Positions 1 through 64,000 of a stretch of 64,000 bases of DNA are shown here, in pieces (positions within the stretch are counted from its first letter, which is position 1; the number at the start of each line of letters is the position of its first letter). Position numbers and translations under genes: made by a program. The stretch is from positions 33,428,995 to 33,492,994 of the forward strand of contig CP141142.1 in NCBI GenBank assembly GCA_035235625.1. The letters run 5' to 3'. The notes below the pieces were generated by a model, which was given only the letters and a program-made list of their open reading frames with translations, was not told the DNA's origin and searched no databases. Source of the DNA: Saururus chinensis. Taxonomy: Eukaryota > Streptophyta > Magnoliopsida > Piperales > Saururaceae.

Positions 1-1303
1 CATCTTTGGGTTAAGGCGAGGTTCTTTCCATAGCTTACAGGCACAGAAAGAGAAAATGGCCTTCGGGTAAGGGGAAGTTCTGTCTGTCATCCACGGAAGT
101 GTAGAGAGAAAAGTGTCTCCAGGTAATGGTAAGGTCTGTCCATCATCTACAGATGCGTAGAGAAAAATTGTCTCCGGGTAAGGGGAAGGTCAGTCTGTCG
201 TTTATGGAAGCATAGAGACAAAAGTGTCTCCAGGTAGGGGAGGTTCTATTTGTTGCCTACGGGCATGAGAAGTGTTAAGTGTCCTGAGTTAAGGGGAGGT
301 TATGTCCATCACCTTCGGGCCACAATGAGGGAAACGTCCTAGGTTAAAGGGAATGTTTGTCCACCACCTTTTGACGCAATGAGAAAGATATTCCGGAGCT
401 TGAGGAGGTTCTACCCGCTATCTCTAGACCTAAAAGGGAGAACACTATGAGGAAAAGAAAAACTCCGAATGTTGCTACTTCCGGAACTAAAGGGAAGTTG
501 GTGTTTCAGATCTTCTAATTTAATATAATTAATATGCATGCACATCTTACTTAGTATTATTAATATACTAATTAAGATATATAATTTTCTATGATCTGAT
601 ATATGCTGATATTATCTGATTTGATCTGATTTGATCTACTTTGATCTACTCTATTATGAACCAATCTGCTTTAAAATACTATGTTGTGATTTGATATGTT
701 CCGATCTGCTATGATATGAATAGTTATGGTTGGATAAAATCTGATATGATCTGATCAGATCTAATATGATATAATTTACTTTGTTTTGTGTTCTGCTTCG
801 CTCTGTGATAGAGTGGGATGTGTGATTCTGCTAGTGTTCTACTCACCTCTGTGAGAAGTGTGATTCCGCTGATTTATTGGCTTCCAATATACTCCGATGA
901 TTTATTAGATTTTCGTTTGAGTCTGAATAATTTATTTGGATATAAGGATATATGTATTTTAACGTGTACGATTTTGTGATACCTGATGCATGTATTAGCC
1001 GTTAAGCAGAACTATGTTCGGATCTAATCGTATTGATATAAATTATAGATGCTATTCAATACGTACATAGGCAACCAACGACAAGACGATGTTGGCCCGA
1101 TCTAAATTAATTATAAAATTAGGTTTGTTCTGGCCTACTCATAATGAAGCACTAAGACTCCATAGCACATAGAGGAACGTTACTGCTCTCGCACACAGAG
1201 TATGCTATTCCGGGTTGGTCTCGATTTAAAATTTTCTATTTAATTTAATATAAACTCCGATTTTGTTATCCAAATAACTCAAGGTCCGGGTCAGGGTGTT
1301 ACA
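1..1303 (+). mobile_element. 5' LTR of gypsy-type element, truncated by window edge
   Basis: The segment ends in TGTTACA followed directly by a tRNA-Met-type primer-binding site. It matches the last ~1.3 kb of the LTR at 9302-11436 (same 58-bp tandem units, same GATCTGATATGATCTGAT tract, same 'AGCCGTTA..CAGAAC' and 'CCAATACGTA..TAGGCAACCAACG' blocks, same TGTTACA end). The first ~850 bp of the LTR lie outside the window. The two LTRs differ at many sites, so the insertion is old. Confidence 0.85.
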
Positions 1304-1305
1304 AA

Positions 1306-1318
1306 TGGTATCAGAGCA
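1306..1318 (+). promoter_or_regulatory. Primer-binding site (tRNA-iMet type)
   Basis: TGGTATCAGAGCA lies two bases after the LTR end. This is the standard minus-strand primer site of plant gypsy and copia elements. It fixes the element's orientation as plus. Confidence 0.85.
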
Positions 1319-2189
1319 TTTCTTTGTTTGCAAGAGGAAATTATTTTAAAAATAGATATTGATTCGATTTGAATCCCGATTGTTAATTAGAATTAATCTC
1401 AAATCTTGTTCTAATTGTATTACACCGAGTTTAAGATTTGTACATTTTATTTTCTATGTGTTGCAATGAATTTGAAACGATCATCAATTTTATAAATTTT
1501 GATCTTGAATATAAAATGATTCAATTTTTTTTATAAATAAGCTATATCGGGTTTTGATTCGTAATTTTATTTTACTAGTGTACCATCAGAATCGCTCTTA
1601 ACTCTGATATTTTTGAATTCTAAATTGTTTAATTAGAAGTAATTTGGAATTTCATTCCTACTTGTGTCGTATTGGATTAATATAATCTCCAATTTTATGA
1701 ATTTTACTTTTGAAATAGTTATTATTTAAAATTACTATTTTGAATCTCAGTTTGATGCAAATTTCGATTTTTGATTGGAATTAATTTAAAATATTATTTT
1801 AACTGTGATAGTGGATTTAATACCAATATTGAATTTAAACAATTTGTTTTGTATGTATGACATCATATTTAATACGAATTACGATTTTATGAATTATAAT
1901 TTTTAATCGAAAGTGATTTGACAATTATGTTCTAAATTAGTTGTATCGAATTTGATTTGAAATTCAATTTTGCATGTGTTACATCATATTCCCAATGGAC
2001 TCCGATTTTGTGAATTCCAATTTGTAATTTAGGAATGCTTTGAAATTCAGTTTTGTATGTGTTTTGTTAGATCTGATATGAATTTGATTTTATGAATTCT
2101 GATCTTGAATCAATTGAAAATATCAATTCTGAATCAGTTACATGAATGTATTTTTGTGACTTCAAAGTATGTCAAAATTACGACAGTAG

Positions 2190-4960
2190 AATTACAAAGG
2201 AATAACTACCAAATGCCCATGGTATGAGATACAAGGCATTAGTGGAAGTCTCAATTATTAATTCTACATGGGTATTAAAATAAAATTTAATTTTAAATTA
2301 TTTGTTTCAGAAAATATATTTAATTAAGAAATGAATATGTTAGAAAGACGATTAAGCTACTTAAGAGAAACCACGAAACACCCATGGTAGGGGAAATGAA
2401 GTGTTGGTGGATAGCTCTAGGTTTTGTTTTGCTGGTATGTTGAAAATATAATTACATTTAAAATTATTTATTTCAAAAAAATTTATTTACTTATAAACCA
2501 AATCGGCTAAATCAAGTGTCGATCACACAGAGACTTAAAATCGGAAAATTAAATTTAATCTAACTTAAGTAAACTCTAATCTAATTAAAAATTAATAAAA
2601 ATAAATAAATAATATAACTAAGAAGAATTAAAGCTAAAAATAAACAAGAATAAACTTAAATTATTAAAGCTAACTAAATCACAAAAGAAAGAAAAATTCA
2701 AATGAAATATAATAGCTTAAATTTAATTAAACTAAGAAAGCAATTAAAATTGTAAAAATTATTAAATAAAAATTAACTTAGGTTTAAGAATTCCCTCTTA
2801 TTAACTTGTAAATTATCATGTCTATGATAATCAATTTACTTCCTAAATATTACACACAATAAATTAGAATTCAATTCTATTAATTATGAAAATTTTATGT
2901 TTTAAGCCTTTAATTGAAATATTAAAAATATGTTCTTACTTGCTTTAAAGGAATAAAATCAAGTCATAAGTTGTATCTATATGAAAATCACAACTTATAC
3001 CCAATTCTACTAATAAATAATCTTAAACTAAATATTTAATTGATGAAAACTAATTTAAATTATGAGAAAAGCATAACTCGGCTCATATCCAAATTAATCT
3101 ACTAATTAAAATGAGATAAGAATAATTAACATAAAATTCTTTTTAAATTAACCAAATCACATAAATTAGTTATCTCTATAAAATTAATAAGAGGCTCATC
3201 TTAACCTTAGTTAAAGAAACTAACCACTAGTTAACATAATCTCTATTAAAAATTAAATTAAATTATAAATATTAAAAAAAATAAAAGAAAAAAATAACTT
3301 GAAATGCTCCTTCTACTTTAGCTTTGAGGAGCTTAAAGATTCTGAAAATTTTTTTCGTAGCCTAACAGCCTAAGAGATTTCTGTAATTTCTATCTTTTTT
3401 GTGTTTTTGTGATTTATCTCTATTTCTTTGTTCTCTTTTTTTTTTTTTTAACTTCACTAGAACAACCTATATAGATATGTGGAATTTTTAGTCCTAAGTT
3501 GAATGAGAAATGTAATTTTATATTATCTACACATATAGTCTCTTCCCCTATTGGTTATTACTGTAGCCCCACTTTTATTTTTTGTTTTCACGTCGGAATG
3601 TTCTTTCACTCCAGCACGTTTTTTTTTTTTCAATTCTGCACGTTCACGTTTTCAACTCCTAGACTTTTCTTCTCCATGGCGATCCATCAACCATTCCAGC
3701 AATTGATTTTTGTCTTTCAATACGTCATTCGAAACTTTACCAATTTTCACTGAAGCTTTGACTAAAACATGTCTCTTCCCTTTGGTTCTTTACCATCGCT
3801 GGTCGATACTGGTGGATTGAATATATGACATTTCTTCCAAACTGTGTCATCACAAATCTAAGATTTACAACAAATATGATCATAACATCAACAAACACCA
3901 AGCCTTTCGACCAAATCCAAGAAGCTTCATCACGTTTTTCCTCTATGAAATTCTCTGGTTCGAGTTCAATAATGGCAGCCATGAAAATTACTTCATTTCA
4001 ATCAAAATAAGTTCTTGTTCTTCGATTTTAAACTTCAAACATGTTATTTATTGATTGAATTAAAATATGTTTTCAAATGCCCAATTAGTTTGCTCAAATT
4101 CGCACTTAATTCTACCCAAAACCAAATCTTAGTAATCTGGACGTTTCTGTTCAATTATAGTCCACATTCGTGTCCGGGAAGACGAGTTGTTCACTGGACA
4201 GTCCATATTACTGTTCATTACTATTTTCTGTTCATTAAACTCTTTTGTTCATGTCTATATATATTTCTAACGTGTCCAAAACTCCAAAAAGTTGTCCAAA
4301 TCACTCTTAAGCATATCAAAAGTATTGTAAATTTTTCCGAACATTGTCCACATGCTTCGAGAGTCGTACATAACCTAAAATACATAAACATCAATATCTT
4401 AAACGTGTAAGACATGTAGAACACTGATTTTATTCAAATACACTCCTAAACAATTAAGATCGCCCAAATTAACTAATAATTAAACCACACTACGAATATC
4501 TATCTTAACATAAATAAACTCTAATTAACCCTTAATTAATCTAACTATACACTAGAAAATAAGGAAATAGGTGTAAAAAATATATAAAAATCACACATAT
4601 TACTGAATATATTTAAAAAAGTGATAGAGTTACTAAGGAACAACCACTACATACCATAGTATGGGACGTGAGGTGTTGGTGGATAGCCCTACGGTAAATT
4701 CTGCTAATATCTTGACACAAGATTTACTTTTAAAATGTTTGCATTTTGAAAGTTGTTTTTAGAAAAACAATGGAATTACCTAGGAGGAACTATAAATGCT
4801 TGTGGTATGAGACATGTGGTATTAGTGGATCATTCTTGGGCTAGTTCTGCTAGTGTGTTAAAATTAAATTCAATTGTTTTAAAAGACACTGACATTCTCT
4901 AAGAGAACTGCTAAATATTCGTGGTATAGGACGCATGATATTAGTGGACCACTCTAGGGT
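2190..4960 (+). repeat. Five degenerate ~130-bp units, array split by an LTR insertion
   Basis: Units near 2195, 2350, 4627, 4773 and 4890 share the core 'AAC.ACTAAAT.C..GTGGTA' then 'GGTATTAGTGGA...CTCTAGG'. The solo LTR 2492-4599 sits between unit 2 and unit 3. The array belongs to the interior of the surrounding LTR element. Confidence 0.6.
2492..4599 (-). mobile_element. Solo LTR, divergent member of the family at 51062-52496
   Basis: Flanked by the 5-bp direct repeat TTACT (2487-2491 and 4600-4604). It shares blocks with the LTR at 51062-52496 in the same orientation: 'AAAAGTTGTCCAAATCACT', 'CTGGACAGTCCA', and an end rich in 'AAATAAGG..A'. No internal region or partner LTR is present, so it is a solo LTR left by recombination. 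Small open frames inside it look non-coding. Confidence 0.6.
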
Positions 4961-5040
4961 TGAGTATGATGGTGGATTTAATCTTGAGTTCAAATCCTCT
5001 ATATTTTGGAAATATGATTTGAAAACCATCAAAAGCCTGT

Positions 5041-6978
5041 TGTAACGACCCGACCCAAGCCGGGCCCACAAAAATCACTAATAGAAAAATTTTCTTTTCT
5101 TTGAGCCAGGAATCAACATTTCTGTGCGGGAGGTACAACGTTCATCTACACACTACGGAGCTTCAAAGCTTCCTCGTACATAGACTTAGGTTGTGACAAA
5201 TGCATACACACAATAAAGCTTCACAGTTCGTCGTGTGTAAAACAGAATAAAACATAGATTTATAATTAAATTGGATCTGGCCAACGTTGCCTTGCCGTTG
5301 GTTGCCTACATACGTATTGGATATTATTCCAACATGATCGGATCCGAACGTAGTTCTGCCTAACGGCTACTACATACAACAATCATCACAAAATCAAATA
5401 TGTTAAAATACATATATACTGATATTTACAAAAATTTGTCATATATCGGAGTCAAGCAGAAGTTGATAAACTAAAGACGTACATCTCGCTCTTTCACCGA
5501 GTGGGATCATAACCACACATACACGTCTCGCTCTATCACTGAGCCGAGACTGAAAACACAAATTACACGTCTTGCTCTACCCTAGAGCAAGACTACACAT
5601 GTCATATAAGCATACATCGTGGCATATAAATCACACATCATGGCATATAGGCACACAACATAGCATATAGACTCCAACATGGCATATAGGCACATAGCAC
5701 AATAAACATAAAAATCGTAGTATAACACACATCATAACCGGCACATACCGTTCTATAATTAAAACGGGAGATCAAGAATTCTTACTCTCATCATGTCTCG
5801 TAAGGTATTGATATCTACAGACAGAACCTCGTCTTGCTCCGGGTTTCTTTTTCTTGTTCCGGTGTTCGGGCCAGGCCTCTCCTTGTCTTGGGGTATTTCC
5901 TTCTTATACGATTGTCAACTCAGAAATTGGAACCCTCCATCGTGTAGAATATTCTCGATTTAGTCAAGAACGCCTCTTGGATTGACTAAATCGGAGTTGG
6001 GATGGCCAGAACAGAGAAAACGAAGTTGGTCGTGCTAGAAGATAACAGGCAAAGCCTCTCTTTGTCATGGTGCATTTAGTCTTCATATGATTGTCAACTC
6101 AGAAAATAGAACCCTCCAACATGTAGAACATACTCGATTTAGTCAAGAACGCCTCTTGAATCGACTAAATCGGAGTTAGGATGGCCAGAAATAGAGAAAA
6201 GGAAGTTGGTCGAGATGCTCGAAGGTAACGGGCAGAACCTCTCCTTGTCTTGGGGCATTTTCCTCCTTATACGGACTCCAACTCGAAGAAAGGACCGCTC
6301 TATTGCGTAGAGCATACTCGATTTAGTAGGAAATGGGTCTTGAACGGCCTTAATCGGCCTTAGAACGGTCAAAAACGGGGAGGAGAAGTTCTGTTCTGAA
6401 AAACTGCACAAATGGGCTATTTATAGCCCCGAGCCGCCGGAATAAACTGCAGCGCCATGAAACTGCAGCACTGTGCCGCACGAAAATGCGGTGCCAGCCA
6501 TTTTTTCGCACCGCGTGCCCGCAGCACGTCGCCCGCGAGTGACGCGCGCGGAGACTGTGCATCGAGGCAGCACTTTACGCTCGCCGCGATCGCACGCACG
6601 TCCGGCACGCTTTTTTTCTCTTTTTCACTTTTTTTAAAAGAAATCCTTCAAACGTGCGTAACTGCCTACCCTAGATTCGGATTCGCACGTTCTTTGTACC
6701 GTTGGACTCGTATTGACGAGCCCTTCAATACTAACCCACTAGAAGTAGTAACTTGTGCTCTTTCCATGTGGGCCCACCTATTTTCCACGCTCCTCAATGT
6801 CGTAACTTCTGGTCCCGACCTCTGTTTCTCCCGTTCTTTGATTCGTTACGCTCGTTTCTTCGAGCTTTACTCAATTATAATGGTTTAAACCATTAAAAAC
6901 CTCTAAAATTTATTCCAAAATTATCGAATTAGGCCTAACCTTTCAGGTTAGACGTAATTAAAAAAATGAGTCGTTACA
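5041..6978 (-). mobile_element. 3' LTR of an inverted gypsy-type relative
   Basis: Bounded by TGTAACGAC at 5041 and GTCGTTACA ending at 6978. A polypurine tract follows on the minus strand (6979-6996). The minus-strand sequence near its end shares 'TAGCCGTTAGG.AGAAC' and 'CCAATACGTATGTAGGCAAC' with the LTRs at 1-1303 and 9302-11436, so it is a diverged member of the same LTR group in opposite orientation. The GC-rich part (6430-6620) gives spurious open frames. Confidence 0.75.
5876..6365 (-). repeat. Three ~180-bp tandem units inside the LTR
   Basis: Units start near 5876, 6055 and 6238. Each begins 'CCTCTCCTTGTCTTGGGG' and carries 'CTCGATTTAGT' and 'GTCAACTC' blocks. The third unit is partial. 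Confidence 0.75.
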
Positions 6979-6996
6979 CTCTCCCCCCTTAATTGA
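6979..6996 (-). promoter_or_regulatory. Polypurine tract of the inverted element
   Basis: On the minus strand TTAAGGGGGGAGAG directly precedes the LTR start TGTAACGAC. This is the plus-strand priming site and confirms minus orientation. Confidence 0.7.
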
Positions 6997-7691
6997 ATTG
7001 CGTCCGCGCAATTCGCTTAAACCACTCTTTTGCACACATCACAATCTAATCGTTACTTAGATAACAATAACAAACAGCATTCTAATAATTTTAAATATCG
7101 GAAAGAGCATTCAAAACACAATCCAATAGTCACCCAGATAAAGGATTTGAAAATCTAAATCCGATAATTAAGGTCGGATAACACTTTACCAAAAACATAA
7201 TCCGATAGTTAATAATCAGATAAAACACACATATACCAAATCCAATAATCACTGAGTTAAGACAAAATGAAATTCGATAAATTAAAATCGGATTAAGCAC
7301 TTATGAATATAATTTAATTGGTAAAACTCGGATTACACGTTCACAACCAGGGTTTGGTACTTTCATAATTGTATAAACCCCTCATAATATAATCCGATGA
7401 CTCATGATCGGATAAAACACTTTAATCACAATCTGATTTTTATGTCAACATCAGATAAATCAAAATTCAAAACCAGAACACAAGTAGTAAATTTGAGTCA
7501 AACATATTTTGTCAAACACCAATCCAAAACAATCTCAGATTTTCATTATTCACTAATTCACAATCCGATAATTTGATCGGAAAATAATTGCACAAAATTC
7601 GATTTAAAATCAAACACTTTTTTTTTTAAACACAGTGAATCAAATCAGTTTGAATACGACAAAGCACAATTCAGATTTGGGTCACAACACT

Positions 7692-7994
7692 AGCCGTGAC
7701 ACCCAACGGCCTACCCTCGGCTCATGGGGCAAACGAGGGCCACTAAGGGAAGGAGTTTCCCCATGATGCTCCACCCTGTGCGCGCCACTAGCTAATTATT
7801 TTTATCGGCGGGCATCCACACGTACGTCCATTACACTAAATGGTACGTACACACATCACATCACAAGCCGCGATACCCAATGGCCTACCCTCGGCGCTCA
7901 TGGGGCAAATGAGGGCCACTAAGGGAAGGAGTGTCCCCATGATGCTCCACCCTGTGCGCGCCACTAGCCGATTATTTTTCTCGGCGGGCATCCA
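7692..7994 (+). repeat. Direct repeat of ~130 bp, two copies
   Basis: 'GGCCTACCCTCGG..CTCATG' through 'TCGGCGGGCATCCA' occurs at about 7692-7822 and again at about 7866-7994. A short spacer containing an ACGTAC palindrome separates the copies. Confidence 0.8.
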
Positions 7995-9285
7995 CTATTG
8001 ATAGATTTTGGGCTTTATACCAAACAACTATCAGACCCAATTTATCGAAAAAAATTCATTCAAAATAAATTCGGAGCAAATAGACTTGAAATCAAAATTT
8101 ATTGTAATACACTAGTGGAATCAACCTTGAAGCTATCCACTAGTGGAATCAACCTATGGTGTAGGGGGTTTTAAATTCTAAATTTATGCTTATTAGCCAT
8201 GTTTTATGGGAAAATATCATATTTGTGAAATAGTTTACATTCATTGCATTGTGTTTTGAATACATGCACTTTCTGGGTAGTTCCGGGTATAACCTGGGAT
8301 TGTCTGTGCGCTCTCTGCTTGGATACCCACCCAGAAAAATAATAAATTTTGGTGCACACATATAGGTATGGGGCATCATGGGAAAACTCTTATCCTTCTA
8401 AGCCTTTTGCTACCCCATTAGTGTAGTGGGGAATTCCGTTCAATATCACAACTATGATCTATCAGTTCTTTTCTAATCCTAAAAATTTATCTGATTTTAA
8501 AAATAATAATAAGATTCCATTATCCGATCATAAATTATGAGATTTTGATTGTGATCTATTGGATGATTTACTTCCGTAAATCTCTGGATATGTTTCTGGA
8601 TTGATTTGCCAGCACTCCTATGATTTGCTTCACTTTGATTTAATATGTTCTAATTTTGCCAAATAAATTTATCTGATTTTAAAAGTCCATAATCAGATTC
8701 TGTAGGATATGATTTATCTAAATTTAAATTAATAATAGGATTTTGTTTAAAATGTTTCATCCAATAATAAATTATTAGATTGTGTTTTGGAAGGGTTTTG
8801 AAATTGTGTCTATAGATTTCAGTAACCCTGCTTTGCTATATTGTGCTTTAACTCTGAATAATGACCTATTTGCTGTGAAAGTCATAATCAGAATTGTGTT
8901 TCAAGAGTTTTATCCAAATATAAACTATCGGTTTATGTTTATGATTGTTCTATTTGATCTTAAATTATCAAATCTTGTTTATGAATGTGAAATCTGATTT
9001 TTAATCTATCAGGTTCTATTTACGAGTGTTTAATCTGATTATAATTTATCGGATTTCATATTGTGATATTCGAGTTTAGACTATTAGATTTTTGTATTTT
9101 ATCCGAGTAGTTATTGGATAATGTTATCCGATTATCACTTATTGGATTGTTCTTCTGTTTGTTGTATCCAATTGTAAATAAACTGGATTCATGATTTTAA
9201 TTACTATCTGACTAAAGGTCGAATTTTATTCTAATTTTGTTGTATTTTGAAAAGTATTTTTTGAGAATTCGGAGGATGTAATTCA

Positions 9286-9301
9286 TTTAAGGGGAGAAGA
9301 A
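9286..9301 (+). promoter_or_regulatory. Polypurine tract before the 3' LTR
   Basis: TTTAAGGGGAGAAGAA immediately precedes the LTR start TGTAATACCC at 9302. Confidence 0.75.
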
Positions 9302-9817
9302 TGTAATACCCTGTGTTCCAATTATACTTAACCCGGAGGGTTATGGGTAATTATATAATTTTAATTAAAATTTAAGGGTTTCAAGGGATGAAATCCTAAT
9401 ATATGGGTAAAGCTCAAAGTATTGAGCATAATGATTCAAAGAACATGCGAAATAGAGGTTAGGAACAAATGTTATGACCTTCGGAAATGTGCCACATGGG
9501 TGGCACCTACTTAAAAAATATGAGATAACCTACCCATGGTCTAGTTTCGAAGGGCTCATCAATATGAGTTCATTGATACTAAGAATGCGCGATTCTAAAT
9601 TCGGGGTAGGAAGATGTCGTGTTTTTAAGTTTTGAAAAAGAAAAGAATAAAATATTATTAATCCATCGCCACATGACATTGCAAGAGCTGTGCATGCATC
9701 ACATGGTGATGTGTCAGAAGACTGACGTGCATCAGTCTCATCTGACATGTGTTAGACATGCATTAGATGCATGACGCGTGTGAGACATACATCAAACGCA
9801 CGTTAACCTCATCTTAC

Positions 9818-9826
9818 TATAAATAT
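9818..9826 (+). promoter_or_regulatory. TATA box of the LTR promoter
   Basis: TATAAATAT about 500 bp into the LTR, followed by an AT-rich leader. This is the expected place for the LTR Pol II promoter. Confidence 0.45.
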
Positions 9827-10089
9827 GTCCATTCTTTAGATTCAAAAACATTCTAAAACTTCTTTTATTCATTTCTTACTTGTTTTAAGTCTGATTTGAG
9901 TCGTTTAAAAGGCGTTCTTAGCCAATTCGAGGATGTTCTACGTAATGGGAGTATCCATTCCTCAAGTTAGCAACTCCATAAGGGGAAAACACCAAGGGGA
10001 AAGAGGAAACTTTGCCTGTTGCCCTCGAGTTCCAAAGAGAGAGAAGTAGTCCTGAGTAAGAGGAGGCTCCGTCCTCTATCATCATGCCA

Positions 10090-10560
10090 CAAGGGAAGTT
10101 CCCTTGAATAAGGGAGACTCTGTCGTCCACCGAAGGGCCACGTAGTGTGATATACATCCCTGGGTTAAGTGGAGGTTCTGTCCGCAACTTACGGGCATAG
10201 AAAGAGAAATTAGGTTCCAAGTAAGGGGAAGGTCTGTCTGTAGTCCATGGACGCATAGAGAGAAAAGTATCTCCAGATAAGGGGAAGGTTTGTCCATCAT
10301 CTACGGATGCGTAGAGAGAAAAGTGTCTCTGGGTAAGGGGAAGGTCTATATGTCATCTACAAATTTGTAGAGAGAAAAGTGTCTTTGGGTAGGGGAGTTT
10401 CTGTTTGCTGCCTATGGGCACGGGAAGTGTGAAGTGTTCCGAGTTAGAGGGAGGGTATGTTCATCGCGTTTAGGACACAACGAGGGAAACATCCTGAGTT
10501 AAAGGGAATGTTTGTCCACCGCCTTCAAACGTAATGAAAAAGATGTTTTGGAGCTTGAGG
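10090..10560 (+). repeat. 58-bp tandem units in the LTR
   Basis: Repeated 'GGTAAGGGGAAGGTCTGTC' plus 'GCGTAGAGAGAAAAGTGTCT' blocks. The same array is at about 1-420 in the 5' LTR. Some units have diverged to 'GAGTTAAAGGGAATGTTTGT'. Confidence 0.8.
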
Positions 10561-11436
10561 AGGTTATGCCCGCTATCTCCGGACCTTAACGGGAGAATGC
10601 TCTCAGGAAATAAGCAATTCGAAGTTTGCTACTTTCAGAACTACAGGGAAGTAAGCATTTTTGATCTTCTAATTTAATATGATTTATATGCATGCATATC
10701 TTACTTAGTGTTATTAATATACTAATAAAGATATATAATTTTCTATGATCTTATATATGTTGATATGTTCTGATTCGATCTACTTTGATATACTCTGTTA
10801 TCATCCGACCTACTCTAAAATACTCTGTTGTGATCTAATATGCTCCAATTTGATTTGATACGATCGGTTATAGTCAGATGAAATCTGATATGATCTGATA
10901 AGATCTAATTTACTCTGTTGTGTTTTCTATTGAGTGGGATGTGTGATTCTGCTACTGTTCTACTCACCTATGTGAGATGTGTTATTTTGCTGATTTATTG
11001 CCTTCTGTTCTACTCCAATAATTTATGAGATTTTTGTTTGACTCCGAATGATTTATTCGGATAAGGATATACATATTTTCATGTATATGATTTTATGATG
11101 TCTGATGCATGCATTAGCCGTTAGGTAGAACTTTGTTTGGATCTGATCATATTGGTATAATATCTTAGATCCTATCCAATACGTATGTAGGCAACCAACG
11201 GCAAGGTGACCTTAGCCCAATCCAAATTAATAATGAAATTAGGTTTGTTCTGGCCTACACATAATGAAGCATTAAGGCTCCATAGTGCATAGAGGAATGT
11301 TACTGCTCTCGCACACAGAATCTGCCGCTCTTGGTTGGTATTGATTTAAATTTTTTAGTTTAATTTTATATAAACTTTGATTTTGTTTTTCGAATAACCC
11401 CCGGTCTGGGTCGATTTTTCGGGTCAGGGTGTTACA

Positions 11437-13315
11437 TAAGCTCAACCCATTTTCATTGTTTTATTTTGGGCCTATATGGTTGGCTATGCACGTTTTCTTG
11501 ATGAATTATTTTACGAGCATGAAGGAGGTGATTAGATGCACATGGGGTGTGCGAAAGTTCATTTGTGATGTGGTAGAGTTATGTTAGTGTTTATGTAACC
11601 TTATGAGATAACTTTGACTCTTTCTATGTTTATGGACAGCTTTGTTGATGGCTTAGATATATTGTTGTATTTCTAAGGCTTTAGTCTAATTATATTTTTA
11701 TGAGACTTATGTGGATATGTGAATGACTAAGAGACTCAAATTAATTTTTTTAATTTTCCCTTAATTAATTTTTCACAAAGGGAATGTTGTGTACTTTGAT
11801 TTAGCCTAGTTTTGGGTTAATATTCACTTTGGTGCACATTTGTCATCTCTCTTAGGACTGGCTTTAAGTCAAGGGGGTATGGCGGGCGTGACACCATTTA
11901 TCCCAGATCACCTATAAATAACTGTCATAAATGAATTCGTACACTTCCATTAATATGACAATCTAACAAAACTATAGTCCTATGTTGTACCAAACCAAAT
12001 TCTTAGACTTCCAACTACAATGTACAATTCCATAGCACCAGTAGAAAGAGTTTGAGAATATACACCATAAAACCATAGCACCACCATCATAACCTGTTAA
12101 CACTCAATTGAAAAATTAGAGTTTCTACATAGATAACCTTAACACCAACATCATATCCTCTTGACAATCAATTCAAAAATTAGAGTTTCAGATGACAGTC
12201 ATTTATATCCTAGAAGTTCCAATACATGTCTATGGAGCTGAATATGTCCCACACCAACCACTTCAGAAAATTTTCAACATTCAAAAGTGTAATAGCTTCA
12301 CCCATCATCAACTTATATATATAAAAGCAACAAAAAAACACCACAATCATCCCTATTTTTATATTCTTTGGGCACTTCAACAGATATAGATTTCCACTGC
12401 TTCATCCAGTTACCAGGTAGGGGCTTCTCATTAACATATCTAGTCTATCTTCACATAGCTAACAGAAATGTCTGCATCTCATCTGCATGTCTAGTTTGCT
12501 TTCTAATATTATCATAGAGGAACATCTACTTATCTTGTGGTCTGAATTCCATTAAAGTCCAATTCATCTTCTTAATGACTGGCACAAGCTACTTCAGATA
12601 GAAAAAGATGTTGTATCTATGTACACCTCCTCTACAACACACATTTTTTCCCTTTGCCATTTCCCATAGAATGCTTCATCATCATAGGAAGCATCGGTGC
12701 CCTTCATCCTCTTTATCTAAGCCTCGTAATTAGACTTGTCTTGATAACAAAATAACTACAAAAATAATGACATGAACTATATGATATTATACGATAGAAG
12801 AGTTTGATGTTGCAACACTAGTCAGTGAGCAACTGATTCAATTAGTACATATTGAAACTCCACAAGGCACACATAAAACCAAATGATTGGTCACTTGTTG
12901 ATTCATTATTAATTTAAAACGTGTGACGTGGGAAGCATTTAATGCTGCCTATTATAAATTTATTCATAAAACCCATCCCTATTATTAATTTTTTCTACAA
13001 AACCCATGTTCAGTTTGGATAACTTTCCAACTTGATGGTTAAAAAAAATGTTGTCCCTTTTTCTATCTAGGCAAAACTGCCACAGCATGGTTGAGGCTTT
13101 ATTTGTACAAATTAGTTGGACGTGTTTCGACTGCCTTTTAACGAATACAATCTGTATACTAGTGTCATATGCACCTATACTACCTCTTGTGCTCTTTTAG
13201 TTGTATATTATTCTTTATCCAGCCAACTTAGAGGCTTTTTCTTTCAACAATTATAAAAATGAAGGGAAATGTTATCTCATCTTATGCAAATCTTACGTTT
13301 AACTTTTTCATCCAC
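11437..13315. other. Intergenic, no intact gene seen
   Basis: After the LTR comes low-complexity plant sequence. A purine-rich motif 'CAAGGGGGTATGGCGGGCG' followed by TGACACC (11871-11897) resembles a retroelement PPT/LTR junction, but no matching LTR was found. A decayed minus-strand coding remnant lies at 12190-12760. Confidence 0.5.
12190..12760 (-). pseudogene. Decayed coding remnant of unknown identity
   Basis: On the minus strand, protein-like stretches alternate between frames with stop codons between them. One begins near 12715 with 'RMKGTDASYDDEAFYGKW'. Another near 12590 reads 'VIKKMNWTLMEFRPQDK'. A third near 12420 reads 'NEKPLPGNWMKQWKSISVEV'. The composition looks like former coding sequence, but I do not recognise the family. 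It could be a host gene or a transposon protein. No function is assigned. Confidence 0.3.
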
Positions 13316-13599
13316 GGGCCCATTTGGATGTGCTTTAAATGGGAAAATAAGAGGTATTTTAACCTAATTGCCTTTTATTAAATAGCCTTTTTGCCTAATT
13401 GCCTTTTAAGGGGTTTTACTAAAATAAACTTAAATCAAGTACCAATTCATATTTATATTAAAAGGCATATAAAAAATATAAGGGTAATACTCCCTCCGTC
13501 CTACATTAATAGCTCCATATCTCATTTTTGTTATTTTTATTAAGTTCTCTCTTTCACACGTCTAACATTAATCTCTTATAACGGTTAAAACACTAATCC

Positions 13600-13940
13600 T
13601 TCTGCTCGCTCGACGGAACTCTGCCCTTTCCATTCCTTGCTCTCTCTCCCTCCAGGCTCATGGCATCGACCTCCGCACCTCGTAGCGGTGACCGTGGATA
13701 TGCTAGGATCTCCACTGCGGCCTCCACCTAGAATTCCGAGTACCAGTCCCTGACCGTGGTAGCACCAAACACCCCCTGTCCTCCAAAATCCTAATCTTCA
13801 TCTTCTTCCAATCTGTTTCCTGCCCAGAAAATCTCGCTATCCCTTTCTTTGTGTTCTGCTTTCGGGAGATTCGGAGAGCACTATCAATGATTAAAACCGT
13901 GGCAGTGGGCTTGGAGAGGGAAAACCAGTCCGACATGGTA
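13600..13940. other. Second captured segment, identity unknown
   Basis: Moderately GC-rich. On the plus strand it begins like a pyrimidine-rich 5' leader (about 13615-13655) followed by an ATG at 13660 and 'MASTSAPRSGDRGYARIST' before a stop. A 77-codon minus-strand frame covers 13703-13936. I recognise neither. It looks like transcribed host sequence, but strand and origin are undecided. Confidence 0.3.
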
Positions 13941-14059
13941 CATTAACCACACACCTCTAATTGGTTTTTGCGTGAAGTGATTTTTTTCTTCTAAACATTT
14001 GGGATTTTTGGATTGTCGCAATTGAATTTCTATTCGTATATAGGTGAGGCAATTGGAAG

Positions 14060-14644
14060 AGATCCAGGCCTTGGAGAATCACTACCGTCCGAGAGACCAG
14101 GTGGATGTTTATCTGCCATATAGTAATCATATCTAATTTTTGTTCTTGTAGCACCACTCTTAGCTGCCATATACAGAATGGTCTTGCCGGAGGAATTGAT
14201 GGCATTCAGCTGTACTCCTAAGGTCACCCTTGCCCCTGGCTACATCAGCACCTCAACCACACCGTAGTGATTATTCCTCACGGCTTTGTGCAAGGCCGTG
14301 CAGTCATTTCTGTTTTTCATCTCAAGCAACTCCGACACCTGGCCATGAGCACATTCCATACGCATACGGGTAATGTGAGGATTGCCAGCCCTCATTGCCA
14401 AGTGAAGGGCAGAGTCGCCCCCCTTGTTTTTCCAAAACAGGAGGGAGGGATAGTTCATGCAGAGCTCGCCCACTATGTTGATATGGTTGAATCTCGCTAC
14501 AAGGTGGAGAGCCGTATTTCCGTTGGGTGTTCCACCGTCAAACAGGTTACTTCTCCAGTTAGCTAAGTATTGGAGGCGACACAGGTTGCCGGCTTTCACT
14601 GCCATGAATACTTCACGATCCATGATATCTCTCTCTTTCGGCAA
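14060..14644 (-). pseudogene. Ankyrin-repeat (ACD6-like) gene fragment
   Basis: The minus-strand frame starting at 14644 opens with 'MDREVFMAVKAGN' and contains successive ankyrin repeats: 'NGNTALHLVARFNHINIV', 'GGDSALHLAMRAGN' and 'NDCTALHKAVRNNHYGVV'. The frame is cut by TAG at 14240-14242, then continues in the same frame with 'LNAINSSGKTILYMAAKSG', the next repeat, before losing similarity near 14100. The order of repeats is typical of plant ACD6-like proteins, which continue into more repeats and a membrane PGG domain. Those parts are absent. The fragment lies wholly inside the TA-flanked element 13490-14823, so it is most likely captured and not a resident gene. It may be transcribed from a nearby promoter but cannot give a working membrane protein. 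Confidence 0.8.
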
Positions 14645-14825
14645 AACTCCATGTAGCGCCTCAACTTTAACACCTGATTAGAATCCGTTGTTTGTTTGAG
14701 TAATTAATTTTCACGTGAGAAGCATTAGAGATGTATGCTAGTTTAAATTCAACTAAATAGAGTAATTAATATTGAACATAGTTTTTTTTTTCTATTAGAG
14801 CTATTAAAATAGGACGGAGGGAGTA

Positions 14826-17800
14826 TAAAAAAATTTGACAAAAATTTATCGCTACTCTTGGCACTCTATGTAATTGGCACATGGAGTCCAGGGAAAATTT
14901 TTTTCTAGCACAATCTACCTTAGGAGGGGAGTTCGAAGAAAAAGGCGTTTTCAAATATTCGTGTATTAAATAAAGTAGCCTTTCTCCCTTTTATACTGCC
15001 TTCTCTGTCCTTTGCCCTCCCATATTTTTTACCTAAAGTAGCCCTCTTAAACTTGTTTTAAAAATAAATGGGTTAATGACCTTTCAGCCTTCCGAATAGG
15101 CCCAACCAATGAGTCTCTAAAACAATCCCTCTCACAAGATCCATAGGCAACGAGCATGAGAAATTATTCACCAAGTCCCCATCAATAAGCAGCTCACCGA
15201 TTCTCACATATATGATTTTTTAAATATTTTTTTGTTCTAAATTAATAATTTTATTTAATTTTTTAAAATAAATTAATTTTAATTTTATTTAAAAAATTGA
15301 ATAGAGTTATTAATATAAAATAAAAAATATAAAAAAAATTTATTATATTTTAACTATATTATACAATAGAAATGGGCCAGAACCACTATGTAATGATGTG
15401 GTATTTCGAGAATAGTAAAGAATTAAAAAAGCTTTTTTAACCTATGGATATGTAAATGAGGAAAATATGAGATCGGTTAGATCTAGTTTCCAAATTTTTC
15501 TCTCACCATTTCTAAATGATGTAATAGCCTCCAATTATGAATCACTTAACATTGGTTATAAAAATTAGTCATCCTAAACAAGTGCTTCGTCCACGGACAC
15601 ATAGAGGGATTGAAAGGTAAAAATTTGTAATTTTCATCTTATTTCTATCTCTCGGGTCCCCACCTTTTCAAGGCACTGAAAATCAGCCCGACACTTGTAG
15701 GATTACAACAGTTGGTAATGAATGGCTGGTTTTGAAGGGTCATGCCAGCTACTCTCCAATGGATGTGAAACTTTTGGCTACTCAACCCCAGTGTCCTTTT
15801 CTCTATTGGTATTTGGTTGTACTCTCATGGCGATGGTCCCTGTCTACATGTTTGTAACTTTGGCGTCGCTGTATTGTCGAGGAGAATTAGGACACTTAAG
15901 CTAGCATTTCTTCCCCGAATTGGTCCCTTTAACAGAATGGACGTTACAACTCACAAGTTGAGGGAGGCAAGATTTTTCTGGCCGAAGCTACAATCAATGT
16001 ACTTTGTTACTAAGCTTGAATTTGTCCAATTAGGATTTTAATTAGGAGAAAGGTGATATCAGTTTGGGTTTCGAAAGCCATTTGATCTGGATTTGACAAC
16101 ACAAGGGGCATGCGCTGAGCCTGGGCTCATCTGAACAAAACTCTTTTAATTAATTATAGATTTTTTAAGTCTTAATACTCCTTAGAATAGTTAGCGTAGA
16201 CAATGGTTGGTTGTTTTGAATAAAAGCTCATGCTGGGCTAATACAAACAGAACTGTAATAATTAATTGTGAAGTCCTAATACTCCTTAGAATAGTTAGTG
16301 TATAATACAACGGTTGATTCTTTTGTATAAAAGGCCCTGCTAGCACACTGTCCCTAGAGCCCATCCCACTGACGACAAAGGAAATAGAAGCCGGGTAAGT
16401 TGAAACAGCTAGGGCAGGGAGACTCAACCCAGGTTCTGCATGTTGGCCCCTCTTGTATTAATGAGTTCATAAGTGTAGAACGCAAGTAGAATCTTAAACA
16501 ATGAGCCAATAAACATGTTTGATTACTTAAAATTGACAATAATTTTTTTATATTTAATTCTGATCTTTTCCCCTTACCAAACAAGCCTCAAACTTCCATT
16601 ATGACAAAACTCAAGATAACTGGTAGCCAAGAGTTAACAACCAAATTTATTGTAGTAAGCCAACATATTGAGTGAGTGTGTCTTCCTAAACATATATACT
16701 GAACTTTTTCAACAAATTAAATAAAAAAATAAAAAAAATAAAGCATATGTGAAATACATAGTTATTAGTTATTGATTGCTAACTATTTACCAATTGTCAC
16801 CTATTAGTAGTAACAGGGATTGGGGGCATTAAAGAAGAAGGAGGTTGCTAGCACCAAAAAAGAAGGAAATTTTTGAAAGAACTCCATCTTCTAGGGTGTT
16901 GGTGGCCCTCTTCTTGTTTGACACCATAATTCTTCTCTAACGCTCAACGCCCCCTTTTTTAAGTTGGTGACAACTAATATAGTCAAACAATTGGCAATCA
17001 TGAGTTTTACATTTTAAATTTTTTATATTTTTATGTTTATCTATTTAGTTTATTGATATAGTTAAGTTCATATATTGAAGGAGATATAATCACTTAGTAT
17101 GTTGTCTTACTTCCCTGTTTACAACTGTAAATAAATCGGGCAGTCAACTGTGACAGTTAACTCTTTGTGGCCAGTTATTGTGAGTCACTCTATAATGGAA
17201 GTCTAAGGTTTGCTTGGTGCTGAAATAATCAAAACCAAATAAAAATAAAACTTATTGTTTATGTAGTTAAACATGTATATAAGCTTATTTTTTTAGATTG
17301 AACCTTTCAAAGAAATGAACTAAATTTTTGAATGGCTTTGTTGATTGGTTTGTAGATGGTCTTGCTAGATTTTGAGGAAGAGGAAGACAAGAGAGAGGAG
17401 GAAAAGGAGGAGGAGGCTGCGGCGGCAAAGGACGACAAGACAGTGGAAGAGGAGGCACATGTGTTAGAGCTAGATGTGGTGGCATGCACCAAAGCCAGAG
17501 GAATTAAAGTAAGAGGCAACCTCGGAGGGGGAGGTGCAGGAGTTGGAAGCAATGCTAGAGGCAGAGATGGGGCCAATGAATGGTACAGGGGCTGAAAATT
17601 TTGTTCAATGGGTTGGTGGAGTAAAAAAAAAAGATGGGCAATTCAAATATATTCTGCCACATTAGTGAGGGTTCAGATGTACACAAGGCCATTTCTTGGA
17701 ATATTCAAATATTATTGATATTTTGTAAACTTTTATTTTTTTATACACAAGGCCATTTCTTGAAATATTCAAATGTTAGTAATATTTTGTAAATATTGGC

Positions 17801-19454
17801 GCTACCTTCAAGAATCGGGCGATTCTGTTTCGTTTGTCGGAGCCACCAGCTTCAACGAGTCAGCTTTTTTAAGCTTTTTCATCGCAAGATCATGTCCCTC
17901 TGTTGATATATCACTTGTGCTCGTGTGGGGTTATTGGTGGTGGTAATAATCTGGCATCAGCCATTGTTGGAGCTGAACTGAGCTAGATCCCTGCATTAAC
18001 CCAATGGCAACAGAGTAATTTAATTTGTAGCCATAGGCATTATCCATGGTATTAAAATTGATTATTGGAATCATCATTGTTGTTACACTGTTTGATTTCT
18101 GGATCATTAGGCTCTTAGGTTGCTCTCTTAAATCGAAGCACATTGGTTATCTAGTTTGTATAATTAAAGTCAGCTTGTACCAAACAAAAAAACAATCAGT
18201 TTGGGCATTGGTTATGGTTTTCTAGCTGCTTTGAGTACTTCGGCAAAGATTTCTGTTACTGGTGGGATGAGAGCTGCGACTTCAGCAGCAAGAAGGTTCA
18301 CTTCATGTATTATTTAGCTGTTTGTTTTTTATCTAAGCCTCTTCAGAAAATCACATTCAGAGATACTAAAACTTCTCAAATTACCCACTTACTACAGAAG
18401 CAGAGCGAGTATTTGGTTGGCGATATTATAGACCCCAAAACATAGAAGGAATTCAGCTCAATGAGGAAGAGAGAATGGGAGGTGGGCCTTCCTGTGCTGT
18501 GATCAATGTGGGGAGGGAGACCTTGAAATTCAGCTCACCGGGGTTTAGACGTGCAAAAGTATAAAAGGAGAGAAGATGGAGAAAGCGGTCTGAGAATCAA
18601 ACCGTAATGAGGGAGAACAAGTGGGCAGGCAAAAACCCGGCTCAATTTTGGTTTTCTCGAACAACATACCATATAGGTGGGGTTTAGTTTGGCCATGCGG
18701 CAGAAACTGAGCCGACGAGGAGAAGTTTTTCTGTCCTCGTACGAGGCGCTGAGCCAGGCCTCCTTCTCAATGACGGATTACATTTTGCCTTTGTGTCTAA
18801 TTAAGTGGCTATCTCTGTATCTGGTATCAACTTATCAATCGGGAGAGTAGCTGGTAACGATAGCCTCCAGCAAATTATAACTTGTTGCTAGCATTTTGAT
18901 GGAAGATGGAGTAATTGAACGATTATAAAAGAAAGGTGATTTATAGCATCGTCGTTGAAGTTGTGGATCACATGATTCAGTGTTCACTAGTGGTCCATAC
19001 TCCAAAATAATTAAACTACATGGCCACCTAAAATGGTGATTTTCACATACAAGGAAGCCCAACTACCACTTCCATAATGAAAAGATAAAAGGAAGCCCAA
19101 ACATAACTTCATAACGATTAGGCCCCCACACTTGTACGAGGTACATGTTTTGGGGGTTCTCATTAAATTTTTTGAAAAATTATTGGCAATTTCTTATTTT
19201 TCTCACATGATTTAGGTCATTTAGTATTTTTTTTATCAACAAGGGTATTCAAGTGCGAAGGATCCAATCAAAAGGAGTGAAAAAATTTACCTGTCTCGAC
19301 TGGATTTTTTAACACATTTTTCAACAATATCATAATTCGAAAAGCAAATAACTTTTTTCTTTAAAACTAAAACCAAAATTTTGACTAAAATAATATCTGG
19401 GTCGTGATCATCATTTTCCAACATATGACATACTAATCCGTACATATTCATAGT
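14826..19454. other. Intergenic, no supported gene
   Basis: Mostly AT-rich. Short open frames at 15722-15904 (60 codons, hydrophobic C-terminal half) and 17356-17595 (79 codons, Glu/Lys-rich then Gly-rich) have no recognisable family and are probably chance or low-complexity frames. A duplicated ~105-bp segment lies at 16165-16380. The GC-richer stretch 18200-18760 shows no readable family. Confidence 0.5.
16165..16380 (+). repeat. Imperfect tandem duplication, ~105-bp unit
   Basis: 'TAATACTCCTTAGAATAGTT' followed by AG(C/T)GTA, then 'GGTTG.TT.TTTTG.ATAAA', occurs at about 16170 and again at about 16276. Confidence 0.7.
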
Positions 19455-20201
19455 AATTTCAATCGGGGCAGTTTGAACAGCCTGGGGTTGTTTAATACAA
19501 ACTTCATGATTATCAATAGCATGAAATGCAACCTTCATTGTTTAGTTGTCCTCACACTTCACGAACCTCAAGCATCGACCAATCATCAAATCCTACCTAT
19601 AATGGTACCTACACTAGGATGTCTGAATATATTTAGATATACTCAATAAGACGAAAAATATTAGGATGTCTGAATATTATTTTCTTTAGTCCTTAGAATT
19701 AAGATTGTTTTAAGAATCTCAATCACATCAATGCACTATCTTAATTGAGCCTTCAACCTCGCTCTTAGGCATCACATCTCAAAAAGTATTAGTGATGATG
19801 CTTTCGTGTTACCACTAGTACCCATGTCCCATATCATATATATTTTTCAATGCTACTTAAACACCCTTACTACGCACTTGCACAACCTACCTCAAAGGTC
19901 TCCTCCAACACACCATATCCAATACCATGGGTGGGTTCTATGGTAGGTTCTTTTTGGTAATTCTATAACCCTTCATGAGCAAGCTATCAAAGAGTACCTA
20001 CACATATTATTATGTTTCAGATTCAATCCTTCTATTAGTATATTATGCATCATCACTGGTCTGTACCATGCCTCAGGAAGTTGAGGTTCTAAAATCAAAT
20101 CCCATTTGGCTAGCCACTAAGATTATATATTATTTTACCCGATGCATGTGTTGTTCTAAGGTTTCAAACACCCCTCATTAATGAGAAGGCAAGTTTGATG
20201 T

Positions 20202-20213
20202 CCCCCCCCCCCC
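20202..20213 (+). repeat. Poly-C run
   Basis: Twelve consecutive C at the point where copy A carries extra sequence relative to copy B. It may mark a repair scar or an assembly-sensitive site. Confidence 0.6.
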
Positions 20214-20704
20214 TAATGCTATACTCAGCTATATTTTATTGGCTCAAGATACTCACTTATTTCAAAATTAAAGTTAACCAATTCCTAATAATGATCACCC
20301 CGATCATGCTGATCTGCTACACAATTGATAACCCATATAGTTAAACTTAGATTCTTAGGTGAGATCATATAGAACTGATGATTGGCAGTGATATTGAGCC
20401 GGTTTAGATGCTTGGGGAAAAGCTAGTTATAGTTTCTCCGGGTTGTTTACTTCCTTCATGGCTGAACCCAAGTTTCAATTTCTTCTTGTCACATTAGCAT
20501 CCTTGATGGCGAGAAAATTGTTTCATCCCTTTGTTCAATATTGAGTAAAATATATTTTTATCAAAAATAATAATTATCCAACGAAGCTGAAGATTTTCAT
20601 ATCCCTAAGTAAAAGTTCAGCAAATAAAACCTTTATTAAAAGTACTCTTTGCTTTTTTTGCCAAAAAAATACTCTTTTTTCCTGTAACAAAGTATTCTCT
20701 GCCG

Positions 20705-21468
20705 GTTGCTTAGGACGGAGTCAGGAAGAAAGGGGTAGGGAGGCCATACATTTCTAAAAGCCTTAGGGGTGCATGTGGTCCCACCTAAATGAATAAAACA
20801 CTGGACTGCATGTTCCCCACCTGAAAATGGTGATGTTCAATCCATTTGGGGAGCCATGGCCACCCCTAGCCCCATCAGCTCCGTCCATGCTGATGGAGAT
20901 GCTACACCTACTACTAATAAATGATTGTCATAACATTTTCATTTTGCTCTCCAATAAGGGCACATTTGGGTACAACTTTAATTTTTAAACAAAAACATTT
21001 TTGGGTCTCATCACCATGTAAAGTGCCTTTCAAACTTAACCCTCCTCTCGGGGAAAGCTATGGTTTAAAGGCCTTTTTAAGTAATTTTGTTTTCCCATCC
21101 AAACAGGCCCTAAATGAAGCTATGCTGTACAAGGTTTAAACAAAAGCCAATACTTGCAGTATAAGTCGTGGCTGCAAGTAATTTTGTTTTCCCCACACAT
21201 ATTAACAAATGGGCAAGCAAGTAATTTAAACCCACCTATCTCTGAGTAATATGGTCCATTTGGGCCAGTTGAATCAAAATCTGACTGCCCAGCATAAGCA
21301 GGGCTCGTACTAACGATACTCAAGAACATCATAAAGGAACAATTGGCGTGTAGAAGGAATAAAGCCTTTCACTCCTTCCATGGTCTCGAGCCTAGTAGTA
21401 TGGGACAACTTCACCCAATCAACCTATATGTAGCTTAACCAGTTTGTCAATAGCATCTAACCAAACAA
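20705..21468 (+). pseudogene. SDR gene promoter, copy A (coding region absent)
   Basis: Aligns with 39181-39888, the DNA just upstream of the SDR reading frame. Shared blocks include 'CCTAAATGAA..AAA', 'GTTCAAT', 'AATAAATGATTG' and 'TTAACCAGT'. The match runs up to 'AACCAAACAA', where the gypsy LTR begins. At the SDR gene the equivalent sequence is 'AACCATACAATG', ending in its ATG. The promoter is therefore an orphan. A Tourist-like MITE is inserted in it. Confidence 0.75.
20958..21110. mobile_element. Tourist-like (PIF/Harbinger) MITE in SDR promoter, copy A
   Basis: 153 bp starting GGGCACATTTGGGTA and ending in the inverse 'CATCCAAACAGGCCC', flanked by TAA on both sides (20955-20957, 21111-21113), the expected 3-bp target. 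The third SDR promoter (around 39430) has no insert at the matching place, which is the empty site. Confidence 0.75.
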
Positions 21469-21936
21469 TATAACACCCTTAATTTTTGTTCTATAATATT
21501 TACAAATTTTTTGGGAAATTTTCTGACTTCGTTTATTAGATAAACATGTTCATAGGATTGGACAAGGCACACATCAGCCAAGCCCGTCAACCTATCTGCT
21601 AGAGCTTGTTTTAACACCAAGTTGAAGATAATTCTAAATTTGGTCAAATTTAATCCCCATTGATTTGATTGGATTTGATTAGCTATGAATGTAAAGAGTC
21701 TAAGATAAAGAGGACAATTTCCCTAGTGAGGATTCCTGCCTTAAGAAGGACACCCCCCTCCCCCTTTTCCCTCTCTATCTATTTGGTCTGCCACTCTCCC
21801 ACCTCTCCTTCTTGTGGCTTGACCCCTTGCGCCTCTTTTCCTTTGTTAACTTGTCTCCCCCCTTTTCTTTTCTTCTTGTACCCTCTTCTTCCTTGTTTCA
21901 TCGATGCTCCATCATTGTTTCACCATTAAAGAACCC

Positions 21937-21943
21937 TATAAAG
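21937..21943 (+). promoter_or_regulatory. TATA box of gypsy LTR A
   Basis: TATAAAG, followed ~25-30 bp later by a conserved leader. The same motif is at 26971-26977 in copy B. Confidence 0.45.
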
Positions 21944-23316
21944 CTTTGAACTTGAATTCTCTACCATTTAATAATCACTTTGGGAGGGTTTACTTCAGCT
22001 TGGGTTTCCATTAGAAGATTATTTGAGAGTCTTCTTGATCAAATCAAGGTAAGAGGAATCAGATTTACTTTTCTCTTGAATTTAGTGTAAATATGTGCAT
22101 AGTGCCTTAGGGTTTTGTGTTTGTTTTAGGCATTTGTTCAAGGAAGAGCTTTTCTTCTCCTTTCTTCTTCAATATTGAGTTGATGGAATTAAATTGAGAG
22201 GTAAGTGACTTTCACTTGCTAATCTACTTTCTTGTGGTTATTTTCATGTCTTGATTTCTATGTTTAAGATTTAGAGTTTTTCTTAATACATGTTTCAATT
22301 ATGTTTGCAACATGGTTTGATGCATATTATCAAGTTTTGAAGTGAAAACACGTTTGGTTCATTTTTTTGGCTGATCTATGGTCTGTATTCATACATTAAA
22401 CTCTGATATATGATGTTTCAAATTACTATATTTAATGTGTAATTCGGTTGCCATGATTATAGCATGTTTCATGATGTATAGTTTGTTCGCATATTTTAAT
22501 GTCTATGGAAAGGTCTTTTTTGTTTGAAGACTTTCCCACAATTTTTTGATATGAAGTTTCTCATAGCGGTTCCCAACTCATTGCTCTAACTTTGGTACAA
22601 ATTTCATGGTTTTTAATGAAGTTTATCTTAGTTAAAGTAATCTTTTCTATAGTTTGATTTTTTGCCAGTTGGCAATAACTTGCTTTTTGTACTTTGTTTT
22701 GGGGTCTTTTATTTATGGAGTAGGCCTTTAAAAATTATTGGAGATCTTGAAACATGTCTATTTTCATCTCATAATTTTGGGGATTTTTATCTAGTAATAT
22801 CAATTTATTAGGTATTTTGTAATCCATGCTACTCTAGATTTACAATTCTATTATTTCATGTTTTAGGATTCTGCCTAAGTTCAATTTGATTCAGATTGCT
22901 ACCAAATTTCTTATGGAAAATAACATTTTTGGTCTAGAATAAAAATCCTTGATCAATTTGGAGTTGTTTACATTGATTTGTGTCATTCTAAATCCAAGTA
23001 TGCAAGAATTCCATTACCGCATAACACATTCAAGAATTATGCAACAATTTATAAAATTAAAAATAAAATAGTTTTTGGTGCCAATCTATATGATCAATTT
23101 AAATTGAAGTATTTAATTGAATGAATTGACTCTATTCCAAATTTCATTTGAAAATGACATATCTATTTATTTTCTCTAAAATTGGAAGTAAGCCACTGTC
23201 TAGAAATTAAGGTTTTGAACTATTGCATGTAGATGGGTAATATTTCTCACAGGACATTGTAAAATTATTTTTATGTGTTTCTAGCATGTTTTCCACTAAT
23301 TGCTATATCATAGGTA

Positions 23317-23318
<2 letters not shown>

Positions 23319-23400
<82 letters not shown>
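23319..23400 (+). repeat. (AT)n microsatellite
   Basis: About 41 uninterrupted AT units in LTR A. In LTR B the corresponding tract is split by a foldback MITE (28349-28550). Confidence 0.95.
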
Positions 23401-23402
<2 letters not shown>

Positions 23403-24062
23403 ATATGTTTGAGTAACAAGATAATAAAATTGGAATGATTTATGTATCAAGTACACAAGGAAAACTACTGAAATAGTCAAATGGACAGGCCCCTTTGACG
23501 AAGATTGTCTTGTAAAGTGGAAGATGATTGTTTATTTATATATGTAAATCATGCTCATTTGCTTTACTTAAATATTGTTTAAGGTAAAATGCTTTAGGTT
23601 TACTTTCTATAGGTTTATATGTTTTACTTATATGTATTACTTAAAGCATGAGTTTGTGGTTTAGTGTGTGAGTTATCTTACTAGGTGTAAGCTCACAAGT
23701 GGTTTTGTTTTGCATGAACCTCTTGACCGCATGTTATACTTGTACACATAGATGCTTTCAAGTTTAATGAAGCATAGTAAGGAGCTATTGAGAGTGTTGA
23801 ATAATAATTGTCCTTTGTGACAAGGGTAGAAGCTTTAGATGTTGGCTAGATGAAGAGACTTCATTTAGTTGTTCATTTAATTTGGATAATTTTAATAACT
23901 TTTCCACATGATAGATCATATGGTTTGACTTATTTTCTTGGATTATGGATTATTTAATTGAGCATAATTATTAGTAATTCATTATTGTTTTCAAGTGGGC
24001 CACACTACATTTGTATGTACCTTCTGTTGTAGTATGAGGCTCTAGGGGTTGGGGTCATGACA

Positions 24063-24362
24063 AATTGTGGTAGTTGAGAAAAATGATATTTAGTTTCAAG
24101 ATGAAGACCTGATCTAGGGTTGGGCATGTGTGTTTTGTAGTGTTTGGAGTAGAGTACTTTCTTTCGAAGGATTTGGTGTCAGGAAGTGAGAGGAACAACG
24201 CTATGCAGATCATGTTGCTAACGAACATTAGATGGATCAACTAAGGACTTATTTGGAGGGTTTGGCTAGCATAGTCCAAACTCAAAGTTCAATAGCAGGC
24301 ACAAAATATTCAACAAGAAGTTACCGCACAAGGTGTAGGCTAGGTGCACTAAGCTCATGAGC
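24063..24362 (+). pseudogene. gag: 5' end of gypsy gag, copy A
   Basis: After a degraded primer site, an ATG at 24232 begins 'MDQLRTYLEGLASIVQTQSS', the leading region of gypsy Gag in the Tekay/Del group. The frame stops soon after, and the sequence is cut at 24362 by the tandem-duplication junction. It cannot encode a functional capsid protein. Confidence 0.65.
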
Positions 24363-25670
24363 AATTTTAATCAAGGCAATTTGAACAGCCTAGGGATGTT
24401 TAATACAAACTACATGATTATCAATAGCATGGAATGCAACCTTCATTAATGTTTAGTTGTCCTCACACTTCATGAACTTTAAGCATCCACCAATCATCAA
24501 ATCCTACCTACAATAGTACATATACTAGGATGTCTGAATATATTTACATATACTCAATAAGATGAAAGATTTATCAATAAAATAGTAGTTCCCTATGTGT
24601 GTGTTTTACATGATTAGTGTTTATTAGAACAATTCCTTGTTTAACCTCTAATTAAGTCATGGATTACTTGTGCTTTGTCTTTTATCCTTAGATTTTTCTT
24701 TTCATTTATTTTCTTTAGTCCTTAGAATTAAGATTCTTTTAAGAATCTCAATCACATCAATGCATTATCTTAATTGAGCCTTCAACCTCACTCTTAGACA
24801 TCACATTTCAAAAAGTATTAGTGAGGATGCTTTCGTATTATCACTAGTACCCACATCTCATAGTATATTTTACAATGCCACTTAAACACCATTACTAGGT
24901 ACTTGCGCAACGTACCTCATAGGTCTCCTCCAACACACCATGTCCAATACCATGGGTTCTATGGTAGGTTCTTTTTGGTAGTTCTATAACCCTTCATGAG
25001 CAAGCTATCAAAGAGTAACTACACATATTATCATGTTTCGGGTTCAATCCTTTTATTAGTATATTATGCATCATCACTTGTCTGTACCATGCCTCGGGAA
25101 GTTGAGGTTCTAAAATCAAATCCCATTTGACTAGCAACTAAGATTATATATTATTTTACCCAATGCATGTGATGATCTAAGGTTTCGAACACCCCTCATT
25201 AATGAGAAGGCAAGTTTGATGCCTCATAAAATAATGATCACCCCGATCATGCTGATCTGCTACACAGTTGATATTATATAAAAGTTGAATTTACCCATAT
25301 AATTAAACTTAGATTCTTAGGTGAGATCTTATAGAACTGATGACTGGCAGTGATATTGAGCCAGTTTAGATGCTTGGGGAAAAGCTAGTTATAGTTTCTC
25401 CAGGTTGTTTACTTCCTTCATGGCTGAACCCAAGTTTCATTTTCGTCTTGTCACATTAGCATCCTTGATGGCGAGAAAAGTATTTCATCCCTTTGTTCAA
25501 TATTGAGTAAAATATTTTTTTATCAAAAATAATAATTATCCAACGAAGCTGAAGATTTTCATACCCCTAAGTAAAAGTTCAGCAAATAAAACCTTTATTA
25601 AAAATACTCTTTGCTTTTTTTGCCAAAAGATTACTCTTTTTTCCTGTAACAAAGTATTCTTTGCCGGTTG

Positions 25671-26496
25671 CTTAGGACGGAGTCACGAAGAAAGGGGTAG
25701 GGAAGTCATAGATTTCTAAAAGCCTTAAGGGTGCATGTGGTCCCACCTAAATGAATAAAACACGGGACTGCATGTTCCCCACCTGAAAATGGTGATGTTC
25801 AATCCATATGGGGAGCCATGGCCACCCCTAGCCCCATCAGCTCCGTCCATGCTGATGGAGATGCTACATCTAGTACTAATAAATGATTGTCATAACATTT
25901 TCATTTTACTCTCCAATAAGGGCACATTTGGGTACAACTTTAATTTTTAAATAAAAATATTTCTGGGTCACATCACCAGGTAAAGTGCCTTTGAAACTTA
26001 ACCCTCGTCCCGGGGGGAGTTATGGTGTAAAGGCCCTTTTAAGTAATTTTGTTTTCCCATCCAAACAGGCCCTAAATGTGGCTTTGCTGTACAAGGTGTA
26101 AACAAAAGCCAAATACTTGCACTATAAGTCGTGGCTGCAAGTAATCTTGTTTTCCCAACACATAATAACAAATGGGCAAACAAGTAATTTAAACCCACCC
26201 ATCCCTGAGTAATATCGTCCATTTGGGCCAGTTGAATCAAAATCTGACTGCCCAGCATAAGCAGGGCTCATACTAACGATACTCAAGAACATCATAAAGG
26301 AACAATTGGCGTGTAGAAGGAATAAAGCCTTTCACTCCTTCCATGGTCTCAAGCCTAGTGGTATGGGACAACTTCACCCAATCAACCAACTTACAAATAG
26401 CAAGGTATTACCATTTCCTCATCACAGGTAGTCAGCCCCATCCAATATAATACATATGTAGCTTAACCAGTTTGTCAATAGCATATAACCAAACAA
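25671..26496 (+). pseudogene. SDR gene promoter, copy B (coding region absent)
   Basis: Same relation to 39181-39888 as copy A, but more complete. It keeps the block 'GGTATTACCATTTCCTCATC' and 'GTCAGCCCCATCC' that copy A has lost. A TATA-like TATAATA (26446-26452) aligns with TATACAC at the SDR gene. The gypsy LTR follows at 26497, at the place of the start codon. Confidence 0.8.
25920..26072. mobile_element. Tourist-like MITE in SDR promoter, copy B
   Basis: Same element, position and TAA flanks (25917-25919, 26073-26075) as in copy A. It was therefore inserted before the tandem duplication. Confidence 0.75.
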
Positions 26497-26970
26497 TATA
26501 ACACCCTTAATTTTTGTTCTATAATATTTATTAATTTTTTGGGAATTTTTCTGACTTCGTTTATTAGATAAACATGTTCATAGAACTGGATCGGACAAGG
26601 CACACATCAGCCAAGCCCGCCAACCCATCTGCTAGAGCTTGTTTTGACACCAAGCTGAAGATAATTCTAAGTTTGGTCAAATTTAATCCCCATTGATTTG
26701 ATTGGATTTGATTAGCTATGAATGTAAAGAGTCCAAGATAGAGAGGGCAATTGCCCTAGTGAGGATTCCTACCTTAAGAAGGACATCCCCCCTCCCCCTT
26801 TTCCCTCTCTATCTATTTGGTCTGCCTCTCTCCCACCTCTCCTTCTTGTGGCTTGACCCCTTGCCCCTCTCTTCCTCTGTTGACTCGTCTCCCCCCTCTT
26901 CTTTTCTTCTCCTACCTTCTTCTTCCTTGTTTCCTCAATGCTCCATCATTGTTTCACCGTTAAAAAACCC

Positions 26971-26977
26971 TATAAAG
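26971..26977 (+). promoter_or_regulatory. TATA box of gypsy LTR B
   Basis: TATAAAG at the position equivalent to 21937 in LTR A. Confidence 0.45.
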
Positions 26978-28348
26978 CTTTGAACTTGAATTCTCTACCA
27001 TTTAATAATCACTTTGGGAGGGTTCACTTAAGCTTGGGTTTCCATTAAAAGATTATTTGAGAGTCTTGTTGATCAAATCAAGGTAAGAGGAATCAGATTT
27101 ACTTTTCTCTTGAATTTCGTGTAAATATGTGCGTAGTGCCTTAGGGTTTTGTGTTTGTTTTAGGCTTTTGATCAAGGAAGAGCTTTTCTTCTCCTTTCTT
27201 CTTTAATATTGAGTTTATGGAATTAAATTGATAGGTTAGTGACTTTCACTTGCCAATCTACTTTCTTGTGGTTATTTTCATGTCTTGATTTCTATGTTTA
27301 AGATTTAGAGTTTTTCTTAATACATGTTTCAATTATGTTTGCAACATGGTTTGATGCATATTATCAAGTTTTGAAGTGAAAACATGTTTGGTTCATTTTT
27401 TTGGCTGATCTATGGTATGTATTCATACATTAAACTCTAATATATGATGTTTCGAATTACTATATTTAATGTGTAATTCGATTGCCATGATTATAGCATG
27501 TTTCATGTCTATGGAAAGGTCATTTTTGGTTTGAAGACTTTCCCACAATTTTTTGATCTAAAATTTCTCAGAGCAGTTCCCAACTCATTACTCTAAGTTT
27601 GGTACAAATTTCATGGTTTTTAATGAAGTTTATCTTAGTTAAAGTCATCTTTTCAATAGTTTGATTTTTTGTGAGTTGGCAATAACTTGCTTTTTGTACT
27701 TTGTTTTGGGGTCTTCTGTTTGTGGAATAGGCCTTTGAAAATTATTGGAGATCATGAAACATGTCTATTTTCATCTCATAATTTTGGGGATTTTTATCTA
27801 GTACTATCGATTTATTAGATTTTTTGTAATCCATGCTACTCTAGATTTACAATTATATTATTTCATGTTTCAGGATTCTTCCGAAGTTTAATTTGATTCA
27901 GATTGCTCCAAAATTTCTTATGGAAAATAACTTTTTTTGTCTAGAATAAAAATCCTTGATGGATTTGGAGTTGTTTACATTGATTTGTGTCACTCTAAAT
28001 CCAACTATGCAAGAATTCCATTACTGCATAACACATTCAAGAATTATGCAGCAATTTATAAAATTAAAAATGAAATAATTTTTGGTGTCAATCTATACGA
28101 TCAATTTAAATTGAAGTATTTAATTGAATCAATTGACTCTATTCTGAATTTCATTTGAAAATGACATATCTAGTTATTTTCTCTAAAATTGGAAGTCAGC
28201 CACTGTCTAGAAATTAAGGTTTTGAACTATTGCATGTAGATGGGTAATATTTCTCATACGACATTGTAAAATTATTTTTATGTGTTTCCAGCATGTTTTT
28301 CACTAATTGCTATATCACAGGTAGGATTGATATATATATATATATATA

Positions 28349-28550
28349 GTCCCGTTTATGTGAGCCCGGGCTCACGCGCGTCGGTGTGCGCCCGGGCTCA
28401 TTCAGCCGTCGGATTTACATCCGACAGCTCATCAAACTCACAGGGCATTTAAACCCGTGAGTTTGATGGGCCGCCGGATATAAATCCAATGGCTCAATGA
28501 GCCCGGGCGCACGCCAGCGTGCGTGAGCCCAGGCTCATATTAACTTTTTT
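28349..28550. mobile_element. GC-rich foldback MITE in an (AT)n tract
   Basis: The two halves are near-perfect inverse copies of each other ('GTGAGCCCGGGCTCACG', 'GCGCCCGGGCTCATTCAG' and 'CATCAAACTCAC' on the left; their inverses on the right), leaving almost no loop. It sits between two runs of AT, so a TA-type target duplication cannot be read. Copy A of the duplication lacks it, so it arrived after the duplication. Confidence 0.75.
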
Positions 28551-29231
28551 CATATATATATATATATATATTGTTCGAGTAACAAGATAATAAAATTGGA
28601 ATGATTTATGTACCAAGTACACAAGGAAAACTACTGAAATAGTCCAAATGGACAGGCCCCTTTGACGAAGGTTGTCTGTGTAAAGTGGAAGATGATTGTT
28701 TATTTATATATGTGAATCATGCTCATTTGCTTTAATTAAATATTGTTTAAGGTAGAATGCTTTAGGTTTGCTTTCTGTAGGTTTATATGTTTTACTTATA
28801 TATATTACTTTAAAGCATGAGTTTGTGGTTTAGTGTGTGAGTTATCTTACTAGGTGTAAGCTCACAAGTGGTTTTGTTTTGCATGAACCTCTTGACCGCA
28901 TGTTATACTTGTACACATAGATGCTTTCAAGTTTAATGATGCTTAGTAAGGAGATATTGAGAGTGTTGAATAATAATTGTCCTTTGTGACAAGGGTAGAA
29001 GCTTTAGATGTTGGCTAGATGAAGAGACTTCATTTAGTTGTTCGTTTAATTTGGATAATTTTAATAACTTTTCCACATGATGGATCATATGGTTTGACTT
29101 ATTTTCTTGGTTTATGGATTATTTAATTGAGCATAATTATTAGTAGTTCATTATTGTTTTCAAGTGGGCAACACTACATTTGTATGTACCTTCTGTTGTA
29201 GTATGAGGCTCTTGGGGTTGGGGTCATGACA

Positions 29232-31356
29232 AATTGTGGTAGTTGAGAAAAATGATCTTTAGTTTCAAGATGAAGACCTGACCTAGGGTTGGGCGTGGGA
29301 TTAAATGAAAGACTTAGCAATCTCTAGGATGAGAGATGCACTAGACTTAGCCTTGTTGCTTTGTCTTTGTGTGTTTTATTGTGTTTCAAGTAGAATACTT
29401 TCTTTCGAAGGATTTGGTGTTAGGAAGTGAAAGGAACAACACTATGCAGATCATGTTGCTAACGAACATTAGATGGATCAACTAAGGACTTATTTGGAGG
29501 GTTTGGCTAGCATAGTCCAAACTCAAGTTTAATAGCAAGCACAAAATATTCAATAACAAGTTACCACACAAGGCCTAGGCTAGGTGCACTAGGCTCATGA
29601 GCAATTGAGGAATGCGGTGGTGCCACCTCCATTCAATGTGTAAACAATGGAGCGCCCGATAAGTATAATTTTACATTTTTTTACCCTTAAATTTTCTATT
29701 TTATAGTCGTTTTTTAGAGTTAATATGGCTTAGATAATTAGGAATTAAGGTTAATTAAGTTAGAGAACACTTGTATGGCGTTTTGAATTAAATTGGCTAA
29801 CTTGTGTATTTTCTATGCAATTTCTTCATTGGCATTTGAATGGGCTATATGGTTGAGGCCTTTGAACGACAACAAGGATTTTGAAAAAAAACAAAATAAT
29901 GTTGGCATTGGAATGGGCATGTAGCCATTCGAATGACACAACACTTAATTTCCTATTTTAAGTCAATTTCCAGTCCTTTTCCCATTGGACTTCCTCATCT
30001 GACTCTTATGCCTATATAATGTCATATGGAGCTCAAAATTGAGGAATTCTCATAGATATTCTATAAAAAAAAGGAGGAGAAAATAAAGGTGCAACAATTC
30101 AAGAGTCTTCTTCAATCATGCATGACTATGTTTTTCTTTTACTTCGGAGTTGATGAAGCTATAGATAAGTTTCAATTTTTTTTCTTTTTAATATAGATCT
30201 CAATTATGAATAATGACAATTGTATGATAAGGATTTCGTATTTAATGAAAAAGCTTTTCAAGTTTATTAAATTTTATGTTGATTTATTGTCTTATAAATA
30301 ATAAATTGATGTAGTTTTGTGATTTTCATTGATTCTAATTTCTGTGATTAAGATGAGATGATCATGCAATTATTTTAATGTTTATATGATTAATGAATTT
30401 GATGAGTTATATTAAGATTAGACAAGTTATGCCTAAAATTTAGTTTAGTGTATATGATTCATGTTATTGTCGAAGATAGTTAATATCATGGATTTAATTA
30501 ATGATTCTTTCTACAGTAATTCTACCTTGTAGCTTAGAATACTTGTTCATATTCACATTGGATTTAGATTAGAGGTTAAAGAATTGTTATGGTTCTTTAA
30601 TGGATTTGATTTTCAAAGTAATTGTCATTATATTACTCTATTTCGTTAGTTTAATTGATCATTTTCTTTATTTAGTTTAAGTCTAAGCTCTTTTTAGTTT
30701 TCAATCAACAAATTATCTCTTACATTTAGTAATAAACTTATCAGTCCCTAATGTCGACAACCTTTAAACATTTGTTTTAGTACAATTACCTTATACACTT
30801 GCAAATGGTTTAATTATAAACGACCAACACTAGGTGCCGAAAAGTGTTCACCATGGAGAAATTCAAGAAACTAATTTTCAAGGGTGAGTCGAAACCCTTG
30901 GTAGCTGATTCGTTGCACCATTAGATGGAGAATATTTTCCATGTGATGGGTTGCAACTAGACCCAAAAGACGGAATTCGCTACTTTCATGTTGGAAGGGG
31001 AAGCCAAGGTCTGGTGGGACTCGGTGAGGGCGCAATGTTTTGCTAATAGAGTGGCTATTGTCTGAGGCAATTCCATGGAGGTTTTCATTTTAAAGTATTT
31101 CTATGAGATAGTACAAGATGAGATGCAGATGAAATTTGTGGAACTCAAGGAAGGAAGCATGTATGTGACCAAGTATGAAATGAGGTCAAATATATTGAGT
31201 TGAAGCATTATGCTAGTGATATGGTTCAAAGGACTTCTGTTTGTGTGAAAAAATTCTTGTGGGGGCTAAAGTAGCCTCTTCGGGGAAAGTTGGCAGTTCT
31301 CTTACAAAGAGATTTGAGAGATGTTTGTTGAAAGTATCCTTTCTACTGAATATGAG
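29232..31356 (+). pseudogene. gag: Gypsy gag, broken, interrupted by a solo LTR
   Basis: Part 1 (29232-29656) contains the decayed primer site, the start 'MDQLRTYLEGL' region and 'LRNAVVPPPFN', the usual lead-in to the capsid domain. A solo LTR (29657-30826) interrupts. Part 2 (30827-31356) resumes with 'EKFKKLIFKGE' and the capsid motif 'FATFMLEGEAKVWWDSVRA', and later 'FVELKEGSMYVTKYE'. There are several in-frame stops and at least one frameshift (near 31180). At 31356 the copia element begins, and gag resumes at 38003. Known role of the family: capsid protein of Ty3/gypsy elements. Here it is non-functional. Confidence 0.75.
29657..30826 (+). mobile_element. Solo LTR inserted in gypsy gag
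   Basis: Starts CGATAAGTATAATTTTACAT and ends near AAACGACCA. It closely matches the LTR at 48595-49776 along its length and the LTR at 51062-52496 in inverse orientation. No clear target duplication remains. Length ~1170 bp. Confidence 0.7.
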
Positions 31357-32650
31357 TTTAATATCTATCTAATCAATCTACCATATGACCACATTGCCCT
31401 TAGTTTGACAATCTTTTGAAGATAAGGACTACGAGTTATGACCTCTTTTGTACAAGAATTTATTTATGTAGCTAAAACAAAAACTTAACGTCTATATGCA
31501 ATTAATGATTAATCCACAAAGCAATCAAACTAAGTATGCAATATCACACGAGGATTTTTACATGCAAAACCTTAACTAGGGTAAAAAACCATAACAATCA
31601 TTCTTTAGGCCGAATCAATGCCCTACTAACAAGCAAAACCTTTTTACAAGACTCTAAGATAAACCACCAACCTCTAGTGACTCTTAACACAAATGAAAAT
31701 ATTTTGTTTGTTCAGTCCTCTTCCTTTTTATTGCTAACCTTCAAGTTTCTCTTGATCCTCTGAAGCTTTTCTTATTGTGTTCTGTCTTCTTCTAGCTCTT
31801 CAATAATAACTTTTTTTTTTATTATTATTGATTCACATTGAGTATTCTTCAATCCTCCTTGATTAAGAATATGAAGCTCCACCTTAAGCTTTTGTTTGTG
31901 AAAAAGTGATTGTGTGCCTCTTTTTTCAATATATTTCATTCATAAGATTTTCTCTCAAAAACTTTGATGATTGAAGGAAATTTTTAGTAGGGTTTCTCCC
32001 TTTTTCTTGCCTCAAATAATGATGGTCTTCTCTTCAAATTTGTCCAAGTCTATGCCTTTTATAAAGGCTTAAGTTAATTACAATTAAAAGAACCCAAGAT
32101 GGAAATGACTCTATTCAGAAACCCTAAAATAGATAATTAAAAATACAAATGCACAATTGTTTTGCCCAGGCAATTAGTTGTTCACTAGTTCAATTTGAAC
32201 AAAACACTCAAGCGATCGATCTTTTGACAAAATGATTGATCGGTCTTTGCCTTGGGCTAAAATATTAAACAACTCACCAAAAGATCGATCTCTACAAACA
32301 CTATGTTTAAAAGTGATCAATCCCCTATGAACAATTTTTAAGATTTTTACATCTTTTTCTCAAAAAATATTAAATTATTTTTAACAATTATTTCTACTTG
32401 ATTCAAAGTGATTTGTATTCATGAGTGTGATGTATGTGTATAATACCTTCAAACCTTTGACACTCAGCATAATCTTCAACCTTAAACATTTAGAATGCAT
32501 CCTCTTCTATTTTTAAAGTCTTTAAATTCCAAATCTGACTCGGCCATTACACAAATCTAATCAAACTTTTATATTAACATCATAGTTTTGACATAGTTTT
32601 CATCATTGAAATAAACCAATTGCAATACATATGCCCTCTTATGTTCTAAA
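31357..32650 (-). mobile_element. 3' LTR of the copia element
   Basis: Matches 36733-38002 block by block ('GAGTTTAATATC', 'TTTACAAGACTCTAAGA', 'TTTGCCTTGGGCTAAAATAT', 'TAATACCTTCAAAC'). Pairwise differences are frequent, so the insertion is old. It holds several copies of GATCGATC-like motifs. Confidence 0.75.
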
Positions 32651-32999
32651 AATCTCCTTCTTTGGCTGTTTCATAACAAAACACTGCAAGTTTGAAAAGA
32701 AAGAAAAATACAAATCTAACAATTTTTTGCATTAACTTTCATTTGTACAAAATTTATATTTTGACTCAACTAAGACCACTTAGAATTGATCTAGAAAAGT
32801 CCTAAAACATGTATGTATCCTTCACACTTAACAAAATTGTTTGCATAGTACTATTCAATTAGGTCTCTACTCCTGAATAGCATCATCGCACATCTCTTTA
32901 TCAACATGTGGCTCTAGGACTCAATCTCTAGTGTAAGAAATCATCCACTGAAGTATGGACTCATTGATAGGTCCCATGTCAATCATTGTGGGCTTAGTT

Positions 33000-33660
33000 A
33001 TGGTGATCCTCACTCTGTATGATAAGAAAATCTGACAAGTTATACAGATATGGAAGCATCTTCTGTGTATGCCCATGTAGAAAAGGTCATCATATGTCCA
33101 AAGTTGATAGAAGGTATATTCTAACTCTAGCTAGGTCTCTGAGAGAAGATATAAATCTAGGCCATTATCTGATCCACCCTCTCCTTTCAAACACTTCATA
33201 TGTCATACTAGGCAATCACATGCAATAATCTAAAGTCGGGGGTCAGGGAATGAGCTAGAATAGTTGTGGCTAGTGAACGACCTCTATCTAACCATGTGAG
33301 GTATCCGGTGATTGCATTGTTGTTTGGAAACATGTATCCACCGTATAAAGGATAGAGCATTGCTCGATGCTCAACGTCTAAGCCTACAACAATAATATTG
33401 GGAGTCACACGAATTGTTTTCCCACAAACTATTCCCAATAGTGACTTATCATCCTCCTCCTATGATGTGAATACCACTGATGTACTAATCTAGTGTAGAC
33501 AGGGGTCTGAGAGGTGGAAATCATATGGAAGCAGGCCATCCAATATCCTCTATCCTTGATTATGTCCATATTACGTTGTAGAGGCATCAAATCAACTTCA
33601 TTTGCAGTCATAAAAGAACTCCCAAGGTCCTCAGAGGCAAGGACAATCTTTTTCATTTTG
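33000..33660 (-). pseudogene. Copia-internal non-polymerase coding remnant (plant transposon-protein-like)
   Basis: Two adjoining minus-strand frames read 'DRGYWMACFHMIST' and 'YTRLVHQWYSHHRRR' (33429-33656), then 'TIRVTPNIIVVGLD' and 'SLTPDFRLLHVIA' (33208-33438). Decayed text continues to about 33000. The frames overlap by ten bases, so a frameshift separates them. The 'VTPNII..' and 'P..RLLHVI' pattern recalls the putative plant transposon-protein domain (Transposase_32 group), often found as an extra ORF in plant retroelements. This is a resemblance from memory only. It is not a polymerase, and its role in the element is unknown. Confidence 0.35.
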
Positions 33661-35779
33661 GCGCAGATTTCTTTGCCTCACCTATCTAAAAATTTTAAAA
33701 GTAAATCCTAGGATTAAGGAAGAAGTTAAGCAATAAATATAAGCATTAAAGAATGCCTAGAAAATTTTTAAATATTGAAATAACCATGAAGAAAAATTTG
33801 CCCCGATGGATATCAAATTTTGATACAAGGTAAATTTTAATGCGTAGAACAAAGTTGATAACTACACCTACAATCAATTCACAACATAAACCCACAAATT
33901 TAAAACTCCTTAATTTTAGGCAGTTTTCAAAGGACCAAAAGTGAAATCATTGAAAACTTGAATTCTAGTAGATGAAAATGCACGAAAATTGAAAGAATTG
34001 TAAATCTAGCTATGTTAATCATTCATACTAATTCAAAATCATTGATAACAACTTAAAAATTAATAGAAATAGAAATTTTGATTCGGGTCATACCTTGGTC
34101 GTTACACAAAAATGTGCGATTGACGATGAAATCCAGTGCAAATTTGTGCAAAATGGTGTCAAGTTGCCTTTCAGAGTCTCTTTCTTCCTCCTCAAAGAGT
34201 TTAAAGTTGAAATGAGGGGTTATGAGGCTTCAACCATTTTTAAAATTGAATGTTCGCATTCGTAATGGACACTAGTAATCAATCGCCAGGCCTTAGCGAT
34301 CAATCACTTTTGAATTTTTTATTTTTTCAAAATTCCAAAAAATTCTAAAAAATCTAAAAAATAAAAATTTAAAAACAAATATCTCCAAATGAAATCAAAT
34401 CAATTTACCCTCTAGAACGTAAATTAAAGAATCAAACATTCAAAATAGTATATGTTGACCTCACTTGTTAATTCATTAATTTAGCTCTTAATCTAAGTGC
34501 ATCCACAAATTATGATCACATACACCTTACCTTAGATGAGCTTGCCCTATTGGTTCATGATTTTCTACTCTATTTCTTTATTTTAATATTTTAATTCTCT
34601 TTTGTTAAATTTTTGAAGAAGCATTCAATATTTAAATTTTATCTTTTTCACACTTGAATTTCTCGAGGTCTTTTCTACTTAATAGAGACATAGTGCTCAT
34701 TTTTTACTCAATTTAGCTAGAATCTATTTACATTATTTTCTCAAAGAAATAGAAAAATAAGCTTAGAATTAATTTGCTCTTGCCTTTTTTTTTCTGATAT
34801 TTTGGTTTTTTTTCTTTTTATTTCATTTTTCTAAATCTTGGTTTTTTATAAATTCTAACAACCTGCATTAATTAGATTTTTCTTTTATTTGTTTTGTGAC
34901 ATATTTTTTCTTTTGATATCAAGTGGATGGGAGCTTCACACTAACTTAGGTTGACCTAAGTAGTCTTTCCCCATCATCTTTACGAGGACAATTCCTTTAT
35001 TAAAAAAAATAACATAATAAATTACACACTTGAAGTGTTATTACAAGGAATTTGTTGTTATTGAATCCTAGATAGAAGTCTCACTTAAGTTATTCTAATT
35101 GATCAATAAGACTCCACGAAAATCTAAACTCTTAAGTCAATTTATGTTAAATAATTCACTTTTGATCTCTACTCATGAAATTGACTCAAATTTAAGATGT
35201 GTGCAAGTTTTTTAAAAAATAAAGAATTGCAACATCAAGCAAAAGAAAATTAAATGGATCTTCACTCTCTTTAGTACTTCCTCCTTTTAGTTAAGGTATG
35301 TTAACTGCACATGATGGTGTTTAAGCTTAATAGATAATTAATGACCATTAATTTAAGAGCTAAACATATCAACAACTACAAAAAATTTACTATGAAAGCA
35401 AAAGGCAACAACCAATTTTTTTTATGTTTTTTATTTATTCTTTTGTTTTCCCCAAAGGCCTATGAAGAAAACCAACATGAAAACAAAGCAAAATAAAATA
35501 AAAAAATACTAACGTTTAACATATAGGAAGTGTTAAACCATGGAAAAAAAATCAATCTCTTACATAGAGATTTGAGACTCTTTAGCCTTGCCTAGCCATC
35601 CAATCTTTAGGCAACCAATGATTGAATTGCTCCTATCAATTTGGCATCTTTGATTTTTTAATAAATCTTTTTTAATTTAAATTTGTAAGGTTTTATTCCT
35701 ATTGTCTTGATTAACCTTATTTGATGTGAAATTTAGGGAATACTTTCTAGTCTACATATCTTTGTCTTGAGGTTTCTAA

Positions 35780-36560
35780 TGGTTTGAATTGATTTATTTC
35801 CTCATCTTAGGTAAATCATTCAAATATGAATCACTATAATCTTCCTTAATTTCTAATTTTCTCATTACACATTGAATTTGTTTAATTAAGAACTTATGAT
35901 TGTTATTTTTGTAACGTTTCTTCCTATGATTAGATTTAAGCCTTTGATTCATAGGAAGATTCTTAGGTTTTAACATATGTTCAACTTGGGGAACTACCTT
36001 CCTAGTGTGATGAGTTCTTTAGCCTTATCAAATTGATTGACACCATTAGACTTTGTGAAATTAGTCTCATTAAATCCTAATCCAAATTTATCACTACTAT
36101 TTTGTCTATGTTTAAAATCTTATCCAACTTCTCTTGCCCTAAGGTGGAAGATTTTAATTTTTATTGAGAAAACTTCAACTCATTGCCTAGATATTCAATC
36201 TTTTTCAAGCATGCCTTACTTGTCTCTATTTTTTTATGAGCTTCATTCTCTAAGAAATTTATTTTATCTATAAGATTAATTTTTTCAAATTTGAAAGTAT
36301 CAAACTTCTCATTAATAGACTTAAAGTTTATTATCCGAAGAACTATTTGCTAAAGTTCACTCTTTTAACTTTTTTCACCTCTTCCTCTAGGGATTCCTTA
36401 TCTTTAGCTAATTATAAATTTTAAATAGAAATTGATTCTGTCATCTCCTCATTCAATTTGACAATTTTTTCAAGTCTCTTACACTTTTTACCCCATTCCA
36501 TGGTTTTTCTAAAAAGAGTTTTAGGATCTAAATCCTCAACATCACTAGAAAAAAATTAAG
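35780..36560 (-). pseudogene. gag: Copia gag/linker remnant
   Basis: On the minus strand the decayed frame contains 'SSTLGQEKLDKILNIDKIV', preceded by a coiled-coil-like Lys/Glu/Leu-rich stretch ('KACLKKIEYLGNELKFS') and followed by basic sequence including 'NQRLKSNHRKKRYKN' (35794-35976). In SIRE-like Gag a long coiled coil lies after the zinc knuckle and before 'KLDEIL...'. Stops and frameshifts break it. It supports minus orientation for the copia element. Confidence 0.5.
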
Positions 36561-36732
36561 CATAATGATACAATCAAGCATAAGTAAAAATAATTACTTA
36601 ATGGAAAGCAAGCAAATTACCCTTAATTCCAGCAAGTCTAGAACAATACAATTGAATCAAGTATACATATCATGATAGGTTTCATCATAAAACACATCTA
36701 TCGAATCTTAATAATCAGCTACCAATTAAGAG

Positions 36733-38002
36733 TTTAATATCCGTCTAATCAACCTACCGGATCACCATATTGTCCCCACTCTGATTATTTAATGAAGATA
36801 AAGACTACGATTTATTACCTCTTTTGAGCATAAATTTATTTATGTAGTTGGAAAAAACCTAATATCTATGTGTTATTAATGATTAAACTACCAAATGTGA
36901 AAGTTCACATAAGGATTTTTATGTGGAAAACCCTAAATAGGGTAAATAACTAAGATAGCTTTTCTCTAGGCTAAATCATTGCACTACTAGTAAGCAAGAC
37001 ATTTTTACAAGACTCTAAGAACAACTACTAACTTCTAGAGACTACGACATAAGTAAAACTCTTTTATCTGTTCAGATCGCTTCCTTTTATTGTTGGCCTT
37101 CAAGTTTCCCTTAAACCACCCTTAAAGTTTTTCTCCCCGTGTTCAATCTTCGTTTTCTTTTATCTCTTTAATCAAAACTCCTTTTTTATTATTGATTCAC
37201 CTTGAGTATTCTTCAATCCTCATTGATTAAGAATATATTGTTCCTCCTTATGCTCTTGTGTGTGAAAAAGTAATTGTATGTCACTCTTTTTAATATCTCT
37301 CACCCATGAGATTTTCTCTCAAAAACTATAGTGTTTTAAGAAAAATTTAAGCTAGGGTTTCTCCCTTTTTCTTCTCTCAGATAACGATTTTTCTTTTTTC
37401 AAATTCTTCAATTCTAGGCCTTTTATAAATCCTTAAGTCGATTATGGTTAAAGGAACTGTAGATGAAAATGATTCTATTTCGGAAACCTAAACTAGGTAA
37501 CTAAAGCAACAAGTGATCGATCGTTTCACCTAGGCAATCGATAGTTTAGTAGTTTAGTTTGAACAAAACAACAAAGTGATTGACGTTTTGACAAAATGAT
37601 CGATGGGTCTTTGCCTTGGGCTAAAATATGAAAAACATTCACCAAAAAATCAATCTCTACAAACACTATGTTCAAAAGCGATCGATCCCTTATGAACACT
37701 TTTCATGATTTTTACCTATTTTTCCTAAAACCTCCAAAATCTCTTTTAACAATTATGTATACTTAATTCTAATTGATTTATGTTTGTGAGTGTCTGTATA
37801 ATACCTTCAAACTTCTGACACTCAATGTAGTCTTTAACCTTGAGCTTTAGAATGCATCCACTCCTATTTTTTAAGTCCTTTAATTCCAAACTGACTTAAC
37901 TATAACACTAATCTAATTAAATTTTATGACTAACATTGTAAATGAAGTTTTGATCATCAAAATAAGTCAATTACAATATATATGCCCTCATATGTTTTAA
38001 TA
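36733..38002 (-). mobile_element. 5' LTR of the copia element
   Basis: Pairs with 31357-32650. On the minus strand it is followed by 'TTAATTGGTAGCTGA', probably a decayed TGGTATCAGAGC primer site. Confidence 0.7.
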
Positions 38003-38330
38003 TTGAGCAAGAGACTTCAAATTTTCATAAGCAACAGGGTCACAATAACAATAGACAAAGTAATAACGGGTAGCAAAACTAGAAGAGTAGAATATTAAAA
38101 AGGAGAATAACTTTGCAAATAATGTTGGAGAGAACAATAGTGGGGTTGGAGATGGAGGGATTGACTTTACAACTCAACATACCCCACTAGTTTGTCCAAG
38201 GTGCCATAAAGTGCATGGCTCTCATCAATTCAAAGATGGTTCATATGTTGGTCTGTTTCAAGTGTGGGAAGACTGAACACATTAGGAGGGAATGTCTTTG
38301 AATCAAAATAACAGTGGAGATATGGCTCAG
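38003..38330 (+). pseudogene. gag: Gypsy gag C-terminus with zinc knuckle remnant
   Basis: Directly after the copia element the text resumes with 'NFHKQQGHNNN', an Asn/Gly-rich linker, then 'CPRCHKVHGSHQFKDGS' and 'VCFKCGKTEHIRRECL'-like sequence split over two frames. The second half carries the CCHC-type nucleic-acid-binding knuckle (Cys-x2-Cys-x4-His-x4-Cys). It belongs to the same gag as 29232-31356. Confidence 0.65.
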
Positions 38331-38640
38331 AAGGAAGAACTTAAGTATGATGTAGGACCTAGACTAGCAGTTAACTAGATGTAGCGGGCTAATTTTGAAT
38401 TAGAGGAGGAATGTGACTCAAAGTCGATTGCAACAAATCGTCTACGAGGAAGATTTACCCATTTGAAATTATTGAGAAGATTAACCCTAATGTTTACTGT
38501 CTCAAGCTACCTAGCCACATGTACATTAGACCTATTCAACATCAACCATCTTATTCCTTATCTTGGTGATTCTTCAAAGGATGAGTAACTAAATTTGAGG
38601 GCGAATTCTTTCAAACCCGAGGAAGTTGATACAATATGAA
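38331..38640 (+). pseudogene. pol: Gypsy pol C-terminus after a large deletion
   Basis: 'FEIIEKINPNVYCLKLPSH' followed by 'HLIPYLGDSSKDE' and 'NLRANSFKPEEVDT' matches the C-terminal end of plant gypsy integrase (the 'PF.IL.KI..NAY...LP' block and the closing acidic tail). Protease, RT, RNase H and the integrase core, normally ~3.5 kb, are missing between the zinc knuckle and this segment. Frameshifts are present. Confidence 0.6.
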
Positions 38641-39180
38641 CTAGCCTATAGTACATGGAGCATGGGACGAGGTTCACGGGTGACATAGGACCCCTGGTGG
38701 CACAGAGACATTATTGTGCGTGACACCTTGATTGTGTTTGATGGAGTTGGGAGTACATATGATAGTCTTATTTTATTAGTGGTCTTTATATGATAGTGTT
38801 TTGACCATCTAGGAGTTTATTTTTTGTAGTATCTTATTTATCTATGACTCTAGTAGTTTATTTGAGTAGTGCTTCTTTAAGATAGGATTCTTTATTGGTA
38901 GGACTCTCTATAAGTGTATAATTATTTGTAATAAGTAGATTGAACTCTAGGTGTTTTACCCCTATGCAACTGGGTCTCTATAATACCTTGACACCAAGTT
39001 TGGTGGAGGATTGTTGTTTATTATTTTTGCTACTCAATTGAAGAAGAAATTATAGCGTTTCTCCAATTTTTTTCCCTCTATATGTAATATCATTTGTATA
39101 ATTTACGAGATAAGAAGGTTTTGTACATGTGTTGGAGGATTCATCCAATATATCTAATTCACCCCTGTATTAGTTGAAGC
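38641..39180 (+). other. Gypsy 3' untranslated remnant / spacer
   Basis: Non-coding T-rich sequence following the pol end. No LTR matching 26497-29231 is found here, so the 3' LTR is missing. A 15-bp direct repeat CTATAAACTTTTTAA sits at the right edge (39200-39232). Confidence 0.4.
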
Positions 39181-39888
39181 TACGGAGGAGGTAAGAGGGC
39201 TATAAACTTTTTAAGGCTATAAACTTTTTAAAGCCTTAAAGGTGCTGTAGTGCCACCTAAATGAAAGAAATATAGAACCACATGGTCCCCACTTGAAAAG
39301 AACTGATGATGTTCAATTGTCCAAGGGGGTCCACGGCCAACCTAGTCCCAACTAGCTCTGTCCCTACTGATGGCAACGCGATGCCTGCTATGAATAAATG
39401 ATTGCCTTCATCATTTTCATTTTGCTCCACGACAAACGCGGCTATGCTTTCTGTGAACAAAAGCGAGGAGTTGTACGTGATTATAGCCCATCGTCATAAA
39501 CGAACATGTATAGTACATGAGACAGTTTATACGCGTCACGGCAGCCTAGGCATTGTAGGCAGTTTAATTTTGATTTGACAGAAACATATTAATAAAAAGG
39601 TAAATGTGTAATTTAAACCCGCTTACCCCTAAGTCATATCATATATGCGTCATTGAATCTAAATCCCACTGCCCCCGAAAGGAACAAAAACTTTCCTCAA
39701 GCCCAGTGTTATGCGACAGCTTCACCCAATCAATCAACCACCCTGAAGGTTAGAGGAGAACAATGTCCAGAGACTCTGGCCCTCTTCTTATGGGAAGGTA
39801 TTATCATTTCCTCATCACAGGCAGTCAGCCCCATCCCATTTTATACACATGTAGTTTAACCAGTCTCTAAGTAGAATTTAACCATACA
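39181..39888 (+). promoter_or_regulatory. SDR promoter, copy C (joined to the reading frame)
   Basis: Homologous to 20705-21468 and 25671-26496. Unlike those it has no Tourist MITE (the empty site is around 39430, between 'TTTTGCTCCACGAC' and 'GGCTATGCT') and no LTR at its 3' end. A TATA-like TATACAC at 39842-39848 lies ~47 bp before the ATG at 39889. Confidence 0.7.
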
Positions 39889-39898
39889 ATGTCTCAGG

Positions 39899-40654
39899 TT
39901 GCAGGGGAAGGTGGCAATCATCACCGGAGCAGCAAGTGGAATCGGCGAGGCGAGTGCCCGCCTCTTTGCTGAGCACGGTGCGCACGTTGTGATGGCCGAC
40001 ATCCAAGACGAACCAGCCCTGGCCGTGGCGGCCTCCATAGGGCCCGATCGCTGCACGTACATGAGATGCGATGTCACCGATGAGGACCAGATCAAACACT
40101 TGGTCGACAGTACCATCGCCATCCACGGTCGAGTTGACATAGCCTTCTGTAACGCCGGTATAAAAAACCACGGCCAGGCAATACTCGACCTCGACTTGCA
40201 GGCCATGGACCGCCTCTTCGCGGTGAACGCCCGAGGCCCCGCAGCTCTCGTCAAGCACGCAGGCCGGGCCATGGTCGAGGGGAACATAAAGGGAAGCATC
40301 ATCTGCACGGCCAGTGCGGCCTCAGTTGTGGGCGGGTCCTCGGTGGACTACACCATGTCGAAGCACGCTGTGCTGGGTCTGATCCGGGCAGCATGCCGTG
40401 ACTTGGGCAAGCATGGGATTAGAGTCAATTGCTTGTCGCCGTATGCGGTAGCAACGCCTTTGCTGTGTGAGGCGTATGGGCGGGGGCCGGAGGAGGTGGA
40501 GAAGATGTTCTCAAGCCAGACGAGCTTGCAGGGGATTGTGTTGAAGGTAAAACACGTAGCTGATGCGGCCTTGTTCTTGGCTAGCGAGGAGTCAGCCTTC
40601 ATTAGTGGACATAATCTTGTGGTGGACGGGGGCTTTGTTAGTGTCAGATCTTAG
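39899..40654 (+). CDS. Short-chain dehydrogenase/reductase (secoisolariciresinol dehydrogenase/ABA2-type, SDR110C)
   Basis: A 251-codon single-exon frame of the classical SDR fold, an NAD(H)-dependent alcohol/ketone oxidoreductase of plant secondary metabolism. Visible motifs: cofactor loop TGAASGIG (residues 9-16), Asp34 in 'VVMADIQDE' that selects NAD, 'DVTDE' (58-62), 'CNAG' (84-87), 'VNARG' (109-113), Ser139 in 'CTASAAS', and the catalytic Tyr151-x3-Lys155 in 'YTMSKHAVLG'. Also present are 'IRVNCLSPYAVATPLL' (174-189) and the C-terminal 'FISGHNLVVDGGF'. Family members are ~260-280 residues, so it is almost full length. Odd: this frame has no ATG at its start. Residue 1 is TTG (39899), preceded in frame by TAG at 39872. 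The only nearby ATG (39889) is one base out of frame. Either a one-base frameshift has hit the start, a spliced upstream exon exists, or translation begins at Met32. The substrate cannot be told from sequence. Confidence 0.85.
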   Translation: MQGKVAIITGAASGIGEASARLFAEHGAHVVMADIQDEPALAVAASIGPDRCTYMRCDVTDEDQIKHLVDSTIAIHGRVDIAFCNAGIKNHGQAILDLDLQAMDRLFAVNARGPAALVKHAGRAMVEGNIKGSIICTASAASVVGGSSVDYTMSKHAVLGLIRAACRDLGKHGIRVNCLSPYAVATPLLCEAYGRGPEEVEKMFSSQTSLQGIVLKVKHVADAALFLASEESAFISGHNLVVDGGFVSVRS

Positions 40655-43600
40655 AATTTGGTAAGTATAATTCTAAGTAAAATGGCATTTCTAATTGTTT
40701 TTTTTTTATTTTGACAAGCGTGCATGGTAATTATTTCCTTGAGAGGGAGAGGTAGAACTAATGGAAGGACATTATGGCGTCCAGTTTCCTGTTTCCTGTT
40801 TCCAATATATTGTATCTTGGGTTGTCTCTGTGGATAGGTTCATTGGTTTTGCCATCGTTCACCTTTCTTTTAGTATACCTTGGAAATCTACTTTAGCAGC
40901 GTTTTTTCAGTTTTAGCATTGCAACGCTGCTATTTCCTACAATATTGTTTGAGTACCCCAATATTGTTTATTATTTTATATAGAATAGACAATATTTTTT
41001 TATCTGAGCTTAAAGACATGGACTACAATTTTTGTCTATGCTAATTTATAGTTGTGTGTCGGTAGACGTCCGTTCTACCACTTTTAACCGAATATTGTTT
41101 TAGACTATTAGTTAATAAATATATTCATTAATTACAGTCCCTCTCCTCAATCAGACCGTTCGGAACGGACCATCACTTATTCACTCGATCACTCGTCTCC
41201 CCATAATCGCTAATTGCCATTTTCCCTCGTCCGTGGCCCTGCCTTCCCCTTCAATTGACTGCTGGCTAGCGGGTAGCAGCGATGGCCGACGACGAGAAAG
41301 ACAAAGCTTCCATCGACTCTTAGCCCTCTCCTCAATCCTCCACGCCGTATGCCAGCCACTGCTCCGATTCGGATTTCCCATCGCTTTAACTCTCCGCGGC
41401 AAAGAAAGACAGAAGCTTCCATCGATTGGTGGAGTGGTAGGCCGCCGACGGGCGACGGGTTCTCACATTTTGAGATTCAATGAAGAATTGTTCTTTATAT
41501 ATCTTTTCTCACCAATTATCTTCATTGTAGGGTTAGATATCTCCAATTCGTTAGTGATATAAGAATTTGTCCTGCTTCTGTTCAATCACTCAAGTTCAAG
41601 AGATTGCTTCCTTATAGCCTTCAAATTACACTTTATTTCCCAATTATTTGTTTTTAACTTGAAGTCATTGACTTCTATTTAATTTAGGTTTCAGGTTAAG
41701 AAGAAAGAGTGCTTCTGTTCAATCACTCAAGTTCAAGAGATTACTTCTTTCTATTATAGTCTTCAAATGACACTTTGTTTTCCAATTATTTGTTTTTAAT
41801 TTGAAGTCATGAACATCTATTCAATTTAGGTTTCAGGTTAAGAAGAAACAGTTCTTCCGCAATTTTCTAACAATAGTGTCCTTTGGCATTGTGGTTTATA
41901 AAACCCGTACAATATTATAAAACCCGTACAATATTATGTTTGACAAAAAGTAGCTAACAATTAATAGTATCCGAAGGTGTAAGTGTATGTTTATATAAAA
42001 TTAGGAGGTGTAAATATAGATTACCCAAAGAAGCAATGTTATACAAGAATCTACTATAGAGAGCTGAGCAAACTAGGTAACGTCGGCCTTGCCTTGGGCT
42101 TAACCTTAGCCATGATTAATTTCTTCATGCCCTAGCCCGCCCTTAATTCTAAGTGCACGTCCTAGCCAAACCTACTTGTAGGCTAGGCCCAACATTGACA
42201 TAGTTGTCATTAATTTGAACATGTTATGCAAAAGAGTCCTTGATATTTAAGATTGATGACACATATACTAGTGCATATTAGGGTTAGTATTAATTACTTA
42301 CTTTAATGTGTGAATGTATCTAATATTAATATTATGGATGAAGGGTTTTCATACGTAACTTATGTTATGCTCATTATCACTAAAGAACATGAAAAATACT
42401 TTTAAATAATAATTAGCGTGATATAATTATCTTTTTTACTTCTCTATACTGAAAAATGCTTTAGTGATGTAAAGATGTACACGCATAAACCTAATTCGTT
42501 AATTAACAGGCCTTTTTTTAAAATGATGATGAAGTAAGTTTATTATGTATGAAACCTAGGTTTAGCATTACTCCTTCATTTAAGTATTTAACTATTTAAC
42601 TATTCTCTACAAATAAAAAAGTTACTTAATTATGAAATGTGGTACGAAAAGGTGTACTTTTGTCTCGTAACTTTTAGTTTGAACTATCGCCACTTCTCTC
42701 TTCTCTTTCCTTTAGTACAATATAACTGGTGTTAAGTTTGTATAATTGAAGCAATTTCAACGCAATGAAATAGGAAACTTGCGAACAGTGGCCAGGCGGA
42801 GCCTACGAAATATTTGAATCCAGCTATATACAGGGTGTTGAGCATTTATTATTTTTTAGCTACAAATATGAGAACGACGTGGACGACTTAGGCTTTCCAA
42901 GACTGGGCGGTCCGCTGCTTTTTAGTTGTTCTTCTTCAAGAGGTCAGTGTCTTCCCAAGCCGGGTCACGCACCACGGGATAACGTGTTTTTTGGGTCAGT
43001 AAATGGCCATAAATTTCTTATTACACGACAACGTAAGAGAAAAGTTGGCACAATCAGGAGGAAGTCTGTTTTACGATCAGTGCTGAGCCGAGCATAAGAA
43101 ATATCTTAAAATGTATTTATTTTTAAAATTAATGATATATATATATATATATTAATATAAATTAATATTAATATTATTAATATTAATATATACTAACACG
43201 TGCGTCGTCGATTTTAAAAATAGACATCCTCACACGTATAAGATCGAGATTATTTATAATAGGGCTCACCCTTCACATCGAGCCCATAATCTATGTTGGG
43301 CCTCATCTTCGGAGGTGTAGGCTCGGCCTCCAAATGGCCCTACCCATGCCCAATATAGGACCTGGCCCGGCCCTTTGTCATCAATACGCTAGGCCAGGCT
43401 ATGGGCTCTACAGTTGGTTATTGTTTTGAACATGAGTCAACTCAAGCTACCGGGCAAGTTATTTTGGTTAAAAATAAATAAAATATGAAAGGTGATATGA
43501 CAACTATATGGTACGCTAATCACCCTTTCCATGGCTTTATGATCACCACTTAGCTAACATATTTTTAATATGCCAGGGGGAGTTTGTAAAATTGAAACAA

Positions 43601-44949
43601 TTTGAAAGCGAAGAAATAGGAAATGTGAGGAACAGTGGGTCAGGTTGAGCCGATTAGCTTTTTGTCTATTGGCCCGAGCCTTACTGCTTTTAAGATGGGT
43701 CGTGAATTTTCAAGCCCGGCCTGTCTACGGGCTTTGTATTATTAGGCATTAATTTGCTCTCAGTAGGTTCGAGGTGTCGGTTTAAAGACGGCTACAAACC
43801 TAAGTAAATACAATGCCTCTTCAAAATTATACTTAAGAATAAGAATATGTATTTTACCCTTTTTAATTGTTGCAAAAAATAAAGTGATTTTGATATAAAG
43901 CACTAAAATCCTATCAGCCTAGAGAATGTGAAAAGTAATCAAAGCACGACACAAAAGATCCTCGAGAAAAACTATAAGACATTATATCCAGACTAAGATA
44001 TGCACTATGTAAATAAAATATAGAGTTACTAGCTTATAACGAAAGAGTCATTTTCTTACCTCGATTGGTCTTTATACCACTCTAAACTTTTATTACCACC
44101 CCGATAATTTACTTGCATCAACTTTTGTTTTTTTTCCTTGTTTACTTTGAATAATCCTGATCTTCAATGAAGATCTATTAGGCTAAATGATCTTCCCTTT
44201 ATTGATATTTTCAATAACTCTTTAAATATGAGATTTAAAAGATTGTTTATGTAACGATATGAATTTTAAATAAACTTAAAAGTTGGAAACCCATCAATTT
44301 ATAATAAAAATGGGTCAAGGTCAACTTTGTACAAATGAGAAACTATTAAATAATTTATGTAAGTACATAATTTCAAAAGAAGGCAAAAAATGCCACATAC
44401 ATCAAGTTAGCATAAATATACAGTTTAAACAAAAAGAGACTAGACAAATATTGCGAGCACATGCTCTTAATTTTTCCACATATTGTTCCACTAATGCACC
44501 AAACTTGTGTTTACAACTGTAGCATCTGGGGGTGGATGTGTATAAAGTTTTTATACCCAGTAGATAGTATAAAATTTTATTAACATGCCGCATGAAATTT
44601 TTTACAAATAAGAAGTACATATAAATCATATTTTAAATTGTTGACTTAAAAAATTGAAGTCAAATCTTTTGCAAAATTCATGGTAAAAACATATCATACA
44701 AAAAATGTTGCCAATGCTAAAATGACATACACCTATTCTCATGGGATGACAGACTCATAAGGAAAGCGATTTTCCTGTGATATACCCACAAATCTTGAGT
44801 GCATTATAAGCCTCATTAGGCAATACCTAAGAGTAATAATAACTTCGATAATTCTTGGTTTGTACACCAAAGAACTAGTATTTAAATTTAGGAATTTCAA
44901 ATAATCAGAAATAATTAGACAATATTTGAATATTCGTACTTTGACAAAA
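40655..44949. other. Intergenic, no supported gene
   Basis: Mixed AT-rich sequence. At 41130-41560 a GC-richer stretch holds a 109-codon frame (41233-41562) without a recognisable family; an ATG at 41282 opens a 13-codon frame. A 71-bp segment near 42730-42800 recurs near 43583-43655 ('CAATTT.AA.GC.A.GAAATAGGAAA'). Short AT and ATTAAT tracts lie at 43130-43195. Confidence 0.5.
41574..41852 (+). repeat. Tandem duplication, 137-bp unit, two copies
   Basis: 'GCTTCTGTTCAATCACTCAA' starts both units (41574 and 41711). Each ends in 'TTTCAGGTTAAGAAGAAA'. Similarity is about 90 per cent by eye. Confidence 0.9.
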
Positions 44950-45559
44950 CACTACAAAAAAATGCACTATTAGCGACGCTTGTAAGCATTGTTAATAATG
45001 GACTAAGCATCGCTAATGACTATTAGCGACGTTTAAAAAGCATTGCTAAAAATATTGATAATATCCCGTTGCAACTGCTCATTAGCGACGCTTAAGGAAT
45101 AGCATCGCTAACAGGTAATATTAGCGACATTTTATTTTTTTTGTCGCTAATAATAATTTATTAGTGATGCTTTTCTAAGCGTCGCTAATAAATACTTATT
45201 AGCAATGTTTTCTGCAAAATGTCGCTAATAATGTATTATTAGCGACGTTTATGGAAACGTAGCTAATATTTTAATATATTATTAAAAAAGCAAAAAAACA
45301 TTAGCAACATTTTTTATATGTTGCTAAAAAGTTTTAGCGACGTTTTGAAAAACGTTGCTAATAAGAATTAAAAGACAGAAATTAAAGTAAGCGTCGCTAA
45401 AAACCATTATTACCGACGCTATAAAGACCGTCACTAATAATGTATTTTTTCTAAACAAACAAAAAAAATAGATATTGGTGACTCTTATGAAAGCATCACT
45501 AAAAACAAAAAAATAAAAAATTGTAAACTCATTGGGTCATTAAATACCTACCGATACAG

Positions 45560-46020
45560 GTTAGTGAAGACCGGTGCGACACGGGTGAGTGATGACCCGC
45601 ACCCGCATGGGTCAGTGGTGACCTGCAAAAGTGGGTTGTGTGGGTCGTCGCGGTGGCAGCAGAGAAGAGTGGGGCAGAGGCTCAGAAGTGGGAGGGAGGA
45701 GCTGAGTGGACGGGAGGAGGGGAAGGAGTGGGGCAGGAGAAACTGGGGAGGGAGGGGGTGCGGTCACCGGAGACCTGGTCTCGAGGAGGCGGTCACAGGG
45801 GGCGGTGATCGGCAGGTGGTTGCAAGGGGGCAATCGGCAGGGGTCTGTGAGATAGGAGAGGGGAACCAAGGAGAGAGGGAGGGGAGCGGCTGCCGGGGGA
45901 CTGTTCTCCAGGGAACAATCAGCGGGTGGCGGTCACCAGGGGGAGATCTCCGGGGCCCAGTGGTTGCTGACTGTGGTTAGCGGCCGATGAGGGTGTCAGG
46001 GGGATTTGTAGGAGTATATG
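45560..46020. other. GC-rich internal segment of the CACTA element
   Basis: A G-rich, low-complexity stretch with a 138-codon plus frame (45564-45980) rich in Gly, Arg and Trp. It has no family resemblance. It could be captured host sequence or a G-rich repeat. I do not call it a gene. Confidence 0.35.
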
Positions 46021-46079
46021 GGCGAAATTTTGCCCTCGTAAAGGTTTTTACGACGCTTCTAGTGGAAGCATCACAAAAA

Positions 46080-46480
46080 GGAGGAAAGCGAGGGGGAAAA
46101 AAGAGGAGAGGGAGGGAGGGAGGAGAGAGAAAGGAGGAGAGAGAGAAAAGAGGAGAGAGGGAGTGAGGAGAGAGATAAAATAGAAGAGAGAGAGGGGAGG
46201 AGAGAGATAGAGATAGAGAGAGACGGTGAGAGGGAAGAGAGAGACATGGAGGAGAGGAGAGAGAAAATAGAAGAGAGAGAGGGAGTGAGGAGAGAGAAAA
46301 GAGAAAAGAGGAGAGAGAGAGGGAGTGAGGAGAGAGAAAAGAGGAGAGACAGAGAGGGAGTGAGGAGAGAGAGAAAATAGAAAAGAGAGAGGGGGGAGGA
46401 GAGAGAGGGAAGAGAATGAGAGAGAGGGAGGAGAGAAGAGAGAAAATAAAAGAGAGAGGGTGGGAAGAGAGAGAAAATAA
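46080..46480 (+). repeat. (GA)-rich polypurine block
   Basis: About 400 bp of GAGAGGGAG-type purines on the plus strand. It creates spurious Ser/Leu/Pro-rich frames on the minus strand. Confidence 0.9.
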
Positions 46481-46939
46481 GACTTCAAAATTTTATTTTA
46501 ATAGAAATAAAGCTATTAGTGACGCTCGAGAATGAGAGTCAATAGTGGTAATATATTGGCGACGCTTGGGAATTAGTGTCGTAATAACATATTCTATGAG
46601 CGTTGCTACAAGATTTAGGCTTTTTTTAAAAATAAGATATTAGCGATGCTCGTAATAAAGCGTCGCTAATAGTAAATGTATTTGCGATGCTAAATCTTTC
46701 GTGTTGCTATTACTTATACTATTAGCGACGCTCTACACTGAGCATCGCTAATTGATTTAATTATTAAAAAAAAACGATTGCTATAAGCAACGCTTGGCGC
46801 AAGCGTCGCTAATAGTGCATGTTATTGCGAGGCATAATAGTTAGTGTCGCAATTTCTTCTTCTATTAGCTATGCTTGTTTATGTGCTTCGCTAATAGGTC
46901 AATTTTTTTTCAAAAAAATAGCACAATATGTTTATAGAA

Positions 46940-47240
46940 AATACGCTCTCTCTCTCCTCCCCCTCTCTCTCCACCCTCCCTCTTTCTCCACCCTCCCTCT
47001 TTCTCCACCCTCCCTCTCTCTCCTCCCTCTCTCTCTCCTCCCTCTTCCTCTCTCCCTCTCTCTCTCCTCCCTCACTCTCTCTCCTCTCCTCCCTCCCTCT
47101 CTCCACCCTCCCTCTCTCTCTATCTCCCCTTCTCTCCACCCTCTCTCTCTCTCTCCCTCTCTTTCTCTCCTCCATCTCTCCTCACTCACTCTCTCCTCTT
47201 TCCTCCCTCTCTCACTCTCTCCTCCCTCTCCCTCTCTCTT
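46940..47240 (+). repeat. (CT)-rich polypyrimidine block
   Basis: About 300 bp of CTCTCTCC-type pyrimidines, inverse in sense to 46080-46480. The two could pair as a long imperfect stem within one transcript. Confidence 0.9.
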
Positions 47241-47679
47241 AGGTTATTAGCGACATAGTAATATGCGTCGCTAATACTAGGGGTAGTAGCGACGTATAGT
47301 AATATACATCGCTAATACTAGGGGTAGTAGTGACCTATATTTCTATACATTGCTAATACTTGGAGGTATTAGCGACGTATATTGCTAAACGTTGCTAATA
47401 ATATTTATTTTATTTTTTATTTTTAAAATATAAAAATAATTAATCTCCTTCTCTTCTCTCCTCTCTCTAGACACTATCTCTCATCTAATTTTAATTTTTT
47501 ATTTTTAAAAATAAATAAATAAATAAAATAAAATAAATACTATTAGCGACATATAGAAATATATGTCGCTAATAGTGTATGTATTAGCGACATATATTTC
47601 TATACATTGCTAATAGTATTTATTTTATTTTTTATGTTTAAAATATAATAATTTAAAAATTAAAAAATAATTAATCTCC

Positions 47680-47860
47680 CTCTCTCTCCCCTCTCTATCT
47701 CTCCCTCTCCTCTCTCTCTCCTCTCTCCTCTCTCTCCCTCTCCTCTCTCTCTCCCTCTCCTCTCTTTCCCTCTCCTCTCTCTCCTCTCCTCTCTCTCTCC
47801 TCTCTCTCTCCCTCTCCTCTCCCTCTCCTCTCTCTCTCCCTCTCCTCTCTCTCTACACAC
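47680..47860 (+). repeat. Second (CT)-rich block
   Basis: About 180 bp of CTCTCTCTCC-type sequence. A shorter one (47440-47475) precedes it. Each is followed by 'ACACTATCTCTC' and A/T-rich text, so this part of the element is itself duplicated. Confidence 0.85.
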
Positions 47861-48349
47861 TATCTCTCCAATAATTTTAATTTTTAAAAATAAATAAATA
47901 AAATGAAATAAATACTATTAGCAACGTTTAGAAATATACTTCGCTAATACCTATACTATTAGCGACGTATATTTCTATATGTCGCTAAACGTATTTATTT
48001 TATTTTTTATTTATAATTTATAGGTTTTAGTGATGCTTAAAAAAGTGTTGCTAATAGTTAAATTTGTTTCCTTTTTTAATTTAAAATATATATCTTTTAG
48101 TGACGTTTGCAGAAAGCGTCACAAATAGGTTAACAATTAGCGATACTCATAATAAAGTGCCGCTAATATGATCAGTATTAGTGATTCTTTTAACTAAGCA
48201 TTGCTAATATCTGACTATTAGTGACGTATATATTTATTTGTCGCTAATAGTTGATTTTATTGCAACTCTTTTCTATGCATCTCAAATAGTTATTTGTAGC
48301 GACGCTTAGTTTTGCATCGCTAGTACTACATTTTATTGTAGTAACATCT

Positions 48350-48594
48350 GGGTAGAGTCTCTTTTGCTCCAGACGTTTCCCCCCTCTAGAAAGGTTATCA
48401 TAAGAAACCGGCCATTTCACGAAGTAGAGCACCCTGGATTTTGTTAGGTTCTCCTTTTGAACGGGCTAAAACGGGTTAAAAACAGCTTCAGAATGAGGAA
48501 GAGATGGTTTAGAGATGCAAAAAACCTAGAGAAGGAAGAGGGAAAAGCGTGAAATCAAATGGGTGACCCGTCCCCTTTTTATAGCGGGCGAGAC
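48350..48594 (-). promoter_or_regulatory. Probable LTR core promoter fragment (minus strand)
   Basis: On the minus strand 'GCCCGCTATAAAAAGGGGAC' (TATA box at 48575-48583) is followed by a leader-like sequence. It lies between the CACTA end and a solo LTR and looks like part of an older LTR. No partner was found. Confidence 0.3.
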
Positions 48595-49776
48595 TGATAA
48601 GTATAATTTATACATTATTTTACCCTTAATTATTTTATTTTCTAGTCTTTTTTAAGAGTTAATATAACTTAGATAATTAAGAATTAAGGTTAATTAGGTT
48701 AGAGAACACTTGTATGATGTTTTGAATTAAATTGGCTAACTTGTGATTTTTATGTGTAGTTTCATCATTGGCGTTCGAACGGGGTATATGGTCATTCAAA
48801 CAACTACATATGATTTTGAAAAAAAACAAGGCAATTATCCTGTTCGATCGAGCATGTAGGGCGTTCAAATTGCACAATGCATAGTTTCCTAATTTAAGTT
48901 GGTTTTGAATTCTTTTCCTATTAGAACTTATCTTTTGATTCTTATGCCGATATAAAAGCTATATAGAGCTAAAAAATGAAGAATTCTAATAGATTTTCTG
49001 AAGAGAAAAAAAGGAAAAGAAAATAGAGAAGCATTCAAAGCTTTCAATAGAGATTCAAGAGCCTTCTTCTACCGTGTAAGGATAAACTTTTCTTTTACTT
49101 AATAGTTGATGAAACTATAGATAAGTTTCAGTTTTTTTTTTTAATTTAGATTTCAGTTGTGATTAATAAAAATTGTATAAAATTAATTTCCTTGTTAATG
49201 GAAGAGTTTTCATATTTAATTATATATTAATTTATTGTCTTGTACATGATAGATTGTTGTAGTTTTGATATTTACATTCATTCTAATTTATGTGATTTAG
49301 ATTGGATGATCTTATAATAGTTTTAATGTCCATATAACTAATGAATTAGATGAGTTATACTGAGATTAGATGACTCATACCTATAGTTTAATTTAGTGTA
49401 GATGATTCATGTTATTGCCGAAGATGGCTCATGCCATGAATTTAATTAATAATTTTTTTAAAGTAATTCTAGCATGTAATTGAGAATACTTGTTTATATT
49501 CACACTATATTTAGATTAGATGATAAATAATTATTATGGTTCTATAGTGGATTCGATTTCCTAAGTAATTGTCATCATATTGGTCTATTACTTTTAGTCT
49601 AGTTGATTACTATTTTTGTTTAATTTAAGTTTAAGTTCTTTTCTAGTTTTCAATCAAAAAATTCTCTCTTAGATTTAGTAATTAATTCATCCGTCCTTGG
49701 GGTTCAACAACCCTTAAATACTTATCCTAGTACAATTACCTTTTACACTTGCAAACGATTTATTTATAAATGATCA
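48595..49776 (+). mobile_element. Solo LTR, same family as 29657-30826
   Basis: Starts TGATAAGTATAATTTATACA and ends AAATGATCA (TG...CA termini, 1182 bp). It matches 29657-30826 in the same orientation and 51062-52496 in the opposite one. The flanks (GAGAC and AGGAC) are at best a decayed target duplication. Confidence 0.7.
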
Positions 49777-51061
49777 AGGACCGCTGAATGTGGCGAGCAT
49801 TTGTAGTAACATCCTTGATTTTTCTACAAATTTCTACTATTTTTTTATAACTTTTCAGCAATGTTATGCTATTTTTTGCTCGTATTTTTGATGAAAAAAT
49901 TTGACACTTTGGCATATCTGTATTTGTAATTGATCTCAATATTTATAACTATAAGAGTCGGGAGTGGTGTTTAGTCATAGGTTGTGGGCCTCAACGCGCA
50001 TAGAAACTTTTGGTGCAAAAATGAGAGAGAAAAGAATGAGACACGAAGGAGAACATAAATGGAAACAAAGAAGAGGAAAAAAAGAAAAAAAATTAAACAT
50101 AAAAATTGATCAGGCATGCCTCAGTGCGCCCAACCCACGGGATGAACAGTGAAGGTGCAAGCCCCCCTTCACTCTGTGAGGCTGGAGGAGTCCCGTTGCT
50201 GTCACCTCGGCCCGGCCGGCCGCTGCTGCCACTCTTCCTTCCTCTTTCCCATTTTGGTCTGGTGAACCTCCTTTCAATTTTTTTCACGAGATCCACCACC
50301 GTCGCGAACCAGTTGGTCCCCGGTCACCGCCATAGCTCTGCCCAACCAGGAGAACGTCCATGTAGGACCGTCCCAGCCTCCCTGCCCCTCCACAGCCTCG
50401 AGGTAAAACTATGTCGCCCTTTTCTTTTTTTTTTCTCTGTCTGTGTGTTACAGTTGTTGGCCATGTCGTAGATGGCTAGCTGCTACCGAATGGCCTTTGG
50501 CCCACTCTCGGCCTGGTGACGGCAAGGCCACCGCCGCCAGCTTGAATTGATGCTTTTCCCGATCCCCTCCTGTGCCCAATTTCGATTTGGACGAAATTTC
50601 TCCCGTGGTTTTCTATAGCTATTTTCAGTGTCGGCTGCCACCTACTGATCGGCCTTCAGATTGCTGCCTTGAGCCCACGACTGCAAGGTGTCGAGGTCTG
50701 GTCTTCCTTGCCCCAATTGGTACCGTTTAGCATGATCGGCCAACCCGTGTAATTGAAAAATCTGCCATTTTCTCTGGCAACGTCCATTCCTTACCACCGG
50801 ATGTCAGACAACATTGCACTGATATCCATTTGACTTGCCGCAATCTGGCTATTGTTGGGTTGCCATTGTCTCCCAGGTTTGGCCCCCGGCCATGTTTGGC
50901 CGTTCATGGCCCGACTATGTGTGTTTGTCGTTCCAACTTGGCACATTGTTGCCCCGGCTAAATCGGGTCTCTTCATTTCTCTGACCGGCTATTCTGCTGC
51001 CACTTGCATTGGCTAGCAAACAACTATGGATGTCGGCTTGACCCGATAATGACTACGGGCC

Positions 51062-52496
51062 TATCGTTTATAATTAAACCCTTTGCAAGCAAGTGTACAA
51101 GGTAATTGTACTAGGATAAGTATTTAAGGGTTGTCGAACCTCAGGGATGGATGAATTATTACTAAATCTAACGAGGAATTTGCTGATTAAAAACTAGAAA
51201 GAACTTAAACTTAAATTAAGCAAAAGAAAGGAATCAACTAGTTTAAAAGCAAGAGATTAATATGATGGAATTTACTTAAGAAATCGAATCTACTATAAAA
51301 CCATAACAATTCCTTAACTTTTAACCTAAATCTAGTGTGAATATGAACAAGTATTCTCAGCTACAAGCTAGAATTACTTCAGAAATAATCATTAATTAAA
51401 TTTATGGCATGAACTATCTTCGACAATAGCATGAATCTTCTACACTAAACTAGCTATAGGCATGACTCATCTAATCTTAGTATAACTCATCCAATTCATT
51501 AGTTATCTGAACATTAAAACTATTGTATGAACATCTCATCTAAATCACAGAAATTAGAATCGATGAAAATATCAAAACCACATCAATCTATCATCTACAA
51601 GACAATAAATCAACATAGACTTGAATAAACATTAAAAGCTCTTCCATTAAAAAAGAAATCCTTATCATACAATTGTCATCATTCACAACTGAGATCTAAA
51701 TTAAAAAGAAAAGAAACAGAAACTTATCTATAGCTTCATCAACTCCTAAGTAAAATAAAAGTCTAGCCTTCCATTGTAGAAGAAAGCACTTGAATCTCCA
51801 TTAAAAGCTTTGAGTTCTCTTCCATCTTCTTCTTCCTTTTTCTCTTTAGAAAATCTACTGGAATCCCCCAATTTCAAGCCAAATATGTCTTTATATAGGC
51901 ATAAGAGCCCGAAAAAGAAGTCCAATATGAAAAAGATTGAAAATTGGCTAAAACTAGGAAATTGCGCATTATCCCATTCGAACGCCCTGCATGCCCGTTC
52001 GAACGCCTATACTTCATTTTTCTTCAAAATCACGTTTAGTTGTTTGATACTTCAAACGTCCCGTTCGAATGGCTACACTGTTTCTGCAATCTGGACAGTT
52101 TTTCTGGACAGTCCAATTTCCCTTTCATTAAGCTTTTCTTTGTGGCCATATTAATTTCCAACTTGTTTATAACTCCGAAAAGTTGTCCAAATCACTTTAA
52201 AGCATGTCAAGACTATTTTGACTTATTCCAAACATCGTCTAAGTACCTCGATAAGTGCACTTTACCTAAAAAATATAAAATATCATATTTTAGACTTGTA
52301 GAATATAACTAAAATTCCAACTTGATTTAAATACATATCTAAACTACTAATAACTACAAATTTATTAATAATTAGACTAAAATACTAATATCTATCTTAA
52401 TCTAAATAAACTATAACTAACTCTAAATTAGCCTAATCTATACTAGCAAATAAGGTAAAAATATATATAAAATAGATATATATTTTATACTTATCA
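51062..52496 (-). mobile_element. Solo LTR with target duplication GGGCC
   Basis: Direct repeat GGGCC flanks it at 51057-51061 and 52497-52501. On the minus strand it starts TGATAAGTATAAAATATATA. It matches the LTRs at 29657 and 48595 in inverse orientation and, more weakly, 2492-4599. Length 1435 bp, the longest of the three close copies. Confidence 0.8.
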
Positions 52497-54759
52497 GGGC
52501 CGCTGCTCCTAGCCTCCTCTACACATCTTCTGCACACACCAGACACCCCTAAACTTTGGGGTGTGTCTCTGACTACTGCTGATGGGCCTGCTCCAACCCA
52601 AGCCAACCTGTGGAGCTTGATATTGTGCAGACGTGGGCTGCATGGTCGACTGACATGGGCTCTGCCCTGGCGCAATGACAGCAAGGGCCCGCACTTCTAG
52701 CCTGATTCTACCTATGCACCACCACTTTATATTACCCATGGCCCAAAACTTTCAGGGAAAGAGTCCACGAATCTCGATCCTTGAAAGGGGAAGTAACATT
52801 GTCAGCCATTAGCCTCTGGCCATCGAAGGCTCAACCGCTATCGTGGCCATATCTTCCATCATAAGCTATGCTTGATGCACGACTGCCTGTACAATGATTT
52901 GGTTGTGGGTAGCAATTAGAAATGCCACCCCCTTTGTCGGCTACCTAACTCGGGCCCTTAGTACCTTCAACTTTTGCTTAGGGGATTGCCACTGGCGAAC
53001 CCCACCCCTTCTGTGACTGACCACCCTAACCCCCTAAAAGAGCACCCTTTTTTTTGGGGTTTGACTATGACAGGACGTGCATATGTTGTTCGACAACCAA
53101 TCCCGCCCTGAGTGGTTGGATCCTGCTCCCACCAGTGTGAGTCACTTTGGTACCCACCGACAACCTATATCCCTTATGGTTCCCGTTGTACCCCGCACAC
53201 TTGTGTCACATGTGCAATTTAGGCTAAAGGCACCGCCTTGCTGTGTATGATGATTGAACGACACCACCACTAGGCAATATGGTCACTAAAGCCCTCTCCT
53301 TTGTCCATGAGTAGGTAACCAAGCCTGCCGCCCTTTTGTGAGGCTTTGACAATGCAAAATCGTTGCCGCTAGAGGTGGTCTGTGGCATATTTTAGTGTCT
53401 TGTGGTTAACCAAGTGTTATTAGTGATCGCCCGACCTCTAATTAGTTACCCCCCATTATGTGGTTTCAATTACTTTGTCTAGAGGAACGACCTTGAGCCG
53501 GCCACCCTAGTGCACCCATTCTTTTGTTTTTGAGTGAAATTAGTCTAACTTTATCGAGATTAATTCCAGCATCTCTGAAAATCCTCAGGACAACAACTCT
53601 CTTAATGCAATACTTTTGGTTGCCAAGTCCGCCCTCAACGCCGCCACTGTCGTGTGCTCGCCATTAAATTCACGTGGATTACAAGGTAGGGGACCTTGAA
53701 CTCGTAATTTCATGATAGAATGATGTGATTGTGTAGTAGCATGCTAGGAGTTTATAACTGAATGCTTTGCATGATAAATGTTGATTAAATGAGCATGTTT
53801 TATGTATGTGAATTATGCATGTTAGTGAAGACTAAGGGTATGGTAGTAAGTTGTTATGAATTATATGTATGTGATCAGAGCATGTGATAGATCTTCATTT
53901 GTGGGCAGCAGTGTGTGGTCGATGGGCACGAGTATGTGCATTTGATTGTAAGTTTGTTGAAGGGGTACCTTAGGGGCTATGATGTGGAAATTGCGGCTGT
54001 ATGTCCAGTGAGGAAAGACGTAAGATTGATAGGTGAAGGTTGGCTTTGATGAGATTGAAGAATTGGTTTGGAGTGAATCGGGTGATACTTTGGTGCAATG
54101 AGCAGAAGACCTAAGCGATGTAAGGATTTGGAATATTCAAGGTTCTTAATGTCTTTGGGGGATTGTGAATTAGTGAGAGTAGACAACATAATTGTACCCG
54201 CATAATGTACATAATATGAATTGTAACAAAAAAACAACGAGTAAGGAATTAGTAAGGGTTTGATGACGGGATTTAGGTCTAAAGGGTTTCCTTGAGGTGC
54301 TTGAGTAAGATGATCTAGTTCTAAGGTGAATGGTATGGAATGTAAGGTCATAAGTATATGATAGTAAGAATATGTTGGTATGGAGTTCGAGTTTGATAAG
54401 TAATGCTATGCAGAGATCCATAAGACTATAAGTGTAAAGGTGGGGGATGTGCTAAGTAAAGAATGTTGCCTTTGTGGATTGGAGCTTCAGAACGGACACA
54501 GTTCTAGCCTTGTTGGCTGAAGAATGTAAGACGGAAGTAGTTCTGATCATAATTATACATGCATAAGTTACTTAATATGAACTTGAATTGTAACCCTAGT
54601 CCGATAACATTTGTGGGGTTTCGACGGATTATGTTCCGTGTTTGAGCCAATTGATAAGTAATCGACTAAGCATCCTTCTTGGTCTAGCCATGGTGTTATC
54701 TTGTGGGATTGGTCTTAGTGCTGTATTTTGGCCCTTTAATGTTCTGTTGAGAGCACTTT

Positions 54760-54910
54760 AAGTTTCTGCCCTTCGTGGGCTCTGTATGTTTTTCTGCCTA
54801 TAGATGGAACTATATGTTCTGCCTAAGAGTGGCACTGTAAGATTCATGCCTAAGAGTGGCACCGAATGATTTCCGCCCTTAGTTGGCACCATATGGCCCT
54901 AGAGAGTGGC
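54760..54910 (+). repeat. Short tandem units
   Basis: Four to five ~33-bp units of the type 'TGCCTAAGAGTGGCACTGTA'. Confidence 0.65.
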
Positions 54911-55099
54911 CAATTGCGCGCTCAAGTAAACAGTATCATGGACCTGCTCTTACTTGTTTGATCTTGTACCCCATGAGCATATGTGTGACTTGCATTTAGA
55001 AAAGTCCATGGCGTCTAATTGCTCCCCGAAGGTTAAGGTGATGCCCCAGACGCCCCAGTGACATTCCTTCCCTTTTTGATATTGGAGCTTATTAATTGT

Positions 55100-55330
55100 A
55101 ATAAGCTTCAGTTGTCGATAGTATGTGTACGACAGTAAGAATAAGTGGTATGTATCCGATTTTGAAAAAGTTGTATGTGTAAGATTCAGAGTAAGTGTAA
55201 GTGCGAGCTTTTAAGGAAGACAGTAAGAGTAAGATTGTACAAGTAAGGTCGTACACGTAAGTTCAAACGAATAAGGTTATACGAGTATGTGCATGTTGTA
55301 AGTGTACGATTGTATGAATAAGTTGGTAAG
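55100..55330 (+). repeat. Degenerate 'AGTAAG/GTACGA' repeat
   Basis: Variants of 'AGTAAGATTGTACAAGTAAG' recur about every 20 bp. Confidence 0.5.
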
Positions 55331-56315
55331 ACTCTGAGTACAATATAACTGAGTAAAAAAATGATATATATTGTATTACATATCAAACAATATGTTAATT
55401 ATTAGACAATATGTTCTGGTAATATTATTTAATATCTCTACATGTCAAACAAATTACTATATCTTTTCAAATTTTCTTTGGAGACTACTCCTGGAATCCT
55501 TATAAATTCAAATTTTACAATAGTTTTTAGATATTTTTTTAGCATCGACTCATAGTGTCTTTTTTTTCTTCAAAAGATTATGGTAAGTTATATTTATTTG
55601 GGATAGGTCTAAGACAACAAGACATCAAGTTTCATGTTCCCACTATACTAAAACATGACTTGACCTAGCTCCTTAGCTCCCCTACGCATTACACATGATA
55701 TAAATTATTTGAAAATAAAGATTTTAAAGAGACATAATATACATATGTTATATATGTGATATTTATTAAAATTTATATTTATGTATAATAGAAATAAATT
55801 ATATACATTCATATATGATATACAAAAATATGGTTAACCACAAAGGCACTAATTTTTTTCTTTTTGGTGGTTATAAGATGGCACTTGAAGTAAAAATTGA
55901 ATATAAAGATTTAGAAAATTTAGGTTATCTAATTATAAATATATTTTTTACAACCAAAAGAATATTAGAGTATGCAAAAGAGGTTGTGGTGCGACACACA
56001 CACACACATAAATAATAATGACATGTTCATACAAAACTACCAAAAAATACATATAATACAAACATATGAATATTTTAATGGTATGGATGGAGTACGTATG
56101 TGTTGATAATAGTTACATATTTATAGAAGACTAGTAAAAGATGCATATATAGTTAAACATACAAATACAAGATATAGCATAACAACATATGAAAATATTA
56201 GAAAAAAAGCTAATAAATAAGTAAATAATATTATTTATACTTAAGTTGTCTATTTATAAATTTATAAACTTTTAGTAAATGATGATAAATTTGTACAAGA
56301 TTATATCTATAAATA

Positions 56316-56419
56316 CTCCATTTGTCCTACATTAATAGCTCCATTTAGTTTTTAAAAATAAATTAAAATTAATTCATTGTAAAAAACCAAATGGACCTAT
56401 TAATTTGAGATGGAGGGAG
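56316..56419. mobile_element. Stowaway MITE, 104 bp
   Basis: Left end CTCCATTTGTCCTACATTAA and inverse right end CTCCCTCCATCTCAAATTAA, both continuing into ATAG(C/G)TCC, with TA on each side (56314-56315, 56420-56421). Typical size and AT-rich interior. The ends are related to those of 13490-14823 and 57322-60335. Confidence 0.8.
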
Positions 56420-56667
56420 TATTTGATAATTTTGTTACCAAGAAATTAGAATATATTCGTATAATAAAGTAGAAATATAATTAATTAAGTTTTGCACACA
56501 ATTTCGTGCATTAAAATATATGATCACTATAAAGAAGTACAAATATTATTTAAAACAACATGGGCCAAGCGTATAACCTTAATGACTGAGTGATAAAATT
56601 ATATTTAATAAAAAAATATTTAAATGATGAGAACCTTATATTTATTTGAGGGAATGTTTGACACAAA

Positions 56668-56740
56668 AAGTGGTATAGGCGAAGTGGTCAAGGAGTATAT
56701 GATTTTTGATAATGTCACAAGTTGAAATCCCGGCTTTGTA
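56668..56740 (+). other. tRNA-like Pol III box A/box B remnant
   Basis: TAGGCGAAGTGGTC (56676-56689) resembles a box A and AGTTGAAATCCC (56720-56731) a box B, with about 30 bases between them, near the spacing of a short tRNA. No acceptor stem can be formed. It is either a decayed tRNA or organellar insert, or the head of a SINE. Confidence 0.25.
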
Positions 56741-57401
56741 ATTTTTTTTAATTTCCAATGGTTCACTTTAGCTAGATTTGATTTGAGCTAAACTTGCACA
56801 TAGTTTGATTTACAACAGACCCAAATTCGAGCTAAGTTATATAGTACCACTATATACTGAGTTCAAGATCTAGCATGAGTTAAGTTTGTAGTTTCCTTCT
56901 TGAGCCAAGTTCGAGCTAGATGATTAGTAGCTCAATCAAATTTGAGTTGAGCTTGAGCTAATATTCAAAACTATGAGTTTGAGCCAAGCCAACCCAAAAC
57001 TCGACTCAACTCGACTCCTTAGAACCCTTAAGAACCAGTCCAAATAACATCAATGCAGATCCTGGGCTTAATTGCTTTAGTGATACAACAAAATAATGAT
57101 CCATTTGATCGAACCAAGCACACTACCCGCACTATGCAACAACATCGCCCAATTGCGATATAAAGTACAATTCTACTCAAAAGGAATCAATCAATTACAA
57201 AGATGGTCATAACAACATTCAAAATCCTTGACATAAATCTCTTCTAACTCAACAATTATTTATACCTCAAGTTGATGACAAAACAGGATTTATTTCATGA
57301 ACACAACCCACTAAACTGATACTCTCTCTGTCCTATATTAATAGCTCCAATATATAAAAAAAGTTCTATATTAATTGCTCCATTTTGCTTAATTTAAGCA
57401 T

Positions 57402-57720
57402 TTAGATCTCTCTTTGATACTTCTCACAAAAAATAAGCAAACCACATAATTCCATGTCCGCGTGCAATGCCAACATTGCGCACACCGTTCTCCTACTACC
57501 CGGCCATGATGACCCCGACCACCTCCTCCCCCACCTTGCGAACTTCTTGTCATCCTCCTCCTCGAAGCCCTTCGAGAGCATGTCGTCCTTCGGTGTCGTC
57601 CCCCTCCTCTCCATGCCCCCGCCTCCGGCCCTGTACGAGGCAGGGGCACAGGGCCAGCTCTTGTACGAGGATACTGACTATCCTCATTGCCGGCTCTCAC
57701 CACTCCTCCTCTCCCAGCCG
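57402..57720. other. GC-rich captured segment, identity unknown
   Basis: Both strands are open for more than 70 codons. The plus frame from 57454 reads 'LPGHDDPDHLLPHLANFLS' and 'KPFESMSSFGVVPLLSMPP'. The minus frame from 57614 reads 'TPKDDMLSKGFEEEDDKKF'. I recognise neither. The sharp rise in GC against its flanks suggests captured coding DNA. Confidence 0.35.
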
Positions 57721-58736
57721 GTCCACTGTTGGAACAAGTTTTCGGGTGCAAAGCCGGTGAGCATGTTGCCAGATAGGTCCAGCTCCACAACTTTGTCCAA
57801 GCTGGAGAAGCTCTTGGGAAGAACGCTAGTGAAGGAGTTTGATCCAGCATCGAGGACGGTGAGGTTGCCCAGCAGCCTAATCTCCTAAGGGAGGCATCTG
57901 AGGAGCTCCTTGTTCAAGAAGATGATTTCGTTCAGTGAGCCAGACATCTTGCCGATACTGCTGGGAATGCAGCTAGTGAACTTGTTGTTGACAAGGACGA
58001 TGACTGATACAGGAGAGTTGCCGAGGTTCTCAGGGATGGTGGACTCGAACCGGTTGTCGTTCAAGAACAGAGTGTCGAGCTCCTTGTCGAATAGCTCGGG
58101 CGGGAGTTGGCCCTCGAAGTCATTGAACCGAAGGTTGAGGTACTAGAGGGCAGGGAGGCCTAGGATGACTTCTGGGAATGGGCAGAGGAAGCGGTTGTTG
58201 CTGAGGTCCAACTCGTGGAGGAGGACCATTCAAGAGAAGCTCTTGGGGATGATGCTGCAGAAGCGATTGGAGTTGATGTGGAAGAGGCCCTGGTTGGTCA
58301 TGAAACCCAGCTCCACGGGAAGGTACCTGGCAATGTCACCATGGTTGAGGTCGACCCTGGCAACAGTGTTTACAAAGGAGTCATCGAGTGCCTCGGTGCA
58401 GAAGACCCCATTGTGGGAGCAGACGTCTGGGCCAACCGAGTTGCCGGTGAAGTTAAAGGGTTAAGAGAAGATGGCCTTCTTCCATGCCTGGAGGGCAATG
58501 TAGGCCCTGTTAAGCTTGGAATTGGTGAATGTGAAGAGCAGATTGATGTTGAACTCAAAGTCATTCGGGAGATTGCCGCCCTCATGGAGGGTTAGGAACT
58601 GGTGGCAGGCGATGAAGGAGGTCTCGACATCGGTGAGATGCTGAGTAACGGTGAAGAGGGTGGCAATGGCAAGGAAGAGGAGAAGGCTAGAGAAAAGCTC
58701 AAAGACACCGCCTCTGCCTTCTCTAACCTGGGTCAT
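57684..58736 (-). pseudogene. LRX: Leucine-rich-repeat extensin (LRX) gene fragment
   Basis: One minus-strand frame runs 350 codons from ATG 58736. A hydrophobic signal segment ('LFSSLLLFLAIATLF') is followed by the LRX N-terminal domain ('FIACHQFLTLHEGGNLPNDF', 'LNRAYIALQAWKKAIFS'), then 'GNSVGPDVCSHNGVFC' and at least six leucine-rich repeats ('VARVDLNHGDIARYLPVELG', 'LHELDLSNNRFLCPFPEVIL', 'LDTLFLNDNRFESTIPENLG', 'VVELDLSGNMLTG'). Four in-frame stops break it: TAA 58461-58463, TGA 58230-58232, TAG 58143-58145, TAG 57885-57887. There is no frameshift. The Cys-rich hinge and extensin Ser-Pro repeats are missing. LRX proteins are cell-wall sensors that bind RALF peptides and link to receptor kinases. 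This fragment cannot do so. It lies within a TA-flanked element and ends next to a LEA fragment, so it is probably captured. Confidence 0.88.
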
Positions 58737-59216
58737 GGTGTCTCCCGTCCCAAATCCCGCCAGGACTCGTTGGGTCTCCCTGATGCTCCCTCAGCTACCA
58801 CAACCAAGGAGATGATTTGCGACACATATGGAAAGTGCAAGGAGAAGATCTCCTCCATCTTTGGCAAGGCCAAGGACAAGGTGACGGAGTTTGGAGAGGA
58901 GGCAGCTCGGAAGGCTAAAAATGTAGGTGAGGAGTTGGAGGGGAAGGTATAGCAGAAGGTGAAAACGGCACGCGAGGAGGCTGCAAGGGTAGTGAAGAAG
59001 GCCGTTGATATGGTGAGACAGTCGGCTGAGAAGGTAAAGTCAGTTGGGGAGAAGGTGGCGGAGGGCATTGAGGGAGGGACGAAGATGGCCATCAACAAGG
59101 CGAAGCATGTGGGGGAGTCTACTGTGGAGAAGGCAAAGTCTATTAGAGGGAAGGTGTGTTGGACCATGGTATGGGCTCGGGCCCGGTTTGGTCCAAAAGT
59201 GTCGCGGTCCGAGTGA
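58602..59216 (+). pseudogene. Late embryogenesis abundant (LEA group 3/LEA_4-like) gene fragment
   Basis: A plus-strand frame with the 11-mer amphipathic pattern of LEA_4 proteins: 'KCKEKISSIFGKAKDKVTEF', 'EEAARKAKNVGEELEGK', then 'REEAARVVKKAVDMVRQSAE' and 'INKAKHVGESTVEKAKSI'. TAG at 58950-58952 interrupts the frame, probably a CAG to TAG change. The frame then continues unchanged. The first ~45 codons lie antisense to the LRX signal-peptide region, so they are unlikely to be genuine LEA sequence. Similarity begins near 58690. Past 59150 the frame runs into unrelated text. LEA proteins protect membranes and enzymes during drying. This copy would give only a short peptide unless the stop is read through. 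Confidence 0.72.
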
Positions 59217-60090
59217 GCAGGTATGGGCTACGGGGTCAGAGGGTGATGAGAGCAACCACGCCGACCCCACATGTACCTTCGTTACGCATAATTAGAGTGG
59301 GACCCACACATGTCACACACATACACTAGACATACATCTAGGTGTGCATTTACACATTGTGTGATGAGGGTGGGACCCGCGTGATTAGTGAGGGGTCGAC
59401 CCTATCGCTGGCTTGGCCATGTGCAGGGGGTCCAAGCCTCCACGGGCTCTGTGTGACAGAGCCCGCTCTCGTTGTGATTGAGTCTCTATGAAAAACCAGT
59501 TGGAATTATGCAAAACAAGCCCATATAATCTCAGCCCAAATCTAAGACCAAATCAGGCCCTCCAAATATGGAAAGTAAGGAGGTTATAAATAGAGAAAGA
59601 GAGGAGCGGCTGACCTAGCTTTGGCTGGCCGGCCCTCCCTCTTCTCCTCTCCCAAAACCAGTCCGCCCCCTTCCCTCATGGTTTTGGGTGCGGCCTGCAC
59701 CTTTGGTGGCTGGCCGCCCTCCTTCCTCCCCTCTCTTGGTCTTTATTGGCGGGCTATTCAAGGGAGTGCTTCTTCATCTCTGCTGGGACATGGAGGATTG
59801 AAGATAGGCTGAAGTTAAGAGGCGTTTTGCTGATTATCCTTCAATCCAAGAATCGGTTTAAGAGGAATCATCACAAAAATGTATTATCTTAATCCCTTCC
59901 TTTTGATCTTGCTATTGATGCGAAAAGGCTGATTTGAAGGGCGTGCTAGGGATGGATTAAGCCCAAGTCAATGTGTATCTTTCCAATATTTTATATTCAT
60001 ATACTTGATTTGATCATATACATATTGATATTGCTAATTGTTATTAGTTTATTGCATGTATTGTATAGATCTCTTATAAAGTTTTGAATT
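59150..60090 (+). other. Non-coding insert inside the element, possibly an LTR or promoter
   Basis: Starts near TGTGTTGGACCATGG. Contains a TATA-like 'GGTTATAAATAGAG' (about 59583-59596) followed by a C/T-rich leader (59625-59740). This could be an LTR or a captured promoter and 5' leader. No matching partner was found. The ~190 bp from 59600 give only spurious open frames. Confidence 0.3.
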
Positions 60091-60092
60091 TT

Positions 60093-60254
60093 ATGTGCGC
60101 CACCTCCTCCACCAAGTCTTCCGCTGCTGGCCGACCACCCTACAAGGTGGTGGACGCCGGAGAGTCTTACGACGGTGGCTGGGCTGGCGTTCTAGGCCAC
60201 GTATGGGACGTGCCACAAGCCCCACGGGATGGGGTAAGATTTTATTATTATTAG
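60093..60254 (+). other. Exon-like fragment with a splice-donor consensus
   Basis: ATG at 60093 opens 53 codons ('GRPPYKVVDAGESYDGGWAG', 'HVWDVPQAPRDG'). After GATGGG the text reads GTAAGATTTTATTATTA, a good plant 5' splice site (boundary at 60236/60237). GC content drops sharply there. It may be a captured exon, but I do not recognise the protein. Confidence 0.3.
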
Positions 60255-60367
60255 ACTCTTAAGAGAGGTGTGATTTCTAACTTGATAAAAATGACAAAAA
60301 AATATAAATAAAGCTATTAATAGGGACAGAGGGAGTATTTCATTAGATAAAGTCAAAATATTTATCT

Positions 60368-60388
60368 TAACTCAACAATTATTTATAC
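60368..60388 (+). repeat. 21-bp direct repeat of 57245-57265
   Basis: Identical 21 bases (TAACTCAACAATT then ATTTATAC) lie 55 bp before the left end and 32 bp after the right end of the 3.0-kb element. Confidence 0.7.
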
Positions 60389-61142
60389 TAAAGAAAATTC
60401 TTTCTTCAAATGTTTTTGAAAGTTTAAGCTCTGTCAGTGGTGGGTTCTCTCGGAAAACCGGTTCTGATTTGGGCGTGGCTAAACCAAGCCACGGAGAGCG
60501 CGTTGGCCACAAATCTACAAGCCATGGAAGCATAGGGGAGGTTCAGGAGGGTTGTGTGGCCGGGAGGCATGTCCACAGGCAATGGAGAGAGGGTTGTCGG
60601 GGAGTGGAAAGATAAGAATCTTGTGGTTGTGGAGGATGGTGATAAAGAAGGTATCATTGTCCCAGGGCCATCTCTATTTCAAGGCTGACCCACCTCTCTG
60701 CAGTAACTTCACCGGTTGCAGAGTTACTGCATTCCTCCGAAGATGGGCCCAGCAAGGTCTCCTTCTCATCTAGGTTCTTTTGGACCCAAGGATGCTCAGT
60801 GCATAACCTGATCAATTGCTGCAGTTTCATTGCAACATCTCTCATTGTTGGCCTATCCTCACCTTTGACTCTCACGCACCTCTCGGCAAGAAGACCAACT
60901 GCCATCACTTGATCATCCAATCCTTCAATCCGAACTCGTTCTTCTAATGCTTCTGAGAGCCGATTCTCCCTCATCTCAGAAATGAAATGCCTCACTAACG
61001 ATTTTCTCTGAGGTCCTTCATTTGAGATGGGTATCTGCCCTGTTAACAGTTCCACAAGTACCACCCCAAAGCTGTACACATCACTCTTTTTTGTCAGTTG
61101 ACATGTTTGCAAGTACTCGGGATCCAAGTACCCCGGAGTCCC

Positions 61143-61192
61143 TTTCACAATAGTTTCAATTTGTCCCTTTCACAATAGTTTCAATTTGTCCC
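61143..61192 (-). repeat. 25-bp perfect tandem duplication in the kinase region
   Basis: TTTCACAATAGTTTCAATTT plus GTCCC, twice in a row. Because 25 is not a multiple of three it shifts the reading frame exactly at the activation segment, before 'GTPGYLDPEY'. Confidence 0.97.
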
Positions 61193-61447
61193 TGTTGATC
61201 TGATGGAACTAGCTTTGACGTTCCAAAATCCGACATTTTGGCATTCAGGTTAGAATCTAAGATGTTTGCAGATTTCACATCTCCATGGATAATTGGCACC
61301 GCGACGTCTGAATGCAAGAAGGCGAGTGCTCCTGCAGTTTCTGATGCAATCTTTAGATGATTTCGAAATGAAATGGAGCCAACAAAGTCCCTCTGATGAA
61401 CTCGTACACTAAAATTGGACTTTTCGATTCCAAACAACATCCCAAAA

Positions 61448-61567
61448 GTCAGTTGGAAGAACTGGAAAGAGCAAATGAAATGAAAAGAGTTAATCGAGTT
61501 AATACCTGCACATGATTCTAAAGAGTCAGTTGGAAGAACTGGAAAGAGCAAATGAAATGAAAAGAGT
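61448..61567 (-). repeat. 43-bp repeat, 77-bp period
   Basis: 'GTCAGTTGGAAGAACTGGAA' and the next 23 bases occur at 61448-61490 and 61525-61567. On the minus strand the repeat carries a pyrimidine tract ending 'CTCTTTCCAG', which looks like an intron acceptor, so the splice-site region is duplicated. Confidence 0.9.
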
Positions 61568-62615
61568 GCCTGCAATATAAAAGAAAGAAACAAGTAAAAA
61601 AATTATGTTCTGGACCATGTTAAACCTGTTTTCTTAAATGGGTGCTACGTATTTAATATTAGGTAGGGACCATGTGGCCCGATAAACTCACCACTGCGTC
61701 CCTCGTAAGGGTTTCCAGCAAATCCATCTTTGCAGGAGCAGAGATACCCAGGCTCGATCTTGGCGTCGATGCACTTGGTATTCTATCCACGGCACGCGTA
61801 GTCATCTGAGTTCTGAACCGAGTCGCAGGTTTTGTTGTTGATCGCCCAATCCAGCACAACTGGGACCGTCCAATTTGAGTCTATGTAGAAGCTGTAGTTG
61901 GAGAGCATGGACGTCTTGAAGAGAACAAATCGTCCGAGTACCTGCTAAGGTAGAGGTCGAAGTTCTTGACGCCCTTGGGGATGGACACTTGGCAGCAGCC
62001 AACCCTGTCGCAGACCCCATCGTTCAGTTGGCTGGAGACGTTACTGCAGACAGATGGTACCACAGGAGAAATTATAAGGTACGGATAAGATACTAACGTA
62101 GCAGTGCCTATCACCAATTAGGATTTAAGATACTATCATATTTTCTATTAAGTACGCTATTTTTAGGGAGTCAGGCATTGATCGTCTCGTGGCCCCAATG
62201 ACCTCTGAGGAAGGATGAGTAGTCACAGCCGATCATTATGAACCGGTTGCGCTGAGAAAAGGTGAAGGGCCCATTAGTAGCGAGTTTCAGATAGCCCATA
62301 CGAGTGAGCGCTTTTGTTCACTGAGATTGAGCTGTTGTAGCAGTCGATCCTTATTATGCTACCGATGGTCATCTCTGCTAGGAGGACTAAGATATTAGTG
62401 ACCTCCAGGTGGCGCTAGAAGGGTCTGGGTGGCTGGAAGCTGTCATTGCAAGTGAGGTTGAAAGCTGGGCCTCTGAAACAGCCATCATCGCCACCATCGC
62501 TGTTGCTGATGCCGAAGGGACCGGGTAAGGTATGACCACATTTCTGCACTGCCTTTGGCACCCAGCTTTGGCCACAGTTGTGCATAAGCAGAAGAGCCGA
62601 GCCATGCCACCACAA

Positions 62616-62874
62616 AATACATCCTGATCATTTTAATCTCTTGCACTGTGTTTCTATCTGATGCAGGAGTTTATAATCAGGCGATGTTTTGAGTTTCAAA
62701 ACAATGATGGTTCAAGCATTTGATCAAACAGGTTCACCAGATTTAATATGCGCAAGGGTAAAATCAGTATTCACTAATGGACCGAATGTCTGGATGATTG
62801 GTGGATCGGGTAAATATGAAGAATGAGAAAGGGCAAAACTGACTTTATGGTTTAATTAACCTTACCATTAAAGT
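62616..62874. other. No feature seen
   Basis: About 260 bp of unremarkable sequence between the WAK pseudogene and the short LTR. It could include the former WAK promoter on the minus strand. Confidence 0.4.
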
Positions 62875-63199
62875 TGTTAACTGTCTTCTTCATTTGAACC
62901 CTCGCACAGTAAATGGAACTAGTGAACATTGTTACTTTTAAATTCGGTTTCTGTCAATAGAGCTTTTTGAAATTTAGCTGTTTAGTATAAATAGAACTTC
63001 AGATGTACTTAGAAGTAGTTGATTGAATTATTTTTAATTTTGGTTGTCCAAATTGGGAAATCCCTAAGCTCTCTTTCGAGTTGGAATTGTAAATTAACGT
63101 GAGGTTGATTCTTAGTTCATCTGATTCTGTAATTTCTTTTGTTTAGTGAAAATTCAAAAAAGAGTTATGCAATTTATGTTTCTCATTTAGTTGGTAGCA
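62875..63199 (+). mobile_element. Short 5' LTR of a gypsy element (Reina/CRM-like size)
   Basis: TG at 62875 (TGTTAACTGTC) to CA at 63198-63199 (GTTGGTAGCA), 325 bp. A TATA box TATAAATAG lies at 62986-62994. The primer site follows 6 bp later. The left boundary is less certain than the right. Confidence 0.55.
62986..62994 (+). promoter_or_regulatory. TATA box of the short LTR
   Basis: TATAAATAG about 110 bp into the LTR, the usual U3/R position for a 325-bp LTR. Confidence 0.5.
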
Positions 63200-63205
63200 T
63201 CAATT

Positions 63206-63217
63206 TGGTGTCAGAGC
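63206..63217 (+). promoter_or_regulatory. Primer-binding site (tRNA-iMet type)
   Basis: TGGTGTCAGAGC, one base different from the consensus TGGTATCAGAGC. Confidence 0.75.
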
Positions 63218-63235
63218 CTCGTTTAGTTGTTTCCA

Positions 63236-64000
63236 ATGGCAGCTAAAAATCGAGAAGGGGGTTCATCTCCATCAACCTCTATGATAGATATGGTGAATCT
63301 GCAACAACAACTTTAGCATTCAATGCAGCTTATGGCAAATCAGATGGAATTGATGAATAAGAATATTAGTGCGCTTCTATCTGTTCATTTAAGTTCAATT
63401 CATTCTGCTCCGAGAAATACTCATCCAGATTCCACAAATGCAGAGCCAATGTAGCAACGAAATTATAGGGTTCCCATACCTCGATCAGGTGTTGAATCAT
63501 CCTCCATGAAGAATTTCAACCAGCCCAAAATGCTCTAGTCAATCCAGGCACAAATAACTATTTCCCTCAGTTCAAACCTAAAGTCGAATTGAACTATTTT
63601 AATGGCCAAATGAACATTGAACAGTTTTTAGATTGACTAGTAGAAATAGAAAATTATTTCTATTGTATGGATGTGCCTGACATTAAATATCGTGTGGTGG
63701 CATGTAAATTGAGATGTGGAGCTTCGACATGGTGGAATCAGATTCAACAAGATTGGTTGAGTAGGGGAAACATCAAATTCAGTCATGGTCTTGAATGAAA
63801 AGTTTATTAAAAGAGGTGTTTCTACCAGTTGACCATGAGCAATCATTATTTAGACAATTTTAAAAGTGTCGACAGGGTGCTAACAATGTGTCAGAATATG
63901 TGGAGGAATTTTATAGGTTGGCAGCTAGAAACAATCTATATGAGATTGATGCTCAGAAAGTATAGAGGTTTATAGGAGGACTTGGGTATGATCTTCAACT
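63236..64000 (+). pseudogene. gag: Gypsy gag, decayed, runs off the window
   Basis: ATG at 63236 opens 'MAAKNREGGSSPSTSMIDMV', soon followed by a stop. Further pieces in changing frames are 'VELNYFNGQMNIEQFLD', 'VVACKLRCGASTWWNQIQQD' (capsid region with the WW motif), 'NNVSEYVEEFYRLAARNNLY' and 'RFIGGLGYDLQ'. The order and motifs are those of chromovirus Gag of the Reina/CRM type. There are many stops and at least three frameshifts. The element continues to the right beyond 64000. Confidence 0.7.

Follow-up and report, generated by a model that had tools for sequence, protein, structure and literature searches.

Gene shuffling by plant transposons has been studied mainly through Pack-MULEs, CACTA elements, and Helitrons. 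Pack-MULEs, reportedly described by Jiang and colleagues in 2004, capture and join host gene fragments. Stowaway MITEs, whose end motif is CTCCCTCYGTCC, are normally AT-rich and 100-400 bp long.

Pack-Mariners were described in rice and maize (Gisby and Catoni, 2022, PMC8903248). According to that article, captured DNA from more than one locus is found in 19% of the rice Pack-Mariners, and copy numbers are mostly low. It also reports the model of Catoni (2019), according to which two nearby MITEs move together and take the intervening DNA along.

The locus compared here with these systems lies in a window of 64,000 nt, the whole stretch of DNA analysed, from Saururus chinensis (assembly GCA_035235625.1, contig CP141142.1, positions 33,428,995-33,492,994, forward strand). 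The element at 57322-60335 is a single, real mobile unit of the non-autonomous mariner/Stowaway type and, together with a second element of the window, E2, it belongs to a Pack-Mariner family with constant arms and variable cargo. This family is new and well supported, and its kind is already known from rice and maize; the original prediction, which had spoken of an undescribed system, went too far since Pack-Mariners have been published (PMC8903248). Stowaway-type ends, TA duplication, and captured coding DNA are common to the Saururus family and to the rice and maize elements (PMC8903248). The plant differs; possible further differences are the two unequal arms shared across unrelated cargo, as defined in Saururus, and the presence of one cargo block in Pack-MULEs as well. 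As in Pack-MULEs, host gene fragments are captured and joined, and the block concerned (LRX-LEA) lies between MULE-type repeats in the same genome. However, the local MULEs are bounded by inverted repeats of ~200 bp and make duplications of 9 bp, whereas the ends of 57322-60335 are of mariner type and flanked by TA. Stowaway MITEs share the end sequence type, the TA sites, and the lack of any transposase coding capacity found, but E2 reaches 1.3 kb and 57322-60335 reaches 3.0 kb with GC-rich cargo. The features of 57322-60335 and its surroundings are as follows.

56316-56419, no strand: MITE of 104 bp with the same end type, 0.9 kb upstream of the element
57320-57321, no strand: left TA target-site duplication, from the flank sequence
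57322-57431, plus strand: A arm (terminal inverted repeat and subterminal region), from matches to other elements
57363-57382: second ATTAATTGCTCC-type motif, in the A arm
57432-57720, no strand: left cargo; parts recur in L054 (C4) and L055 (C3) with the same A arm
57730-58682, minus strand: fragment of an LRX (leucine-rich repeat extensin) gene, in a single frame interrupted by four stops
about 58683-59156, plus strand: LEA-like frame with one stop, in the orientation opposite to the LRX fragment
59152-59156: AGGTG, 5-bp duplication flanking the LTR on its left
59157-60144, plus strand: solo LTR, TG...CA, 988 bp, with many genomic copies, a later insertion
60145-60149: AGGTG, 5-bp duplication flanking the LTR on its right
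60150-60245, plus strand: remaining cargo
60246-60335, minus strand: B arm (terminal inverted repeat and subterminal region), from the arm comparison
60336-60337, no strand: right TA target-site duplication, from the flank sequence

The ends of this 3014-bp unit are of the CTCCCTCYGTCC type. The left end, at 57322, reads TA followed by CTCTCTCTGTCCTATATTAATAGCTCCA; the right end, at 60335, reads on the opposite strand TA followed by CTCCCTCTGTCCC-TATTAATAGCTTTA, and the two pair with a 1-base indel. End pairing and flanks thus bear out the Stowaway-type ends, the TA on each side, and the length that had been proposed, and both ends and target duplication are those of Stowaway/Tc1-mariner elements. 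When the window was scanned with an ungapped 30-mer end model (at most 8 mismatches, TA required), five matches were obtained, against a mean of 0.0 in 10 mononucleotide shuffles: the left end of 57322-60335, both ends of E2, and both ends of the 104-bp MITE. The right end of 57322-60335 was missed because of its indel, and the scan could therefore overlook further indel-bearing ends. No second end was found within the element by this ungapped scan. As predicted, no transposase was found among the seven frames searched against Pfam, the remaining frames being only listed. A 21-bp direct repeat flanks the element.

E2 (13490-14823, 1334 bp) has the same two unequal arms around unrelated cargo and consists of the following parts.

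13490-13571, plus strand: B arm
13572-14707: cargo, without match to the cargo of 57322-60335
13650-14110: presumably an MMS21-like exon-intron-exon stretch
14243-14677: frame of an antisense ankyrin fragment (PF12796, 5e-24)
14708-14823, minus strand: A arm

Across the two elements, the A arm measures ~110-116 bp and the B arm ~82-90 bp. The A arms are 75% identical over 112 bp and the B arms 77.6% over 58 bp. Beyond the first 28 bases, the similarity of the A arms was equalled by none of 1000 dinucleotide shuffles and that of the B arms by one of 1000. The cross-pair controls, A of 57322-60335 against B of E2 (2/1000) and A against B within 57322-60335 (8/1000), also beat most shuffles; the B-B match is therefore weak on its own.

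The arms recur elsewhere in the same 516-Mb genome. At least three further full-length copies of E2 (positions 1-1334, 91-93% identity) were found among the 40 of 747 candidates that were scored. All three have TA on both sides and different flanks, and the E2 cargo is thus present whole at four TA sites, with the same boundaries. Among the listed matches of the E2 search, four elements of ~1 kb, all fetched, have two arms in common with both window elements, other interiors, and TA on both sides (4/4). Between the interiors of the six elements, no match at E<=1e-3 was detected in same-orientation comparison; one 36-base match links the E2 interior to the B arm of L052. Nine frames of the four additional elements were tested: one is Skp1 (PF01466, 8.6e-17), two represent a single expansin domain (PF01357, 2.3e-11 and 1.8e-5), and six had no match. 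Hence, ends are conserved and interiors variable across six elements, and in 57322-60335 and its relatives captured host coding DNA lies between the ends, without any transposase found. The proposal of a non-autonomous mariner/Stowaway-type element with captured coding DNA stands on the LRX fragment and on these related elements at other TA sites.

For 57322-60335 itself, no intact twin was found and the relatives are partial. L054 (~1.1 kb) has both arms, the left cargo, and the right cargo edge of 57322-60335 without LRX-LEA; its left flank is CT rather than TA and its right end is damaged. L055 has the A arm, the left cargo, and the LEA-like part without LRX, its match beginning only ~10 bases before the LRX-LEA join. 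No recognisable B arm was seen in L055 within 0.77 kb, and no MULE repeat within 3.5 kb, though the LEA-like part is present. The expectation that other copies would keep the same boundaries therefore holds for E2, in three copies, but not for these two relatives, which differ in cargo.

We consider it very probable that 57322-60335 is a Pack-Mariner in which two unequal fixed arms serve as ends, the interior is exchangeable, and pieces of host genes are carried. A mariner-like transposase supplied in trans would cut at the ends and insert the unit at TA, and the interior between the arms may be replaced or filled, most likely by template switching during gap repair. A somewhat less probable origin of the interiors is that two nearby MITEs were mobilised together with the intervening DNA, as in the published Pack-TYPE model, exemplified by rice Pack-Mariner cluster 217 (PMC8903248). 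MITEs of the same kind are indeed frequent in the genome (100-200 bp; 56316-56419, L024, L028, L038). The A arm is common to whole MITEs of ~200 bp, for example L024:3452-3649. To say that such MITEs match A plus B over their whole length would be too strong: a model built from three MITEs clearly matches only A, with little match to the B end past the inverted repeat. Against such a fusion, remnants of inner ends are absent from 57322-60335 and E2, though the model permits their deletion, and matches to other elements break off near the same points in the arms regardless of cargo. In the E2 search, 27 of the 47 listed matches lay within the A arm, counting the four two-arm elements. With 57322-57725 as query, 36 of 43 matches were confined to the A arm, 33 of them ending at query position 105-122; one further match extends to 192. 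Filling between fixed arms is the reading that we prefer.

Within the cargo, the predicted LRX fragment was confirmed, its best-ranked protein match being 64% identical. A parental-type gene was also found: the fragment is 87% identical to an LRX gene (L010) at C2:52589225-52590177, whose frame is open across the stretch read. The name LEA is not confirmed, since the frame had no protein match at E<=0.001 and its Pfam matches all fall under their cut-offs. Two GC-rich segments had been taken for further cargo: the left one, 57432-57720, indeed remains cargo, but the other, 59157-60144, is the solo LTR. This 1.0 kb landed later, and the original element was therefore ~2.0 kb, rather than 3.0 kb of cargo throughout; a retrotransposon would have inserted into the cargo and then been reduced to its LTR. 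At the right cargo edge, 60213-60245 matches, with 97% identity, a segment of L009 that begins or lies ~44 bp into a MULE inverted repeat. The gene pieces of the element bear stops and are probably passengers. A natural LRX-LEA neighbourhood was rejected as source: in the 6 kb retrieved with the LRX gene, only element positions 409-1361 find a match, and the LEA-like part is missing.

The genome search listed ten LRX/LEA places, all of which were fetched. Apart from the LRX gene, which has no MULE repeat, the nine others (L009, L011-L018) each carry one or more MULE-type repeats, the repeat model having been built from three of these same nine (L014, L016, L018); in a control, 1 of 15 arbitrary 10-kb stretches matched it. 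L011 and L015 have only one repeat, and L013 has two in the same direction. The 9-bp duplication is perfect at L012 and L016, 8/9 at L018, unclear in an AT-rich context at L009, and not clean at L014 and L017. Long MULE repeats with a 9-bp duplication, as expected of a Pack-MULE, are thus found at L012 and L016 and nearly at L018; no such pair, and no MULE inverted repeat at all, is present in the window, hence none in 57322-60335. The LRX-LEA join of 57322-60335 is continuous with that of the L009 copy, which is flanked by Mutator-type inverted repeats, and is also seen in L011 with a different short filler.

Since the LRX-LEA block also lies between MULE repeats, it was probably acquired ready-made by the mariner element, and not directly from host genes as first suggested. 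The donor would have been a Pack-MULE already holding both pieces together, a presumed direction. Conversely, it is possible, though rather unlikely, that the chimera was assembled in the mariner family and moved to MULEs later. L055, a second A-arm element in which the LEA-like part occurs without a MULE repeat in 3.5 kb, points that way, as does the nearly unresolved LRX substitution tree, in which 57322-60335 is placed weakly beside the LRX gene (83/82), outside the MULE copies. Counted copy by copy, the LRX sites likewise give the MULE copies no advantage. On the other hand, sites agreed by at least 80% of the MULE copies favour them by 24 to 9, the filler outside LRX at its left border looks like the MULE copies and not like the gene, the right cargo edge matches the inside of a MULE inverted repeat, and L009 and L012-L014 share LEA-side sequence absent from 57322-60335. 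On balance, we lean slightly toward a relay between superfamilies: Pack-MULEs would build and amplify the chimera, a mariner family with an exchangeable cassette would take it over, and several superfamilies would pass on the same block.

Much less credible is the view that two independent Stowaway MITEs merely happen to border a run of degenerate gene fragments, without any composite mobile unit. MITEs of 100-200 bp do occur in the genome, and at a loose setting 7 of 15 arbitrary 10-kb stretches contain end-like matches. Nevertheless, the ungapped model detected no second end within 57322-60335, these A and B arms also enclose unrelated cargo in E2 and four other elements, E2 recurs whole at three other TA sites, and L054 and L055 likewise combine the left cargo with the A arm. 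Finally, an ordinary Pack-MULE or Helitron copy with ends merely resembling Stowaway is the least plausible of all, for even if copies bearing MULE repeats contain most of the same interior, element and window have no MULE inverted repeat, the duplication is a 2-bp TA and not 9 bp, and the arms are constant around unrelated cargo.

The Pack-Mariners of Saururus form a mariner-type family whose parts can be cleanly read: a pair of fixed arms, TA sites, six or more different interiors, and one cargo whole at four TA sites. Their arm-cargo borders make the mode of DNA uptake, gap repair or neighbour fusion, a testable question. Moreover, a single gene chimera common to two transposon superfamilies matters for the tracing and annotation of gene fragments.

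The stretch at 57322-60335 has TA at both sides and ends of the Stowaway type. The original prediction of a gene-carrying Stowaway/mariner transposon at this place is borne out: the element is a Pack-Mariner, a kind published since 2022. Two unequal arms, made up of terminal and subterminal regions, enclose a cargo with a fragment of a leucine-rich repeat extensin (LRX) gene and a neighboring frame called LEA-like, the LEA name being unconfirmed. From left to right, 57322-60335 is composed as follows:

A arm, left end, about 110 bp
Cargo of obscure origin, 0.29 kb, inward of the A arm
LRX fragment, antisense, one frame with four stops, right of the 0.29-kb cargo
LEA-like frame, opposite in direction to the LRX fragment, one stop
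Solo LTR, 988 bp, with the duplication AGGTG, right of the LEA-like frame
Short cargo remainder, between the solo LTR and the B arm
B arm, right end, about 90 bp

A second such element, E2 (13490-14823), has TA and an inverted repeat of 29 bp (93%). Both of its arms resemble the arms of 57322-60335, though in inverted order, and the similarity reaches past the inverted repeat. The A-A similarity was equaled by none of 1000 shuffles and the B-B similarity by one of 1000; since comparing unlike arms gave high scores as well in two cases (2 and 8 of 1000), the A arm bears the main weight. A search of the genome (516 Mb, 11 contigs) with E2, in which 40 of 747 candidates were scored, gave at least 47 matches, including E2 itself, partial or split copies and ankyrin-part matches. 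Among them are at least three further full-length copies (91-93% identity), all three with TA on both sides and with differing flanks, and at least 27 that cover just the A arm; in four of these cases a B arm lies about 1 kb off. At G000 C6:2280017-2292170, E2 positions 1-147 and 150-1334 lie 10.8 kb apart on one strand, and this copy seems to be split as if by a large insertion. Within the E2 cargo, 13650-14110 (+ strand) looks like a pair of short exons around a GT-AG intron and may resemble the beginning of an MMS21 SUMO ligase of plants; Pfam gave no match for the two exon-like pieces.

The four elements with a B arm about 1 kb from the A arm (L050-L053) all have both arms and TA on both sides. 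Compared in the same orientation, their interiors match neither one another nor those of the two window elements, and one match of 36 bases links the E2 interior with the B arm of L052. Nine frames tested from these elements comprise one Skp1, two from one expansin domain and six without match. The elements make up a family of mobile units with constant arms and variable cargo, their ends and TA being established.

When the left part of 57322-60335 served as query (40 of 558 candidates scored), at least 43 matches were obtained, of which 36 stay inside the A arm and one reaches position 192; five, beyond the element itself, enter or lie in the left cargo. One relative, L054, has both arms, the left cargo and the right cargo edge without LRX-LEA, and CT in place of TA on its left side. 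Another, L055 (G000 C3:30765-30767 kb), has the A arm, the left cargo and the LEA-like part from about 10 bases ahead of the join, with a 1.16-kb insert parting arm from cargo; neither LRX nor a B arm was found in the fetched stretch. Asymmetric MITEs of about 200 bp (L024:3452-3649, L022:2651-2849, L039:9190-9388) form a sister subfamily with the A arm in common and are a candidate small non-Pack form.

The LRX fragment has 573 protein matches at E≤0.001, to LRX and PEX of many plants, the top-ranked at 64% identity. A parental-type gene is found in the same genome (L010; DNA identity 87% over 953 bp), and its frame continues into a proline-rich extensin part as far as the sequence was read. 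The LEA-like frame has no protein match among 258 candidates and only sub-threshold Pfam matches. The coding pieces are broken, and they are probably passengers.

The solo LTR (element positions 1836-2823) has many copies across the genome. In each of the five examined, the match spans precisely bases 1 to 988, opening with TG and closing with CA, and three have a perfect 5-bp duplication. It is thus a later insertion, and the element measured about 2.0 kb beforehand. Hence, of two GC-rich segments initially listed as unknown, one is now explained.

LRX or LEA-like pieces occur in at least ten places (40 of 2424 candidates scored; L055 is absent from the list), and all ten were fetched. The LRX gene accounts for one; the nine others (L009, L011-L018) each carry at least one copy of a repeat of about 200 bp beginning GGGAAAATTATTTAAATAATAATT. 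The repeat model was built from L014, L016 and L018, the other six places being independent of it. The repeat was found neither in the LRX gene locus nor in the window, and occurs in one of 15 arbitrary 10-kb control stretches. L012 and L016 are complete elements whose 9-bp duplications are perfect, and L018 is complete with agreement at 8 of 9 bases. The repeats form inverted pairs in L014 and L017, where no clean 9-bp duplication is present, and in L009, whose duplication is AT-rich and unclear. In L011 and L015 a single repeat lies within reach, and the two repeats of L013 point the same way. Because inverted repeats of about 200 bp and 9-bp duplications are Mutator-type features, each of the nine places is a Pack-MULE or what is left of one.

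L009 matches 57322-60335 without interruption across the LRX-LEA join, and L011 likewise contains the two parts, with a short filler that differs. The end of the cargo (60213-60245) shares 97% identity with sequence located about 44 bp inside a repeat of L009, and the filler on the left side of the LRX piece is closer to the MULE copies than to the LRX gene. The simplest order places the MULE first and the mariner second. The reverse, with the block in the mariner family before the MULEs, is possible, because the tree of LRX pieces is near-star and weakly joins 57322-60335 with the LRX gene, and because L055 has the LEA-like part without the MULE repeat.

Concerning mechanism, a transposase supplied in trans would act on the ends, as in known mariner MITE biology, and we infer that cargo may be swapped between arms during repair. 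Fusion of neighbors is the capture route preferred in published work (PMC8903248); that inner ends are lacking neither establishes this route nor rules it out.

Outside the element, the 21-bp sequence TAACTCAACAATTATTTATAC is repeated exactly and in direct orientation, 56 bp beyond the left end (57245-57265) and 32 bp beyond the right end (60368-60388), with no further occurrence in the window at up to four mismatches. It is ruled out as a target-site duplication of the mariner element and is perhaps a trace of local repair. A kinase-domain piece (60654-61169, - strand, PF00069) adjoins the element; 60654-61602 holds an additional kinase-like frame, with a short stretch around 61146-61196 duplicated. 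We take it to resemble a wall-associated kinase, and it is probably a pseudogene. Elsewhere in the window, a dehydrogenase frame (39875-40651) has no match better than 67% identity among at least 120 relatives listed, Aristolochia and Magnolia both standing at 67%, which would hint tentatively at a magnoliid host.

Finally, Saururus chinensis provides a clear Pack-Mariner family in another plant, with a cargo block that is also present in Pack-MULEs.
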